A DNA stretch of 64,000 bases, from NCBI RefSeq assembly GCF_003432385.1, contig NZ_CP031841.1, positions 1,961,579 to 2,025,578 on the forward strand, in the 5' to 3' direction. This stretch comes from Breoghania sp. L-A4 (GTDB taxonomy: Bacteria; Pseudomonadota; Alphaproteobacteria; Rhizobiales; Stappiaceae). This document shows, piece after piece, positions 1 to 64,000 of this stretch; the first letter of the stretch is position 1; each line of letters starts with the position of its first letter. Below the pieces are notes generated by a model, which worked only from the letters and a program-made list of their open reading frames with translations, was not told the origin of the DNA and did not search any database. The position numbers and the translations under genes are program-made.

Positions 1-3000
1 ACCTTGAGCTCAACCTCGACCCCGCGGAAACCCCAGGCTTTGCCCTCTTCCCCGGTGTTTTTTCATAGGTGAGCTGCACCAGCTCGTATTTTTTCGCTTT
101 CAGCTCCAGCACGCCCTGAAAGCTGATATCGAGGCTGCCCGAAGGCGATGACGGGAAGGCCATCCCCAGCTCGAGCGCAAATTTGCCCTTGTTGAAGCCG
201 AAGGCGAGGGCAAGCTCCATCTTGAAGTCTTTGAGCAAAGAGCCCAGCGACCCGAAGCTACCCATATCGAGATCGAATGTTAGGAAAAATTCCGTATCAA
301 TATTGAATTCATTCTTCAGAGCTATCGAGATGAAATCTATATCGCCCAGCTTAAGCCCGGAGGACAACACTCCAAAGCCCTTCCATTTCAGCGGGAAGGA
401 ACTGAAGAAACCGCCGCCGGGTTTCTTGTCGCCGCGCAGGAAATCAAAACGGAGCGCACCGGGGCTGAAGTCGAGGTCAAGGCTCCGCACGTCGCCCAAA
501 GCGTCGATAAGGAACGTCATGTCGATCGCCAGATCGCCAAACTTTACCTTTTCGATGTCGAAGAAGTCGAAGTTGCTTCCCATGCCGAGATCGAAGGGTT
601 TGAAGTCCATATCGCCATCGATGAGGAACTTACCCTCGACCTTGTCAACAGACTTACCATTCACCTCGGTTGGGACAACCTTGGCCGAATAGCCGATCTC
701 GTCGATCCTGAGTGATTTGATAAGCGGAAAGTCGTCCTGCATCCTTATTTCGAGATCATCCGTGCTCAGGAATTTGTAGACCTCGACACTGGACCCGTTC
801 TCGGTGCGGCGCTCATAGCTGCCTTCGAGCGTGACGACATTGGTCTCGACAATTGTGCCGTTCTTGGTGAGCGTCAGCCCGTCATCGCCAAAAAGCTGAC
901 CGACCCGCAACTCCAGCTCACAATCGAAATCCTGCAGCTTGCCCACAGCAAAGCCCGCAGCGAGTTTCTTGACGTTGAATTCATATTGCTTGGACTCGTC
1001 AGGCTCGAGCGGTTTGCTTTCATAAGTCACAGCCGCAAACGGTTTGGCCTTCGGATTGCTACCGCTATCGCGTACGCGCTGAACGGGAAAACCGATGTGA
1101 TCGGCGCGAAACTCGTCCTTGCCGATCCCCCCATCAGGCCCTTGATCTGGGCCGGCAGGTTCGACGGGTTGATCGACATGTCGAGCACCAGTACGCCATT
1201 CCAATTGGGATCGTCGAGAGCAGTGCGCAGCGCCTCATAGCGCGGATCGTCCTTGAACGCCTCGTCTTTGGTGATTTTTTTATGCAGGTCGCGGACACGT
1301 TTTGCCGCGCCAGCGGCATCGGTGACATAGCGCTTGCCCGACCAGAGCTTGAGGTTGATCGTCTCGACCAATTGCCGGATCGAAAGCCCCTCATAGCCTT
1401 TGAACAACACCAACGCATCCTTGGGCGCGGCTTTGGCAACCTCGGCCGCTGTGCCTGCCTTGGTAAGGAGCTTGGCCTCAAACCCCAGCCCGAGATCGCG
1501 ATCTTACCCTTGATCTGGAACTCGGGGTCTTGCTGACCCAAAGCCGCCTCGCGATCTAGCGCCATGAAAAGTTGGTTGCGCAGGATCGCTGCTGTGAGGT
1601 CTCCGGGTACTAATCCCGGCACGTCGAGCTCGTCCGGTTTGCCCGCCAGGGAGAGCCGACCCTCGATCGTTTTATCCCATGCGCCGCGAGCAAAAACGAT
1701 CTCGCGGATATTGCCCTCGGTGTCTTCATAGATTTCAAAGCCCGCAGTGGTCACTCGAGGTTTGAGCAGCGTCGGAGACAACGTGCGGGCTAAATTTTTT
1801 TGTGTCGCGGACTTGGCTGAGACTTCGGGCATGGCTGCGCGCCGCCGAGCGTTCGACAACTGGGCCGGTACCGGTACGTCCCCGGCAGGCGGCATGCCCG
1901 TCGGTGCGGGCAGGATCGGAACGAAGCCCAGATCACCGCCCAGCTTGGCCCCGGGCAAGGGCCGCGGATCCGGTCTGCGCAGCCGCACGCCAGAGGTGTT
2001 TGTTTGATCATGTTCAAACTGTCTAAGCGCTCTCGCTTCGGAGATGAAGTCCGCTGCCGGTCCTAAGGGCGCAAGCTCTAGCTTCGCCCAGAGTGTTGCA
2101 TCCTCAAATGGCCGGTCTGCACCAATCAGTACACCGTCGCCCGGTCCGCTTTCGTCATCGGGTTTCACGTGTCCGCCGCCAAGCCGGAAGATCAGACGTC
2201 TTGGTGTGCCCTTTTGCATCGGGCCCATGCGCAGGAACTCATGCGGTGTGTCCCCACGGCAAACCCGGTGTCATTGGTTGCAACCGCCGTGACTTGTTCT
2301 GGCATCGCCAACGTGAGGTCAAACGGCCCCTCCGGCATTAGCGAGGCTTCAAAGCTTCTGACACTTCCGGCAAGGTCCTGCTCGTCGCGGTTTAGCACGA
2401 GCCGAAAGCGCGGCGGTTCAGGTACTGTTCCGGCCGCTGGCACGGTCAGGAGCACATCGTGACCATGCACCCCCTTAAACCGAGACCTTAGCGTTATGCT
2501 TGCATGCGGCACGAAATGCATACGTTCCCAGTTTTCGCCATCCATCGGGTCAAACACCACGGTGGCCTGCAGTCGAGTCCCCGCGGGCTGATTGCTTTTG
2601 TGAAATAGCGGCCTTTCCTCACGCAGCGCCTTAACGGTCGCCCCCACTGGCTGCGTGCCTTCCGCAGTGACTACTGAGCGAATGCCGAATTCCTGGAGCC
2701 GCTCAAAACGCAAGCCAACATTGAAGACGAAACACCCTCCCGAAGGCCGCTGGCCGTCAAAAGCAAAGTTGGAATGACCGTACGCACCCCGGTACCTTCA
2801 AAGACGTGTCTTTGCCCGGGCTTTGGTTGCAGGAACAGCCCATTTCTGTCGCAGAGCAAATCCGATTGTCCAATAGAAATCGCGGGCAGACTCTTGATCT
2901 TTTGACCGGTGAGAGAGGGGAAGTCAGGACGGAGGGTCGTTAGGAAGCTGTTGCCGGGGATTGTGCCGATTGCTGCGCCCGTACTGATGACACCGCCGCC

Positions 3001-3249
3001 ATAGGGTCCCCGGCTGAAGACGATCCGGCGGTCCCGGGTCAGCAAGAGCGGGGCCACTTGGCTCAACGCCGGGGCCAGCGGCCCATGCGACCAGACCAGC
3101 CAACGTCCGGCCTCGGTAACTTTGCCTTCAAGTGTCAGCGACGTCAGGCCGGGATCGCTCTCAGGCATGAAGACAAGCCCGGTGTCGTCGTTGACAGATG
3201 CGGTGGCATACAGCCCCTCGGCAATGCGTTGGAGGATCAGTTCGTCCAT
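1..3249 (-). CDS. Very large beta-rich protein of unknown function, partial, frame-interrupted
   Basis: I do not recognise this protein. It starts at the ATG at 3249 (MDELILQRIAEGLYATASV), overlapping the stop of the upstream OmpA-domain gene, so the two are probably translationally coupled. Reading through to the left edge gives about 1,080 residues without an end. No signal peptide or membrane segment is visible. The second half (below about position 1100) is rich in alternating hydrophobic/charged strands with Gly and Asp, for example FDLDMGSFGSLGSLLKDFKM, which suggests beta-helix or beta-sandwich structure. The frame breaks five times, each repaired by adding one base, near 2775, 2253 (C4), 1489 (CCC), 1130 (C6) and 58 (T6). 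Each repair restores sensible protein on both sides, so I treat it as one gene. Decay of an accessory gene is the alternative. Confidence 0.6.
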
Positions 3250-5549
3250 GAAAATCTCTCCATATGAACCAGGGGAAGCGCCAGAAGCCGGCAATCATCT
3301 GAACTATAGACCGCGCGCGAATTGTCTCCGTAGGTCGGCAACGTGATCCGTGCGGCCAGTCGGCTTCCCGGCGGTAAGCGCTGGTCCGCGGCCCCGGTCC
3401 CTACGACAAAGCAGGGGGCCATAACCTCCGGTGGCAACAGAGAGCCAACGCTGGTTCCCAGGGGCACGCGGCGAGGCTCGCCATTGACCTCCACGTCTAT
3501 CAGAAGCGAGGCCCGCATCGGTTGCGTGAAGAGACCGCAGAGCACCCGTGCCCGTGGCCCTCCGTTCGGATCATCCCGCGAACCCCAAGCACAGGCTGAA
3601 GTTAGAACGGCATCACCCAAGTCTGTTTCGATGGATCCGAACAATCGACCATCCCGGTCTTGTGCTAAAAATTCGGAGATATCGTCGTGGGAGCGCGCCG
3701 CGACGATTAACGTGTCCCGGGTGGGACGGAGCGCCTCCGTGGCGATGAAGGGCCTTGGAATGACGCGAAGGTAATCAGGATTGTTCGAAGGATCAGTCGG
3801 TCGCCCGTTGGGCGGTATGACGTAAGCCAGCCGCCCCGAGAGCAACAGTTCAAGTGCTGCCGGATCTCCAATCCCGAAGGTGCCATCGTCGGCTCTCTGT
3901 GACAGGTTGGCCAAAGCGGGGGCATCCCACCAGCGCAGGGCAAGGCCGGGATCAAGTGTGACGGCGTTCTGTCCGAAAAGTCCGCTGAGCACAGGGACTG
4001 CATCCTGTGATGCCCCCACAAAAGGCCGTGTAGGTGCGGAATATAGGGGGAAAACGATCTCCGAGGTTAAGTCGGAAAAGTCCTGTCGTCCAATAGTTGA
4101 GCCAGGAATTTCAGGTAATTGGTCCCGTCCGGTCAGTAGCCGTAGATGCATGCCAGGCCGGAGCGCAAACATGCCAGTAGGTGCGTGATAATCATGAGCC
4201 CATGCCAGCAAACCTGCTCCGTCTCGCGGCAATAAGTCCAAGGCTTGCAACAAAAGGCTATCTAAAAGAGATTTGCGATCCTGCTGACTGCCGACGTCGT
4301 CAGGATCGAGCCCGAGACAGCTTCGCAAAAGGCGTCGCTGCGTGTCGTTAAGCAGGGTCTCGTCTTCGTCGGCGATCAAGGCGTCAAGGAAATGCGGTAG
4401 TCGCACGCGCACCCGCCAAGGGTCCGGAACGCCCGCCGCTGCATCCTGTCGGCCTTCTTGCCCGTCCTGTACGATCGCGGTGGCTAGAAGCAGTTCGATC
4501 TGCCCCCGCAGCGGCCCGCTCGCGGATCTGACATCGGGCCGCGCCCGCAATCGCACCAGCAACCGATTGCCCAATGCTGAAGAGTTTATCGCGGATACAA
4601 CAAATCCGGGTTCTGTGTCCCACGCAACAGGAGCAGAATTAGGAATTTCCAGTTGGATCCTCTGCCAACCCGTATCGAGCCACAGACGGCCTCCGTCCGC
4701 GTCTTGTTCTGCCAAGCTGCAAACCTCGATGGCATCCCCAGTGGGATCAGAAACGGGTACGATCACCGGATGTAACGGCGTTGTGCCCGCCGGATAATGG
4801 CGAAGCACCGCGAAGTGATCCCGCAATGCTTCTGAATCCGCATTTGGGATGTTGCCGTCTTGACCTGCCAGTGCGGAACTCAACACTTCGTATCGAGGCC
4901 CAGCAAAAACTGGCGAGGCAAGACGCACTTCTAGTCGTCGGTCATTTCGAACACGCGCTTCTCCGCCCGCCTGAGAAAGGCGCAACATCTGAAGGCGTGG
5001 TGCGCAAGGCTCTGTTTCGATGGACTCCTCATCCCCGTCCGGTGGACCGCAGGCCCATGGCTCGGCCTCTCCTCGGCCTGCAACGTCGACCGTCACCCGT
5101 TCGTTGAAATCATCTACCTCTTCCTGCAGGTATGTCCTTGCTGCTCGTGCCCTCTCCAGAGATCGCAAATTGTTCGTAAAGTCGTTGTCCACGGAGTCCG
5201 CATGACCAATAATAATAAGCTCGATCGAACCGAGCCTGTCGGCACGGACAGCGAGGCGCCCAAGCGCTCTCAAACACGCTCTCCGGTCAGCATCCAGATT
5301 GTTGCTTGCAAAATCGAATGTGAGCACTGGTTCGTTGCCTGCGCCAATAGTCCCATTCAACTCTGCAATGGACATCACTAGCGCATCCACGGGAGGAACC
5401 GTTGCTGCGGTGCTGTTCAAGTCGCTTTCGTTTTGGGCATCGCGGTCTAGGGTGGACGTCACTGGGCAGAGGGCCAGCGCGGCCGAAGAAGAAAAAGTGA
5501 TCCATATGCCAACTATTAGCAATAATCGCGCCGTTGAATGTGGAAACAT
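3237..5549 (-). CDS. Secreted OmpA-domain protein
   Basis: About 770 residues. I prefer the ATG at 5549 over the GTG two codons earlier because a GGGGG tract lies just upstream. An N-terminal signal peptide (LLLIVGIWITFSSSAALA) is followed by a linker and an OmpA-like peptidoglycan-associating domain around residues 85-215. The domain is recognised by the strand DFASNNLD, then LIIIGHADSVDN, the NNLRSLERARAARTYL helix and VAGRGEAEPW. The remaining 550 residues are unfamiliar and probably beta-rich. OmpA domains bind peptidoglycan from the periplasm. Its stop overlaps the start of the giant downstream gene, so the pair probably forms one operon with a shared envelope role. That role is inferred. 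Confidence 0.75.
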   Translation of the reverse strand: MFPHSTARLLLIVGIWITFSSSAALALCPVTSTLDRDAQNESDLNSTAATVPPVDALVMSIAELNGTIGAGNEPVLTFDFASNNLDADRRACLRALGRLAVRADRLGSIELIIIGHADSVDNDFTNNLRSLERARAARTYLQEEVDDFNERVTVDVAGRGEAEPWACGPPDGDEESIETEPCAPRLQMLRLSQAGGEARVRNDRRLEVRLASPVFAGPRYEVLSSALAGQDGNIPNADSEALRDHFAVLRHYPAGTTPLHPVIVPVSDPTGDAIEVCSLAEQDADGGRLWLDTGWQRIQLEIPNSAPVAWDTEPGFVVSAINSSALGNRLLVRLRARPDVRSASGPLRGQIELLLATAIVQDGQEGRQDAAAGVPDPWRVRVRLPHFLDALIADEDETLLNDTQRRLLRSCLGLDPDDVGSQQDRKSLLDSLLLQALDLLPRDGAGLLAWAHDYHAPTGMFALRPGMHLRLLTGRDQLPEIPGSTIGRQDFSDLTSEIVFPLYSAPTRPFVGASQDAVPVLSGLFGQNAVTLDPGLALRWWDAPALANLSQRADDGTFGIGDPAALELLLSGRLAYVIPPNGRPTDPSNNPDYLRVIPRPFIATEALRPTRDTLIVAARSHDDISEFLAQDRDGRLFGSIETDLGDAVLTSACAWGSRDDPNGGPRARVLCGLFTQPMRASLLIDVEVNGEPRRVPLGTSVGSLLPPEVMAPCFVVGTGAADQRLPPGSRLAARITLPTYGDNSRAVYSSDDCRLLALPLVHMERFSWTN

Positions 5550-5739
5550 TTTCACCCCCCGAGACAGCTGAATTACTCTGTGACTTGACCATCACTCCGG
5601 ACGCGTTGCGGTTTCTTTCGCACTTGGTCTGGAGAAAGTGTTCGCGATAAATCGCGCAAGGCTAAGGGTCGCTCGCTGTATATCGTTTCTACAAACCCAT
5701 TAGTGGAGCAGAATTAATTTTGGCTTGCCCAAGTTGTCC

Positions 5740-6264
5740 TTACCACTGATAGCAATGCTGTGACCAATTTGGATAATGCCGCGTCCCAAAATACAATTTC
5801 TTGTCGCTGTCATATATTATTACGTGGCCACCCCAATAGACTGCCTCATCAAGCTGAAACACAGTCCAAATTCCTTCCGAATTAGGCAGAGACATCTTAG
5901 TTTTAGTTGCCATTTCCTTGAACCAGCACCACATATCTCGCGCCCGAATGGGCCTCTTGGCCGATGTTCCACAACGCGCATTGATGCAATCTGCGGGAGC
6001 ATTGAGGTTGCTATAGCCAGCTCTCAAAAATGCGTCTGATAGGAAATGTGCGCAGTTGTTCTCGTAAGTGTCTGCACCGTCGCACGCGTCGTGGTAAAGC
6101 GAGGCGGCGCCGGCGATGCTTTTGACATTGGTCAAAGACTCTCGGAGAAGCTCTAGATCACGTTGGATCGCTTGTCTCGGATCCCCAGACGCTGGTGCAG
6201 GTGGCGGCGGAGGAGCAATATTCTCCATGTCTTCTCTGGAAGATGCGGGGTCGAAATCCGGCAT
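5740..6264 (-). CDS. NlpC/P60-like (papain-fold) protein with Pro-rich N-terminus
   Basis: 174 residues from the ATG at 6264, chosen because GGAGG sits five bases upstream; a more upstream ATG at 6306 lacks a site. Residues 13-24 form a proline run (APPPPPAPASGDP). The C-terminal half resembles an NlpC/P60 or related amidase fold: a candidate catalytic Cys in ENNCAHFLSDAFLRAGY and a His in WGGHVIIYDSDKKLYFG, the order and spacing expected for Cys/His cell-wall hydrolases. No signal peptide or membrane segment is seen, so if it cuts peptidoglycan it must be exported another way or be an injected effector. Those roles are inference. It sits in the AT-richer patch beside an IS remnant. Confidence 0.5.
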   Translation of the reverse strand: MPDFDPASSREDMENIAPPPPPAPASGDPRQAIQRDLELLRESLTNVKSIAGAASLYHDACDGADTYENNCAHFLSDAFLRAGYSNLNAPADCINARCGTSAKRPIRARDMWCWFKEMATKTKMSLPNSEGIWTVFQLDEAVYWGGHVIIYDSDKKLYFGTRHYPNWSQHCYQW

Positions 6265-6419
6265 GTGTCCTCCACTTCGAGCCTTCTTGCCGTTGCTTGA
6301 CCTCACAATTATGCTCTAGAATAGCTTTTTCTCCAAGTAATAAATTCACTCATCTTAGCGGGCTTCGCTTCTTGCTCTCGAACAGACCCGCGCATACTCT
6401 GGACAAAAGATCTACCCGG

Positions 6420-6659
6420 TGCGAATCTAGCCAAGCCGATGGGAAAACCTTCGAAACTATTGAAATCATAGCGATAATTATCACCGTGATCGGAATGATT
6501 GTAGGGGTTCCGGTCCTTTTTCCGTATTTCAAAGCTGCATGGCTGCGGATCGCAGGAAGCTCAAGCTTTTCGATCCTCGGCGAGACAGCTGTCAAAAACC
6601 TAAACCGTCAGAGTCGGTCTGGAAAGTTCTTCGTTTTGAACAGAGCCTTCGCAGCATGA
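6420..6659 (+). other. Possible membrane-protein fragment running into the IS remnant
   Basis: An open frame here encodes a convincing single hydrophobic segment (IEIIAIIITVIGMIVGVPVL) followed by a basic stretch, then enters the antisense of the transposase remnant and ends. No start codon with a ribosome site is visible, and its N-terminal side is antisense to the NlpC-like gene. It may be the stump of a small membrane protein cut by the insertion. It may equally be chance. Confidence 0.2.
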
Positions 6660-7010
6660 GGCGGATAGAGGCGAGTTTGCTGAATGCGATCGCGTTGCGC
6701 GACAGGTTCTCGAAATCCTTGGCCAGCCTGCGGCATCGCCCCAGCCATGCGAAAGTTCGTTCGACCACCCAGCGTCTAGGCAGAACCTCAAAACCCTTGG
6801 CCGTGTCGGATCGCTTGACGATCTCGGTCGTCCGGGCATGGCTTTCTTCTGACCCTTTGCGAAGACCGGGCCCTGATAGCCGCCGTCGGCAAAGAGTTTC
6901 TTCAAGAACGGATAGCGCCCGAACAGCGTCTTCAGGACCAGCACGCCGCCATCACGGCCCTGGATGTCGGCCGGATGAAGCGGATTTGGCGTGACGACAT
7001 CTGTCGATGG
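6592..7010 (-). pseudogene. IS5-family transposase remnant (C-terminal half)
   Basis: Conceptual translation gives the C-terminal DDE part of an IS5-family transposase. The first frame contains [17 protein letters not shown] and [14 protein letters not shown]. After a one-base shift near 6850 follow [37 protein letters not shown] and [12 protein letters not shown], ending at 6592. The N-terminal half is missing and similarity fades near 7010, so it cannot be active. A palindrome, GACAGCTGTC, lies at the distal end and may be left over from the terminal inverted repeat. It marks the edge of the AT-richer cassette and supports acquisition by transfer. Confidence 0.8.
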
Positions 7011-7029
7011 ACCTCGACGAAAGATGGCT

Positions 7030-7055
7030 TGAAACTTTCTCGCCGTCAGATAATC
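7030..7055 (+). promoter_or_regulatory. Weak candidate promoter for the peptide/oxygenase cassette
   Basis: TTGAAA at 7030 and GATAAT at 7050 resemble sigma70 boxes, but the spacing of 14 is short. Reading the second box as TAATCT gives a better spacing of 16 with a poorer match. The site lies directly upstream of the strong ribosome site AAGGAGG of the 41-residue ORF. Confidence 0.25.
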
Positions 7056-7083
7056 TCTCTCCGTACATCAAGGAGGTTGAGTG

Positions 7084-7209
7084 ATGAAAAAGGACACTCA
7101 AAAACCGATCAAGTTTACGGTTGGCAATGGGAACCAATCAGACATTTGTGGGGGAGTTAAACCTGCGCAAGTTGCTCAAGATCAAAAATCTGATAAAAAA
7201 GAAAAATAG
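7084..7209 (+). CDS. 41-residue hydrophilic peptide, first gene of the oxygenase cassette
   Basis: A short ORF with an excellent ribosome site (AAGGAGG, seven bases before the ATG). It begins MKKDTQKPIKFTVGNGNQ, contains SDICGGVKPAQ and ends in a Lys/Asp-rich tail. There is no signal peptide or membrane segment. The stop is six bases before, and in the same frame as, the TTG start of the first oxygenase, so the two are probably coupled. One explanation is a ribosomal precursor peptide modified by the two downstream 2OG-Fe(II) oxygenases, with one Cys, a Gly-Gly, and several Asn, Pro and Lys residues that could be hydroxylated. A plain leader peptide is the alternative. I recognise no family. 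Confidence 0.55.
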   Translation: MKKDTQKPIKFTVGNGNQSDICGGVKPAQVAQDQKSDKKEK

Positions 7210-7215
7210 AATCTT

Positions 7216-7839
7216 TTGCAGCTTTCCAGGAGCCGGACGGACTTACAGGTCACTACGCTTTGCCAACTGGAAGTTTGGCATAGCGATGGTAGTGATTTAT
7301 TTGCTCACCACCCCGATATGCTCAGAGATATATCGGGACTAATTTCGTCCGGCCGCATTCATCATTCAGCGTACGGGAAGCAAACAGAAGCAATTCTCCA
7401 GAGCTTGCAGGATGAACACTGGCAGAGCTTTTTCCGATTTGTGCATGTTGAGATGGCCAAGGTAATTGACACTAAGGGTCTGCAACTTGATTCGGGTGAG
7501 TTTCACTTCAAGTCGTGGGCGTCTGTTGTAACGGGCACTGAAACGCCGCAAAAGATAATATCGCAGTCGCTTCATAGCCATAACACAGCTCTCCTTTCTG
7601 CTGTATACTTTCTTTCAGAGGCAAACGATGAGGAAACAGGTACATACTTTGTTAATCCACTTTCGATGATTTATGGATCTGGCCCCTATGGGACAATTGT
7701 TCCAGCGCGAGAAGGCCGATTAATAATCTTTAACAGCGGAGTAGTGCACGCCCCGTCTATCTCACTCAGTAGTCCCATCTGCGGGGAAAGAGTTGTTCTC
7801 GCCGTTGACGCCCATTACTCACCCGAGGTCGTAGAGTAG
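7216..7839 (+). CDS. Putative 2OG-Fe(II) oxygenase (first of two)
   Basis: 207 residues from a TTG; no good ribosome site is visible, consistent with coupling to the 41-residue ORF just upstream. It matches the layout of the PF13759/TIGR02466-type 2-oxoglutarate, Fe(II)-dependent oxygenases. SLHSHNTALLSAVYFLSEA is the HxH plus YYL-like core, followed by GTYFVNPLS, then REGRLIIFNSGVVHAPS (distal iron His) and an Arg in GERVVLAVDA that would bind 2-oxoglutarate. The Asp usual in the central 'f-DP' motif is Asn, as in the second oxygenase. The substrate is unknown; the neighbouring peptide is the obvious candidate (inference). The gene ends directly against the next ATG. Confidence 0.65.
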   Translation: MQLSRSRTDLQVTTLCQLEVWHSDGSDLFAHHPDMLRDISGLISSGRIHHSAYGKQTEAILQSLQDEHWQSFFRFVHVEMAKVIDTKGLQLDSGEFHFKSWASVVTGTETPQKIISQSLHSHNTALLSAVYFLSEANDEETGTYFVNPLSMIYGSGPYGTIVPAREGRLIIFNSGVVHAPSISLSSPICGERVVLAVDAHYSPEVVE

Positions 7840-8823
7840 ATGGATCTCCAAACAGTACCTGACAGTTTCATGGGAAGGGTCCTAAATGAATTTGGAGTCC
7901 AGTGGACTCACCTTTTTATTGTTTCAGGTGTAGCGCTTACAGCGTTTGGGCTCGATACTGTGCTTGATCCGAGCGTGTGGATATTCGGCATTATTGGGTC
8001 CTTCGTTTTAGTTTACGTCTTTCGAGAGTATATAAGCCAAAATTTCCCGCTGACTTTTTTTGTGTCTGCATTAATATTTGGCTGCTTAGTGATGCTCGTT
8101 ACTCCAGTTGGCAGTTTGCTTCCATCCGATCTTGGAGCTACTGTTCGTACTGATAAGCGCTGGTTTACGCTATATTGCTCTATGGCATTCGGTATGCCGC
8201 TGGGTGTGTGCTTAATCAGCTACAATAAGCGGCCCGAAAGTCTACTACTTGCGCTTCCTGAATCCATAATTCAGAGCGCTAAATCACAGATATTTCACTC
8301 CCCTTTTCTGATTGATAAGGCAACTTATCTCATCGAGTTGTCAGAGGACGGCAGTGATGGCGTGCTTTTCAGTTTTGAACTGCACTTTAAGATCGTAAAT
8401 CGTTCCAAAAAGATTGCGCGATATCAAGATATCTTTGATCCTTCCGGCGAACAGTCTTGCTTCAAAAGCGCTAGCATAGGTGAAGAGGTTATTGACGTCT
8501 TAGATCCAGATTACTCGCACGGGCGGGGGATTGTTATAAGCAAAGAGGTCGATGGGCGTTCGACTTTCGATGTAAAAGTGGCAGCGGAAACCCACTACCC
8601 TCGTGTGGGTTCGGAGTTAATTGGTTGCTATTTTCCAGCGCGAGAATTGGAGGTGCGTGTTACATGCCCACCTTCTCTAATTAATGTCTCAGTACAATCT
8701 ATGCTTATGGAGAAGATACCAGTAAGCCGAATGCATAATGGGGATTTACTGGTGAGTTACAACAAAGGCATTTTGCCATTTCAGGGCGTTCGCTTGCACT
8801 GGTCTAGGAAGGCAGAGGAATGA
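7840..8823 (+). CDS. Membrane protein with C-terminal beta-rich domain, unknown
   Basis: 327 residues. The ATG immediately follows the stop of the first oxygenase, and its own stop overlaps the next ATG by four bases (ATGA), so it belongs to the same operon. Residues 20-130 hold about four hydrophobic segments (for example WIFGIIGSFVLVYVF and FFVSALIFGCLVMLV). Residues 145-327 are a soluble, strand-rich domain with no motif I know. It could anchor the oxygenases, export the peptide or act as an effector, but nothing in the sequence decides this. Codon use is AT-richer than in flanking core genes. Confidence 0.6.
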   Translation: MDLQTVPDSFMGRVLNEFGVQWTHLFIVSGVALTAFGLDTVLDPSVWIFGIIGSFVLVYVFREYISQNFPLTFFVSALIFGCLVMLVTPVGSLLPSDLGATVRTDKRWFTLYCSMAFGMPLGVCLISYNKRPESLLLALPESIIQSAKSQIFHSPFLIDKATYLIELSEDGSDGVLFSFELHFKIVNRSKKIARYQDIFDPSGEQSCFKSASIGEEVIDVLDPDYSHGRGIVISKEVDGRSTFDVKVAAETHYPRVGSELIGCYFPARELEVRVTCPPSLINVSVQSMLMEKIPVSRMHNGDLLVSYNKGILPFQGVRLHWSRKAEE

Positions 8824-9502
8824 CGATAAGTTTGAAAAAGGATAATCTTTTCTCGATACCATTTTGGACATGTGATCTTACCGACGTGGCAGAGTATCAT
8901 CACGAAATGGTCAGGGACGTGGAGTCACTTTTGGATAATGCAAAGGAGACGCGTGTGCACTTAGCTGATCAAACAATGGAGGATCCGTTTCGCCTTGATT
9001 CACGCGGCTGGAGCTTGTTGGAGGCTCGGTGCCAACAAGTATTTCAAGAGTTGGTGGAAGAAAACTTCCAACGATGGTACTCAGGGGAGTTCCACTGGAG
9101 GCGATGGGCTGTCAGACTTGGACGCCAATCAAATCAGGAAAAAGAGCGTCTTTTGCGAGAGTCGGTACACAACCACTACCCTGCGTTTCTGTCTTCAATA
9201 TATTATTTGTCTGTTCCGAGCGATCTTATTGACAATGAGAAGGGGGCACCCAATTCAGAAATCCTTTTGCGTTTGTTAGCGAGAAGATATTTCCACGATC
9301 AACGGTTGTGCATGCGAAGCCGGGCCGTCTAGTTGTTTTTCCGTCCTTCATTGATCACACGGCGGTGCCGGTAGAGTGGACTGCAGCTGATGAAAGTCGG
9401 GTGGCAGTAGTGAGTGATCTATTCTATGTGAGCGGATACGGAGATTACGAAGAAGATTCAGGGAATGTGATCCGAGTAGGGCGACAGCGCGGCCGAGATT
9501 GA
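8820..9502 (+). CDS. Putative 2OG-Fe(II) oxygenase (second of two), frame-interrupted
   Basis: Two overlapping frames form one protein. The first runs from MTISLKKDNLFSIPFW to the core SVHNHYPAFLSSIYYLSVPS. One base is missing in a run of five G at 9241-9247; restoring it continues as GGTQFRNPFAFVSEKIFP, then KPGRLVVFPSFIDHTAVPV and ESRVAVVSDLF. This is the same PF13759/TIGR02466-like arrangement as the first oxygenase: HxH, Asn-Pro instead of Asp-Pro, distal His, and Arg for 2-oxoglutarate. The N-termini of the two enzymes also align loosely, suggesting divergent paralogues with different substrates or sites. After 9475 another frame stays open to about 9620 (AEIDILNNLELLRK onward), so an acidic C-terminal extension is possible if a further indel exists. 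Confidence 0.6.
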
Positions 9503-9726
9503 TATTCTGAATAATCTGGAGTTGTTGAGAAAGACTGATCTTGATGCCAGTGAATTAGATCAGGAACAAGAGCTTGAATACTTTGGAGAAGGTTCGACGT
9601 CAGGCCCATTCCCTCCGCCATCCATTTCATATCGTGACGCTTCGCTCCTCGCTTTGATGGGGCGCGCCGAAACGGCGGTTGGTCTCGCGCTGACGGACAG
9701 GTGTCGCGCGGGCCGGATGCGCGTGC

Positions 9727-10440
9727 TCACCATTCGATTTGTTCGGGGTCGAGTTTCGTCGCATTGCGCGCGACTTCCCGGATTTGTCCATCGGCGAAGT
9801 GGATGACGCGATCCGCCATCTGGGCCGTGGCCGCGGCATGGGTAACGATCAGGATGGTCGAACCGAGGCGCTGATTGACGTCGCGCAGCATCTTCAACAC
9901 GCCCCGTCCGGTGGCGCTGTCGAGCGCGCCGGTTGGTTCGTCGCAGAACAGGGCGTCAGGTTGTCTGGCTACGGCGCGTGCAATCGCGATCCGTTGTTGT
10001 TCACCGCCGGAGAGCTGCGCCGGGAAATGACTGGCGCGGTCCGCGAGACCGACCAGTGCCAGAGCCTCGTCCGCATCGAGCGGGTGCCGTGCGTACACGG
10101 TGACCAGCTCGATATTTTCCCGCGCGGAGAGACCGGGCATGAGATTGTAGAACTGAAACACGAATCCCACATTTTCACGACGGTACGCGGTGATTTGACG
10201 GTCGCTCATTGCCGTCAATTCCTGATCGCGAAACCACACCCGGCCGCCGCTGGCCTTATCGAGCCCGCCGAGGATGTTCAGTAGGGTCGATTTGCCCGAA
10301 CCCGAGGGGCCGAGCAGAACCACGATCTCGCCGGCGGAGATCTCCAGATCGACGCCGCGCAGCGCGTTGACAGCCGCAGGGCCTTCGCCATAGATCTTGG
10401 TCAGACCTTCGGTACGGAAAATCATGTTTCCTTGTTTCAT
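9727..10440 (-). CDS. ABC transporter ATPase (MacB/LolD type)
   Basis: An ATPase of about 235 residues. The ATG at 10440 begins [20 protein letters not shown]; the second ATG at 10425 has AAGGA just upstream and may be the true start. Walker A is GPSGSGKST, the Q-loop is [13 protein letters not shown], the signature is LSGGEQQR, Walker B is [11 protein letters not shown], and the H-loop is IVTHAAAT. This is the MacB/LolD/FtsE branch that works with FtsX-type permeases. It is the last gene of a three-gene minus-strand operon behind an FtsX-like permease and a HlyD-like adaptor. The set therefore probably powers export or extraction of a substrate across the envelope. The substrate is unknown. 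Confidence 0.85.
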
Positions 10441-10594
10441 GCTTTCGCGCCCGCTGGCCGTCGTCATCCCTTCAACTCGCTCTGCCACCGACGATCTGAA
10501 GCGCCGACGCCCGCCGCGAAAGGCAATCCGGCCTGCATTGCGGGCTATGTGCCCGGCCTCGCGGCAACGCCCTCGGTGTCGTCATCACGTCGCC

Positions 10595-11806
10595 TCACCG
10601 TTGCACGCGTTCCCTGACCCTGGTGCCGTCGGCAATCCTTTCGTCCGGGTAGAGGACGACCCGTTCCCCGTCATCGAGCCCCAGGATGACCTCGGTGAAG
10701 GCCTCGTTGCCGAGCCCTATGTCCACGTTGCGAAGGCGGGCGCGGCCTTGCTCCGAAACGAAGACGGTCCAGCCGTCGCCGCTACGAAAGAGGGCCGCAG
10801 AGGGCGCGAGCAGCGCGTTTTCCATCCGCTTGAGCGTTATTTCGGCGGTGACCCGGAAATTGTGCTTGAGCCGCCGCCACTGCTGCTCGGGGCTGGTCAA
10901 CTCGAGGATCACCGGCACCCGGAGTTCCTCGATTCCGAGCGCCGAGACCTTCTCGAACCCGGCCGAATCCAGACGCGTCACGCGGGCCCCCAGTGGAGGT
11001 CCACCCCAGCCTATGATCCGTGCCGATGCGCCGATCTCAACCTGAACGGCATCGGTTGACAACAGGTCCGCCCGGATCTCGAGATCGCTGGTATCGGCGA
11101 CCTCAATGAGCGGCGTTCCCGCCGCGACGACGGCTTCGCTTTGCTGCAGGACCCGCAGCACCTCGCCCGAGACGGGCGAGGTCAGACGCAGTTCCTGGAA
11201 CTCGTTGCTCTTCTGATCGAAATCCCTCGGGTCGGCCAATTGCGCCTGGATCGCGGCGTGTCTGTTGCGCTGGACCTCCAGCTCTGCCCGCGCGGCCGCG
11301 AGCGCATGCTTGCTCACCTCAGCCGCGCGGTCGGCTTCTTCGAGCTTTTCGATCGGCAGGATTCCTCTGTCGGCAAGCGCATGAGCACGGGTCAACTTGT
11401 TCCCGGCGAGTTCCCGTTCGGCTTCGAGGCGCCGGACTTCGTGCTGTGTCAGTCGGATCGCGGCCTCAGCCGCAGTCAGGGACGCGTGCAGTTCGCTCCG
11501 CGACCGTTCGTCGAGGAAAGCCGGCATGGTCGGCCGCAGGATCGCCACCGTCGTTTCGTTCATCGTGACAGGGTCGCCGGCAATGCGCGGGTTTCGAACC
11601 ACCCGACCCGCGACCGGCGCCGAAACCGTGTAGATATCGCGCGCCCGGGTTCTGGCTTCCTCCTCCACCGTGATTTTGAGCGTACCAATATGGACTTGGC
11701 CGAAATCCACCAAAACCGGTTGCGGTCGCAGAAACCAGACTGCGAAGGCGAGTACAGCGAAGCCCAGCAGTCCCGCGAGAAGCGATTTCCTAACCCACTG
11801 GCCCAT
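10595..11806 (-). CDS. HlyD-family periplasmic adaptor of an ABC exporter
   Basis: 403 residues, with GGGAG upstream of the ATG and an N-terminal membrane anchor (LLAGLLGFAVLAFAVWFL). The lipoyl-like half ARDIYTVSAPVAGRVVRNP is followed by a coiled-coil hairpin at residues 110-210 rich in Ala, Glu and Arg. The second lipoyl half (RLTSPVSGEVLRVLQ) and a beta-barrel region complete the usual membrane-fusion-protein order. The adaptor would link the inner-membrane FtsX permease encoded just upstream to the periplasm or outer membrane. The start lies a few bases past the permease stop, so the two are co-translated. Confidence 0.85.
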   Translation of the reverse strand: MGQWVRKSLLAGLLGFAVLAFAVWFLRPQPVLVDFGQVHIGTLKITVEEEARTRARDIYTVSAPVAGRVVRNPRIAGDPVTMNETTVAILRPTMPAFLDERSRSELHASLTAAEAAIRLTQHEVRRLEAERELAGNKLTRAHALADRGILPIEKLEEADRAAEVSKHALAAARAELEVQRNRHAAIQAQLADPRDFDQKSNEFQELRLTSPVSGEVLRVLQQSEAVVAAGTPLIEVADTSDLEIRADLLSTDAVQVEIGASARIIGWGGPPLGARVTRLDSAGFEKVSALGIEELRVPVILELTSPEQQWRRLKHNFRVTAEITLKRMENALLAPSAALFRSGDGWTVFVSEQGRARLRNVDIGLGNEAFTEVILGLDDGERVVLYPDERIADGTRVRERVQR

Positions 11807-11809
11807 GGT

Positions 11810-14171
11810 TCACTCCCTCGTCTTGAGAACCGCAACCAGATCGAAGCGCCGGATGTGACGTCTCGCGAGCAACGCCGACAAGCCGGCGGCCAAGAAGACC
11901 GCGGCGCTGGCCAAGGCATAGGTGCTGCGGTCGAGCGCCAGGGGCATGCGCATCAGATCCGCATCCATAGCGTTCTTCATGATCCACGCGATCCCATATC
12001 CAGCAGCCCATCCGAGTGGCTGCGCGAGCACGAGCAGAATGACGAGCTCGCCAGCCAGGACCCAGAAAACCTCCCCTGGCCGAAGCCGAGCACACGCAGC
12101 GTCGCAAGTTCGTTGGTGCGTTCCGACAGCGAGATCCGAACGGCATTGTAGACCATGCCGAAGGCGATCGTGCCGGCAAGACCGGTATAGATCGACGCCA
12201 TGGCGGTAACGATGATGACGAGTGCGGCTTGGAAATTCGCCAAGGAAATTGCCTGCAGCGCAATGCCGCCGAACGCCGGTGTCGCCTTTACCTCGTCATA
12301 GAGGGCGTCGAGCCTTGCCGGGTCGATGCGCAACTCGGTGCGGTCGACGCGTGGCGCTTCGTGGAGGAGACGGGACAGTGCCGAGATCTCCATCGTCGCC
12401 TGCAGGCCAATGTAATCCTCCGTCAGGATCGTCACGGGCAGCGAAACGGTCCGGCGCGTTTGACCCAGCATGTCTATCTCGACATTGTCTCCGATCCCGA
12501 CTCCAAGAGTTCTCGCCAACCAGGAGTTGATCGCGATGCCCCTCTCAGGCGGCATGACGCGGCGCAGGGATCTGTCGACGATCCGGTTGAGCTTTGCGTC
12601 AGCCGGTCGGCCATAGAGTGTCACCCGGCGCTCCGTGGCGCCGTTACGGATCCGAGCGGGCACCATCCGGGTCGGCTCCGCCGCCTGAACTCCCGGCATC
12701 CGCTTTGCCAAACCGATCACTGCGAGCGGCTGCGGCTTGACGAAATCGATGGTGGCATCCTGGCGTTCCGAGAGCATGTATTTGACTTCGACCAGATGCT
12801 CCATCGAGTCCGCCAGATAGAGCGACGCGATCAGGATCGCCAAACTCATGGCAAGGCCGATCATGGTCATGAACGAGCGCAGACGGTTATGGACTGCGCT
12901 GCGAAAGGCCATTCTTGTCAGCGGCGAGAGCGCAGCGGCAAGCCTGGCGAGACCGCTTTCGCTGCCGTGGTAACGGGGCGGCGCCAAGGGGCGCATTGCG
13001 ACGGCGGGCGAGAGTGCCACGACGCGCGACACCGCCTGTATCGCGCCGGTCATGCCGGCCAGCGTCGGCAGCAGGGCGGCGAGGAAGTAGATATCCGCAG
13101 ATGGCGCGAAGACAAGCAGCGGAAACCGGAAATAATCCGCATACAGTCTGGTGACGTATTGGCCGAGCAGAATACCGGCAGCAGATCCCGCAAGAAATCC
13201 CGCAAGGCATATGATCGCCACGAACTTCACGTAATGCCCGACGACGGTGGCATTGCCGTAACCGAACGCCTTCAGCAGGCCGATCTGACCCCGTTCCAAA
13301 AGGACGATTCTGCCGAGCGTGAGATGAACGAGGAAAAAGGCGATGCCAAAAAATACAGGAGGTAGCGTCAGACTCATGCTGCGCAGCATGTCGAGCCCAT
13401 GATTGAGGAAGGCGTGTGAAAACTGGTCGCTTCGACCATGCGCCGCCTGACCGCCATAACGCGCCAGTAGGGTGTCGATGCGCTTCAGCACGCCGACTTC
13501 GTTGGCGTCGCGCGTCGTGCGGACAAGCGCCGACGTGAATGCGCCTTGGAGATCGTAGATCGCTGCAAGCGCGCTCTCGTTCATCCACACGATTCCAAAG
13601 CGACGGTCGTCAGGCATGATATCGCCCGGTCCGGCAACATAGACGAATTCGGGGAATAGGCGGTTCCAACGATCTGCAACCGGTATTTGCGACCGTTGAG
13701 GGTGGCCGCGAAGCTGTCGCCCGGGCGAAAGCCATGCGCTTCGGCGAAGGCTTGATTGACGACCACTTCGTCCGTGGCTCCCCCGCCAGGCATGCGGCCG
13801 AGCCTTTGATACGGCCGGTTTAGCGCGGGCATGGTGCCGTCCGGGAGCGAGACGAAGTGCCCCGTGGCTGGTTCGCGCATCCCGTCGATGTCGAGAAGCG
13901 CAGACTTTACGATCCGGGTTTCGACGGTCGCGACGCCGGGAATCCTGGCAATCCGGTCTGCAAGCCTGCGTGGCGCGCGCTGCACGCTCGCGAACACATC
14001 CGCAAAGTGCTGGCGCTGGTAGTAGGTGATCCGGGTTTCTTCGAGTGAACGATAAGACCCGATGGCCAGGAGCACGGTGGCAACACCTGCAGCCATAACC
14101 AGCGAGATCGCGAGCGCCTGGCCCCACAGGCGCCTCAAGTCCCGAAAGAGCTTCTTGTCGAGCGGGCTCAT
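11810..14171 (-). CDS. FtsX-type ABC permease, frame-interrupted twice
   Basis: Three frames assemble into one permease of about 785 residues. It starts MSPLDKKLFRDLRRLWGQAL with one membrane helix, followed by a periplasmic domain. Near 13651 one G is missing (GGGG on the plus strand); adding it continues as PEFVYVAGPGDIMPDD. The middle part contains the first FtsX core (FFGIAFFLVHLTLGRIVLLE and following helices) and the second periplasmic domain. Near 12072 one C is missing; adding it joins RVLGFGQGEVFWVLAGELV to the last helices and the stop. Two FtsX domains in one chain fit lipoprotein- or MacB-like permeases. It heads the exporter operon with the HlyD adaptor and ATPase. Confidence 0.75.
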
Positions 14172-14489
14172 TCTAACAATTTACAAGGCAATTCCTGATG
14201 TTTGCACTGACATGCATCAATGCTCCATTGAATCGCATTTCTGCAGTTTAAAGACTTGGGGTTGGAGATCGCCTGATATCAAGCGCAAGCCTCCATCGTG
14301 CCCCAAATGTCTTGAAATTCAGCCTTTCGAGCCGCGCGCAATGGCGTGAGCGCTTGGCGCGCGCCTTTGCACTCAGCCGAGCAGCGCCAGGGCCGCGCCG
14401 TCGCGCGCCGAGTTCGAACGCTCCGCCCTTTCGCGCCCCGTGCCGGGCCCCGATATCACGCCGGGTGACAAACCGGGCCACCGCACCGA
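14172..14489. other. Intergenic region after the sugar permease
   Basis: No gene is supported here. It lies between the start of the FtsX permease and the end of the sugar permease, both on the minus strand. It must hold the exporter operon promoter (none recognisable) and contains the left copy of a 26-bp repeat. Confidence 0.5.
14375..14400. repeat. 26-bp direct repeat, left copy
   Basis: These 26 bases, starting AGCCGAGCAGCGCC, are identical to 20587-20612, where they are the coding end of chrA. The two copies are in the same orientation and bracket the sugar transporter and its regulator. Read on the minus strand, the left copy would encode the same GAALALLG tail followed by a stop. This is the pattern left when DNA integrates at the 3' end of a gene. 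No integrase is present. Confidence 0.6.
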
Positions 14490-15482
14490 TCAGCGCACCA
14501 GTTTTTGGCGTCCGTACAGCAGCAGCATGGCGATGATGACAAGGCCGAAGACCACCTGCCGGAATGTGTCGGCGGGCAAGTCGACGCCGAGTCCGGCGAA
14601 ATAGCGCTGTGGCTGAACGACCGAGAGCATCGACTGCAGGATGGTGATCAGGATCACCCCGGCGACGGTGCCAATGTATTTGCCACGCCCCCCGAGCACG
14701 TTGGTTCCGCCGAGGATGACAGCCGCAATCGTTGGCAGCAGATAGGGGTCGCCCATGGCCTGATAGGACCGGTTGGCCCATCCGGCCAGCAGGACGCCGG
14801 TGGCGGCCGCGCAGGCGCCGGAGATCACGAAGCAGATTACGACGACCTTGCGCGTATCGACGCCGCTGAGGAACACCGCGCGCTCCTGGTTGCCGATGGC
14901 GTAGATCTGGCGCCCCAGTATCGTCCGGTTGAGCATGAACATGGTGGCGGCGCCCAACACGATCCAGATCAGCAGCGGATTGGGCACGCCGGGCAGGAGA
15001 TGCCCCACCGTGAGTTCGCGCATGAACGGGGTCGCCCGGTCCTGTGGCGCGAAACCGCCGGTGTGATAGACCATCAGACCCTGGGCGACCGCATTCATGC
15101 CGAGGGTGAAAATCATCGCTGGCGCGCGCAGATAGGCAATGCCAAGGCCGTTGATGAGGCCGATCGTGGCGCCGCACAGGATACCAAAGGGGATGGCGAG
15201 GGAGATTCCGAGCTCGGGCCCCAGTATGCCTGTGGCACCTGTCGCCATCATGCCTCCGACACCGATGGTCCAGGGAATGGACAGGTCAATATGGCCGAGC
15301 AGGATGACCAGCATCACGCCGGTGGCGACGACACCGAGGAACGAGGCTACGTGGAGCTGCTGCACCAGGTATTTCGGCGACAGGAACGCGGGTTCGGCGA
15401 GCGCTCCGATGAAAAGAAGCACCACGATACAGCCGAACGCGATCAGCGTGGCCTTGTCGAATTGTCTGAGGATTGCGTTCAT
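14490..15482 (-). CDS. Sugar ABC transporter permease (RbsC-like)
   Basis: 330 residues starting MNAILRQFDKATLIAFGCIV, with 8-10 hydrophobic segments. It carries the ribose-permease family signatures VILLGHIDLSIPWTIGVGGM, GLGIAYLRAPAMIFTLGM and VILGGTNVLGGRGKYIGTVA. It moves a monosaccharide across the inner membrane, powered by the adjacent double-domain ATPase. It is the last gene of the minus-strand set binding protein, ATPase, permease, permease, and starts about ten bases after the preceding permease. Two different permeases imply a heterodimeric channel. The exact sugar cannot be read from the sequence. Confidence 0.85.
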   Translation of the reverse strand: MNAILRQFDKATLIAFGCIVVLLFIGALAEPAFLSPKYLVQQLHVASFLGVVATGVMLVILLGHIDLSIPWTIGVGGMMATGATGILGPELGISLAIPFGILCGATIGLINGLGIAYLRAPAMIFTLGMNAVAQGLMVYHTGGFAPQDRATPFMRELTVGHLLPGVPNPLLIWIVLGAATMFMLNRTILGRQIYAIGNQERAVFLSGVDTRKVVVICFVISGACAAATGVLLAGWANRSYQAMGDPYLLPTIAAVILGGTNVLGGRGKYIGTVAGVILITILQSMLSVVQPQRYFAGLGVDLPADTFRQVVFGLVIIAMLLLYGRQKLVR

Positions 15483-15492
15483 GCCGAGCGAC

Positions 15493-16515
15493 CTACCGAT
15501 ACAGATCAAGCTTGTTCTTGATGCGCAGGACGCGCAGTGATCCGATGCAGACCGCGCCCAGCAGGACAAGGCCCACGAACAGCGGCTGGAGAACCGGATT
15601 GATGTCGAAAACAATCAGCAGATCGCCGACGGTTCGCATCACGAATGCCCCGAAAATGGAACCGACGGCGCTGCCCACGCCGCCAAACAGCGATGTGCCG
15701 CCGATCACCACGGCGCCGATCGAGTTGAGCGTGTAGTCGTTGGCGATTGATACCTTGGCCGCGCCTGAGTAGGTGACCGCGGTCAGAAGCAGCCCGCCTA
15801 TGGATGCCATCATGCCGGATAGCGCGTAGGCAAGCACCTTGGCGCGTTGCACCGGAACTCCGGACATGTAGGCGGCTTGTTCGGCCGTGCCGATGGCGAA
15901 GGCCGCCCGGCCCAGTACGGAGCGACGGTAGGGTATCCAAACGAGCAGGACGACGAGCAGCAGGAGAACCGCCGAATGAGGCACCGCATAGCTTGAGCGC
16001 GTCATGAAATCGGCCAGTTCAAAATTCACCGTTCCGCCCGGCTGCGGACGCAGTGCCAGCGCGATGCCGAAATAGACCGCCCCCGTTGCGAGGGTGACAA
16101 TGAGCGGTTGCAGGCGACCGTAGACGATGATGATCCCGTTCGTCGCGCCGCACAGCAGGCCGACGAGCAGCACGGCAATGATTCCGAAGGCGGTGGAAAC
16201 AGGATCGCCCACGACGATGCTGGAGGCCAGGCAATTGGAGAGAACGAAGATCGCGCCCACCGACAGATCAAGCCCGCCGGTCAGCACGGGCAGGGTCTGC
16301 GCCATGGCAACGAGCGCAAGCAGGGCGCCCTTGTTGGAGGCGGTATTGATGACATTGGCGGTGAGACCAACCGGCTGCTTCCAGCCATAGACCGCGAACA
16401 TGACCGCGAAGATCGCAACCGCCAGCAGGATGCCGCGCTGGGCGGCCGACAGACGCGGTCTGTGCCGAAGGCGCTGGCCGCGCTCCGGTCGCGTTGCTTC
16501 GACGGGCGCGCTCAT
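15493..16515 (-). CDS. Sugar ABC transporter permease (RbsC-like), second subunit
   Basis: 340 residues with an N-terminal cytoplasmic basic stretch, then about nine membrane helices. Family signatures include LTGGLDLSVGAIFVLSN, GRLQPLIVTLATGAVYFGIA and GAVVIGGTSLFGGVGSAVG. Its start overlaps the end of the ATPase gene (GTGA/ATG region at 16512-16515), which shows close co-translation. It pairs with the downstream permease in a ribose/CUT2-type importer. Confidence 0.85.
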   Translation of the reverse strand: MSAPVEATRPERGQRLRHRPRLSAAQRGILLAVAIFAVMFAVYGWKQPVGLTANVINTASNKGALLALVAMAQTLPVLTGGLDLSVGAIFVLSNCLASSIVVGDPVSTAFGIIAVLLVGLLCGATNGIIIVYGRLQPLIVTLATGAVYFGIALALRPQPGGTVNFELADFMTRSSYAVPHSAVLLLLVVLLVWIPYRRSVLGRAAFAIGTAEQAAYMSGVPVQRAKVLAYALSGMMASIGGLLLTAVTYSGAAKVSIANDYTLNSIGAVVIGGTSLFGGVGSAVGSIFGAFVMRTVGDLLIVFDINPVLQPLFVGLVLLGAVCIGSLRVLRIKNKLDLYR

Positions 16516-18077
16516 GCGGTCACTTCCTTCGCGCGTGCGGCCAATGCCGCTTCATCGACACCGGCGGGCAGGTTGAGCGCCGCGGAGACAAGATTGGTTT
16601 CATTGAGTTCATCGCCCGCCAATGTGCGCACCACGGTGCCTCCATACATCACCAGAACCCGATCGCAACATCCGATCAGCTCGTCATAATCGGTTGAATA
16701 CAAAAGGATCGCCGCGCCCTCAGAGGCCAGATTCTGCAAGAGCTGATAGATCTCCTGCTTGGTGCCGACGTCGATGCCCCGGGTGGGATCGTTGAGCAGG
16801 ATGATGCGCGGCCTTGTCATCAGCCACTTTCCAATCACCACTTTCTGCTGATTGCCTCCCGACAATGCGCCGACCGGCCCGTCGATGCCATCCGACCTGA
16901 TCTTGAGGAGACCCATGATCTGGTCGATCGCCCGTTCCTCCGCCTTGAGATCAATGATGCCCGCGCGGCTGACCTTCTCGACCGCGGCGAACGACAGGTT
17001 TTCCCGAACCGCCATCGACAACATCAGCCCTTCCGCCTTGCGATCTTCGGGGATGAGCGCCATGCCGATCTCGTCGGATTTTGCCTTTTTCGGGCTCGAA
17101 AGGCTGACGGGTTTGCCTGCGATTTCGACCGTGCCGGTCGTGCCGATGAGCGTTCCGAACAGGCCGAGAAGCAACTGGCGCTGCCCTTGGCCATCGAGGC
17201 CGCCCAAGCCGATGATCTCGCCGGGACGGATTTCGAGATCGATGTTGTTCAGTTCTCCTTGCCACGAAAAATCGCTGACCTTGAGAACAGGCGCGGCAAC
17301 CGGTTTTTTCCCCGCCTTGGGCGGGAACACACTTTCGTACTCCCGGCCGATCATCATCTCGACGATGGCATTGTCTGATTTCGTGCCCGCCTTGAACGTT
17401 TCGACCTTCTGGCCGTTGCGGTAAACCGTGCAGACATCGGCGAGTTCGGCGATTTCGTTCATCCTGTGCGAAATGTATATGATCGACATCCCTTCTTTGC
17501 GAAGCCTGTGCAGCATGGCGAAGACCTTCCCGACATCCCGCGCGGTGAGCGCTGACGTGGCCTCATCGAGGATGAGGATCTTCGGATCGCGCGCGAGCGC
17601 CTTGGCGATCTCCACCATCTGGCGCCGCGACAGCGGCAGCTCGCGGATGGTGGAGGAGGGGTTGATCGCTTCGCCGCCGACGCGTGCCAGCGCCTTTTCG
17701 GCCATCTTTCGCTGAGCCCGATAGTCGATCATGCCGAAGCGCTGGGGCGGGCGGGTGATGCCGATATTGTCGGCGACGGTCAGGTCAGGAAGCAGCGAGA
17801 GCTCCTGAAAGATACAGGCGATGCCGGCAGCGTTCGCCTCCGTCGGGTTTGCGAAGTGCACCGGGTGGCCGTCGAGTTCGATGGTCCCTGAATCCGGCTG
17901 GACGACTCCCGACAGCACCTTGATCAGTGTCGATTTTCCGGCGCCGTTTTCCCCCAGAAGAGCGTGGATAGTGCCCCGGGTCGCTTCGAAGTTGACATTT
18001 TCAAGCGCGCGAACGCCGCCGTAATGTTTGCTGATGCCCGACATGCGCAGCAGCGGGGGAGCGCCTGAGTCCAACAT
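16512..18077 (-). CDS. Sugar ABC transporter double ATPase (RbsA/MglA-like)
   Basis: 521 residues from the ATG at 18077 (MLDSGAPPLLRMSGISKHYG); the longer frame upstream has no support. It contains two ATPase halves. The first has Walker A GENGAGKST, signature-like LPLSRRQMVEIAKAL and Walker B ILILDEATSAL. The second has GLGGLDGQGQRQ in place of a normal Walker A, the signature LSGGNQQKVVIGKWL and a degenerate Walker B ILLNDPTRGIDVG. This asymmetry is normal for CUT2 importers. It lies about 70 bases after the binding-protein gene. Confidence 0.88.
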   Translation of the reverse strand: MLDSGAPPLLRMSGISKHYGGVRALENVNFEATRGTIHALLGENGAGKSTLIKVLSGVVQPDSGTIELDGHPVHFANPTEANAAGIACIFQELSLLPDLTVADNIGITRPPQRFGMIDYRAQRKMAEKALARVGGEAINPSSTIRELPLSRRQMVEIAKALARDPKILILDEATSALTARDVGKVFAMLHRLRKEGMSIIYISHRMNEIAELADVCTVYRNGQKVETFKAGTKSDNAIVEMMIGREYESVFPPKAGKKPVAAPVLKVSDFSWQGELNNIDLEIRPGEIIGLGGLDGQGQRQLLLGLFGTLIGTTGTVEIAGKPVSLSSPKKAKSDEIGMALIPEDRKAEGLMLSMAVRENLSFAAVEKVSRAGIIDLKAEERAIDQIMGLLKIRSDGIDGPVGALSGGNQQKVVIGKWLMTRPRIILLNDPTRGIDVGTKQEIYQLLQNLASEGAAILLYSTDYDELIGCCDRVLVMYGGTVVRTLAGDELNETNLVSAALNLPAGVDEAALAARAKEVTA

Positions 18078-18147
18078 TTTCGAGATCCCATGAAAAAGGG
18101 CGCCGCCGGCAAGCATGTCACCGGCAGCGCGTGTGGCAAGTCGGATG

Positions 18148-19259
18148 TCAGTTGTTTTCCCCGCTCTGCGCGGCAATCTCGTCGGCCGTGAAGCCAATGT
18201 CGCAGGCTTCGAAGTTGTTGCCCGCAAAGAAGCTTCCCGGCAGTTCCGGAAACACCTCGACGCCTTCCTCGAACGGCGAATAGGAGATTGAGGTCGGCAG
18301 CGCGATCTGTTGCGGAATGGTTTCACCCTGAAGCGCCGCGATCGCGGTCTTGATGGTCACCGACGACTGAGCCGGTCCGGTGCCGCCGGATTGGCAGACC
18401 AGGCCCTCGTTGTTGCAGAGTTGGCGGAAGGCATTCTCCGTCTCGCCGGTAATCGGCACATGCGGGTGACCCGCGTCGAGCAGAGCCATCGTTGCGCCCT
18501 GCGTGCCGCCCTGCACATAAACGCCGTCGAACACGCCGCCGGCGGCAACCGCGTCAGCGGTGACCTTCTGCGCGTCCCCCGGCGCCCAGTTGCCCACCAC
18601 GTCGGTAACCTCCACATCACGGCCGGATGCGGCAATGACCTCTTGGAAACCGTCGTTGCGCGCGATGTCCACGGGTTGGCCCGCCGGGCCTCGCACATGC
18701 AGGAACTTCGCGGGTTGGCGTCGGTTTTCGACAGCAGGAACTCCGCGGCCGCCTTGCCAAGGCCCTTCTGGTCGACATTGATGGCGATCTGGTTCGGATC
18801 GTCGATCACGTTGTCAAACGACAGCACCACCACATCGGCGTTGTTGGCCTTGCGCACCACGGAGCCGAAGGCGGCGGTGTTGTTGGCGTTGACGATAATG
18901 GCGTCGAAACCTTGATCGATGAAGTTGTTGGCTGCGGCGATCTGGGCGGCAATGTCTTCGCCGACCGAGACAACCTTGAACTCCTCCAGGTTCTTTGCCA
19001 CATCCGGCTGCTCGGCATAGGCCTTGGCAACGGCGATCATCTGCACGCGCCAGTCGTTGGCGATGAAGCCGTTGACCAGGGCGACCTTGTACGGCCCCTC
19101 CTTGGCCGACCACTTGAAGTAGGTCGTGTCGCTGGACACCGGCGCGAAGCAAGCCGGATCGGCGCCCGGACCGGATACGATCTCGGGGCCGGCGAACGCA
19201 AACTGCGTCGAGATGGCAAGCACAGAGATTGCCGTCGACCATTTCAGCATGGATTTCAT
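18148..19259 (-). CDS. Periplasmic sugar-binding protein, frame-interrupted
   Basis: About 370 residues in two frames. GGAGG lies a few bases before the ATG at 19259. The signal peptide is STAISVLAISTQFAFAGP. The N-lobe has KVALVNGFIANDWRVQM, GFDAIIVNANNTAAFGS and VVVLSFDNVIDDPNQ, typical of ribose/autoinducer-type periplasmic binding proteins. Near 18711 one base is lost from GGG (plus strand); restoring it gives NPAKFLHVRGPAGQPVDIA and the C-lobe (FDGVYVQGGTQGATMALLDA, ending SGENN). It delivers sugar to the two permeases. It is the first gene of the importer and sits behind the GntR regulator. Confidence 0.8.
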
Positions 19260-19351
19260 GACTTTCCTCCCAAAGTTGTCGCCACTTCACGGTTCTTGGC
19301 GGCAAACCGGCGCAGTTCGCCCCGCTTGTCTTGTTCGGGCGCTTTCTCCCG

Positions 19352-20086
19352 TCAGCTCGCCCCTTCTAATTCCTCGGAGAAGAACCTGTACCCGACCATC
19401 AGGTGCGTCCTCAGCCGGTACTGAAATGCCAGGCGGTCGCGCGCGGCGAGTGCGTCGACGATGTCCCGATGTTCGGCAAAGGTTTCCATCTTGAAGATCC
19501 TCCGGGTCTTGCCCTTCTGCATGATCCGCAGAATGATCGGCTTCATCACGCTGTAGACGTTGAGGATCGCGGTGTTGTCGAGGATCGCTATCAGCCGCAC
19601 GTGGAAGGCGTAGTCGACCTCCGAGGCCTCCTGCAGATCATGAATGTCGCCAAGCTTCTTGTTGATGCGGCGAAGGTCCTCGAGGTCGCGCTCCGTGAGG
19701 TTGTCGATGATCTGTTCGGCTGATCCGACTTCCAGCAGATCCCTAAAGGCCTGGACTTCGCTAAAGGTTTTGCGGGAGACGTCCATTGTGTTGAACGAGA
19801 ACAGTTCGAAGGCGCGCGCCATCCGGTTGTCGGTGATCGTCGCGCCGACCTTCGGCCGAACATCGACCATCCCGTAAGCCTTCAGGATACGCATCGCCTC
19901 GCGCACCGTGTTGCGGCTGGCATTGAACCGGGCGCAAAGCTCGCGCTCCGTCGGCAGGCTGTCTCCGACGGTCAGACCCAGATCGGAGATGATCTCGCGG
20001 ATTTGCCGCACGACAGCGTCGACGGCGGATCCCGCCATCGGTCCGGCATCGATCGCCGAAGTGTCCTGTCTGGATTTGTCCGCCAT
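19352..20086 (-). CDS. GntR/FCD (FadR-type) transcriptional regulator
   Basis: 244 residues. An N-terminal winged helix-turn-helix at residues 25-90 contains LPTERELCARFNASRNTVRE and AMRILKAYGMVDVRPK. A helical FCD ligand domain from residue 100 to the end carries the metal-binding positions (D in VDYAFHVRLI, later His residues in MVGYR and EHRDIV). It is transcribed in the same direction as, and just upstream of, the sugar importer, so it very probably controls that operon in response to a sugar-derived acid. Two similar candidate operators lie upstream of its start. Confidence 0.88.
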   Translation of the reverse strand: MADKSRQDTSAIDAGPMAGSAVDAVVRQIREIISDLGLTVGDSLPTERELCARFNASRNTVREAMRILKAYGMVDVRPKVGATITDNRMARAFELFSFNTMDVSRKTFSEVQAFRDLLEVGSAEQIIDNLTERDLEDLRRINKKLGDIHDLQEASEVDYAFHVRLIAILDNTAILNVYSVMKPIILRIMQKGKTRRIFKMETFAEHRDIVDALAARDRLAFQYRLRTHLMVGYRFFSEELEGAS

Positions 20087-20117
20087 TCAAACCGCCCGCG
20101 CAAAAACACGTAGACTC

Positions 20118-20132
20118 TATTTGTTGGACCAA
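20118..20132. promoter_or_regulatory. Candidate GntR operator, proximal copy
   Basis: TATTTGTTGGACCAA contains the palindrome TTGGACCAA and the GT-N3-AC core typical of GntR-family sites. It lies about 30 bases upstream of the gntR start codon, a position fit for autoregulation. A near copy is at 20289. Confidence 0.4.
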
Positions 20133-20139
20133 GATTGGT

Positions 20140-20578
20140 AAACGCGACTTGACGTTGAGTCAACTACCCAGAGGTAGCCTTGATTTTGTTTAATAATCCG
20201 GCGCGGGAATGGGATTCTTCGAGTAGTCATCCGGGCGAGGCGTTACTTCGAATTGGATAACGGAATGGCCGATGTGTTTGAATTATCTTATTTGTTGGGC
20301 CAGCCCGGTGCGCGATGACCGGCAGTCGCGTCAAAATGGAACAGGGGAGGGTGTAGACACGTGGTGCGCAACATTGCCGGGCGCGACACCGCTCGGGCCG
20401 GCGGCTCGTCATGCCAACCACCTGTCCGGGCCGTCACAATTCGAGGGAGCGCTGCCGCTCCAACGGCGGGTGAATACGCTCACAGGATATCCCGGGCTGT
20501 TCATGCGCACGCGAGCGCTTCATTCGTCCGTCTCCTGCACTCGACGGACCCGGCCAAAAACTGAAGGAGTTCAGCGGC
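20140..20578. other. Intergenic region upstream of the GntR regulator
   Basis: About 440 bases without a supported gene. The open frames here lack ribosome sites and family features. The region holds the promoter area of the GntR-sugar operon and the distal operator-like copy. Confidence 0.45.
20289..20303. promoter_or_regulatory. Candidate GntR operator, distal copy
   Basis: TATTTGTTGGGCCAG differs from the site at 20118 at two positions and lies in the same orientation 171 bases away. The repeated element within otherwise unrelated sequence suggests two binding sites for one regulator, possibly allowing DNA looping. Confidence 0.35.
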
Positions 20579-21799
20579 TCAGGTTGAGCCGAGCAGCGCC
20601 AGGGCCGCGCCGCTGGCGGCGGCGATGATCACGACGACCCACGGCGGGGCTTTCCAGGCCATCAGCAGCACGAAGCAGCTGAGCGCCAACGCGAACGCGC
20701 GCAGGTCATGAACGGCGCTGGTGAAGACGGGTGAATAGAGGGCCGTGCCGAGAATGCCGACGACGGCCGCGTTGGCGCCCTGCATGGCCGATTGCGCCCA
20801 CGCCTTGCGGCGGAAGGCGTCCCAGTGCGGAAGCACGCCGATCAGGATCAGAAAGCCGGGCGCAAACAGGGCAAGAAGTGCCAGCGCGGCGCCGAGCGCG
20901 CCGTTCGGTTCCGGTCCGAGCACCGCACCGAGATAGGCCGCGAAGGTGAACAGCGGTCCGGGAACGGCTTGCGCCGCCCCGTATCCGGCGAGAAACGCAT
21001 CGGGCGTGACCCAGCCCGGCGCAACCGTGCCGGCCTCAAGCAGCGGCAGCACCACGTGACCGCCGCCGAACACCAGCGCGCCGGCACGATAGAAGCTGTC
21101 GACGACGGCCAGTGCCTGCGATTGGCCCGCGAGAAGCGGGAAGACGATCAGGCCCGCGCCAAACAGCGCCAGCGCGGCGAGTGCCGATGCCCGGGGCACC
21201 GGACCCGCGATGTGCGCTCCCTCGGCCGCCCCGCCGCGGCCCAGCGCCAGACCCGCGAGCGCGCCAAGCGCGATCGCGCCAACCATGCCGAATGCGCCGG
21301 GCAGAAAAGCCAGCAGGATCACGGCGCCAAGCGCGATGCTGGCGCGTTCCCGGTCGGGGCACAGACTGCGCGCCATCCCCCACACGGCCTGCGCCACGAT
21401 GGCGACGGCGACGATCTTGAGACCATTCAGCGCGCCCGTTCCCAGGGAGCCTGAGATCCGCGCCGCCGTCATGGCGAAGGCAAAGAGAATGAGCGCCGAG
21501 GGCAGGGTGAAGGCGACAAAGGCCACCAGCGCGCCGAGCCAGCCGGCCCGCATCAGCCCCAGCGCGAAGCCGGTCTGGCTGGAGGCGGGGCCGGGCAGGA
21601 ACTGGCACAAGGCCACCAGATCGGCATAGGCCTGATCCGTCAGCCATTGTCTGCGGGTGACGAACTCGTCCCGGAAATAGCCCAGATGCGCGATCGGCCC
21701 GCCGAAGGAGGTCAGGCCGAGCTTCAGGAAGGCGAGAAACACTTCTCCGGCGGTCCCGGCGGTCTGAGCCGTTCTCACGGCGTCGCGCTTCGCATCCAT
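20579..21799 (-). CDS. chrA: Chromate transporter ChrA, two-domain type
   Basis: 406 residues with two repeated CHR halves. The N-terminal motif TSFGGPIAHLGYFRDEFV with CQFLPGPASSQTGFALG is repeated in the second half as LVFGGGHVVLPLLEAG with GAAQAVPGPLFTFAAYLGAV. About ten to twelve membrane segments follow the usual long-chain ChrA layout. The protein exports chromate using the membrane potential. The stop at 20579 lies inside a short hairpin (CGGCTCA/TGAGCCG). The last codons form the right copy of a 26-bp repeat also found at 14375. No chrB regulator is nearby. Confidence 0.9.
   Translation of the reverse strand: MDAKRDAVRTAQTAGTAGEVFLAFLKLGLTSFGGPIAHLGYFRDEFVTRRQWLTDQAYADLVALCQFLPGPASSQTGFALGLMRAGWLGALVAFVAFTLPSALILFAFAMTAARISGSLGTGALNGLKIVAVAIVAQAVWGMARSLCPDRERASIALGAVILLAFLPGAFGMVGAIALGALAGLALGRGGAAEGAHIAGPVPRASALAALALFGAGLIVFPLLAGQSQALAVVDSFYRAGALVFGGGHVVLPLLEAGTVAPGWVTPDAFLAGYGAAQAVPGPLFTFAAYLGAVLGPEPNGALGAALALLALFAPGFLILIGVLPHWDAFRRKAWAQSAMQGANAAVVGILGTALYSPVFTSAVHDLRAFALALSCFVLLMAWKAPPWVVVIIAAASGAALALLGST
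20587..20612. repeat. 26-bp direct repeat, right copy, at chrA 3' end
   Basis: Identical to 14375-14400 and embedded in the last codons of chrA (the AALALLG tail). See the left copy for interpretation. Confidence 0.6.
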
Positions 21800-21996
21800 G
21801 ATCTGCCCCCGGAACCCGCCCCAGAATCCGCCTGTATCGGCACGGTCGTTCTGACCCGTTCACGTGTCAGTGTCACGACGGTAGCAGGGTTTCGGCGGGT
21901 CGGTAAAACGGCGGATCATGGCGGGCAGGGGAGGCCGGGCGGCCTGTGTGAGGAGCTCAGACACGCCGCCCGGGGTATGCGCGTCGCGCGATGGGC

Positions 21997-22236
21997 TCAG
22001 TTCGTCTTGTCAAGCTGGGAGAGAGCCAGCTCCACGTCGCGCAGCATCGGCTGCTCGCCGCCCGTCATCGGCGATTCTCCGGCCGCGCGCACCAGGGCCC
22101 GTTCGTCCTGTTCCCAGCGCTCGAGCAGTTCGCGCTTTTTCCCGGAATCGAGCGACGAGGAGAGGACCGAGGCCGGTTTGTCGAAATGCGCGCGCGGGTC
22201 TTTCAGTATCTCATCGAATGGGGTCTGCGTGTTCAT
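21997..22236 (-). CDS. Small alphaproteobacterial conserved protein, stress-neighbourhood
   Basis: 79 residues from the ATG at 22236, preceded by GGAGA. The sequence MNTQTPFDEILKDPRAHFD followed by KKRELLERWEQDERALVRA is a type of small soluble protein I associate with Rhizobiales: a Phe-Asp/Pro start and then a Leu-x-Arg-Trp-Glu helix. Its layout parallels the 86-residue protein at 23404 (QLLARWAEL), suggesting distant paralogues. Function unknown; its position next to the nepR-ecfG region suggests the stress regulon. Confidence 0.6.
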   Translation of the reverse strand: MNTQTPFDEILKDPRAHFDKPASVLSSSLDSGKKRELLERWEQDERALVRAAGESPMTGGEQPMLRDVELALSQLDKTN

Positions 22237-22603
22237 GTCTTGTCTCCGAATGGTTGGGTTGTGAGCCGGGGCGACGGGCATGCCGCCCGTGAACTGCGGG
22301 TCAGCCGGCCTTGGCCGACAGCGCGGCCCTCGCGTCTCGCAGACGGCGCCGTAGTCCGGATCCACAGATCCGCACGCGACGGGGCGACGGCGTCGCGGCG
22401 CTTGGCGCTTTCGCCATGGATCGTCATCGCGCCGCCAGCGAAAGCCCGGCGGACAAGTCTCTGTGGGCCGGTGTCGTGTGTCGCTCCTGTTGCTGATGCC
22501 GAAGGGATAACTCGCGATCACGCCGGATGGTTCCCGCGCATCTTCCCCCGCATACCCCGTCGCGCGGGACGCGGCCAAAGCGCGACGCGGTCATGTAAGC
22601 ATT

Positions 22604-22628
22604 GGAACCAAGCCCGCTTCGCGGCGTT
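22604..22628 (+). promoter_or_regulatory. EcfG-type promoter upstream of small membrane protein
   Basis: GGAAC at 22604 and CGTT at 22625 with 16 bases between match the established EcfG/sigmaT consensus GGAAC-N16/17-CGTT. The gene at 22725 follows about 95 bases later. Confidence 0.7.
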
Positions 22629-22724
22629 GACACAACAGAACGGCGGCGATGGCAACGGCCCGGTCGCGCGCCTGACTTCGCCACGCGAAGTCATAATCGG
22701 ACACCGGCAACGAAAGGACACGTC

Positions 22725-22919
22725 ATGCAGAAGACTGTTCCAACCGAACAGGCCCGTCAGGGCCGCAGAGGCCGGCCGGTCTTGTATGTGCTCCTCGTGA
22801 GTCTTTTCCTGTGCGCCCTCTTTCTGGGCGCCGCGAGCCTCTGGATCCTGAGTACGGACATGGATGATTCCGAGCCGCAGGTTGGCGTTGAGACATTGCG
22901 CGGCACCCCCGCCGGCTGA
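22725..22919 (+). CDS. Small single-pass membrane protein
   Basis: 64 residues from the ATG at 22725, with GAAAGGA upstream. A basic N-terminus (ARQGRRGRP) precedes one membrane helix (VLYVLLVSLFLCALFLGAA) and a short acidic tail that would face the periplasm. I know no family. It follows an exact EcfG promoter, so it is predicted to be induced under general stress. Confidence 0.6.
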   Translation: MQKTVPTEQARQGRRGRPVLYVLLVSLFLCALFLGAASLWILSTDMDDSEPQVGVETLRGTPAG

Positions 22920-23171
22920 GTTCCCGCAGGAGTCCGTAAGGGGCGCCCCCACGGAGGAGCCTCACGCACGGGCCTGATCAGGACGATCGAGGAACTGTCG
23001 GGACCGCGGTGCGCGCCAAGGGCACGGGGCCGTCAACACCTTCCGGTTCGCGCCACGGAAGTCACGCCGCGGCCATGCTCGTCCAGCGACGCTTTCCGCA
23101 GACTGAGCGGGTCGCGAACGAAGAGTTGAAACGCAACTCTGAGAAACACAACACTGAAAAGGAGAACAGTC

Positions 23172-23363
23172 ATGGGTATTGAAATTGGCGGCCTTCTGGG
23201 CCTCGTCATTCTGGTGCTCGACGTCTACGCCATCGTGCGCATCGTCGGCTCCGCCACCTCCACCGCAAGCAAGGTCTTGTGGGTCGTCCTGATTCTGGTT
23301 CTGCCGGTCATCGGCTTCCTGATCTGGCTGCTCGCGGGTCCGTCCAAACCGTCCTACGCCTAG
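23172..23363 (+). CDS. Small two-helix membrane protein, PLDc_N type
   Basis: 63 residues with AAGGAGA before the ATG. Two hydrophobic helices, LLGLVILVLDVYAIVRIVGS and WVVLILVLPVIGFLIWLL, are separated by a short loop and followed by AGPSKPSYA. This is the standalone version of the phospholipase D/cardiolipin synthase N-terminal membrane domain (PF13396). The catalytic part is absent, so it is not an enzyme by itself. It sits in a run of small stress-associated genes. Confidence 0.75.
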   Translation: MGIEIGGLLGLVILVLDVYAIVRIVGSATSTASKVLWVVLILVLPVIGFLIWLLAGPSKPSYA

Positions 23364-23403
23364 GGCGCACTGACGGATGTGCAACGATCCTTGAAAGGAG
23401 ACG

Positions 23404-23664
23404 ATGATGATCGACCGATTGCCCCAGGTGGACGGCGGCGCCGTCGCCGACATCGATCCGCGAACGGCTTACGGCTCTCCGCAGGAAATCGAAGACGCGC
23501 CCGGGCTGAGCGCGGCGCAGAAACAGCAGCTTCTCGCCAGGTGGGCCGAGCTCTCAAAGAGCGACCCGCGCAGCGATCCGGCGCTCGGCGACTCCGCCGA
23601 GAAGACGCAAGAGGACATGGCGGCGCGAACCGCCCCGCCGCTTGAGCCTTCCGGCGAGAAATGA
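23404..23664 (+). CDS. Small conserved soluble protein
   Basis: 86 residues, with GAAAGGAG right before two tandem ATG codons (23404 and 23407). Central features are RTAYGSPQEIEDAPGLSAAQ and the helix QKQQLLARWAELS, resembling the protein at 21997. A Pro-rich acidic C-terminus follows. Function unknown. It lies 40 bases after the PLDc_N-like gene and ends at a strong terminator, so the two may be co-transcribed. Confidence 0.6.
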   Translation: MMIDRLPQVDGGAVADIDPRTAYGSPQEIEDAPGLSAAQKQQLLARWAELSKSDPRSDPALGDSAEKTQEDMAARTAPPLEPSGEK

Positions 23665-23669
23665 CCCTG

Positions 23670-23710
23670 CCGCCGCCGCGATGCCCTTCGCGGCGGCGGT
23701 GGCTTTTTTT
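23670..23710 (+). terminator. Rho-independent terminator
   Basis: A 12-bp perfect stem (CCGCCGCCGCGA pairing with TCGCGGCGGCGG, six-base loop) is followed by TGGC and seven T residues. It ends the transcription unit of the small proteins before nepR. Confidence 0.9.
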
Positions 23711-23836
23711 ATCTGTTGCCGCGATTGATGCGCACACGAGGTGGATGACGGCCGGGTGCGCCGGGCGCGTGGCGGACGTCAGCGAGGCGAATGTCCGTCT
23801 CAAGTCCCATAGCAATCAAAAAATCTCCGCTCCGGC

Positions 23837-23861
23837 GGAACTGAATCCGGCATCGGACGTT
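23837..23861 (+). promoter_or_regulatory. EcfG-type promoter upstream of nepR-ecfG (first pair)
   Basis: GGAAC at 23837, 16 bases, CGTT at 23858: an exact match to the EcfG consensus. It lies 198 bases before the first nepR and predicts positive autoregulation of this nepR-ecfG-kinase operon. Confidence 0.65.
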
Positions 23862-24058
23862 TCCCACACAGAGATGAATTGCAACCGCCGCCTCAGGGAG
23901 TTTACCCGCTTGGGTCGGCCATCATTCAGTGGAGCGGAAAAGTGAGCGCGAACAGGCAGATGCACCACTGCGGCGCCCCGCTTCGGAGTGGCTATCGTAG
24001 CACGGGGCATGAATCGAACCATGCAGCTTTCCACAATGCGAGCGATGAAGGACCCGGA

Positions 24059-24277
24059 ATGGCGGATCTAGGATCCACGACGCACGAGACACTGAACGCA
24101 TCCGGGCGCTCCGGCGGCGGCCGAGAAGTCGACACGGACATCCACTCCCGGATAGGAAGCCAGCTTAAGGCGCTTTACAATGACGTCGTCGAGCAGCCGG
24201 TTCCGGACAGATTTGCCGAACTCCTCCGCAGGCTTGAGACGCAATCCGCTTCTGAATCCGCGCAGGAGAGCAATTGA
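24059..24277 (+). CDS. nepR: NepR anti-sigma factor (first copy)
   Basis: 72 residues from the ATG at 24059, with GAAGGA just upstream. The core helix pair (SRIGSQLKALYNDVVEQPVP then DRFAELLRRLE) is the NepR signature that clamps the EcfG sigma factor until phosphorylated PhyR takes it away. The N-terminus is variable and Gly/Ser rich. Its TGA overlaps the ecfG ATG (TGATG), showing translational coupling. A second NepR is encoded at 30532. Confidence 0.88.
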   Translation: MADLGSTTHETLNASGRSGGGREVDTDIHSRIGSQLKALYNDVVEQPVPDRFAELLRRLETQSASESAQESN

Positions 24278-24855
24278 TGGGTGATGTGTCGGACACTCTG
24301 CGCGCGGAGTTCATCGCGTGCATTCCCAGCTTGCGCGCCTTCGCGGCGTCGCTGGTGGGCGTTGGCGACCGCGCCGACGATTTGGTGCAGGAAGCACTGA
24401 TGAAGGGGTGGGCGAACCTGGATTCCTTCACCGAAGGGACGAATGTCAGGGCCTGGTTGTTTACAATTCTGCGCAATGCCTTCTACTCCAGCTATCGGAA
24501 AAACAAACGGGAAGTCCAGGACGTGGATGGCGCCTATTCCAGCAGGCTTGCCGAACACCCCGCGCAAGACGGCCATCTGGACCTCGCGGACTTTCGGCGC
24601 GCGCTTGAGACGCTGCCCAGCGATCAGCGCGAGGCCTTGATCCTCGTCGGCGCTTCCGGCTTCTCCTATATCGAGGCGGCGGAAATTTGCGGCTGTGCCG
24701 TCGGCACCGTGAAGAGCCGCGTGAACCGCGCGCGCGTGCGGCTTGCGGAACTTCTCACCGTTGAGTCGGCAGAAGACTTCGGGCCTGACCGGTCGGTGCA
24801 GGCCATCCTTTCAGTGACGACGACAACGGCAGTAAAAAGTCGTGCCATGGGCTAA
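24277..24855 (+). CDS. ecfG: EcfG-family general stress sigma factor (first copy)
   Basis: 192 residues. Sigma region 2 (LRAFAASLVGVGDRADDLVQ, EALMKGW, VRAWLFTILRNAFYSSYRK) and region 4 (LPSDQREALILVGASGFSYI, VGTVKSRVNRARVRLAELL) are intact. It directs RNA polymerase to GGAAC/CGTT promoters of the general stress response. The ATG at 24277 overlaps the nepR stop, and the 3' end overlaps the following kinase gene by 14 bases, so the three genes form one operon. Confidence 0.9.
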   Translation: MGDVSDTLRAEFIACIPSLRAFAASLVGVGDRADDLVQEALMKGWANLDSFTEGTNVRAWLFTILRNAFYSSYRKNKREVQDVDGAYSSRLAEHPAQDGHLDLADFRRALETLPSDQREALILVGASGFSYIEAAEICGCAVGTVKSRVNRARVRLAELLTVESAEDFGPDRSVQAILSVTTTTAVKSRAMG

Positions 24856-26455
24856 ACTTCCCCCCACAAGTACGCGGTTGGATCGCCGCCTGTTCAGCTA
24901 CGTGGCGGCGGCTCTGGTGCCGCTCGCCGCGCTGGCGTTTGTGTTTTCCTATTCCGATTATGTGCGCCGGGCCGAGGAAGAGCAGTCCCGGTTCGTTGAC
25001 TACGCGCGCCTTATTGGCCAGTCGAGCGCCAAGATCATCGCGCGCACCGAGGGATATGCCGCCGCGCTCGCCGCCGGGAATCCGGGTGATTTCAGCGATT
25101 GCGCGCAGGTGTTCGACGCGATGCGCACGGAAATGCACGAGGCTGTGTACTTCCGGGTGACATCGGCCGCGGACGCCGTCGTGTGCGAACGCGCGCTTGC
25201 CCGGGAGAGTGTGGAGGGCCAGGGCAATGAGCCGGCGCCTTCGCGTATGATTCAAACGGTGCCCGTGTCGCGCGCAAACGGGACGACCGGGATCCGTGTC
25301 GACATCGGCCTGCGCCCCTACGCGCTGCTTACCGCTCCGATAGCCGCCACCATTTCCAGCCACATCAGTTTCGCGCTGCTCAGCCCGAGTGGTGACGTTC
25401 TCGCCGCCTATGCCGACAGTTCGGAAGAGCCCGAAACATTTCGCACCATGCTCGACGATCCCGAGCTGAGGGCGTTGTCCCCGCAGACGCGCCGGACCAC
25501 CTCCGAAGGGTGGTCGGTCGCCGCCGTGGCTCTGCCCGGCACCGACTTCCGGATCCTGACGGGCGCGCCCCCCTCTGCCACATTGTTCGAGCCATGGATC
25601 AGCATGGCGAAGGCGCTGCTGTTGCCCATCTCCTTGCTGGCGGTGGTGTTTGTCGTTCTGCGGTTCGGCATGCAGCGGTTCATGCTGCGCTACATCCGGC
25701 ACATTTACGCGACGTTTCGGCGCTACGGATCGGGTCAGTCCGATGCGCGTGTGGGCAATCTCGACAACGCGCCGGCCGAGATCAAGCTGCTGGGCATCAC
25801 CTTTGACATGATGGCCGACCGGATCGCCTACCGCACCCGGGATCTTGAGGCATCGCTCGCCGAGCAGCAGCGTCTGACGCGCGAGTTGCATCACCGCATC
25901 AAGAACACGCTGCAGATGATCTCGAGCCTGTTGGGCATGCAAAGGCGGGAGGCGACGCAGCCGGACGAACAGGCGGCCCTGCGCGTCGCGCTCGAGCGCG
26001 TGCTCGGCATTTCCGCCGCCTATCGTGTGTCCTACGCCACCAATGAGGGAACCGATGTGGCGCTTGAATCCCTGGTGCGCGAGGTCGTGGAATCCTTGCG
26101 CGAACCGGCCAAGCTGCCGCGCAGCGCCGTGCATATTTCCGCGGACGGTCAATCGCAGGCGGTGATCGTGCTCGACAAGGCGATCCCGCTGGCCTTCATT
26201 CTCGCGGAGCTGCTGCCGCCGCGCTTCAGCGCCTTGTCGCCGGGCGAGACGATACAGATCGATGTCACGGGTGGCACAAGCGCCGTCCTTGAGATTTCCG
26301 GCGCGGCGGCGATCAACGACATGTCGCTGGGCGGAGAAAACGAAGCGCCGCTGAAGGCTCGGTTGATGCGCGCCTACCTGCGCCAGCTTTCGGCGACCTG
26401 CACGACCGTCGGTCCCCTGACCCGGCTTGAAATGCCCCTGGATGGCGTTCATTGA
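24842..26455 (+). CDS. HWE/HisKA_2-type sensor kinase with degenerate ATPase domain
   Basis: 537 residues from a GTG overlapping the ecfG end. Two membrane segments (about 17-38 and 255-278) enclose a periplasmic sensor domain; a HAMP-like stretch follows. The dimerisation/His region LTRELHHRIKNTLQMISSLL is intact. The ATP-binding part is not: the N-box expected as NELxxNALKHA reads LAELLPPRFSALS, and the D-box and glycine loops are not recognisable. It is therefore probably unable to autophosphorylate. Such kinase-like partners occur in PhyR-NepR-EcfG loci (PhyP/PhyK group) and can act as phosphatase or modulator of PhyR. That role is inferred here. Confidence 0.75.
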   Translation: MPWAKLPPTSTRLDRRLFSYVAAALVPLAALAFVFSYSDYVRRAEEEQSRFVDYARLIGQSSAKIIARTEGYAAALAAGNPGDFSDCAQVFDAMRTEMHEAVYFRVTSAADAVVCERALARESVEGQGNEPAPSRMIQTVPVSRANGTTGIRVDIGLRPYALLTAPIAATISSHISFALLSPSGDVLAAYADSSEEPETFRTMLDDPELRALSPQTRRTTSEGWSVAAVALPGTDFRILTGAPPSATLFEPWISMAKALLLPISLLAVVFVVLRFGMQRFMLRYIRHIYATFRRYGSGQSDARVGNLDNAPAEIKLLGITFDMMADRIAYRTRDLEASLAEQQRLTRELHHRIKNTLQMISSLLGMQRREATQPDEQAALRVALERVLGISAAYRVSYATNEGTDVALESLVREVVESLREPAKLPRSAVHISADGQSQAVIVLDKAIPLAFILAELLPPRFSALSPGETIQIDVTGGTSAVLEISGAAAINDMSLGGENEAPLKARLMRAYLRQLSATCTTVGPLTRLEMPLDGVH

Positions 26456-26556
26456 AAGACGGCGGCTGGCTTTAGCAGACCGCCGGCTGAGTTCCCCGCT
26501 GCAACGATCGAGCGTCTGCCCGCCGTGACCGCGCTTGCCGGCCGCCATCAGCACGC

Positions 26557-26590
26557 AAAAAAACTCCCATGGCGGGGACCATGGGAGTTT
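26557..26590 (-). terminator. Rho-independent terminator of the DUF1328 gene
   Basis: On the minus strand, the stem AAACTCCCATGG pairs perfectly with CCATGGGAGTTT around a six-base loop and is followed by a run of seven T. It begins just past the stop at 26592. Confidence 0.88.
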
Positions 26591-26591
26591 C

Positions 26592-26804
26592 TCAGTGCTT
26601 GGAGGTCAGTCCGGTTCGGCCGCGATCAGATCGCCGGGGACGGCGACCGGTCACCAGACCGTAGACCAGCGAGACGACGAACAGCGCGATGGCCACAAAG
26701 AAAATAATCTTCGCAATACCGATCGCTGTGCCTGCGATGCCGCCAAAGCCAAGAAAAGCGGCAATCAAGGCGATGATGAAGAAAGTCAGTGCCCAGCCTA
26801 ACAT
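26592..26804 (-). CDS. DUF1328 small membrane protein
   Basis: 70 residues, with AGGAGA before the ATG. Two hydrophobic helices ([20 protein letters not shown] and [19 protein letters not shown]) flank the Gly-rich [11 protein letters not shown] turn, the DUF1328/YtjA signature. A basic tail ends the protein. Function is unknown; in alphaproteobacteria such genes are often induced with the general stress response. A near-consensus EcfG promoter upstream fits this. Confidence 0.85.
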
Positions 26805-26854
26805 GGTCGATCTCCTGTAAAATGGGTCGGTGCAAGATGCGCCGTCGTGGGAAC

Positions 26855-26879
26855 AACGGGTGGTGCGGCAATTGGTTCA
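26855..26879 (-). promoter_or_regulatory. Near-consensus EcfG promoter for the DUF1328 gene
   Basis: On the minus strand, TGAAC-N16-CGTT: one mismatch to GGAAC, correct spacing, about 50 bases upstream of the start. A similar variant occurs at 37220. Confidence 0.45.
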
Positions 26880-27268
26880 TTTTTTATTCGAAAAATTTCT
26901 CTCGGGGCGATTCAGGCGTGCGCTCGGGGCGTCGGCCGCACCAGTGCGCGGCGGCGACACGAAGCGTCGGACTCTTTCGTGGGTTCGTCCCGAAACAGAG
27001 CGGCCCGCGCGGTGTTCGCCGGTTCACACGCACCTCACACTCGCCGGTCGCGCCAGCGAAACGGAAGTCTTGCGTTCCCATCCATAAGAGATGTGTCGTC
27101 ACGCCGCGCGCCCGTTGCGCGCAGCCCGCTTTCCTGGCGCGGCCGTAACCCGTGCGCGCCGTGTTCGTCGCGAAAGGGGAGGCGTAATGGGACAAGAAGC
27201 GGGAATGAATCCGCGTCAGGGCGCGCCCGCGATCGCTCGCCAAACTTAAAAAAGAATTGAAACGCGCC

Positions 27269-27293
27269 GGAACTTTTCTCCTGACCGGCGGTT
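27269..27293 (+). promoter_or_regulatory. Near-consensus EcfG promoter for the PRC-barrel gene
   Basis: GGAAC-N16-GGTT: an exact -35 box, one mismatch in the -10, about 95 bases before the ATG at 27389. Confidence 0.4.
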
Positions 27294-27388
27294 GTCTCCA
27301 TGTAAATCGGCCGCGTCATGCATCTGTCCTGAACAAACGTCTGCAGGACGCGGCCTCAATGCCATTCGACATATCGGGAGAAGATATC

Positions 27389-28315
27389 ATGATCCGCACT
27401 CTTTTGACCACAACCGCCGTTGCAGCACTTATTTCGACCGGTGCGCTTGCGGCCGACAACACGAAGCCCATGGAAGACACCAAGGCCATGGAAAACACGC
27501 AGTCGACGAATGAGACCAGCTCCGCGGTTGGCATCGCGGTCTTCACCATGTCGCCCGACATGCCGTCGATGAACAGCGACGCCGGCTATTTCACCGCGCA
27601 GGCCGACCAGGTTCTGGCCAGCACGCTGATCGGTCAGACGATCTACAATGGCACCGGCGAGGAAGCCAAGGCCATTGGTGACGTCAACGACGTGGTGCTT
27701 GGCCCGAACGGCCAGGCCGAAGCGGTTGTCGTCAGTGTCGGCGGTTTCCTCGGCATGGGCGAGAAAGACGTCGCCGTCGATTTCGATCGTCTCGGCTGGA
27801 CCGAGCGCGATGGCCAGAAGTGGCTGACGATGGCCGCCACGGAGAGCGAGCTCAAGAACGCCCCGGCATTCGATCGCGCCGTGATCGAGGGCGAGAACGA
27901 AAAGATGGCGTCCGACATGAACGACGACACCATGTCGTCCGGCACGGCCATGCTGCGTGACGTCACCGGCACGGACGACCACAACACGCAGGTTGTCGTC
28001 GATGCGTCCACGGCCAGCGCCGACGCACTGATCGGCACCGCGGTCTACGGCGCCCAGGAAGAGAACCTCGGCGACGTCAGCGACGTGATCGTCTCCGCCG
28101 ACGGCAAGGTCGAGGCCTACATCATCGACGTCGGCGGCTTCCTGGGCATCGGCGAAAAGCCGGTTGCACTGAACGCTTCGAAGCTCGACATCAAGAAGGA
28201 CGATGCGGGCGCACTTCACATCTATACGACGTTCACGCAGAAGCAGCTTGAGTCCTTCCCCGAGTATTCGGAAGAGGCCTATGCGAAGAACCCGGAATCG
28301 GTTCTCGCCAACTAA
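27389..28315 (+). CDS. Secreted protein with two PRC-barrel domains
   Basis: 308 residues from the ATG at 27389 with GGGAG upstream. The signal peptide is TTTAVAALISTGALAADN, followed by a Met/Thr/Asn-rich linker. Two PRC-barrel repeats follow: IGQTIYNGTGEEAKAIGDVN with VVSVGGFLGMGEKDVAVDFD, and IGTAVYGAQEENLGDVSDV with IIDVGGFLGIGEKPVALN. Periplasmic PRC-barrel proteins of this kind are common in Rhizobiales and linked to envelope stress; the binding partner is unknown. A strong terminator follows. Confidence 0.85.
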   Translation: MIRTLLTTTAVAALISTGALAADNTKPMEDTKAMENTQSTNETSSAVGIAVFTMSPDMPSMNSDAGYFTAQADQVLASTLIGQTIYNGTGEEAKAIGDVNDVVLGPNGQAEAVVVSVGGFLGMGEKDVAVDFDRLGWTERDGQKWLTMAATESELKNAPAFDRAVIEGENEKMASDMNDDTMSSGTAMLRDVTGTDDHNTQVVVDASTASADALIGTAVYGAQEENLGDVSDVIVSADGKVEAYIIDVGGFLGIGEKPVALNASKLDIKKDDAGALHIYTTFTQKQLESFPEYSEEAYAKNPESVLAN

Positions 28316-28351
28316 GACCGTCCGTTCCGGTTCGCCGGAGTGAAGCGAAAG

Positions 28352-28376
28352 CGCCAGCGCAAGCTGGCGTTTTTTT
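28352..28376 (+). terminator. Rho-independent terminator
   Basis: The stem CGCCAGC/GCTGGCG with a GCAA tetraloop is followed directly by seven T. It ends the PRC-barrel transcript. Confidence 0.92.
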
Positions 28377-28397
28377 CTTGTCACGCGTGTTTTCCGA

Positions 28398-28422
28398 GGA
28401 ACCTTCTGCTCGCGGACGCGTT
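28398..28422 (+). promoter_or_regulatory. EcfG-type promoter upstream of the DUF883 gene
   Basis: GGAAC at 28398, 16 bases, CGTT at 28419: an exact consensus match 30 bases before the DUF883 start. It would drive DUF883, the holin-like gene and perhaps dps. Confidence 0.72.
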
Positions 28423-28451
28423 GTGTGACTGAATGAACAAGGAGCACTGAC

Positions 28452-28796
28452 ATGGCTACTGCAAAAGCAACCGCTGCCAACGATGCCGGCGACAACATTG
28501 AAGTCGTGAGCGCTGACGATATCGAGAGAAACGTCGAGCGCGTGCGCGGCGACATCGCGGCGCTGGCCCAGTCGATTTCCAAATACGGCGCGGGCAAGGG
28601 CGGCGAGTACAAGGCGCGCGCCGGCCAGGCCGGCAAGGACATCGCCAAGATGTCCCAGGAGACGCTCGACAGCCTGACCAAGGAGCTGGCCGGACTTGAG
28701 AAGACCATGGCCAGCCAAGTGCGTCAGAAGCCGCTTCAGTCGCTCGGCATTGCCGCCGGCGTCGGTTTCCTGATCGCCATGCTGCTTCGGCGCTAG
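28452..28796 (+). CDS. DUF883 (ElaB/YqjD-like) membrane-anchored protein
   Basis: 114 residues, with AAGGAG upstream of the ATG. A long amphipathic helical region (residues 20-90, heptad-like, with LTKELAGLEKTMASQVRQ) precedes a C-terminal membrane anchor (LGIAAGVGFLIAMLLRR). This matches the YqjD/ElaB family, which in E. coli binds ribosomes at the inner membrane in stationary phase. It is preceded by an exact EcfG promoter and spaced three bases from the next gene. Confidence 0.85.
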   Translation: MATAKATAANDAGDNIEVVSADDIERNVERVRGDIAALAQSISKYGAGKGGEYKARAGQAGKDIAKMSQETLDSLTKELAGLEKTMASQVRQKPLQSLGIAAGVGFLIAMLLRR

Positions 28797-28799
28797 GCG

Positions 28800-29222
28800 A
28801 TGTTGCGGCTGCTCCCGCTCGCGGCATCCTTCGCCTCCAGGGATATCGGCGCGATGATTGCCAGGGCACGGCGCAATGCCATCTGCCTTGTCTTCGTGTC
28901 GATCCTGGCGATCGCCGCCTATGCCTCGGCGCTGTTGGGCGCCGGGCTGGCGCTTGCGCAATCGATGGGCGCCGTTCAGGCGGCCTTCGTGATCGCCGGC
29001 GGCCAGATCGTGGTGGCGCTGATCATCGTGTCCGCCGTTTGGGCGGTCAACACGCTGGAGAGACGGCGCGAACGTGAGCGCAACGCCACACGCGCCATGG
29101 CGGCCGCCGCATCGATGGCGCTGCTGCCACGCTTGTTGAAATCCAAGGCGCTGGTCCCGATCGCCATTGCCGCCGGTCTTGCCTTCCTGGCGGCGCGCGC
29201 CGCCAGCGGCTCCGAAGACTGA
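28800..29222 (+). CDS. Small membrane protein, phage-holin/YqjE-like superfamily
   Basis: 140 residues. Two central hydrophobic helices (AICLVFVSILAIAAYASALL and AFVIAGGQIVVALIIVSAV) are followed by a charged stretch (LERRRERERNATR) and a third hydrophobic segment near the end. The arrangement downstream of a DUF883 gene parallels yqjD-yqjE, so it is probably the membrane partner. Family assignment is from layout, not from a clear motif. Confidence 0.65.
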   Translation: MLRLLPLAASFASRDIGAMIARARRNAICLVFVSILAIAAYASALLGAGLALAQSMGAVQAAFVIAGGQIVVALIIVSAVWAVNTLERRRERERNATRAMAAAASMALLPRLLKSKALVPIAIAAGLAFLAARAASGSED

Positions 29223-29304
29223 ATGCATCCGCGCCTGCGGGGCCGGCTGGTCCTGGAAGCGCGCGGATCCGCTGACTGAACGACTGCTAACAGGAGTAAT
29301 TATC

Positions 29305-29816
29305 ATGGCAACTGTTTCCGCTGCCCTCAAGCCGAAATCGCATGACGAAACGATCGATATCGGCCTCAATGACACCTATTGCGCCAAGATGTCTGAAACC
29401 CTGTCGGGCATTCTGGCGGCCACGTACCGGCTGACCATCAAGAGCCACATCTACCACTGGAACGTGGTCGGTCCGCTCTTCAAGCCGCTGCATGAGCTCA
29501 CCGAGGAGCACTACAACACGCTCTTTGCAGCCACCGACACCATCGCCGAGCGAATCCGCGCATTGGGCCACCTCGCCCCGCGACCCTGGGTGACGCCGCG
29601 CAGTTCGCGCCCAAGGCGTCCGAGGTCAAGCACCTCACGGCGATCGACATGGTCAACGACCTGATCGCCGAGCACGAAGACAGCGTCAAGGTGATGCGCA
29701 AGGCGGGTAAAACGGCGGGCGATGCCGGTGATCTGGTCACCGAGGACATGCTCACCGCGCGTCTGACGTTTCACGAAAAGGCGCTGTGGATGCTGCGGGC
29801 GATTTCGTCCAACTGA
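29305..29816 (+). CDS. dps: Dps ferritin-like DNA-protecting protein, frame-interrupted
   Basis: About 170 residues in two frames. It starts MATVSAALKPKSHDETIDIG with CAGGAG upstream. Ferritin-like ligands are visible in IKSHIYHWNVVGPLFKPLHE and TEEHYNTLFAATDTIAERIR, the inter-subunit ferroxidase site of Dps. Near 29577 one C is missing from CCCC; restoring it continues as LGHLAPATLGDAAQFAPKA and ends LTFHEKALWMLRAISSN. Dps stores iron, removes peroxide and coats DNA in starved cells. It lies in the stress cluster downstream of an EcfG promoter. Confidence 0.85.
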
Positions 29817-29876
29817 TGCGTGCGCCGGGCCGCGATCGCCGGCCGGCGCGACTGTATCCCGAAAGCATCAAGCAAA

Positions 29877-29907
29877 CGGCCGGTCTCTTCAGAGGCCGGC
29901 CGCTTTT
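29877..29907 (+). terminator. Terminator hairpin after dps
   Basis: CGGCCGG and CCGGCCG arms with an inner CTCT/GAG pairing are followed by CTTTTG. It lies between the convergent dps and ecfG (second copy) genes and could serve both. Confidence 0.7.
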
Positions 29908-29971
29908 GTATTGCGAAGCGAGGATACGTTGAGGGCGCGCGCAGCGTGTCCGGAACGGTCCCGTCGTGGTG

Positions 29972-30535
29972 TCAGCCGCCGAACTGAGCGCTGCGGACGC
30001 CCGACATCTCCGTGCCCGAGCCGTAGCCATCCTCCTCGGTCAGTTCCAGCAATTCGCGCAGCTGCGCCCGCGCCCGGCTCACCCGGCTCTTCACGGTGCC
30101 CGTGGCACAGCCGCAGATGACGGCCGCCTCCTCATAGGAGAACCCGGAGGCGCCGACGAGGACGATGGCTTCGCGATGATCGTCGGGAAGGGTGTCGAGC
30201 GCTTTCCTGAAATCGAGAAGATCCAGCGAGCCGTATTGCTCGGGAGGCACCGCGAGGCTGTCGGTAAACAGGCCGTCGCTGTCCTGCACCTCTCGGCCGC
30301 TCTTGCGCATATGGGAATAGAATTCGTTGCGCAGGATCGTGAACAGCCAGGCCTTCATGTTGGTCCCTGCCTGAAAACTCTCCTGCTTGGCCCACGCCTT
30401 CATGATGGCGTTCTGGACGAGGTCGTCGGCCCTGTCATGCCGGCGGCACAGCGAAACCGCGAAGGCGCGCAATTTGGGGAGCTCCGCAAGGAGCGCGCGC
30501 TTGAACCCCGGTTCGCGGTCGTCCGAGCCGCTCAT
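29972..30535 (-). CDS. ecfG: EcfG-family general stress sigma factor (second copy)
   Basis: 187 residues. Region 2 (LPKLRAFAVSLCRRHDRADD, MKAWLFTILRNEFYSHMRK) and region 4 (LPDDHREAIVLVGASGFSYE, TGTVKSRVSRARAQLRELL) are intact, including the EcfG-typical REVQDSDG linker segment. The ATG overlaps the upstream nepR stop by four bases (ATGA). With phyR divergent next door this is the canonical phyR-nepR-ecfG locus; the copy at 24277 is a paralogue with the same gene order. Confidence 0.9.
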   Translation of the reverse strand: MSGSDDREPGFKRALLAELPKLRAFAVSLCRRHDRADDLVQNAIMKAWAKQESFQAGTNMKAWLFTILRNEFYSHMRKSGREVQDSDGLFTDSLAVPPEQYGSLDLLDFRKALDTLPDDHREAIVLVGASGFSYEEAAVICGCATGTVKSRVSRARAQLRELLELTEEDGYGSGTEMSGVRSAQFGG

Positions 30536-30750
30536 GAGTCGTCCGCGGGCTTGGCGGCCTTTTCTGCCTGATCGAGTTTTTCCAGAAGATCGAGAAACCG
30601 GTCCGGAATGCCTTCGTCCTGCACGGAGTCATAGAATGCACGCAATTTTTGCGTGATCTGTGAATGCGAATCGAGCGGCGCAAGCGCGCCCGTATGGCGT
30701 TCCTGGTCCGCGCGTTGCCCAGATTGGGGAGATTTTTTTGTGCCGTTCAT
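30532..30750 (-). CDS. nepR: NepR anti-sigma factor (second copy)
   Basis: 72 residues from the ATG at 30750. An unrelated hydrophilic N-terminus precedes the conserved helices SQITQKLRAFYDSVQDEGIP and DRFLDLLEKLDQAEK. This core is what binds EcfG or, alternatively, phosphorylated PhyR. It overlaps the downstream ecfG by four bases and is transcribed away from phyR. It differs clearly from the first copy in its N-terminus and in several core residues, so the two may prefer different sigma factors. Confidence 0.88.
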   Translation of the reverse strand: MNGTKKSPQSGQRADQERHTGALAPLDSHSQITQKLRAFYDSVQDEGIPDRFLDLLEKLDQAEKAAKPADDS

Positions 30751-30778
30751 AGAAGCAGGTCACCCTGTTGCGGTCGGA

Positions 30779-30794
30779 TTGGACTATAGTCCAA
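30779..30794. promoter_or_regulatory. Perfect 16-bp palindrome between nepR and phyR
   Basis: TTGGACTATAGTCCAA reads identically on both strands and sits about midway between the divergent nepR and phyR genes, 25 bases before the phyR EcfG promoter. It could be an operator for an unknown dimeric regulator or part of the nepR promoter. Confidence 0.4.
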
Positions 30795-30818
30795 ACATCA
30801 AAAAATATTCAAACCGAT

Positions 30819-30843
30819 GGAACTTTTTCCGTCGTTCAGCGTT
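30819..30843 (+). promoter_or_regulatory. EcfG-type promoter of phyR
   Basis: GGAAC at 30819, 16 bases, CGTT at 30840: exact consensus, 43 bases before the phyR ATG. It predicts the known positive feedback of the general stress response. Confidence 0.8.
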
Positions 30844-30885
30844 TGCCTGTCATTGATGCCTGTTCTGGCAAACCGGGAGCTACAC

Positions 30886-31680
30886 ATGTCACTATCTATT
30901 CGCGTCGCGTCACATCTTCCGTATTTGCGGCGCTACGCCAGAGCGGTCACCGGTTCGCAAAAGTCGGGCGACGCCTATGTCGCCGCTGTTCTCGAAGCCT
31001 TGATCGCTGACGTCTCGAGCTTCCCCGAAGGCTCGAATGACCGGGTTTCACTCTACAAACTCTTCGCGACCATCTTCGGTTCCACGGACATCGAAATTCC
31101 CTCCGAGGAGTCTCCCTTTGCCTGGGAACAGCGCGCCAGCGCGAATTTGTCGATCATCCCCTCCGTCGCCCGCCAGGCCTTCCTGCTGGCCTCTGTCGAG
31201 GGCTTTTCGCCTGCGGAAATCGCCCAGGTGCTCAGTGTGGATGTCGAGGGTGTCGGCGATCTGCTTCGTGATGCCAGCCAGAGCATCTCCGCGCAGGTGG
31301 CGACCGAGATCATGATCATCGAGGACGAGCCTCTGATCGCGATGGATATCGAGCATATCGTTGAGGATCTTGGGCACACGGTCACCGGCATCGCGCGCAC
31401 CCGCACCGAAGCGGTGGAACTGTTCAACCGCCGCCGTCCGGGCCTCGTGCTGGCCGACATTCAGCTCGCCGATGGCAGCTCGGGCATCGATGCGGTGAAC
31501 GACATTCTCAAGACCGACAGCATGCCGGTGATCTTCATCACCGCGTTCCCCGAGCGTCTGTTGACCGGCGAGCGGCCGGAACCGACGTTCCTCGTCACGA
31601 AGCCCTTCAACCCGGAGATGGTCAAGGCGCTGATCAGTCAGGCGTTGTTCTTCGACCAGAGTGTGGAGGCCGTCGCCTGA
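30886..31680 (+). CDS. phyR: PhyR anti-anti-sigma response regulator
   Basis: 264 residues from the ATG at 30886, preceded by GGGAG. The N-terminal half is a sigma-like domain (LPYLRRYARAVTGSQKSGDA through FSPAEIAQVLSVDVEGVGDL) that mimics EcfG. The C-terminal half is a receiver domain with acidic pocket EIMIIEDEPLIAMDIEHIVE, phospho-acceptor Asp in LVLADIQLADGSSG and Lys in FLVTKPFNPE. When phosphorylated, PhyR binds NepR and frees EcfG. It is divergent from nepR-ecfG and carries its own EcfG promoter. Confidence 0.95.
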   Translation: MSLSIRVASHLPYLRRYARAVTGSQKSGDAYVAAVLEALIADVSSFPEGSNDRVSLYKLFATIFGSTDIEIPSEESPFAWEQRASANLSIIPSVARQAFLLASVEGFSPAEIAQVLSVDVEGVGDLLRDASQSISAQVATEIMIIEDEPLIAMDIEHIVEDLGHTVTGIARTRTEAVELFNRRRPGLVLADIQLADGSSGIDAVNDILKTDSMPVIFITAFPERLLTGERPEPTFLVTKPFNPEMVKALISQALFFDQSVEAVA

Positions 31681-31719
31681 TCGCGGAGACGGTCTGGCCG
31701 GGGTAAGCAGCGCACGGCT

Positions 31720-31826
31720 TCCAGAGCAAATCCAGGATAAGTGGATACCGGTTATCCGTCCGGATTTGCGCCAAAACAAGGACTTGGAGCAAAGATCCGA
31801 TTCTGCAAGAAGCGGATCTGTTCTAG
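31720..31826. repeat. Probable dispersed Rhizobiales-type intergenic repeat
   Basis: The segment with GTGGATACCGGTTATCCGTC, followed by a purine-rich AAAACAAGGACTTGGAGC tract and a GATCCGATTCTGC/AGCGGATC hairpin, resembles intergenic repeats that are scattered widely in Rhizobiales genomes. Only one copy is in this window, so this rests on recalled similarity. Confidence 0.4.
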
Positions 31827-31846
31827 TGCCGGCTCACTGAAACAGA

Positions 31847-31885
31847 AAAGGCCGGTCGCGCCTTGAGGGCGCGGCCGGCCTTTTT
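31847..31885. terminator. Bidirectional terminator between phyR and CsbD gene
   Basis: A long G/C-rich stem begins AAAAGGCCGG and closes CCGGCCTTTTT around a TTGA loop. It carries A-runs on one side and T-runs on the other, so it can terminate transcripts from either side. Nothing else is seen between it and the gene at 32019. Confidence 0.85.
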
Positions 31886-32018
31886 GCCGAGATCAGATGC
31901 GGGTGAGGGCTGTCAGGAAGTACGGGGCGGACGGTCTGCGGTGTTTGCGAGGCGCGCCGCCGGAGCGGGCCGCGGGCGGGACCCGAAGGCCCCGCCGGCG
32001 GCTGGTTCACAAAGCAGA

Positions 32019-32219
32019 TCAGTTGTTGGATGACAGCCAGCTGTCGATCTCGCGTTCGGCGTCTTCCTGCGCCTTGCCATAGCGCTCCTGCAGCTTGCCG
32101 GCGAGTTCCTTGCGGTTGCCCGCGATCACATCCAGATCGTCGCCGGTGAGCTTGCCCCACTGCGCCTGGATTTTGCCTTTGGCCTGTTCCCAGTTGCCTT
32201 CAACTTGATTCCAGTTCAT
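32019..32219 (-). CDS. CsbD-family stress protein
   Basis: 66 residues with AAGGAG upstream of the ATG. The sequence MNWNQVEGNWEQAKGKIQAQ, then WGKLTGDDLDVIAGN and ELAGKLQERYGKAQEDAE, is the full CsbD signature. These hydrophilic helical proteins are general stress markers in many bacteria, biochemical role unknown. An exact EcfG promoter lies on the correct strand upstream. Confidence 0.92.
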   Translation of the reverse strand: MNWNQVEGNWEQAKGKIQAQWGKLTGDDLDVIAGNRKELAGKLQERYGKAQEDAEREIDSWLSSNN

Positions 32220-32270
32220 GAGAATCTCCTTGGTCCTAAGAAACGCCCCATCGGCGTGTCTCGTGATAAG

Positions 32271-32295
32271 AACGCCCTGACCCAGCGAAAGTTCC
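32271..32295 (-). promoter_or_regulatory. EcfG-type promoter of the CsbD gene
   Basis: On the minus strand GGAAC (32295) and CGTT (32271) are 16 bases apart, an exact match. The start codon lies about 50 bases downstream. Confidence 0.78.
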
Positions 32296-32382
32296 CTATG
32301 CTTTGCAAAGGAATGACACGCGCGGGATTTCGGCCGTCACGGCGCGGGAAACCCGACTAATCATGTTTGTTGAAGGTTTATC

Positions 32383-34139
32383 GTGGTGCTTCACCGCAAG
32401 GAAACTGGGGTTGTGAACCGCATTCTGCCGGCGATTGTGTTTGTCGTGGTTTTGGCCATCGGCATCGGCATGACGCTGATGGTCTATCGCGCCGAGGAAG
32501 CGGCGAATCGCGCCCGCTTTGAGATCGTCGCGGGCGAATCCGCCGATCGCATTCGCGACCAAGTGCGCCAGCATGTCGCGCTCGTATCCGCGACGGGCGC
32601 CTTCATGAATGCGCATCCGGGTGTGGTGACGCGGCCTGCGTTTGACACGTTTGTCGGTGGCATCGGCCGGGCGGGCGACTTCGATGGACTGCGCGGCATC
32701 GGTTACGCACGTCTCATCAATACCGGCGACGAGGCTCTCGCCGAAGCGGATCTCGCTGACAGTTACGATCTGCAGCGGCGGGTGTGGCCCGAGACCACCG
32801 ATCAGGCATGGCGCACGCCGATCGTTCTGTTGTCGCCGGACGACATGCGCAATCATGTGGCGCTGGGGTTTGACATGTTCTCCGAGGCCACGCGTCGCGC
32901 CGCCATGCAGGCGGCGCTCGACAGCGGCGAGATGCGCGTTTCCGCTCCCGTCGAGCTGGTGCAGGAAATCACCGAGGACAAACAGGCGGGCTTTCTCGTC
33001 TATATCCCCTACACGGACATTCCCGCGAACGTTCTGGCGTCCGCCCGGACGCCGGTGCCGGTCGCCGGTTTCGTCTACGCGCCGTTTCGCGCCGGGGATC
33101 TCCACATTGCCGCGCTCAGCCGCACGGCGGAGATGCCCGTTGTCGTTGAAACCTTTGATACGACGGACGGCGGCAAGACGCTTCTCTACCGCTCCAGCGA
33201 TTTCGCGCAGCAAAGCGCCCGGAGCGCCTACGGCGTTGATCGCTCCTTTGAGATCGGCGGCCGGCAATGGACCGTCACCATTCGCGAGACGGCCCAGTTC
33301 GGCGGTGCAAACGAATGGCTGAATACCTTCGTTCTCGGCGCCATATCATTGTTGCTTGCGGCCGCCCTTGCGACGTCGACCTGGTTCCAGTCCAAGCCGT
33401 CTCCGCCGCCGAAGAGCTGCATGAGGTTTATGAGAAATCGGTGCAGGAGAAGGACCTGATGCTTCAGGAAATGAAGCATCGCATCAAGAACTCCATCGCC
33501 CGGGTGTTGGCCATCGCCCGGCAGACGGTCTCGAGTTCCGACGGACTGGAGGATTTTTCCACGTCGTTTTCCGCGCGGCTGAATGCGATGGCCAACGCGC
33601 AGGACATGCTGACGCGGTCTCACTGGCAGCGCGCGGATTTGCACGAGCTTCTCAGCCGTGAGCTCGAGCAGGTCTTCGGCCGCCGGATCGGACCGGACAA
33701 GGCCAAGGGGCCGGGTATCTCGCTCGACGAGCGCACGACGCAGGCGCTCGGCCTGACGTTCCACGAGTTGGCCACAAACGCGCTGAAATACGGCGGGATC
33801 ACCGAGGAGAACGGTGATTTGAACATCCGTTGGGTGGTTGAATCGGCCGGGAACTCCGAGAACCTGATTCTCGACTGGGTGGAAACCTCCGCAACTCCGG
33901 TCAGCGATCCGGGCGATCGCAGTTTCGGGTCACGCCTGATCGACGCCAATATCCGCGGTGAACTGAGTGGTGTGATCGAGAGGGATTTCCGTGAAGCCGG
34001 CCTCGTCGTGCGCATGACAATCCCGATCCGCACCGGCGCGATCACCACGGGCAAGGGCCGCAAGGGCAAGCCCGGCATGCGCAAGAGGCGCAACAAGAAG
34101 GTGGCCGCCGCGGACACCGACTCGGCCCAAGGCGCCTGA
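32383..34139 (+). CDS. CHASE-domain HWE/HisKA_2 sensor histidine kinase, frame-interrupted
   Basis: About 585 residues. The start is a GTG at 32383, or the GTG at 32413 just before VNRILP. An N-terminal helix (ILPAIVFVVVLAIGIGMTLM) is followed by a periplasmic CHASE domain (residues 60-240, LRGIGYARLINTGDEAL, FLVYIPYTDIPANV) and a second helix near 320. Around 33392 one base is missing; restoring it joins QSQAVSAAEELHEVYEKS and the kinase core. The His is in EMKHRIKNSIARVLAIARQT and the N-box is LTFHELATNALKYGG, both intact. It is therefore a competent kinase and a natural candidate to feed PhyR. A basic tail (KGRKGKPGMRKRRNKKVA) ends the protein. Confidence 0.8.
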
Positions 34140-34203
34140 GCGCAGGCCGGCCGCCGCGGCGCGCGCCCCGTTGACATCGTTCCAAGCCTCGTCGCGCCTG
34201 GGT

Positions 34204-34228
34204 GGAACCAATGCCCGTCTTGCGCGTT
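34204..34228 (+). promoter_or_regulatory. EcfG-type promoter of the AI-2E-family gene
   Basis: GGAAC at 34204, 16 bases, CGTT at 34225: exact. Transcription would begin just before the ATG at 34254, which also carries AAGGGG upstream, so this promoter helps fix the true start. Confidence 0.72.
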
Positions 34229-34253
34229 TTATCTCCGAAACAAGGGGTTCCGA

Positions 34254-35374
34254 ATGACGAAAACAGACGTGCGTCGCGTCTCGGGCCGGGGGTGGCGGAG
34301 CCGAATCTGGGCATCATCATTGCCGCGGCATCGCGGTTGTCGATGGTGCTTCTCGGCGTGGTGGCGTTTGTCGCCGCGTTGGAATATGCGCAGGTCGTTC
34401 TCGCGCCTGTCTTTCTGTCCGTTGTCATCGGCCTGATGTTCGGCCCCGTGGCCGACCGTATCGAGCGCGTGGGCATTCCGCCCTGGATATCAGGCATCGC
34501 GGTCGTTCTCATGTTTGTGGCCCTGATCGGCATCGCCATCACCGGCTTTGCCGTGCCGCTGTCGGATTGGCTCGAAAAGCTGCCCGCGATCTGGGCCCGG
34601 CTGCAGTCTGAACTCACCAGCTGGCGCGGCGCCATCGCGTCCGTTGCCGGGCTGCAGGAGCAGTTGCGCGCGGCCATGGGGCAACCCGGCGGCATGCGCG
34701 TCAACGTCGAGGACAACTCGGCGGTGGAGAGCGTCGTGTTCTTCGCGCCGGCCTTGATGGCGCAAATCGTGCTGTTTCTCGCAAGTCTCTATTTCTTCAT
34801 CGCCACGCGGGTGCGCATTCGCGCCGCCGTCCTCGCGTGGTGTTTCGGCCGCCATCTGCGGTGGCGGATCGCGCGCATCTTCCGGGATGTGGAGGCCATG
34901 GTCTCCGGTTATCTGCTGTCGATCACCGGTGTGAACCTCGTGCTTGCCGTCGCCGTCGCCGGGGTCTTTTACGCTCTCGGCATACCGTCGCCGCTGTTGT
35001 GGGGCATGCTGGCGGGCGTGCTCAATTACGTCATCTACATCGGCCCCGCCATCATGCTCCTGATCCTCACCGGCGTTGGTCTCGCCACGGCCGACAATCC
35101 GCTGGGCATCATGACGCCGCCGCTCGCCTATCTGGCGTTGAACCTGATGGAAGCGCAATTCGTCACGCCGCATGTCATCGGGCGCACCGCGGCGCTCAAT
35201 CCCTTTGCCGTGTTCCTGTCGCTGGCCTTCTGGATCTGGTTGTGGGGACCCGTCGGCGGCTTCATCGCCGTTCCGTCTCTGCTTGTGGTCAACGCCATCC
35301 TCAGCAACTCCCTGCCGCCCGCCGTTTCGCGGGCGCGCGCGGCGCGCGTACGGCCGGCATCCGCCGCGTTCTGA
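34254..35374 (+). CDS. AI-2E/PerM-family membrane transporter, frame-interrupted
   Basis: About 374 residues. The ATG at 34254 has AAGGGG upstream and begins MTKTDVRRVSGRG. One G is missing from the run at 34307-34311; restoring it continues VAEPNLGIIIAAASRLSMVL. Six to eight membrane helices and the conserved blocks VLAPVFLSVVIGLMFGPVAD, MLAGVLNYVIYIGPAIMLLI and FWIWLWGPVGGFIAVPSLLV define the AI-2E exporter-like (UPF0118/PerM) family. Members export autoinducers or act as Na+/H+ antiporters; which applies here is unknown. The overlapping upstream frame that starts at 34202 would place the promoter inside the gene and is rejected. Confidence 0.8.
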
Positions 35375-35517
35375 ACCGGCGGCCGCGCCAGGGACGCGGG
35401 CGCGTTTGGTTTCGATCGTGCGTGCGGTCCCTCCGCGTGCTCGAATGTGCTCTATTGATGCTGTGAGGGCGCCGTCCGCCGGCGGCACCCGGGTCTTCGT
35501 TTGGGAAATTCGTATCG

Positions 35518-36810
35518 ATGCTGATGTTCGTCCGCGTGATCACCGCCCGGCTTGCCCGGAGCTTCATGCTGGTGCCCGCCCTGATCGGCCTCACCGGCAT
35601 TCTGTCGGCGGTGGCCGTGGTGCATGTCGGCGACGGGCTGCGCGACTGGGTGGAACTGGTGTTCCCGACGCCGGCCCTGCCGACGGTGCGCACCGTGCTG
35701 GCGACCATCGCGGGCGCGGCGCTGACGGTGCTGAGCCTTGTCTACTCCCTGACGCTGGTGGTCTTCACGCTGGCGGCGGGCAACATCGGTCCGCGGCTGT
35801 TGACCCGTTTCACCGAGGACAACGTGATTCAGGTGACGGCCGGGGCGCTGGCGGCAACCTTCTTTTATTCGATCCTCCTGCTGCAACGATCCGACACGAA
35901 TATCGACCACGCTTTGTCCACCGGTGGAGCCGTGATCTGGTCGGTGCTGTCGATCTGCCTGGTCATCGTGTTCATCCACAACGTGGCCACGCGCATCACC
36001 ATCGACGAGGAAATCGCCCGCATCGGCCGCAGCCTGTCCGGGCACATCGAGATGCTGATCAAGGACTCCGAGGAGGAAGAGCCGGCCGGAAGCCCTGATC
36101 GGCTCGATGATATCCGTCCGGACGCCGAGACCACGGACGTGGCGAGCGGGTGCAATGGCTATGTCGATGCCGTCGATGTCGAGCGGCTGCGCAAGGTGGC
36201 TGCAAAACATGATCTGTTTATCGAGGTGATTGCGACCCCGGGGCAATTCGTGGTTCGGGGCAGCCCGCTGCTGAGCTATTCCGGCACCCTGGATGAGGAC
36301 GGGCGCAAGGCGCTGAAAACGGCGTTCATGATCGCGCACAACCGGACACCGGAAGCCGATCTCGATTTCTCCATTCTGCTGATGGTGGAAATCGCCCAGC
36401 GGGCGCTGTCGCCGGGGCTGAACGACGGTTTTACCGCGATCGCCGTGATCGACCATCTTTCCGGGGCGTTTTCGAAAATTCTCACGCGGCCGGAGCCCTC
36501 GTCGGTCTATCGCGACAAGGAGGGGAAAGCGCGGGTCTGGTGCGAGCTGGTGTCCGTCGAGCGGCTGTTGGGCACTGCGTTTCACCCGTTGCGCCGTGAC
36601 GGGATGAGCAATCTGACCGTCGTCCTGCGGCTTCTGGCGGCCATCGAGCGGCTCGGCATCGTCGCGCGTCCCGGCTACCGCGATTTCCTGGCGCACCATG
36701 TGGAGCTGATCGTTGAGGACGCCAATGCGTTCGATTTCAATGACGACGATCGCGCGGAACTGGGCCGCGCATGCGATCGGGTATGGAAGGTCCTGGACAA
36801 GCGCGGCTGA
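35518..36810 (+). CDS. DUF2254 predicted membrane protein
   Basis: 430 residues. The N-terminal third has four hydrophobic segments (SFMLVPALIGLTGILSAVAV, VLATIAGAALTVLSLVYSLT and others) with the diagnostic AAGNIGPRLLTRFTEDNVIQ. The soluble remainder carries SRALSPGLNDGFTAIAVIDH-like sequence (here AQRALSPGLNDGFTAIAVID) and a metal-site-like HHVELIVED. This is the DUF2254 pattern; function unknown. It stands alone between the AI-2E-family gene and a convergent unit. Confidence 0.85.
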   Translation: MLMFVRVITARLARSFMLVPALIGLTGILSAVAVVHVGDGLRDWVELVFPTPALPTVRTVLATIAGAALTVLSLVYSLTLVVFTLAAGNIGPRLLTRFTEDNVIQVTAGALAATFFYSILLLQRSDTNIDHALSTGGAVIWSVLSICLVIVFIHNVATRITIDEEIARIGRSLSGHIEMLIKDSEEEEPAGSPDRLDDIRPDAETTDVASGCNGYVDAVDVERLRKVAAKHDLFIEVIATPGQFVVRGSPLLSYSGTLDEDGRKALKTAFMIAHNRTPEADLDFSILLMVEIAQRALSPGLNDGFTAIAVIDHLSGAFSKILTRPEPSSVYRDKEGKARVWCELVSVERLLGTAFHPLRRDGMSNLTVVLRLLAAIERLGIVARPGYRDFLAHHVELIVEDANAFDFNDDDRAELGRACDRVWKVLDKRG

Positions 36811-36932
36811 GACCGTCACGCGGACCTGCATCCGCGTTCCGGCGCGAGGTCATGAAAAAGCCGCCGGCGATGTGTCGCGGGCGGCTTTGGCGCATATCGG
36901 TTGCTGTGTTCGGAGCAAGTGCCGGCGGCAGC

Positions 36933-37199
36933 TTACAGCCGTCCGACGACGATGTCCTTCTCGGCGGGCCAGCCGGTGCACGACGTCAGCTGCCCGGCCT
37001 CGACACAACGGACGCGCAGCGTCTCGCGTGTGTCCGAGACCTCGGCGCGGTCTTGCTTGGCGCTGCGGTTGGTGATCGTGGCGTCCCGGGTCAGGGACTG
37101 CTCATTGGGCGCGGCGATCAGCGACGCGGTCGCTGCGAGCGACATCGCGATGGCGAGAACCAAGGTCAGGGCGCAAAGATGCATGATGGGCATTTTCAT
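36933..37199 (-). CDS. Small secreted protein of unknown function
   Basis: 88 residues. The signal peptide (LCALTLVLAIAMSLAATASL) is followed by a 60-residue mature part with two Cys (VRCVEAGQLTSCTGW) that could form a disulfide in the periplasm. I recognise no family. A near-consensus EcfG promoter variant lies 20-45 bases upstream, so it may be part of the stress regulon. Confidence 0.55.
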   Translation of the reverse strand: MKMPIMHLCALTLVLAIAMSLAATASLIAAPNEQSLTRDATITNRSAKQDRAEVSDTRETLRVRCVEAGQLTSCTGWPAEKDIVVGRL

Positions 37200-37219
37200 A
37201 TCACTACCTCCGCTTCAAC

Positions 37220-37244
37220 AACGGGTGGCGCATGATTTGGTTGC
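37220..37244 (-). promoter_or_regulatory. EcfG-like promoter variant
   Basis: On the minus strand GCAAC-N16-CGTT: one mismatch in the -35. The flanking bases (AACGGGTGG on the plus strand) match those of the DUF1328 promoter at 26855, suggesting a related promoter subtype. Confidence 0.35.
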
Positions 37245-37352
37245 ATTAAAAATTCAAAAACGAAATCTTCATGACGATTTCGCGCCTGGCCAGGCGTTGT
37301 TTCCCGGGAGAGGCACCGCAAGAGGGGCCGCAGCGCCTGTTCGGGCGCCGGT

Positions 37353-38315
37353 TCAGACGCCGGCAGGCACCATCACATCCAGATAGCCGCGCAGGATTGT
37401 CACTTTGGCCGGCAGCGCGACCTTGACCAGTTCCCCGTCGACGGAGGCCGTGATCCTCGAGCGCTTGCGGCCCATGGCGGTCAGCGTCAGCCGCTCGGAC
37501 AGGCAGGCCTCAATATCGGGGTTCTCGTCCAGCCGCCCGAGCATGGCGTCCGCGCCCAGCCGCACGAGCGCCGGCGGGTCGAAACTGTGGCAGACGTAGA
37601 CCCCGAGCTTACCTGTCGTGATTTCATCGGGATAGGGCATGTGCCCCGGGCCGAAGGGATTGTTCGACACGACGATGGCCGAGGAGGGCCGGGCTCGCTC
37701 TTCGTCATCGAGCTGGAGCGCAAGCTCCAGGCGTGAGGGCGCGCGCACCGTAAGCCAGAAGGCCTTCATGCCCGCGAATATCTTTCCCGCGCGCGAGCGG
37801 TGGGTCATCGTCTCGCGCTGACGCAACAGCCTCGGGTGCAGGCCGAAGGACACATGGTGCAGATACATCCGGCCGTTGACCGAACCGACGTCGATCTTCT
37901 GGGCGCGTCCTTCCGCCAGCGCCGCGGCCGCGGCCTCAACGTCTGTTGGCAGGCCGAGCGCCCGGGCAAACAGATTCATGGTGCCGAGCGGCAGGAAGCC
38001 GAGCGTTGCGGCGTTCTCCGCCAGATCGGCAGCGCAGCGCGACAGGGTTCCGTCGCCGCCGCACAGCACGACCAAATCGAACGGCTCTTCATCCGGGTCA
38101 TTGAGACGCTTCGTTTCTTCGCCCAACGCCTTCGGCGCCCGGGCCCTGACCTCCACACGATCGCCGCGCGCCTCAAAGGGTGCCGCGATCAGCCGCCCGA
38201 GTTCCTCGGAATCCTGCGTGCGCGCCGTGCCGGCCTTCTCGTTCAAGAGAATGCAGACCTTGCGGCCCGTCGCGGCAGGATCGGCGGCGTCGCGGGCGAA
38301 CGTGTCGGTGGTCAT
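37353..38315 (-). CDS. Diacylglycerol kinase-like lipid kinase
   Basis: 320 residues. The N-terminal nucleotide-binding domain has KVCILLNEKAGTAR and the signature LVVLCGGDGTLSRCAADL with LPLGTMNLFARALGLP, defining the DAGK catalytic/LCB5 (YegS-like) family. The C-terminal beta-sandwich domain ends with SRITASVDGELVKVALPAK. It phosphorylates a lipid substrate with ATP, probably at the inner membrane; the exact lipid is unknown. An unusual hexamer tandem repeat lies 75-120 bases upstream of the start. Confidence 0.88.
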   Translation of the reverse strand: MTTDTFARDAADPAATGRKVCILLNEKAGTARTQDSEELGRLIAAPFEARGDRVEVRARAPKALGEETKRLNDPDEEPFDLVVLCGGDGTLSRCAADLAENAATLGFLPLGTMNLFARALGLPTDVEAAAAALAEGRAQKIDVGSVNGRMYLHHVSFGLHPRLLRQRETMTHRSRAGKIFAGMKAFWLTVRAPSRLELALQLDDEERARPSSAIVVSNNPFGPGHMPYPDEITTGKLGVYVCHSFDPPALVRLGADAMLGRLDENPDIEACLSERLTLTAMGRKRSRITASVDGELVKVALPAKVTILRGYLDVMVPAGV

Positions 38316-38390
38316 GGTGAGGATCCCGGAGCGGTGACGAATGATGCCATAGCATAATCGCCAGGGCGCCGGTTGGTTCCATCAGTCAGA

Positions 38391-38432
38391 GACACAGACA
38401 CAGACACAGACACAGTCACAGTCACAGTCACC
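38391..38432. repeat. Hexanucleotide tandem repeat
   Basis: Seven hexamers: four GACACA followed by three GTCACA (the last one GTCACC). The tract sits upstream of the lipid kinase gene. Such short repeats can change length by slippage. Confidence 0.85.
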
Positions 38433-39485
38433 GCGCGCCCACGCTAAGGAAGCGAAGGCCCGTCATTCTTCGCGCGCGGCGGCCGACGATGTCCTCGACG
38501 AACGCGCGCGGTTCCGCGTTTGCCCTGCGCGGCTTCCCAAAGGGAAGGCAAAATGTCGCGCCGTACCCGGGCAATCGTTCGGCGCCATGCCGAGTCACCC
38601 GTTCGGGCATGCTCGGGTTTTGCGGGCGGGGGAGTCCGGGGAGCCGGTCGACTTCCCGCGAATTCCGGAATGGGACGGCAGCGTCTTTTGGGAGGAAGGA
38701 GGCCTCATGCATCCGATGGAGCCCACCGGGTGCACGAGGCCTTGAGAAAGAGAACCGGTTCATGCGAACACGCCGGCTTTTGTAATCGCGGTGACGGGTC
38801 GATGGGGTCCGCGAAACTCTTCGAGGGCATCTGCGCGCGGGGTCGGTGGAGCCGCCATGAGACCGGGACTTGGAGGGTCCGGAGTCTCCGCGGCGGGGTA
38901 CCTTTCCCGACGAGGCCTGTCGAAAGCGTAACAAGACCCGTGCCAATCGCTATGTGTGATATGAAAAACGGCTAAGTTTCAATGGATTGGCCCCGTTGGC
39001 CTGTGATGCGGGAAAAAACTGGCGATTGAAACCCTTGGCAAAATTCCCGAATTGAAAATTTTGACAGGTATCTTTCGCAATTTGCAAAGGGCGATGCTCA
39101 TTTTGCGAAACAATAATGCGTATCGACGGCCGTGCCTGCGGCGCCGGAGCCAGGGGGCAAAGCGTTCTCCGGGCAAAGGGAACCGGTGTGCGGGGGTGGG
39201 TTTTTTAGCTCACGAGCGCCGACGAAGAGCGTCGCGGATATGGCCGGGACGCGACCCGGTGAAGCTCGGCACAGTTCCTCCCGCTCCGGGTTGCCCGAAA
39301 CGTGGCCGCCACCGCATCGCCGTCCTCGGCGGTGATCCGCCATCGTGAGGACCGGTCCGGTTTGGACCGGCAGAATTGGTTCTATGTGATAAAAGCCGAT
39401 CTGGGATTGCTCCTGGGCGAAGTGGTTTCGCGCTCGCCGGCGGCATCTCGCGGAGGTGTCAGGGCGACACGCGAAAGGGGCATGC
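38433..39485. other. Long intergenic region before the hybrid kinase
   Basis: About 1.05 kb with no gene I can support. Open frames on both strands have biased Arg/Pro/Ser composition, no ribosome sites and no family features. An inverted repeat TTTCGCAA (39073) and TTGCGAAA (39103) with a 22-base spacer lies in an AT-rich stretch that could be a regulatory region or small-RNA gene. Confidence 0.5.
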
Positions 39486-42400
39486 ATGCGCACGGCTGAC
39501 GGACCTGTCGAATACCGTCCGGGGCGGGCGCGCACGCGGCGCGGTGTCATCATCCCGCTCGTGCTGGCGGCGGCCGCGATGGCAATCATCCTGGGCGTTC
39601 TTGCAGGGGGCGTGGACGGCGCGCTTGCCCAGGACGCATCGGTCATTGCCGACGGACAACCGGCCGGATCCGGCTCGCCTGAGCACCGCTACGAGGACTT
39701 CCGCGCCACGGCCCTGATGGCGTTTGTCGGCCTTGTGGCGCTGGTGATCGTCAAGACCCTGATCATTGTGGTGCTGGCGTTGCGGCACCGTCGCGTTCTG
39801 CATGATTTCAAGCGGCTCGCGGCGATGGAAAGCGCCCGTGGCGCCGAAATCGCGGAGGCGCACAGACAGACGAGCGAGCGCGAGGCGGAATTGCGCGCCG
39901 TGCTCGACAATATGATCAATGGCGTGCTGACGATCGACGCGCGCGGTTGCGTGCTGTCGTGCAATCCGGCCGCCGAGCGCCTGCTGGGCTATGCGGCGGC
40001 GGATCTGATGCGGTTGGACATCCGGGCGCTGTTTTGCGACAGCGATGGCGAGAGCCTCTCTGACTTCATCGCCGATGAAAGCGGCGGGCGGCCCGATACG
40101 CGGCATGGCGAGTTCACCGGCATCACCAGTTGCGGCCGCACCGTGCCGCTGGATGTGTCGCTCTCGCGGATGTACCTGGCCGGCCGGCGGCAATTTGTCC
40201 TCATTCTGCGCGATCTTTCCGCCCGCAAGTCGGCGCTCGCCCGCATCGATGAGGTCGAGAACCGGCTGATCAACGCCATCAACGCCCTGCCGGACGGCTT
40301 CGTCCTCTATGATCAGGACGACCGGATGATCATGTGCAACAACAAGTATCGCGAGATTTACAGCCGCAGCTCCGATTTCATCCTCGTTGGGCGCAAGTTC
40401 GAGGACATGCTGCGCGAGGGCGTGCGGCGCGGGCAATATGCGCATGCGAAGCAGGATCCCGAAACGTGGATTCTCGAGCGCCTGCGCCAGCACAGTGAAT
40501 CAGGGTCGGTCGTCGAGCAGGAGCTTGCCAACGGCCGCTGGCTGCGAATCTTCGAGCAGCCCACGCCGGAAGGCGGCACGGTGGGCTTCCGCGTCGACAT
40601 CACCGAGCTGAAGCAGCGCGAAATGGCGCTTCGCCAAAGTGAGAACCTGCTGCGCGCCACGGTTTTCGGAGCGTTTGACGGGATTATCGTGGTGAACGAT
40701 TGCGGTGTCATCGTCTCGTTCAATCCGGCGGCGGAGTCGATTTTCGGCTATTCGGAGCAGGACGCGTGCGGCGCCAATGTTTTCGACCTTTTGCTCGTCG
40801 AGCCGTTGCGGTCGCGATACGTACTGGGCCTGGAGAACTACAAGGCCACGGGATACGGCGCGATGCTGAAGCGCCGCACCGAGGTCGAGTGCCGGCGCAA
40901 GGATGGCACGATGGTGCTGGTGGAAGCGTCGGTCAATGTATCCGAGGGCGTCGGCGAGCGGCTGTTCATCGCCAATGTGCGCGACATCGCCGAGGAGAAG
41001 GCGCGGGCCCTCGCGCTGGAGGATGCGCGCGACAAGGCCGAAGTGGCGAGTCAGGCCAAGGCGAGCTTCCTGGCCATGATGAGCCATGAAATCCGCACGC
41101 CGCTCAATGGTGTGCTGGGGCTCCTGGAGCTTCTGGCGGAGACCGCTCTCGACGACAAGCAGATCGCCTATGTGGACACGGCCGGTGAATCCGCGCAGGC
41201 GCTGCTCGCGATCATCGATGACGTGCTCGTGTTCTCCAAGATGGAGGCGGGGAAGTTCGATCTGGAGCCCGAGCCGGGCTCCTTGCGCCGGCTGCTCGAA
41301 GGTGTCGGGTCGCTCATGGCCCCGCGCGCCGATGCGCGCGGACTGACGCTGAGGATATCCATCGCCGAGGCGACGCCGGACCTTGTCCTGGTCGACATGG
41401 GGCGCTTGCGGCAGGTGCTGTTGAACCTCGTGGGCAATGCGTTGAAGTTCACCGAGACGGGGACGGTTTCGATGGAGCTCAGCCGTGTCGGAGCGCGGGA
41501 CGCGCGCGGCGCCAACGAAGGCGTGCACCGCATCCGCTTCGCGGTGCGCGACACCGGAATTGGCATCCCGGGAGACAAGATCCCGGATCTCTTCGAGGAA
41601 TTCTCGACGTTGGAAAGGTCCTATTCGCGCCGCTACGAAGGCACGGGACTGGGCTTGGCCATCTGTCGCGAACTCGTCTCGCGCATGGGCGGGCGCATCA
41701 CGGTGGAGAGCGTGCTGGGCGAGGGCAGCCTGTTCTATTTCGAACTGCCCTTGCGCGAGGCGCCCGCTCCGCCGCCGCGCGCGCAGGCGCGTGTGGTCGA
41801 TGACGCGGTGCTGTCGCGGGTCAGGGGCGCGCGCATTCTGCTGACGGAGGACAACGCCACCAATCGCATGGTGCTCTCGGAAATGCTCGCCGGCGTTGGC
41901 TGCACGGTCCACTGCGCCAACACCGGCCGCGAGGCCGTCGACATGGTGCGCGCGCTGACCTTCGATGCCGTGCTGATGGACATCTCCATGCCGGAAATGG
42001 ACGGCGAGGAAGCGACGCGCCTGGTGCGCGCCATGGCGGCCCCCGTGGGCGACGTTCCGATCATTGCCCTGACCGCCCATGCGCTTGCCGTGGACCGTGA
42101 CCGGATTCTCGCCAATGGCATGGACGCCTTCTTGTCCAAGCCGGTCTCCAAGCAGGAGTTGGTGACAACCCTCGCCGCGTTGCTGGAAACCGGCAGACGG
42201 CGGAATTCGGCCATGGACCCGTCGGCGGCGAGGGAAACTACAGATGCGCGTTTGCCGCAGGCACAACAAGATGTCCTTGCGCGTCCGGACATGGACTCGG
42301 GCGTGATTCGTCGTCAGCGCGACCCGGCCGGCGGCGGGCGGATTGAGGCCGGGACCGGAGCGGTTGAGGCGATCAAGGAGCGTGTCATGGCGGCAAACGC

Positions 42401-42800
42401 TGGACTGTTTCCTGCAACGGCGGTGGAGCCGGATGTGCTGTCGACGCTGCTCTCCGGCCTGCCCCAGCAAATGCGCGGGCGGGTCCTTGCCCAGTTCGAT
42501 GCCGACACCCGGGAGCGGCTGGCGCAGCTCTCCGATGCAACAGCGCGTGGCGATCTGGCGTCGATCGGTGCCGCAACCCATGCGCTGACGAGTCTCCTGG
42601 GCACATTCGGTGCCATGGAAGCTTCGAAAATGTCAGCGGAAATCGATCATCAGGTGCGGCTGGGTGCGCAAATTGACGAGCTTGACTTGGTGTACGAATT
42701 ACTGGATCACGCCGAAGCCGCCATCTCTGCCATCACCGGCTATGGAGAGCAGGAATATGGCGCCGCGCCTGTGGTTCCGACCACGACGGGAGATCGTTGA
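39486..42800 (+). CDS. Multi-PAS hybrid sensor histidine kinase with receiver and Hpt domains
   Basis: 1,104 residues from the ATG at 39486. Membrane helices lie at about 20-38 and 75-95; three PAS-like domains span roughly 125-240, 250-370 and 380-505. The HisKA His is in MMSHEIRTPLNGVLG (about 534). ATPase motifs are LLNLVGNALKFTETG, DTGIGIPGD and GTGLGLAI. A receiver domain at 780-895 has LLTEDNATN, Asp in VLMDISMPEMDG and Lys in FLSKPVSK. A C-terminal Hpt domain has its His in THALTSLLGTFGA (about 1032). This is a complete intramolecular phosphorelay; the downstream sigma54-type regulator, starting three bases after its stop, is the evident target. Confidence 0.92.
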   Translation: MRTADGPVEYRPGRARTRRGVIIPLVLAAAAMAIILGVLAGGVDGALAQDASVIADGQPAGSGSPEHRYEDFRATALMAFVGLVALVIVKTLIIVVLALRHRRVLHDFKRLAAMESARGAEIAEAHRQTSEREAELRAVLDNMINGVLTIDARGCVLSCNPAAERLLGYAAADLMRLDIRALFCDSDGESLSDFIADESGGRPDTRHGEFTGITSCGRTVPLDVSLSRMYLAGRRQFVLILRDLSARKSALARIDEVENRLINAINALPDGFVLYDQDDRMIMCNNKYREIYSRSSDFILVGRKFEDMLREGVRRGQYAHAKQDPETWILERLRQHSESGSVVEQELANGRWLRIFEQPTPEGGTVGFRVDITELKQREMALRQSENLLRATVFGAFDGIIVVNDCGVIVSFNPAAESIFGYSEQDACGANVFDLLLVEPLRSRYVLGLENYKATGYGAMLKRRTEVECRRKDGTMVLVEASVNVSEGVGERLFIANVRDIAEEKARALALEDARDKAEVASQAKASFLAMMSHEIRTPLNGVLGLLELLAETALDDKQIAYVDTAGESAQALLAIIDDVLVFSKMEAGKFDLEPEPGSLRRLLEGVGSLMAPRADARGLTLRISIAEATPDLVLVDMGRLRQVLLNLVGNALKFTETGTVSMELSRVGARDARGANEGVHRIRFAVRDTGIGIPGDKIPDLFEEFSTLERSYSRRYEGTGLGLAICRELVSRMGGRITVESVLGEGSLFYFELPLREAPAPPPRAQARVVDDAVLSRVRGARILLTEDNATNRMVLSEMLAGVGCTVHCANTGREAVDMVRALTFDAVLMDISMPEMDGEEATRLVRAMAAPVGDVPIIALTAHALAVDRDRILANGMDAFLSKPVSKQELVTTLAALLETGRRRNSAMDPSAARETTDARLPQAQQDVLARPDMDSGVIRRQRDPAGGGRIEAGTGAVEAIKERVMAANAGLFPATAVEPDVLSTLLSGLPQQMRGRVLAQFDADTRERLAQLSDATARGDLASIGAATHALTSLLGTFGAMEASKMSAEIDHQVRLGAQIDELDLVYELLDHAEAAISAITGYGEQEYGAAPVVPTTTGDR

Positions 42801-42802
42801 TC

Positions 42803-44280
<1,478 letters not shown>

Positions 44281-44521
44281 TCTTTCGCTGCGGCCGCGCC
44301 GAAGCGGTTTTGTTCGCCGCGGAGCCGGATTTTCTGCCCACGTCATGGTTCAGATGCGAGGCTGGCCGAAAAGCCGGCGTCCTCGTATCCTGAACGCGCC
44401 CTGGCCGTCCAAAATCGAATCAGGTGTGCGAAAGTGACTTGTTTTTGTCACGCATGGTCAGTTCACTTGTACCCTGTTGCGCTGTCGGCAATAGTCCGGT
44501 GCGCGGGTGGGAGACAGTGGA

Positions 44522-47500
44522 ATGAGCGGTCGAAAGCATGTCCGGACATATGTGGGTTTGGGTGCCTTGAGGGGCTGCCTGATACCGGTTGTCGCCTGTG
44601 TCGTCGCGGCGCTTGGAACGGTCCTCGTCCCCTCCTTGTCGGTGCAACCGGCTTTTGCTGCGGAACGGCGCATCGTGGTGATCGAGGATGCCGATTATTT
44701 CGGCGCCGATTACCGCACCGTGCGCGATGTGGATCTGGAAGCCTGCAAGGCTACCTGCCTCGACGATCCCATCTGCCAGGCCTTCACCTATAACGTCAGT
44801 GCATCCTGGTGCTTCCTGAAGAGCGATTTCGGCGACCTGAAGAAGTTCAAGGGCGCCATCGCGGGCCGTGTTGTCGCGGTGCGTGACGCGCCGTCGGTGC
44901 CGGCCGTGGCCGAACGCCGGGCGGATCTCGGCTACCTGCCGCGGTCGCTGAGCGACGAGGCGGAACGCTACGCGTCGAGCCTGGCCGATCGCTTCTACGC
45001 CAATGGCGCGGGCCTTGGCGCGCTGACCCGCGATGCGGATGCGGCCATGGCGGCGGGCAGGACCGAGGCGGCGCATGCGTTGTTCGGCCGCGCGCTGACG
45101 CTGGCGCCCGAGCGCTTCGACCTGTGGGCCGGACTGGCGCAGAGCGCGCTGGCCGCGGAACCCGACGACTGGCAGGCGCGCCAGCGCTTGCAGGAAGCCG
45201 CAAGCGCTGCCGCCGTCAACGCCTATCTGCGTTCGGGCAACGACGGTGAGCGCGTGCGCGCTTTGGAGCTGATCGCCCGCTCCTACATGCCGCGGCAGTT
45301 GTGGAAGCCGGCGATCCGCTCCTATCGCCTGGCGCTGACGATCCGCGACGACGACACCCTGCGCGCCGACTATGAAAAGCTTGTCGCCGAGCACGGCTTC
45401 CGCATCATCAACCATCAGGTGGATTCTGACGCCGCCGCGCCGCGCATCTGTCTGGTGTTCTCCGAGAAGCTTCAGACCGCGCGTCCCAATCTCGCCGACT
45501 TCGTTCATGTCGATGATGCGCCCGGCACCTCGGTCGAGGTCGAGGACGCGCAGATTTGCGTCGACGGCGTGCGTCATGGTGGCCGTTACGCCATCGAGGT
45601 TCGCCCCGGCCTGCCGTCGGCCGACGGCGAAACGATCGAAAAGCCGGTGCGGCTTTCCATCTATGTGCGCGACCGCGCGCCGAGCGTCCGCGTCATCGGC
45701 CGCGCCTATGTGCTGCCGAGCGGCAAGGATCCCACGATTCCGCTCGTCTCCGTCAACACAGGCCTGATCGGCGCGGAGATCTATCGCGTCGGCGACCGGG
45801 CGATCGCCGAGTTGATCCGCTCCGGCCGCTTTCTCGACCAGTTGAGCGCCTATCGCGCGGACGAGATCCGCAACGACACCGGCGCGCGCATCTGGGAGGG
45901 CGAAATCGAGGTGGATCAGGTCCTCAACCAGGATGTGACCACCGCCGTGCCGCTGGACGATATCGGCATTGACCTGAAGCCCGGCGCTTATGCTCTGGTG
46001 GCCCGGCCGGCGAATGACGCGCGCAACCAGTGGGGACCCTTCGCCACCCAGTGGTTCGTCGTCTCCGATCTCGGCTTGACGAGCTACAGCGGCCGCGACG
46101 GGCTGCACGTGATGGTGCGCTCGCTGGCGAGCGCCAAGGCGCGCGGCGCCGTGACGCTGCAACTGATCGCCGCCAACAACGAGGTGCTGGGCGAGGCGGA
46201 GAGCGACGAGGCGGGTTATGCGCGCTTCGCGCCGGGGCTGGCGCGTGGCACCGGCGGCATGCGTCCCGCCGTGCTGATGGCGCGCGCCGCCGACGGCGAC
46301 TATGCGTTTCTCGATCTGGCCAAGGCGGCGTTCGATCTGACCGATCGCGGCGTCGAGGGCCGGCCCGCGCCGGGGCCGCTTGATGTCTACGCATTCACCG
46401 AGCGCGGGGTCTATCGTCCCGGCGCGCAGGTGCATGCCATGGCTTTGGTGCGCGATTCCAAGGCAGTGGCCTCGGGCGACGTGCCGCTGACCTTCGTCTT
46501 CGCCCGTCCGGACGGCGTCGAGCACCGGCGGATCAACAGCCCCGACGGAGGGCTCGGCGGACACAATGTGACGCTGCCGTTGTCGCCGGGCGCCGCACAG
46601 GGCACCTGGTCGCTGACCGTCTACGCCGATCCCAAGGGCGAGGCGCTGGCCCGCAAGACCTTCCTTGTCGAGGATTTCCAGCCCGAGCGCGTCGATTTCG
46701 ACCTTGAGACCGACGCCACGCGCATCGATCCGCAGGACCCGCCGGAAATCGCGCTTTCGGCCCGCTACCTCTACGGCGCGCCCGCCGGCGGCCAGCGGCT
46801 GGAAGGCGAGATCACCCTGCGCCCCACGCGCACCTGGGGTACGGAGCACAAGGGCTATCTCTTCGGCCTCGCCGACGAGGAATCCTATCCCAACAGTCAG
46901 GCGCTGCCGGCCGATCTCGTCACCGACGAGGACGGCGCGCTGTCGTTCGTGCCGCTGCTGCCGGAGACACCGGCGGACACGCAACTGACGCAGGCCGAGA
47001 TCGTTGCGCGTCTGGTGGACGCCGGCGGCCGCTTTGTCGAACGCACGCTGAGCCTGCCCGTGGCGCCGGAGGGGCCGCGCATCGGCATCCGTCCGTTGTT
47101 CGAGGATGCGGTGGAGGAGGGTGGTCCCGCCGCCTTCAACGTCATCGTCGTCGATGAGACCGGTGCGCGCCAGGAGGCAAAGGGCCTGTCGTGGACGCTG
47201 TCCAAGCTCGAACGCAATTACCAGTGGTATCAATCGGACGGTACCTGGCAGTACGACGCGGTGACCACGACGCAGCGCGTGGATACGGGCACGCTGGACG
47301 TGTCGGACACGGATGTCGCCGCTCTGTCCTTGCCGGTTCAATGGGGTCAGTACCGGCTCGAAATCACCGTGGGCGGCGCTGCTCCGACCGCCACGTCCGT
47401 GGATTTCTCCGCCGGCTGGTATGTCGCCGATGCCGGTTCGGAGACGCCCGATGTTCTGGAAGTCGGGTTGGATCGCGAGGCCTATCGCCCCGGCGACACC

Positions 47501-50091
47501 GCCAAGCTGCGCCTGAAGGCCCGGTTCCCCGGTGTCGCGCTGATCAGTGTGATGGCGGACGGTCTGGTCTCCACGCAGACGGTGGAGGTCGCGCAAGCCG
47601 GCGACATGAGTATCGACGTTCCCGTGACCGAGGACTGGGGCACCGGCGCCTATGTTACCGCGACGCTGTACCGTCCGATGGACATCGAGGCCAAGCGCAT
47701 GCCCGCGCGCGCCATCGGCGTGCAGTGGCTTGGCGTCGAGCCCGGCGACCGGCGTCTCGATCTGTCGCTGGAGGCGCCCGAACAGATGCGGCCGCGCAAC
47801 ACGCTTTCCGTGCCGTTGAAACTCGCCAATCTGGCGCCCGGCGAGGAAGCCTATGTGACGCTCGCCGCGGTGGATCTGGGCATTCTCAATCTCACGCGCT
47901 ACGAGCCGCCCGCGCCGGATGCGTGGTATTTCGGCCAGCGTGAGCTGGGCATGGAAATCCGCGACCTCTACGGCCAGCTCATCGACCGCATGGCCGGTAC
48001 CCGTGGCCGCGTGCGCTCGGGGGGCGACGGCATGGGCTGGGCATCCAGGGGCCGCCGCCGACCGAGAAGCCCGTGGCGCTGTTCTCCGGCATCGTGCGCG
48101 TCGGCGACGACGGCGCGGCGCTGGTCGAATTCGAAGTGCCGGACTTCAACGGCACCCTGCGTCTGATGGCCACCGCCTGGAGCGCGTCGGGTCTGGGACA
48201 CGCGGTCAGCGACGTGATCGTGCGGGATCCGGTGGTGATGAGTGTGTCGCTGCCGAAATTCCTGGCGCCGGGTGATACCTCGCGCATGCTGGTCGAGATC
48301 GACAATGTCGACGGTCCTGCGGGAACCTATGAACTGGTGTTCGAGCAGACGCCTGAAATCGTCATCGGCAAGGCCGACACCGAACACACCGTGGAGCTTG
48401 CGCAGAAGGAGCGCCGCGCCATCCGCATCCCGATCGAGGGACGCGAGGTGGGCGACGCGGAGATCACCCTGGTGCTCAACGGCCCGCTGGGCGGCCCGAG
48501 CGAGGCGGTCGCGGCCAAGTCCCTGGCGCTGGGCGTGCGCGACAATCAGCCCGACGAGACCGAACGGCGGATCGTCAATCTGCCGCCGGCGGGAAGCATT
48601 CATCTGACGGGGTCCACCGTTGCGGGATTCCGCGCTGGCGCCAGCCGCGTGAGTTTCTCCGTCACCGGCGCCGCGCGGATCGATGTCCCGGGCCTGCTGG
48701 CCTCGCTCGACCGGTTCCCCTATGGCTGCTCGGAACAGACGACCAGCCGCGCGCTGCCGCTTCTCTATCTCAATCAGGTCGCATTGGCGTCGGGCCTCGA
48801 TACGGATGCCGCCATTCGCGCGCGGGTGACGAAGGCGATCTCCGGCGTGCTGGCGAACCAGTCGTCCGGAGGCGGCTTCGGCCTGTGGAACAGCTACGGC
48901 GACAACGATCTGTGGCTCGATGCCTATGTGTCCGATTTCCTGATCCGGGCGCGCGGTTTCGACTATGACGTGCCGGCGCTTGCCTATGACCAGGCGCTGG
49001 ACAATCTCGCCAACCGCATCGCCTATGCGTCGGACTTCTCCGACGGCGGCGAGGGCATCGCCTATGCGCTCTATGTTCTGGCGCGCGCCGCCCGCGTTTC
49101 CATCGGCGATCTGCGCTACTTCCACGACACCAAGCTCGAGGATTTCTCCACACCCATGGCGCGCGCGCAGCTCGGCGCGGCGCTGGCGCTCTATGGCGAG
49201 CAGGAACGCGCCCGAGCGGCGTTTGGCTCTGCCGCGGAGCAGTTGCGCACCGGCATGAGCGAGACCGCGGACGGCTATCGCTCCGATTATGGCTCGATGC
49301 TGCGCGACGGGGCGGCCCTGGTGACGCTTGCGGCGGAAACCAAGCCCGCCGGCGTCGCGCTGGATGAACTCGTCTCGCTGATGGGCGAGGCGGCGACGAA
49401 CGACCGCGGCTACAGCACGCAGGAAATGGCCTGGATGCTGCTCGCGGCCAATGCGCTGACGGACAGCACCGCCGACGCCAAGCTGGCGCTGGACGGTAAT
49501 GTCCTCAGCGCTCCCGCGACGCGTCTTTATAATGGGGCGTCGTTGATCGCGGCGCCGGTGCGGCTGACCAACCAGGGCGAGACGCCCGTCGACGTGGTCA
49601 CCTCGGTGACCGGTCCGCCGATCAGGCCGGGTGGGCCGCGTGGCAATGGCTTCACCGTGATGCGCGACATCTATGATCTCGAGGGCAATCCGGTGGATCT
49701 GGCGGCGATCGCCCAGAACACCCGGGTCGTGGTGGTGCTCAAGGTGCTGGCGCTGGACGACGAAGCGGGGCGCTTGCTGCTCGTCGATCGGCTGCCCGCC
49801 GGACTGGAGATCGACAATCCGCGCCTGCTGCGCAGCGGCGACGTGGGCGCGCTCGACTGGCTGGCGCTGGAGACCGAGACGGCGCACACGGAGTTCCGCG
49901 ATGACCGGTTTGTCGCGGCGTTCAACCGCGCCCGCGGCGACGCGCGCAACGCAAGCTTTGCTTATCTGGCGCGGGCGGTGACCCCGGGAGCCTATGTGCA
50001 TCCGCCGGCGAGCGTGGAGGACATGTACCGTCCGTACCGGTCCGCGCACACGGAGACGGGCCGCGTCGAGGTGATCGGCCCGAACCGATAG
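44522..50091 (+). CDS. Bacterial alpha-2-macroglobulin with N-terminal PAN domain, frame-interrupted
   Basis: About 1,857 residues from the ATG at 44522 with GGGAG upstream. A signal peptide ends near VQPAFAAERR. A PAN/Apple domain follows (residues 50-115, Cys-rich: LEACKATCLDDPICQAFTYN). The chain then has macroglobulin domains, bait region and alpha-2-macroglobulin core (GVYRPGAQVHAMALVRD). The thioester site PYGCSEQTTSR (about residue 1,400) keeps the Cys and Gln needed for the reactive bond. One G is missing near 48035; restoring it gives MGLGIQGPPPTEKPVALFSG. Such proteins trap foreign proteases in the periplasm and are typically paired with PBP1C, as here (pbpC starts 11 bases after the stop). 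Confidence 0.9.
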
Positions 50092-50102
50092 CCGGATGCC
50101 GG

Positions 50103-52258
50103 ATGGTGCCGGACCATGATGAAGATCGCACCCGATCAGACCGGACCCGGGCATCGCGCCTCAGGCGTTGGCGTGCCGTTTCGGCCGCCATCGCGGGCGC
50201 GGTCGCCGTGACGTGCCTGGCGGCGGCACTCTTTATAGTGTTGGGCCCCGGGCTCGTCGGCGGGCCGGTCCCAAAACCCTCGGAGCTTGATGTCTCCGCC
50301 GTCGTTCTGGATCGCGACGGGCAACTGTTGCGTGCCTACACCGCGACGGACGGGCGCTGGCGGCTGCCGGTTGCGCGCGACGAGGTCGATCCGCTGTTTC
50401 TCGACATGCTGATGGCTTATGAGGACAAGCGTTTCACCCGCCATCCCGGGGTGGATGCGCAAGCGCTGCTGCGCGCCGCATGGCAGGCGGTGACGTCGGG
50501 GGAATCATCTCCGGCGGCTCCACGCTGACCATGCAGGTGGTGCGGCTGATCGATGGCGAGAGCACGCGAACGCCCCAGGGCAAGCTGCGGCAGATCCTGC
50601 GCGCTCTTTATATAGAGCGCGTGCTGAGCAAGGAGCAGATTCTCGGCCTCTATCTGGCGCGCGCGCCCTATGGCGGCAATATCGAAGGCATCGCCGCCGC
50701 GTCACTCGCCTATTTCGGCAAGCTGCCCGCGCGCCTGAGTCTGGGCGAGGCGGCCATGCTGGTGGCGCTGCCGCAGGCACCTGAAGCGCGCCGGCCCGAT
50801 CTGCACCTCGAGGCGGCGCGAGACGCGCGCGAACGCGTGCTCGATCGCATGGTCACGGCCGGCATCATGTCGCGGGCCCGGGCGGAGGCCGCCGCCCGCG
50901 AGCCCATGCCGGACCGCCGCAGGCCCTTTCCCATGCTGGCCGCCCATGCGGCGGACCGCGCGCGGGCGGATGAACCGGACCGGCGTGTGGTGCGCCTGAC
51001 CATCGAGCGCGGCCTGCAGGCACGGCTTGAGGATCTGGCGCGTACTTCGGCGGGACGGCTGGGGGATGCGCGGTCGCTGGCGATTGTCGTCGCCGACCAT
51101 GCCACCGGCGAGATCCTCGCTTCCGTCGGCTCGCCCGGCTATCTCGACGCGCGGCGCTTCGGCGCCATCGACATGACGCGGGCCGTGCGCTCGCCCGGCT
51201 CGACGCTGAAGCCGCTCATCTATGGCCTGGCGTTCGAGGAAGGTGTGGCGCATCCGCAAAGCCTGATCGAGGATCGGCCGATGTCGATCGGCGGCTATGC
51301 GCCGCAGAATTTCGATCATGATTTTCGCGGCACCGTCACGGTGGGCGATGCGCTGGCGCTGTCGCTGAACGTTCCCGCCGTCACCCTTCTGGACGCCGTC
51401 GGCCCGACCCGGCTGCTCGCGCGCCTGCGCAAGGCCGGCGCCCATGCCGCCTTGCCGGAAGGCGGCCAGCCGGGGCTTGCCATCGGGCTCGGGGGCTTGG
51501 GCGTCTCGCTGCACGATCTGGTGGCGCTCTATGCGGCGATCGCCCGCGGTGGCGAACCGGTCGCCCTGCGCGAGCGGCAAGGGATGCGCGCGAATGAGTC
51601 GTCCGCCGGTTCGCTCGGCGCCGACCCGGTTCTGCAGCCGCTTGCCGCATGGTACGTCGCCGACATTCTGCTGCGCACGCCGCCGCCGCGTCATGCGATC
51701 GGCGGACGAATCGCCTTCAAGACCGGAACCTCCTATGGCTATCGCGATGCCTGGGCTTTGGGATTCGATGGCCGCTATGTGATCGGCGTGTGGAGCGGAC
51801 GCGCGGACGGCGGCGCGGTGGCCGGCGCCACGGGCTACACCGCGGCCGCGCCCGTGCTGTTTGACAGCTTCGCCAGGCTCGGTCGTGAGTTGACCGCGCT
51901 GAGGCCGCCGCCGCGCGCGGTGCTGGAGGGCTCATCCGCGAGCCTGCCCGAACCCTTGCGCCGTGTCCGCCAGGCATCCCGCGCCGATGGCGCCGCGGCT
52001 GACGGCCCGCAAATCGCCTATCCGCCCAGCGGCGCGGTGGTGGATGTTGGATTCGCCGATGGCGGCACCGCGCGCGCGCTGCGCGTCAAGGTGCGATCCG
52101 GCAAGCCGCCGTTCCTGTGGTTCGCCAATGGCGCTCCGGTGAGTGCGCCGGCGTTTCGCCGGGCCACGGCCTGGACGCCGGACGGCCCGGGCTTCACGCG
52201 GCTTTCGGTCATCGACTCGGCCGGACATTCGGCCAGCATCACCGTCCAGTTGCGATAG
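50103..52258 (+). CDS. pbpC: Penicillin-binding protein 1C, frame-interrupted
   Basis: About 718 residues. An N-terminal anchor (AIAGAVAVTCLAAALFIVLG) precedes the glycosyltransferase domain with catalytic Glu in MAYEDKRFTRHPGVDAQAL and ISGGSTLTMQVVRLIDGEST. One G is missing from the run near 50500 between these two motifs. The transpeptidase domain has the Ser in SPGSTLKPLIYGLAFEEG, SLNVPAVTL and KTGTSYGYRDAW. A C-terminal BiPBP_C-like beta domain (IAYPPSGAVVDVGF onward) completes the PBP1C layout. It makes and cross-links peptidoglycan, thought to repair wall breaches guarded by the adjacent macroglobulin. Confidence 0.9.
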
Positions 52259-52859
52259 CGCCCATAACCGCGCCGAGCACGGCAGGTGAGTGCCCGTGGT
52301 TCTGGTCATCGGATTCGCCGTTTCCTCTCTGGATGCGAACAGGGCCCGGGCCACCGGATTCTCCGCCAAAAATATAATGATAACAATAAGTTAACTACCA
52401 TTTATCAGATTGGGCCGAATTGCGATGCCCGCAGCGGGAGATCCGGCAGACGAATCTGACGCAGAGTAAGATTTATAGAACGGCGCAACTTTCCGGAAAT
52501 TGAAGCAAGCTGAAGTTCAATCAGGCCGTATGCGTCACTTTCGAAGCGAAAAAATTTGATATATCATATAATTTGCGGCATTTTTGCTACAGTGTGGCCC
52601 AAACTCCAAAATCTGCTGATAAATGCCGTAGAGTCAGGTTGATAACATGCGCGCATTGGATATTCTCTCGGTGTGTCTAGGGCGCCGATGCTCCACATAG
52701 TGAAAAGATCGACTCTGACGTTGATAGATGACTCTACGTCAGGTTGATTGAAAGAGATCGGTGAACCTGTCGCGGGGAATGGAAGTGAGCACATCCGGGT
52801 CATGCGACCCGGGAGCTGACAGGTTCTCTTCCGATGATTTTGATATTGGAGGTCAGGAA
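52259..52859. other. AT-rich leader region upstream of the first porin
   Basis: About 600 bases, clearly AT-richer than its surroundings, without a supported gene. It contains the palindrome TGATATATCA at 52557 and two copies of GTCAGGTTGAT (52633 and 52738) 105 bases apart. A long regulated 5' leader or small-RNA gene for porin control is plausible. No terminator for pbpC is obvious. Confidence 0.45.
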
Positions 52860-54161
52860 ATGACGATCAGACATTGGGCTTTTGCAGCTGCTGCGGGAGC
52901 GCTCGCCACGAGCGGCGCTCAGGCGGCGGATCTGCCGATCGCTCCGGAGCCGGTTGACTACGTTCGCGTTTGCGACGCACAGGGCACGGGCTTCTTCTAC
53001 ATCCCGGGTACCGAGACGTGCCTTCGCGTTGGCGGCCGTGTTCGCGCAGAATTCCGCGTTCGCGACTTCGCAGACAACGGCAACACCAACTGGGGCACCC
53101 GCGGTGGCGATGCCACCACGTTCCGTGCTCGTGGCTATGTCCGCCTCGACGCTCGCACCGAGACCGAATATGGCCTCCTGCGCACCTACGTTGACACTTG
53201 GATCACCTCCGACACCGGTGCTGGCATCGGCGCCAGCGTGATCCTGTGGGACGCTTTCGTTCAGCTCGGCGGCTTCACCGCTGGTCGTACCGGTTCGTTC
53301 TACGACTTCTACACCGGCGACGCCTGGGGTTCGCTGATCGATCAGGGTTTTGCTGATCAGCACACGACGCTGTTCGGCTACACCGCTGCCTTCGGCAACG
53401 GCATGTCCGCTTCGGTCTCCGTCGAAGACGGCGTGCAGCGTCGCGGCAACATCTCCGGTACTTTCACCTACAACGAAACCGTGCTGGGTTCTGATCTGAA
53501 CAACGATGGCGATACCGCTGATACGGCTGTCGGTATCACGAGCACGGCCATCTACGGCGGCCACAAGCTTCCTGATTTCGTCGCCAACCTGCGCGTCGAC
53601 CAGGGCTGGGGTTCGGCTCAGATCATGGGCGCCCTGCATCTCGTGAACGCTGATGACTTCAGCTTCACGGGCGTGACGCCTGGCGCTCCCGATTTCACGT
53701 CCACCTTCACGCAGCGTGTTGATGACTCGGCTATCGGCTGGGCTGTCGGCGCCGGCGTGACCTTCAACCTGCCGATGATCGCCGCAGGCGACTCGATCAG
53801 CTTCCAGGCCGCTTACGCCAATGGTGCTGTGAAGTACGTCAGCTCCAATTTGGCCACCGATGCTGTCGCGACCTCCGCAACCAACATCTCTACGGCAACG
53901 GCTTGGGGCGTCGGCGGTGGTTTCACCCACTTCTGGACCCCGATGTGGTCGACCTCGGCTTCCGCGTCCTACGCTTCGCTCGACGTGACCGGCACACGGT
54001 ATGACGTCGATCAGATCGGCGCGCAGGGCAACCTGGTCTGGCACCCGGTCGGTGGTCTCGATATCGGTGTCGAAGTTGAATACCTCAACGAGAACTTCGG
54101 TGCTGGTGGTACGGACGACGACGATCTGGTCGCTCTGTTCCGCGTCCAGCGCACCTTCTGA
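52860..54161 (+). CDS. Omp2b-type porin (Porin_2 family), first tandem copy
   Basis: 433 residues from the ATG at 52860 with GGAGG upstream. The signal peptide (WAFAAAAGALATSGAQAADL) is followed by LPIAPEPVDYVRVCDAQGTG and YIPGTETCLRVGGRVRAEFR, the N-terminal signature of Rhizobiales Porin_2 proteins with their conserved Cys pair. A 16-strand barrel is expected, ending in VALFRVQRTF with the terminal Phe needed for outer-membrane insertion. It forms a general diffusion channel. It is almost identical to the next porin except in two loop regions (about residues 205-235 and 270-300). Confidence 0.93.
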   Translation: MTIRHWAFAAAAGALATSGAQAADLPIAPEPVDYVRVCDAQGTGFFYIPGTETCLRVGGRVRAEFRVRDFADNGNTNWGTRGGDATTFRARGYVRLDARTETEYGLLRTYVDTWITSDTGAGIGASVILWDAFVQLGGFTAGRTGSFYDFYTGDAWGSLIDQGFADQHTTLFGYTAAFGNGMSASVSVEDGVQRRGNISGTFTYNETVLGSDLNNDGDTADTAVGITSTAIYGGHKLPDFVANLRVDQGWGSAQIMGALHLVNADDFSFTGVTPGAPDFTSTFTQRVDDSAIGWAVGAGVTFNLPMIAAGDSISFQAAYANGAVKYVSSNLATDAVATSATNISTATAWGVGGGFTHFWTPMWSTSASASYASLDVTGTRYDVDQIGAQGNLVWHPVGGLDIGVEVEYLNENFGAGGTDDDDLVALFRVQRTF

Positions 54162-54179
54162 ATCTCGTAATCGCCAATC

Positions 54180-54210
54180 GACCCGGCGGCGCATCATGCG
54201 CCGCCGGGTC
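54180..54210 (+). terminator. Perfect 14-bp hairpin after first porin
   Basis: GACCCGGCGGCGCA pairs with TGCGCCGCCGGGTC around TCA. No T-run follows, so it may stabilise the transcript or act as a weak terminator. Confidence 0.6.
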
Positions 54211-54826
54211 ATCCGATACAGCGTATAGGTCAATCCTGTTGGTCTGTTGCCGTTTATTCAGCGATTGAATGGCTTTCATCCCGTAGCGTAAGTTTTAAAA
54301 ATTCGAAAATTGTTACTACAGACTTTGTGTTTTGCGTGAGAGTTTCATTCAGAAAAGTTGATCTTTGAATTTTGTAACGGCTAATGAGATTACTTTTTTG
54401 TCTTTTAAGCTTTTAGTCTTGAAAATCTGACGTGATTTTCTTGACTGATATTTGCAGCCGGAGCGATTCTGGGCCCCTTGTCCTGAATCGCACTGCGGAT
54501 AGGTCGAAAAGCGCTCCCTTCATTAGCCATTGGTTAATGGAGGAGGGGTTTTTGTGTCCTATCTGCAACATTGTGACCTGATTACAGCGTCGGAGCCCCC
54601 CTCCGGCGCCTTTGCCGCTTGATGCCTCCAAAATCCTCTGACTATCTTGGCCCTGCGAACAACGACACAGTGTGTCACCACCGGTTCAAGTTCTGAGTAG
54701 CGGTCTCGCCAGAGATCGCGGTTTGTTTCGGTAAATTCGCGGGGAAACGGATGCAGCATGCATGTGCCGGCACGTTCGGCGCACGGGGATTGTTGCATTC
54801 GACAGGAATATATTTGGAGGTCAGGA
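54211..54826. other. AT-rich intergenic region between the tandem porins
   Basis: About 615 AT-rich bases without a supported gene. They probably carry the second porin's own promoter and long leader. The last bases share GGAGGTCAGGAA with the first porin's ribosome site. Confidence 0.45.
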
Positions 54827-56065
54827 ATGACTGTTAAGACTCTCATCCTCGGCGCAGCCGCAGGTACTCTCGCCGTCGCTGGCGCTCACGCAGCCGATCT
54901 GCCGATCGCTCCGGAGCCGGTTGACTACGTTCGCGTTTGCGATGCACAGGGCACGGGCTTCTTCTACATCCCGGGCACCGAGACCTGCCTCCGCGTTGGC
55001 GGTCGTGTTCGTGCAGAATTCCGCGTCCGCGATTTCGCAGACACGGGCAACACCAACTGGGGCACCCGTAACGGCGACGCCACGACGTTCCGTGCCCGTG
55101 GTTACGTCCGCCTCGACGCTCGCACCGAGACCGAATATGGCCTCCTGCGCACCTACGTTGATACCTGGATCACTTCCGACTCCGGTGCTGGCATCGGCGC
55201 TGGCGTGATCCTGTGGGATGCCTTCGTTCAGCTCGGCGGCTTCACCGCTGGTCGTACCGGTTCGTTCTACGACTTCTACACCGGCGACGCTTGGGGTTCG
55301 CTGATCGATCAGGGTTTTGCTGATCAGCACACGACGCTGTTCGGCTACACCGCTGCCTTCGGCAACGGCATGTCCGCTTCGGTCTCCGTCGAAGATGGCA
55401 AGCAGCGCCGCGGCAACATCTCCATCTCGGAAGCAACGTTTGGTGTTGATCTGAACGCTGATGCCGACACCGCCGACACGCTCGACATCTACGGCGGCCA
55501 CAAGATGCCTGATTTCGTCGCAAACCTGCGCGTCGATCAGGGTTGGGGCTCAGCTCAGATCATGGGTGTCTTGCACCAAGTCTATGCTGGCACCATCACG
55601 AGCGGCGGCGTGACGACCCGCGTCGACGACTCGGCCATGGGCTGGGCAGTCGGCGCAGGCGTGACCTTCAACCTGCCGATGATCGCCGCCGGCGACTCGG
55701 TCAGCTTCCAGGCCGCTTACGCCAATGGTGCTGTGAAGTACGTCAGCTCCAACTTGGGCACCGATGCTGTCGCACTGACCGCGGCCAGCATCGACACGGC
55801 AACGGCTTGGGGCATCGGCGGTGGTTTCACCCACTTCTGGACACCCGCATGGTCGAGCTCCGCGTCCGCGTCCTACGCTTCGCTCGACGCAGCCGGTACG
55901 TCGCTTGACGTCGATCAGATCGGCGCACAGGCAAACCTCGTCTGGCACCCGGTTGGCGGCCTCGACATCGGTGTTGAAGTTGAATACCTGAACGAGAACT
56001 TCGGTGTTGGTGGTACGGACGACGACGATCTGGTCGCTCTGTTCCGCGTCCAGCGCACGTTCTAA
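54827..56065 (+). CDS. Omp2b-type porin (Porin_2 family), second tandem copy
   Basis: 412 residues from the ATG at 54827 with GGAGG upstream. The signal peptide is LILGAAAGTLAVAGAHAADL. The mature protein begins with the same LPIAPEPVDYVRVCDAQGTG and stays nearly identical to the first porin through most of the barrel, including the VALFRVQRTF end. Differences cluster in two surface-loop regions, where this copy is about 20 residues shorter. The pair arose by tandem duplication; differential expression or gene conversion between them is possible. Confidence 0.93.
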   Translation: MTVKTLILGAAAGTLAVAGAHAADLPIAPEPVDYVRVCDAQGTGFFYIPGTETCLRVGGRVRAEFRVRDFADTGNTNWGTRNGDATTFRARGYVRLDARTETEYGLLRTYVDTWITSDSGAGIGAGVILWDAFVQLGGFTAGRTGSFYDFYTGDAWGSLIDQGFADQHTTLFGYTAAFGNGMSASVSVEDGKQRRGNISISEATFGVDLNADADTADTLDIYGGHKMPDFVANLRVDQGWGSAQIMGVLHQVYAGTITSGGVTTRVDDSAMGWAVGAGVTFNLPMIAAGDSVSFQAAYANGAVKYVSSNLGTDAVALTAASIDTATAWGIGGGFTHFWTPAWSSSASASYASLDAAGTSLDVDQIGAQANLVWHPVGGLDIGVEVEYLNENFGVGGTDDDDLVALFRVQRTF

Positions 56066-56090
56066 TCTGATCATCTGATCGGATGTGAGA

Positions 56091-56121
56091 AACCCGGCGG
56101 AGCAATCCGCCGGGTTTTTTT
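56091..56121 (+). terminator. Rho-independent terminator after second porin
   Basis: The stem AACCCGGCGGA/TCCGCCGGGTT with a GCAA loop leads straight into seven T. Confidence 0.95.
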
Positions 56122-56137
56122 GTCGTCAATCGGCTAT

Positions 56138-56998
56138 TCAGGCCGCGAGAAATGCGGCGAGCGCCTGCAACGTTGGCGTGTCCCACAGCAGGGGCGCGTG
56201 TCCCTGATCCGGGACTGCGAGATGTGAGAACCGGCTGTGCCGCGCTTCCATCCCGCACACCGTCGCTTCCGAGAGTATGTCGGACAATGCGCCGCGGACC
56301 ACCATAACGGGCATGCCTTCGAGCGCCGCGAACAGCTCCCACAGCGGCGGGGGTGGTGATGAAAAATCCAGATCTTCCAGTGTCTTGCCAAGCGCCGGAT
56401 CGTAATCCGCGAAGATTGTCCTGTCCTGTTCGCGAAAAATCTGCCGGGCGTACTCCAGCCAGTCCGGGCCTGTGAGTTTCGGAAAGATCGCGCCTTGCTC
56501 GCGCCTCAGGGCCTGCGCCGCCACGTCCCAACTGGCATTCGGCGGTTTGAAACCGACGGTTGTGGCGATGCGTTTGAGGCCCTGCGCCTCGATCACCGGT
56601 CCGATGTCGTTCAGAACCGCCTTGCGGATCAACCCGGGGCGGCTTGCGGCCAGCATCATGATGTGCAGCCCGCCGCGCGAGGTGCCGATGAAGTCGGCAT
56701 GATCGATGCCGGCATAACCGAGCAGCGCAAGAATGTCCGCCTGCTCGACGGGGAGGGCGTAGTTGCGCCAGTCGGGATCCCGGCCGCTGCCGCCGCGGCC
56801 GCGATAGTCGAGCGCCATGACCCGTCTTGCCGGACCGGCGCGATCGCTGAGGTGTGATGCCAGCCTGTCGAAATCGCGGGAGTTGCGCGTCAGCCCGGGC
56901 AGGCAGACGACCGGAGGTTCGGCGCTGTCTTCAGGGCCCCAGGCGCGCGCGAAAAGCCGCAACCCGTCCTGGCTCTGGGTGGTGATATTGGTGCTCAA
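56138..56998 (-). CDS. Alpha/beta-fold hydrolase
   Basis: 286 residues with no signal peptide. The nucleophile elbow is FIGTSRGGLHIM, the likely acid is the Asp in VVRGALSDILSEA, and the His is in VPDQGHAPLL. The oxyanion region is VVCLPGLTRNSRDFDRLA. This is a typical soluble hydrolase of the haloperoxidase/3-oxoadipate enol-lactonase-like group; the substrate cannot be deduced. It is convergent with the porin, sharing the intervening terminator, and stands alone. Confidence 0.82.
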   Translation of the reverse strand: MSTNITTQSQDGLRLFARAWGPEDSAEPPVVCLPGLTRNSRDFDRLASHLSDRAGPARRVMALDYRGRGGSGRDPDWRNYALPVEQADILALLGYAGIDHADFIGTSRGGLHIMMLAASRPGLIRKAVLNDIGPVIEAQGLKRIATTVGFKPPNASWDVAAQALRREQGAIFPKLTGPDWLEYARQIFREQDRTIFADYDPALGKTLEDLDFSSPPPPLWELFAALEGMPVMVVRGALSDILSEATVCGMEARHSRFSHLAVPDQGHAPLLWDTPTLQALAAFLAA

Positions 56999-57116
56999 GC
57001 GTTTGCCCTCTGTGGTTGTTCACCACAAAGTAGCGCAAAGCGGCGTGCGGAATGCAAGCCGCACGCGCACTGGCCGCAGCCGGCCTTCGTCAGGCGCGCA
57101 TCGCGTGACGGCTGCC

Positions 57117-59480
57117 TCAGCCGCCGCGCTTGATGTCCTGGGCAATCGCGAGTTTTCCACCGTCCAGACGGGCCCGGTAGACCTGCAGGTTCTCGGTAAT
57201 CCGCTGGACGTAGTTCCTTGTTTCCGTGAACGGAATCCGCTCGATCCAGTCGACAGCGTCGACCTTCGGCGAGCGCGGATCGCCGAAGCGCTCGACCCAT
57301 TCGCGCACCCTGCGGGCGCCCGCGTTATAGGCGGCGAACGTCATGATGTAGGAGCCGCCAAAATCGTCGACCAGTTCGCCCAGATGGGCCGCGCCCAGGG
57401 TGGCGTTATAGGCCGCGTCGCTTGTCAGTTTTCCCTTGTTGTAGGGCAGCCCGGCATTGCGCGCGGTGCGCTTGGCGGTAGCCGGCATGAGCTGCAGCAG
57501 CCCGCGCGCGCCGGCATGGCTGACGGCTTGCGGGTTGAAGGCGCTTTCCTGCCGCGCAATCGCATAGACCACCGGCTTTTCCACGCCCTTGACGATCTTT
57601 GTCTTGGCGGGAATGGCCGCCGTGGGGAAGGCAAGCGCTGCGACATCGTTGTTCTCGCCCGCCGCCAGCTTGCCGATCATCAGCGCCGTCTGGTGTTCGC
57701 CCTGGCTTTGCGCCAGGTCGATGGCCAGCGCCACTTCTCCGGGCGTCTTCAGGGTGAGGCCCAGATGGCGGAAAAGCCGGTCGGCATCGTTCATGCGTCC
57801 GGCCTTAATCATGCGGCGGATCGCGTGCACCAACTCGTTGCTTTCGAACGCCCGGCGCTCGGACGCGCTGGGTGCCGGGGGCTGCGCCACAGCGGGGCCG
57901 TTGAGTCCCAGCCGCGCGTGGGCCAGTTGCCCGTAATAGGCGGTGGAATATTGCGCCGCGCGCCGGTAGTGGCTCGTGGCCTCGGCCCGCTGCCCCAGCG
58001 CCTCCGCCGTGCGGCCGAGCCAGTAGCTGGCGCGCGAGCTGGTGATCGGCGTGGTCGCCACCTTGGTGATGTTGGCGAAATGCGGCTGCGCCCGGCGCGG
58101 ATCGTTGAGGAATCGCAGCGCGAACCAGCCGGCGTGGAATTCGGCCTCGGCGTATTTGGCCGGGCTTTGGGCGGCGTGCCCCGCCGCGATCGCGTAGGCC
58201 GAGCGTGCGTCGCCAAGGTCGAGCGCCGAGCGCGATTGCAGCCGCCGTTCGATCCACCATTCGTCGCCGTCGACGATGTCTTCCGGCTTGCGCGGCGCCT
58301 TGAGCATCAGGGCGATCGCGTCCTTGTCCTTGTTGGCGCGGCGGAGCATTTGGATCTTTGCGAAGACGTAGCCGGCGTCCGCGTGCATGGAGCGCGGCAC
58401 CTGGCCCATAAGCCTTGCGGCGTCCTTGGTCCGGCGGATGACCGCCACGCGCGCCTTGACGTAGGCGCGCTCATCAGACCGCAGGTGTTTTGCGTTGCGC
58501 AGGGCGTCGTTGGTGCGCTCCGCGTAAAGCAGCCTTTCCACGCGCCAGCGGTGGTCCTCATGGCGGAGCTGTTTGGAGAAGTCGCCCAGAATGCTCTTCT
58601 CCAGATCGGCGGACAACTCCTCTTCGCGCCACAGCGCGCGGATCACCCGGGCGGCGTCGCCGCCATGCCGCGCGTCCAGCAGCGCGCGGGCATACAGCAG
58701 GCGGCCGGTGATGGTGCTCGGCGCTTCGCGTGAGAATTCCTTGAGGATCAGGTTCGTCGTGGGCTTTTCGCGGTAAAACGCGATTTCCGCCCGCGTGCGC
58801 ATCATCTCGGCATCGGGCCAATGCGGCGCCTCGCGCGCGAAGTCGGAAATGAAGCGGGTGGAAATCAACGGATCCCCGCTGACGATCAGCCGCCAGTCGA
58901 TGATCCGGCGATCGAGCGAGGGGCGCATTGCGGTGCGGATCAGCATGGCGGCGCCGATGTTGCCCTTGCCGATGGCCTCGAGCGCCTTCTTGAGTTCCGC
59001 GACAGAGCCGGTGGAGGCGGGCGCGGAGGGGCCGCTTGCGCGGCGCGGCACATCCGGCTCGTGTTTGGGTGCTTCCACAACGGGGGCATAGGCCAGTGCA
59101 GGCGCCGCCCGGGAGATCTCGGGCTTACGCGCGGGTACGGCAGCCCCTCCGCTCAGGACGTGGGTAATGGCTTGGGGTGCATTTTGAGCCGGCGCGTCAA
59201 CCGGATCGATACGCGCCGCCGCGCCCGGTTTGGCTTTCGGAATGGCCGGGTCGGTCTGCGCGGCGCCGGCTTGCGCCGCGCCGGGCTTGGCTTCCGGCAT
59301 CATGGCGTGGGCCACACCCGGGCTCAGCGCGCCGCCGGTGGCGGCCGCAAGGACGCCGACCAGGCGCAACGACCACAGCCGCCGGCTCCAGCGCCGCAAT
59401 GCTGTGTGGGGACTTGAGGTCGTAAAAGTGATCAGTCTCGGGGCTGCGTGCCGGATACCGGATGTTCCAGGCAGTTGCAT
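57117..59480 (-). CDS. slt: Soluble lytic murein transglycosylase
   Basis: About 787 residues from the ATG at 59480 (MQLPGTSGIRHAAPRLITFT); a longer frame upstream has little support. An N-terminal signal region (WSLRLVGVLAAATGGALSPG) leads to an Ala/Pro-rich linker, then a long alpha-helical superhelix of TPR-like repeats (residues 150-600), as in Slt70. The C-terminal SLT domain has the catalytic Glu in YAIARQESAFNPQAVSHAGA and the motifs GLLQLMPATAKRTAR and FAAYNAGARRVREWVERFGD. It cleaves glycan strands of peptidoglycan in the periplasm. It is divergent from dapA across about 250 bases. Confidence 0.9.
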   Translation of the reverse strand: MQLPGTSGIRHAAPRLITFTTSSPHTALRRWSRRLWSLRLVGVLAAATGGALSPGVAHAMMPEAKPGAAQAGAAQTDPAIPKAKPGAAARIDPVDAPAQNAPQAITHVLSGGAAVPARKPEISRAAPALAYAPVVEAPKHEPDVPRRASGPSAPASTGSVAELKKALEAIGKGNIGAAMLIRTAMRPSLDRRIIDWRLIVSGDPLISTRFISDFAREAPHWPDAEMMRTRAEIAFYREKPTTNLILKEFSREAPSTITGRLLYARALLDARHGGDAARVIRALWREEELSADLEKSILGDFSKQLRHEDHRWRVERLLYAERTNDALRNAKHLRSDERAYVKARVAVIRRTKDAARLMGQVPRSMHADAGYVFAKIQMLRRANKDKDAIALMLKAPRKPEDIVDGDEWWIERRLQSRSALDLGDARSAYAIAAGHAAQSPAKYAEAEFHAGWFALRFLNDPRRAQPHFANITKVATTPITSSRASYWLGRTAEALGQRAEATSHYRRAAQYSTAYYGQLAHARLGLNGPAVAQPPAPSASERRAFESNELVHAIRRMIKAGRMNDADRLFRHLGLTLKTPGEVALAIDLAQSQGEHQTALMIGKLAAGENNDVAALAFPTAAIPAKTKIVKGVEKPVVYAIARQESAFNPQAVSHAGARGLLQLMPATAKRTARNAGLPYNKGKLTSDAAYNATLGAAHLGELVDDFGGSYIMTFAAYNAGARRVREWVERFGDPRSPKVDAVDWIERIPFTETRNYVQRITENLQVYRARLDGGKLAIAQDIKRGG

Positions 59481-59733
59481 GGTCTTGTCCACTTGGCTCT
59501 GCGTGTTTGGCGGCTGCGGGTCGGCCGCCGGGAATGGGTTGTTTGCGCAGTGTCGATCTTGCGATTTCGTTAACGATACGCCTGTCACGATTTACGATTG
59601 GTTTCCGGCGATTCCCGCCCGGCGGATAAATTGAGGCTTGTCTTGCCGAGGCCGGATGGTGCGGATATTGTCCGGCGCTATCCAACCGTGTGAAGGCGGC
59701 AGGAAAACGGCGAACTCAGAGGAAACTGCCACG

Positions 59734-60612
59734 ATGTTCTATGGATCGATGCCCGCGCTCGTGACTCCATTTCGCGATGGAGCCGTGGACGAAAAAACGT
59801 TTCAGGACTTCGTGGACTGGCAGATCAAGGAAGGCTCTTCCGCCGTCATACCCGTTGGAACCACTGGTGAATCTCCCACGCTGAGCCATGCCGAACACCG
59901 CCGCGTCGTCGAGCTGTGCGTGGAGGCGACGGACGGCCGTGTGCCGGTGATCGCCGGTGCGGGGTCCAACAACACCCGTGAGGCGATCGATCTGGCCCAA
60001 TATGCGGAGAAGGTCGGCGCCGCCGCGGTGCTGGTCGTGACGCCGTATTACAACAAGCCGAATCAGGAAGGCCTGTACCAGCACTACAAGGCCATCAACG
60101 ACGCCATCGGCATTCCGATCATCATCTACAACATCCCGCCGCGATCGGTGATCGACATGTCGGTCGAGACGATGGCGCGGCTGTTTGCGGACTGCGCCAA
60201 CATTTCCGGCGTCAAGGACGCCACCGGCAACATTCAGCGCGCCAGTGATCAGCGCGACGCGATGGGGCCGGGGTTCAACCAGCTCACGGGCGAGGACGGC
60301 ACGGCGCTCGGCTTCATGGCGCATGGCGGCCATGGCTGCATCTCGGTGACGGCCAATGTGGCGCCCAAGCTTTGCGCGGAGTTCCAGGCGGCGTGCGCGG
60401 CGGGCGATTTCACCACCGCGCTCGATTATCAGGACAAGCTGATGCCGCTTCATCGTGCTTTGTTCCTTGAACCCAATCCCGCAGGGGCCAAATATGCCTT
60501 GTCGCTGTTGGGCCGCATGGAGGCGACGATGCGTCTGCCGATGGTGCCGCTTGCCGAGGCGACGCAGGCGCGCGTCCGCGCCGCCATGGTGCATGCGGGT
60601 CTGCTCAACTAG
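59734..60612 (+). CDS. dapA: 4-hydroxy-tetrahydrodipicolinate synthase
   Basis: 292 residues, with AGAGGAAA upstream of the ATG. Diagnostic blocks are [66 protein letters not shown] and the Schiff-base Lys in [15 protein letters not shown]. It condenses pyruvate with aspartate semialdehyde, the first step of lysine and diaminopimelate synthesis. The placement slt-dapA-smpB is typical for Rhizobiales. Confidence 0.97.
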
Positions 60613-60642
60613 AGCGGGATCAAGTAAGGAAGAAAGAGCCAT

Positions 60643-61125
60643 ATGGCTGCGAAAAAAGGAGCCGCGCCGGCGGGTGGGAAGATCATTTCCGACAACCGCA
60701 AGGCGCGCTTCAATTTTGAAATCATGGAAACCTTCGAGGCCGGCATCATGCTGACCGGCACGGAGGTCAAGGCTCTGCGCCTTGGCAAGGCCAACATCGG
60801 CGAGTCCTACGCCACCGAGCAGCGCGGCGAGCTTTTCCTGATCAACAGCTATATTCCGGAATATCTGCAGGGCAACCGCAACAATCATGAGCCGCGCCGC
60901 CACCGCAAGCTGTTGATGCACGCGCGCGAGATCTCGAAGCTGATGAGCAGCGTGCAGCGCGACGGCATGACCCTCGTGCCCTTGAAGCTCTATTTCAACG
61001 AGCAGGGCCGCGCCAAGCTGGAGCTCGCTTTGGCGCGCGGCAAGAAGCTGCACGACAAGCGCCAGAGCGAGAAGAACCGCGACTGGGACCGCGAAAAGGG
61101 CCGCCTGCTGCGCGACAAGGGCTAG
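60643..61125 (+). CDS. smpB: SsrA-binding protein SmpB
   Basis: 160 residues starting 30 bases after dapA. The signatures [52 protein letters not shown] and the basic tail ([20 protein letters not shown]) identify SmpB. It binds tmRNA and brings it to stalled ribosomes for trans-translation. I see no tmRNA gene in the window. Confidence 0.97.
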
Positions 61126-61189
61126 GGTGGCGGGGCATCCGGCTCTTGAATGTCTCGATGCCGTGTCACATCCACGAAAGGCCCGCACA

Positions 61190-61414
61190 ATGACCACGAT
61201 CGCCGATGTGAAGGACAAGGGCCTGCGGCTGGCCATCGATTGCGGCCACTGTCACCGGATGCGCTATCTCAATATCGGCCGGTTCGCGGATGCCGCGCTC
61301 GTGGAGGATCTGGCCACGGATCTGAAATGCACCCGCTGCCTGGATCCCGGCGTCAGCGTGATCGTCATCCACCGCGACGCCAAGACGGGCTTCTGGCCCG
61401 CGGAACGGTCGTAG
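61190..61414 (+). CDS. Small zinc-ribbon-like protein
   Basis: 74 residues from the ATG at 61190. Two Cys pairs, DCGHCH near residue 19 and KCTRC near residue 47, suggest one bound zinc. The rest (LNIGRFADAALVEDLATDL) is a helix between the pairs. Function unknown; the placement after smpB suggests, but does not show, a nucleic-acid or ribosome role. Confidence 0.6.
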   Translation: MTTIADVKDKGLRLAIDCGHCHRMRYLNIGRFADAALVEDLATDLKCTRCLDPGVSVIVIHRDAKTGFWPAERS

Positions 61415-61468
61415 CGCCGGGCGTGCATACTGTTGTTGCGCTTGGCTGCCGCCGCGCACCGCCGCTGT

Positions 61469-61516
61469 CGCCCATCCTTCGAGACAGCCGCTGCGCGGCT
61501 TCCTCAGGATGAGGTG
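61469..61516. repeat. Dispersed palindromic repeat, copy 1
   Basis: CCCATCCTTCGAGA followed by a GCCGCTGCGCGGC hairpin and CCTCAGGATGAGG. It belongs to the same family as the copies at 61561, 62011 and 62112. Confidence 0.8.
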
Positions 61517-61560
61517 GTCGTGTTGATGGTCTTATGCATTTTCAGTTTCAGACTTTGCCC

Positions 61561-61614
61561 CCCACGGACCTCATCCTGAGGCGCCCGCGCACGCGGGCCT
61601 CGAAGGATGGGCGG
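61561..61614. repeat. Dispersed palindromic repeat, copy 2 (arm of inverted pair)
   Basis: About 54 bases holding CCTCATCCTGAGG, an inner CCCGCGCACGCGGG hairpin and CTCGAAGGATGGGCGG. Its reverse complement matches 62011-62064 with only two mismatches, so the two copies form an inverted pair around the GIY-YIG gene. Confidence 0.85.
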
Positions 61615-61643
61615 CACACGTGGACCTCGCCACCACATGCCCC

Positions 61644-61937
61644 TTAGCGCGTCTTGGCTCCGCGGCGCGACAGAGCCGGCAGGCGCGCATAATCACCAGC
61701 GATCAGCGCTTCCTTCTTCGCCCGGCTCCAGCCCTTGGTCTGGCGCTCGAAGGCCACGGCTTCGGCAATCACCTCGAAATGCTCTGAAAACGCCAGCTCA
61801 AGCGGCCTGTGCCGCGCTGTGTAGCCGTCAAGCAACCCCGATTGATGTTCATGAAGCCGATGGGCGAGGTCCCGGCGCGTGATGCCGGTGTAATATCGGC
61901 CGTTTGCACAGCGCAGGATATAGACCGTGGCGCCCAT
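61644..61937 (-). CDS. GIY-YIG nuclease domain protein
   Basis: 97 residues. The domain starts TVYILRCANGRYYTGITRRD (the GIY-YIG strands), followed by the catalytic Arg region LAHRLHEHQSG, YTARHRPLELAFSEHF and the catalytic Glu in AVAFERQTKGWSRAKKEALI. It is the minimal UPF0213-type single-domain nuclease. It stands alone between nearly perfect inverted repeats of about 54 bases, with 29 and 73 bases between gene and repeats. That layout suggests a mobile or repeat-associated unit. Confidence 0.9.
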   Translation of the reverse strand: MGATVYILRCANGRYYTGITRRDLAHRLHEHQSGLLDGYTARHRPLELAFSEHFEVIAEAVAFERQTKGWSRAKKEALIAGDYARLPALSRRGAKTR

Positions 61938-62010
61938 GCATAGAGCCTACCACATGCGGGCGAACGAGCGGAACGCTCCGATGCCGCAAGCGCCGTCCCG
62001 GGGACCACAA

Positions 62011-62064
62011 GCCGCCCATCCTTCGAGGCCCGCGTGCGCGGGCACCTCAGGATGAGGCCCGTGG
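62011..62064. repeat. Dispersed palindromic repeat, copy 3 (arm of inverted pair)
   Basis: Reverse complement of copy 2 with two mismatches: CGCCCATCCTTCGAGG, an inner CCCGCGTGCGCGGG hairpin, CCTCAGGATGAGG. Confidence 0.85.
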
Positions 62065-62111
62065 AGGTAGCGCGAACAGAAATTGAAAATTCACAAGATC
62101 ATCAACACGAT

Positions 62112-62158
62112 CACCTCATGCTGAGGAGGCGCAACGCGCCGTCTCGAAGCATCGGCAG
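62112..62158. repeat. Dispersed palindromic repeat, copy 4 (diverged)
   Basis: CACCTCATGCTGAGGAGGCG, an inner GGCGCAACGCGCC hairpin and GTCTCGAAGCATCGGC. Same layout and orientation as copy 2, with compensating changes in the outer stem. Confidence 0.75.
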
Positions 62159-62329
62159 CAGGCTGCGAAGGCCGCCGTGTGGCCGGCGGAACGATCGTAG
62201 GTGGTCCCGGTCTGAGGCAGTCAGATGCGTGAGCGGGAGCATCCATTCCGGATCATCATTCTCTGTCGGGGAATTTCTATTCACGTTTGTAACCTAGGGT
62301 AGGGGTATTACCTCAACGAGATTGCCCTG

Positions 62330-63610
62330 ATGAATAGTTTCCGATCCCCAGAAAATGCCTCCATCCGCCGCCGACCGGCCCCCGGATCACGCCTGTGCAC
62401 CGGCGCAATGGCGCTCTTGTGCAGCCTGCTGCTTGCCGGCTGCGAGCGGAATGATCCACGCTACCCGGTGTATTATCGCTACGCGGTCGATGTGAAGGTC
62501 GACGGGGTGCCGGTCACCATCGAGCGGGTGATCAAGTGTACCGGCACGCTGGTGACGGACTGGATGGTTTCTCCCGGGACCACCACCGGTGCAGACTACC
62601 GAAATCCACCGGTGATCGGCGCCAAGGTGCCGGACAGCAAGGCGGCTGTCTACACGCCGGTGATACACGCTTGCAGTTGGGCGTCGGCCAGCCGAAGGGA
62701 GATCGAGGAAGACAAAAAACAGGTCCACCGGTTTCTGGTCCAACCTTTCACGGAAGAACACCGGAAGCTGAAACCGGATTCCAAGATGCCGGTCCTGTGG
62801 GTGAACGATGCCGAGACCTTCGACCGGATGGAATATTACGTCAGCGCGACGGGGCTATCCGGCAAGCATGGCCATGTGGAATTCATCAAGGTCTATCCCC
62901 CGGTCAAGGTGGACAGACGGGCTTTCAGGGCGTCCGAGAAACGGGCCGAGACGGAAAGCCCGGATCTGACGCCGTTTATCTTTCCCAGGGACCAAGACGC
63001 CGCAAAGGAGCTGAAACTCTATAAAGAACGCGGAATGCGACCGGGAATTCACATCGTATCCGTCTGTTACGGCGCATGGCGGGTGCCACGCTCTGAATGG
63101 TCCAAGGTACCGGGGCTAGAGGATTGGGTTACTGATCTACCGAAAGACGGGCGCGCTTACCTGATTGCAAGTGAGTTTTGGCTGAAGTTCGATGCAGCCA
63201 TTCGGTATCTCGGTGCGCGCAATGTGCCTTCTCTGCTGCCGGTCGGATATGCGCCGGCGGATGAAGTGGCGAAGGTAGGCCGCTTCGCAACCTACGACAC
63301 GATCCATCCTGTGATCTCGACCGACAAGGGCCGGTTTGTCGATCTGGAAAGACCCGGCTCCTTTGGCTGCAACTATGACGTCTTGTATCCCGGACGCAGT
63401 CAATCTTTTTGGTCAAACAAGACCTATTCCAAGGATGAGTCTAAGGGCGCAAGTTTCACTGTCGATTGGGACGGGGGGATGCTTTGGGCTGCGTTCTCTA
63501 AACAAGTGCCAGTTTATGTCCGCGAGTTGGATGAATTCATTGTATTTATGAGTCTTTTGGCCGGACCGTCAACGCTCGATGAGCCTGTTGTGAAGGGATG
63601 GAAGGAATGA
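62330..63610 (+). CDS. Lipoprotein of unknown function
   Basis: 426 residues. A basic N-terminus and the hydrophobic segment MALLCSLLLAGCERN with a lipobox (LAGC, Cys at about residue 38) mark it as a lipoprotein. The mature part contains YPVYYRYAVDVKVDGVPVTI and VIKCTGTLVTDW, then a long region without motifs I know. It is probably anchored in the inner or outer membrane facing the periplasm. AT content rises slightly towards its end. No partner gene is evident. Confidence 0.65.
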   Translation: MNSFRSPENASIRRRPAPGSRLCTGAMALLCSLLLAGCERNDPRYPVYYRYAVDVKVDGVPVTIERVIKCTGTLVTDWMVSPGTTTGADYRNPPVIGAKVPDSKAAVYTPVIHACSWASASRREIEEDKKQVHRFLVQPFTEEHRKLKPDSKMPVLWVNDAETFDRMEYYVSATGLSGKHGHVEFIKVYPPVKVDRRAFRASEKRAETESPDLTPFIFPRDQDAAKELKLYKERGMRPGIHIVSVCYGAWRVPRSEWSKVPGLEDWVTDLPKDGRAYLIASEFWLKFDAAIRYLGARNVPSLLPVGYAPADEVAKVGRFATYDTIHPVISTDKGRFVDLERPGSFGCNYDVLYPGRSQSFWSNKTYSKDESKGASFTVDWDGGMLWAAFSKQVPVYVRELDEFIVFMSLLAGPSTLDEPVVKGWKE

Positions 63611-63727
63611 CCACGCAAATTGCAGATTATGCCGTCGTGGTCGGATTTCGCCTGCTCAAGCGCTCCCCCGCATCGCGGCGATGAGCGGTTTCCTGCGCCG
63701 ATGCGATAGTTGCCGCGAAAGCCTGCC

Positions 63728-64000
63728 CTACAGCGTGTTGGTGCCGAATTTGTTCGAGCGCGGGAAACCCTGCGGCGGCAGGCGGCCGGCCTGGGCGCGG
63801 TCGCCGCGCCAGTCGGCAAGCTCTTCCATCGAGCGGGTGAAGCTGCGGCCCGAGGAATCCATCCAGCTCAACCCGTCCTCGGCCTTGAACACCACCGCGT
63901 CCGAAATCCCGCCGTCCTTGTAGCGCTGCAGACGCACGCCGCGTCCGCGCGACATCTCCGCCACCTGCTCGAGCGGGAAGATCAGCAGCTTGCGGTTGGC
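63728..64000 (-). CDS. parC: DNA topoisomerase IV subunit A, C-terminal end
   Basis: The last 90 residues of a gene entering from the right edge. The visible part reads from [20 protein letters not shown] through [18 protein letters not shown] to the end [13 protein letters not shown]. This is the C-terminal beta-propeller and tail of alphaproteobacterial ParC (GyrA-like propeller with the [15 protein letters not shown] motif). ParC with ParE separates linked daughter chromosomes. Confidence 0.88.

Follow-up and report, generated by a model that had tools for sequence, protein, structure and literature searches.

Does a stretch of the Breoghania sp. L-A4 genome that encodes a short hydrophilic peptide, two 2OG-Fe(II) oxygenase-like proteins and a membrane protein hold a small modified-peptide system, as a first-pass annotation proposed, or what is left of one? 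We addressed this question in a 64,000-nucleotide stretch of DNA (the window), which is part of a 5.03-Mb single-contig genome. Our best reading, to which we give a probability of roughly 0.45, is that the unit is what remains, in eroding form, of an operon gained by horizontal transfer, and that the ancestor, when intact, plausibly hydroxylated a short peptide of its own. The rival readings discussed below overlap with this one and with one another, and their probabilities are not additive to 1.

Gene order and the reading frame of the second oxygenase

Read directly from the sequence, the gene order is the one first proposed, namely a short ORF, oxygenase 1, a membrane protein ORF and the start of oxygenase 2, which follow one another on the plus strand with a gap of 6 bases, then no gap and then an ATGA overlap (Table 1). 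The 41-residue ORF with its strong ribosome site does end 6 bases before the oxygenase, counted from TAG to TTG, and the membrane protein ORF begins, as described, on the base after the oxygenase 1 stop (7840).

Table 1 Features of the cassette and its borders, in window positions.
Feature	Positions	Strand	Remarks
IS5-family transposase fragment	6610..6979	-	Outer end (GAGTCGGTC...) retained; aligned to the Rhizobium oryzihabitans p7 IS5 copy
Open frame, 29 codons	6995..7084	+	Possible 3' end of a truncated upstream gene, by codon score
AGGAGG ribosome-binding site of the peptide ORF	7071..7076	+	7 nt upstream of the ATG
Peptide ORF, 41 residues	7084..7209	+	Lys/Gln-rich, hydrophilic, one Cys and a Gly-Gly
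Oxygenase 1, divergent PF13759-like 2OG-Fe(II) oxygenase	7216..7839	+	TTG start; core motifs kept
Membrane protein, 327 aa	7840..8823	+	About four N-terminal hydrophobic segments and a C-terminal part without such segments
Oxygenase 2, N-terminal part, frame 0	8820..9332	+	Homologous to about 9245, then out of frame
Run of five G	9242..9246	+	Homologous frame switches from 0 to -1 at or near here
Oxygenase 2, conserved C-terminal half, -1 frame	9251..9502	+	
Acidic coding-like tail, third frame	9504..9585	+	Possibly a further C-terminus of oxygenase 2
Dispersed element, 36 bp	9585..9620	+	Right border of the AT-rich patch; putatively att-like

Oxygenase 1 has 207 codons from its TTG, upstream of which no ribosome site was seen, and it matches PHROG 81, ‘2OG-Fe(II) oxygenase’, at an E value of 2.8e-8. 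Both oxygenases had been credited with a PF13759/TIGR02466-like core. The PF13759 half of that assignment stands at a weak level: oxygenase 1 scores 21.2 bits and the two pieces of oxygenase 2, scored separately, 17.8 and 21.6 bits, none of which reaches the Pfam gathering score of 27 bits; the TIGR02466 half does not, as the oxygenase pieces gave no match to that model at E <= 1 in NCBIfam release 20.0, in which we assume it to be present. The residues HxH, GRL-x-x-F-x-S-x-x-x-H and R, which we take to be those that bind iron and 2OG, are present in both oxygenases when these are aligned with members of the class (15 of the 19 rows could be used). Judged from their sequences, the two oxygenases are divergent paralogues: their identity is 24% over the first part and 30% over the second, they have the motifs SGEFH, WA, HxH and LS in common, and the first part finds its paralogue in the genome itself at an E value of 3.7e-10. 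The Asn-Pro singled out earlier is real, each oxygenase carrying an F-x-N-P motif, but F-x-D-P itself occurs in just 4 of the 15 usable class rows (L019, L024, L027 and L036). The AlphaFold model of oxygenase 1 is unusable (mean pLDDT 35.5) and adds no support. The PDB sequence matches look like chance: for oxygenase 1 they are 10 antibody chains with E values of 0.028-0.95, and for query A2 a single match at E 0.4. None of the six proteins scanned against the PADLOC defence families matched at E <= 1.

Oxygenase 2 is frame-broken, and its homologous halves lie in different frames. It had been annotated as a single gene overlapping the membrane protein and running to 9502; the ATGA overlap at 8820-8823 is there, but frame 0 stops at 9330-9332, after 170 codons. 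The weak PF13759 match in frame 0 reaches residue 136 of 142, and past the run of five G the frame-0 residues no longer align with oxygenase 1. The -1 frame holds F-x-N-P, G-R-L-V-V-F-P-S-x-x-x-H and R-V, and ends at 9502. In the 80 bases after 9503 it is the third frame alone that looks coding, with a codon score of 0.15 versus -0.441 and -0.43 for the other two, and Pfam has no match for this tail.

The cassette might nonetheless be intact in the living strain, with the break in oxygenase 2 due to faulty assembly or to recoding, and the whole would then be a working small modified-peptide system, a reading that we hold to be improbable. It would fit the position of the break at a homopolymer of five G, the weak PF13759 matches and core residues that both halves of oxygenase 2 retain, and the tight coupling of the genes. 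However, the tail introduces a second apparent frame change, the left edge of the cassette lies at a truncated IS5, and the neighbouring FtsX permease gene (11813-14180, minus strand) is spread over three frames and so has two frame breaks of its own, whereas the homologous genes of two relatives (L047, L048) and the second copy in the genome itself (L049) each run in a single open frame. A canonical -1 programmed frameshift is unlikely as well, the G run lacking a canonical -1 slippery heptamer when the codons are inspected by eye. Errors of local assembly could account for the frame breaks; a globally indel-ridden assembly is argued against by six open frames of 611-1223 codons elsewhere in the window, picked by codon score, one of which (16512-18326) was checked by Pfam and is an ABC transporter.

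The short ORF ahead of oxygenase 1

The short ORF comprises 41 codons from its ATG, or 42 if it starts at GTG. The combination of AGGAGG, a spacer of 4-9 bases and an ATG-started ORF of at least 35 codons arose in 2.05% of 2000 first-order Markov sequences modelled on the same 2.6 kb, and there is one such ORF in the whole window. Under a codon model trained on the oxygenases only, the peptide scores -0.136 in frame versus -0.316 and -0.365 in the shifted frames. The same model gives the membrane gene -0.09 to 0.08 in seven true-frame chunks and -0.20 to -0.37 in shifted chunks, which places the peptide just outside the true-frame range. A model built on all cassette genes gives -0.046 versus -0.233 and -0.334 in the shifted frames, and -0.10 to -0.12 on the other strand. 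By these scores, which have limited power, the codon use of the short ORF is nearer to coding than to shifted frames.

The same 41 residues could also once have extended oxygenase 1 at its N-terminus and have been severed from it by the TAG at 7207-7209, in which case there would be no peptide gene. The peptide shares its frame with oxygenase 1, with nothing but TAG AAT CTT between them, the strong ribosome site belongs to the former while the latter has a TTG and no such site, and further frame breaks lie close by, in oxygenase 2 and FtsX. Yet a shared frame is a one-in-three chance, and re-initiation 6 nt past a stop is ordinary. N-terminal lengths also argue against an extension. Counted from the TTG, oxygenase 1 has the first H of its HxH at residue 120, compared with 117 in oxygenase 2. 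Of the 10 class members listed, 7 have HxH at 106-108 when counted from the first Met of the open frame, an assumed start (L019, L024, L025, L026, L027, L031 and L036), so that oxygenase 1 already exceeds them by about 12 residues; L020 has the motif at 125 and L022 at 140, and in L029 it did not turn up. Oxygenase 1 thus has about the normal length when started at its TTG, and the peptide does not seem to belong to the enzyme. We regard the severed extension as unlikely.

Searches with the peptide gave no match in plasmids (tblastn) and matches in 2 of 228 other genomes of the order, at per-genome E values of 0.043 and 0.085, which are expected by chance over 228 genomes. The better of the two (50% over 31 residues) falls within a 64-codon ORF flanked by genes that are regulator-like and binding-protein-like by eye; no oxygenase-like ORF was seen by eye in the 3 kb read at either locus, and both matches were rejected.

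Borders, setting and relatives

Base composition sets the cassette apart on one side. The patch was called AT-rich, and relative to the right side it is (G+C 43-50% at 7001-9500 versus 59-67%), but the flank to the left of the IS5 is also low (47-50% at 5501-6500). Neither promoter-like sites (2 versus 3.4 in shuffles) nor terminator-like sites (5 versus 3.2 in shuffles, s.d. 2.0) are in clear excess, and no convincing repeats were found at the cassette borders. Elsewhere, at 1-3.3 kb of the window, the minus strand also seems to break up into pieces in differing frames.

An IS5 remnant does border the unit, at 6610-6979. Insertion sequences are mobile, and in the alignment to the Rhizobium copy this one retains its outer end, at 6610, but breaks off at 6979, where the cassette starts. 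The fragment matches 332 plasmid records, with 82.1-85.8% identity in the best 4 of them; 207 of the 332 are named Sinorhizobium, Rhizobium, Agrobacterium, Bradyrhizobium or Mesorhizobium. Among the genomes of the genus (n = 3), the sole match outside the own genome is 57 bases inside the IS5 part. From 6995 a further frame runs into the peptide ORF, its TGA stop (7082-7084) sharing bases with the peptide ATG (TGATG), and its codon score of 0.081 in frame versus -0.252 and -0.303 shifted suggests, over just 29 codons, the remnant of a truncated upstream gene. The front of the operon seems to have been cut off at the IS fragment. On the other side, a blastn search of 7050-9700 against plasmids found only the right-border element, over 37 bases in 2 records. 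This element had looked by eye like a tRNA 3' end, an idea that was dropped after ARAGORN found no tRNA at 8 loci and Rfam nothing at 7.

The membrane protein, whose hydrophobic segments lie at residues 24-127, belongs to no family in profile searches of Pfam, NCBIfam, PHROG and PADLOC, and no relative was found in 396 other genomes of the order or, by tblastn, in phages or plasmids. Matches in 5 of 384 other genomes of the class (E 3.8e-4 to 0.0096) are confined to residues 17-126, the hydrophobic part, and were set aside; one of them, read by eye, has the look of a LysE-type transporter. The AlphaFold model (mean pLDDT 36.6) is unusable and gives no support, and five PDB sequence matches at E of about 0.4 are chance-like.

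For the oxygenases, a single-protein pattern scan of 84,980 species genomes with oxygenase 1 gave 44 pattern matches and a motif scan with A5 gave 41, none of them confirmed; at the sensitivity of these two scans, the branch is without a close relative in that collection. In viral contigs, oxygenase 1 alone or aligned with the oxygenase 2 pieces gave 0, 52, 33 and 88 pattern matches and the membrane protein 4, again with none confirmed. By tblastn, oxygenase 1 found nothing in phages, and neither it nor oxygenase 2 piece 2 found anything in plasmids; piece 1 had one weak plasmid match, under a reverse transcriptase (24.4%, E 6e-3), which was rejected. The oxygenase profile found its own locus only in 87 genomes of the family (none in the 86 others), as did a single oxygenase sequence in 398 genomes of the phylum. 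No full-length relative of oxygenase 1 was thus found in the phages, plasmids, viral contigs, 84,980 species genomes and sampled genomes. The membrane protein and the peptide, searched in fewer collections, yielded no relative there either. No related cassette was found in the collections searched, which leaves no peptide conservation to compare.

What the profile does reach, among 385 genomes of the class, is its own locus and 24 of the 384 others at E <= 0.01. These matches score 17-29 bits, and 23 of the 24 begin at or beyond profile position 105 of 199 (one at 58), so the full-length profile of the window's oxygenases barely reaches these proteins. We aligned 19 of the 24 loci and gave no weight to the four aligned over another part (L020, L025, L029 and L031). 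The 15 rows that count have core residues in common with both oxygenases, and the core W-A, H-x-H, L-S-x-x-Y, G-R-L-x-x-F-x-S-x-x-x-H and R of these stand-alone or long PF13759 (2OG-FeII_Oxy_5)-like proteins is largely that of the window's pair, in which F-x-N-P stands against the F-x-D-P of the four rows named above.

Such proteins bear on a further reading, in which the oxygenases have another target, be it a protein of the host or of a phage or else a small molecule, and the short ORF, unless spurious, encodes a leader or regulatory peptide. PF13759-like cores do occur elsewhere in the class, and for 13 of the 24 matches the open frame is 426-868 codons long; the best phage family, PHROG 81, falls in the category ‘moron, auxiliary metabolic gene and host takeover’. 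That the short ORF is spurious is made less likely by its ribosome site and its codon use. We consider the reading as a whole somewhat doubtful.

A probably eroding operon and its possible ancestor

Precedents exist for oxygenases that act on ribosomal peptides, also in pairs. CinX is a 2OG/Fe(II) hydroxylase whose gene accompanies that of a ribosomal precursor peptide and which is needed for D15 hydroxylation in cinnamycin (PMC5408092), SmaO/SmaX is an oxygenase pair acting in turn on one peptide in graspetide clusters, and CorC is a divergent 2OG enzyme of PF13640 with homologues seen only in one peptide cluster type (PMC13097080). The unit resembles these by description: like CinX, it has a 2OG/Fe(II) oxygenase beside a peptide gene, like SmaO/SmaX it has two oxygenases, and like CorC its 2OG enzyme is divergent. 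In contrast to the cin cluster, which also holds a lanthionine synthetase, an ABC transporter and regulators (PMC5408092), and to graspetide clusters, which carry a graspetide synthetase (PMC13097080), its proteins match none of these families. In Pfam, NCBIfam, PHROG and PADLOC they have no lanthionine synthetase, ATP-grasp, radical SAM or peptidase family match. Papers that name PF13759 or TIGR02466 (for example, PMC10598087) are, by their titles, not on a peptide pathway, and the titles and abstract openings of the literature searched describe neither a comparable gene set nor a PF13759-type oxygenase tied to a peptide gene.

We return to the eroding remnant. Low G+C, absence from the order and family genomes searched, frame breaks, the coding-like tail in a third frame, a truncated IS5 and the upstream frame that overlaps the peptide start together point to an operon that was probably acquired horizontally and is eroding; the paralogy of the oxygenases, the tight gene coupling and the codon use of the peptide also count in favour of this reading. 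When intact, it would probably have comprised at least one upstream gene that is now lost, the 41-residue peptide, two paralogous oxygenases and a membrane protein of about four helices. As the likeliest mechanism in such an ancestor, the oxygenases would have hydroxylated side chains of the co-translated short peptide, which its proximity makes a possible substrate. Export or immunity would be a guess for the membrane protein, since it belongs to no family.

Given the frame break in oxygenase 2 and the truncated IS5 at the left edge, no more than three products can still be made whole, namely the peptide, oxygenase 1 and the membrane protein, whose frames remain open. A working system here is improbable, given that oxygenase 2 is broken, the front is seemingly cut at the IS fragment and the adjacent permease is broken. 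That a self-contained RiPP-like system, of a kind absent from the collections searched, has survived undamaged in a relative or in the strain as it lives, with the two oxygenases hydroxylating the co-translated Lys-rich 41-residue peptide alongside a dedicated four-helix membrane protein, strikes us as very unlikely. The modified-peptide idea itself is neither supported nor refuted.

What the locus mainly shows is that a first-pass reading can mistake a frame-broken gene for a working partner. An intact relative, if found, would tie PF13759-type oxygenases to a peptide gene and give the family a testable substrate.

Frame breaks right of the cassette and possible ones left of it

Right of the peptide-oxygenase cassette, the MacB/FtsX-like permease gene is broken near 13629-13659 and 12052-12073, and its second copy in the same genome (L049) and the copies in two relatives (L047 and L048) are each one uninterrupted frame. 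On the minus strand at 1-3294 there is a coding-like stretch whose long pieces fall into different frames, suggesting additional frame breaks left of the cassette.

Features flanking the cassette
Feature	Position	Strand	Description
772-aa protein	3237-5555	minus	OmpA-like domain near N-terminus (Pfam)
188-aa ORF	5740-6306	minus	In lower-G+C stretch left of the IS5 transposase fragment
36-bp element	9585-9620		Final bases CTCCGCCA
MacB/FtsX-like permease gene	11813-14180	minus	Split over three frames

Proteins left of the IS5 fragment

For the 772-aa protein, the Pfam search gave nothing beyond the OmpA-like domain, and the 188-aa ORF was without a match at E <= 1 in Pfam, NCBIfam, PHROGs and PADLOC.

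Dispersed element at the right border

The 36-bp element bordering the AT-rich patch is present in 5 of 60 genomes of relatives, one of which carries three copies, and on one Aminobacter and one Shinella plasmid record. No tRNA (8 loci) or Rfam family (7 loci) matched it; it looks like an attachment site or the end of a mobile element.
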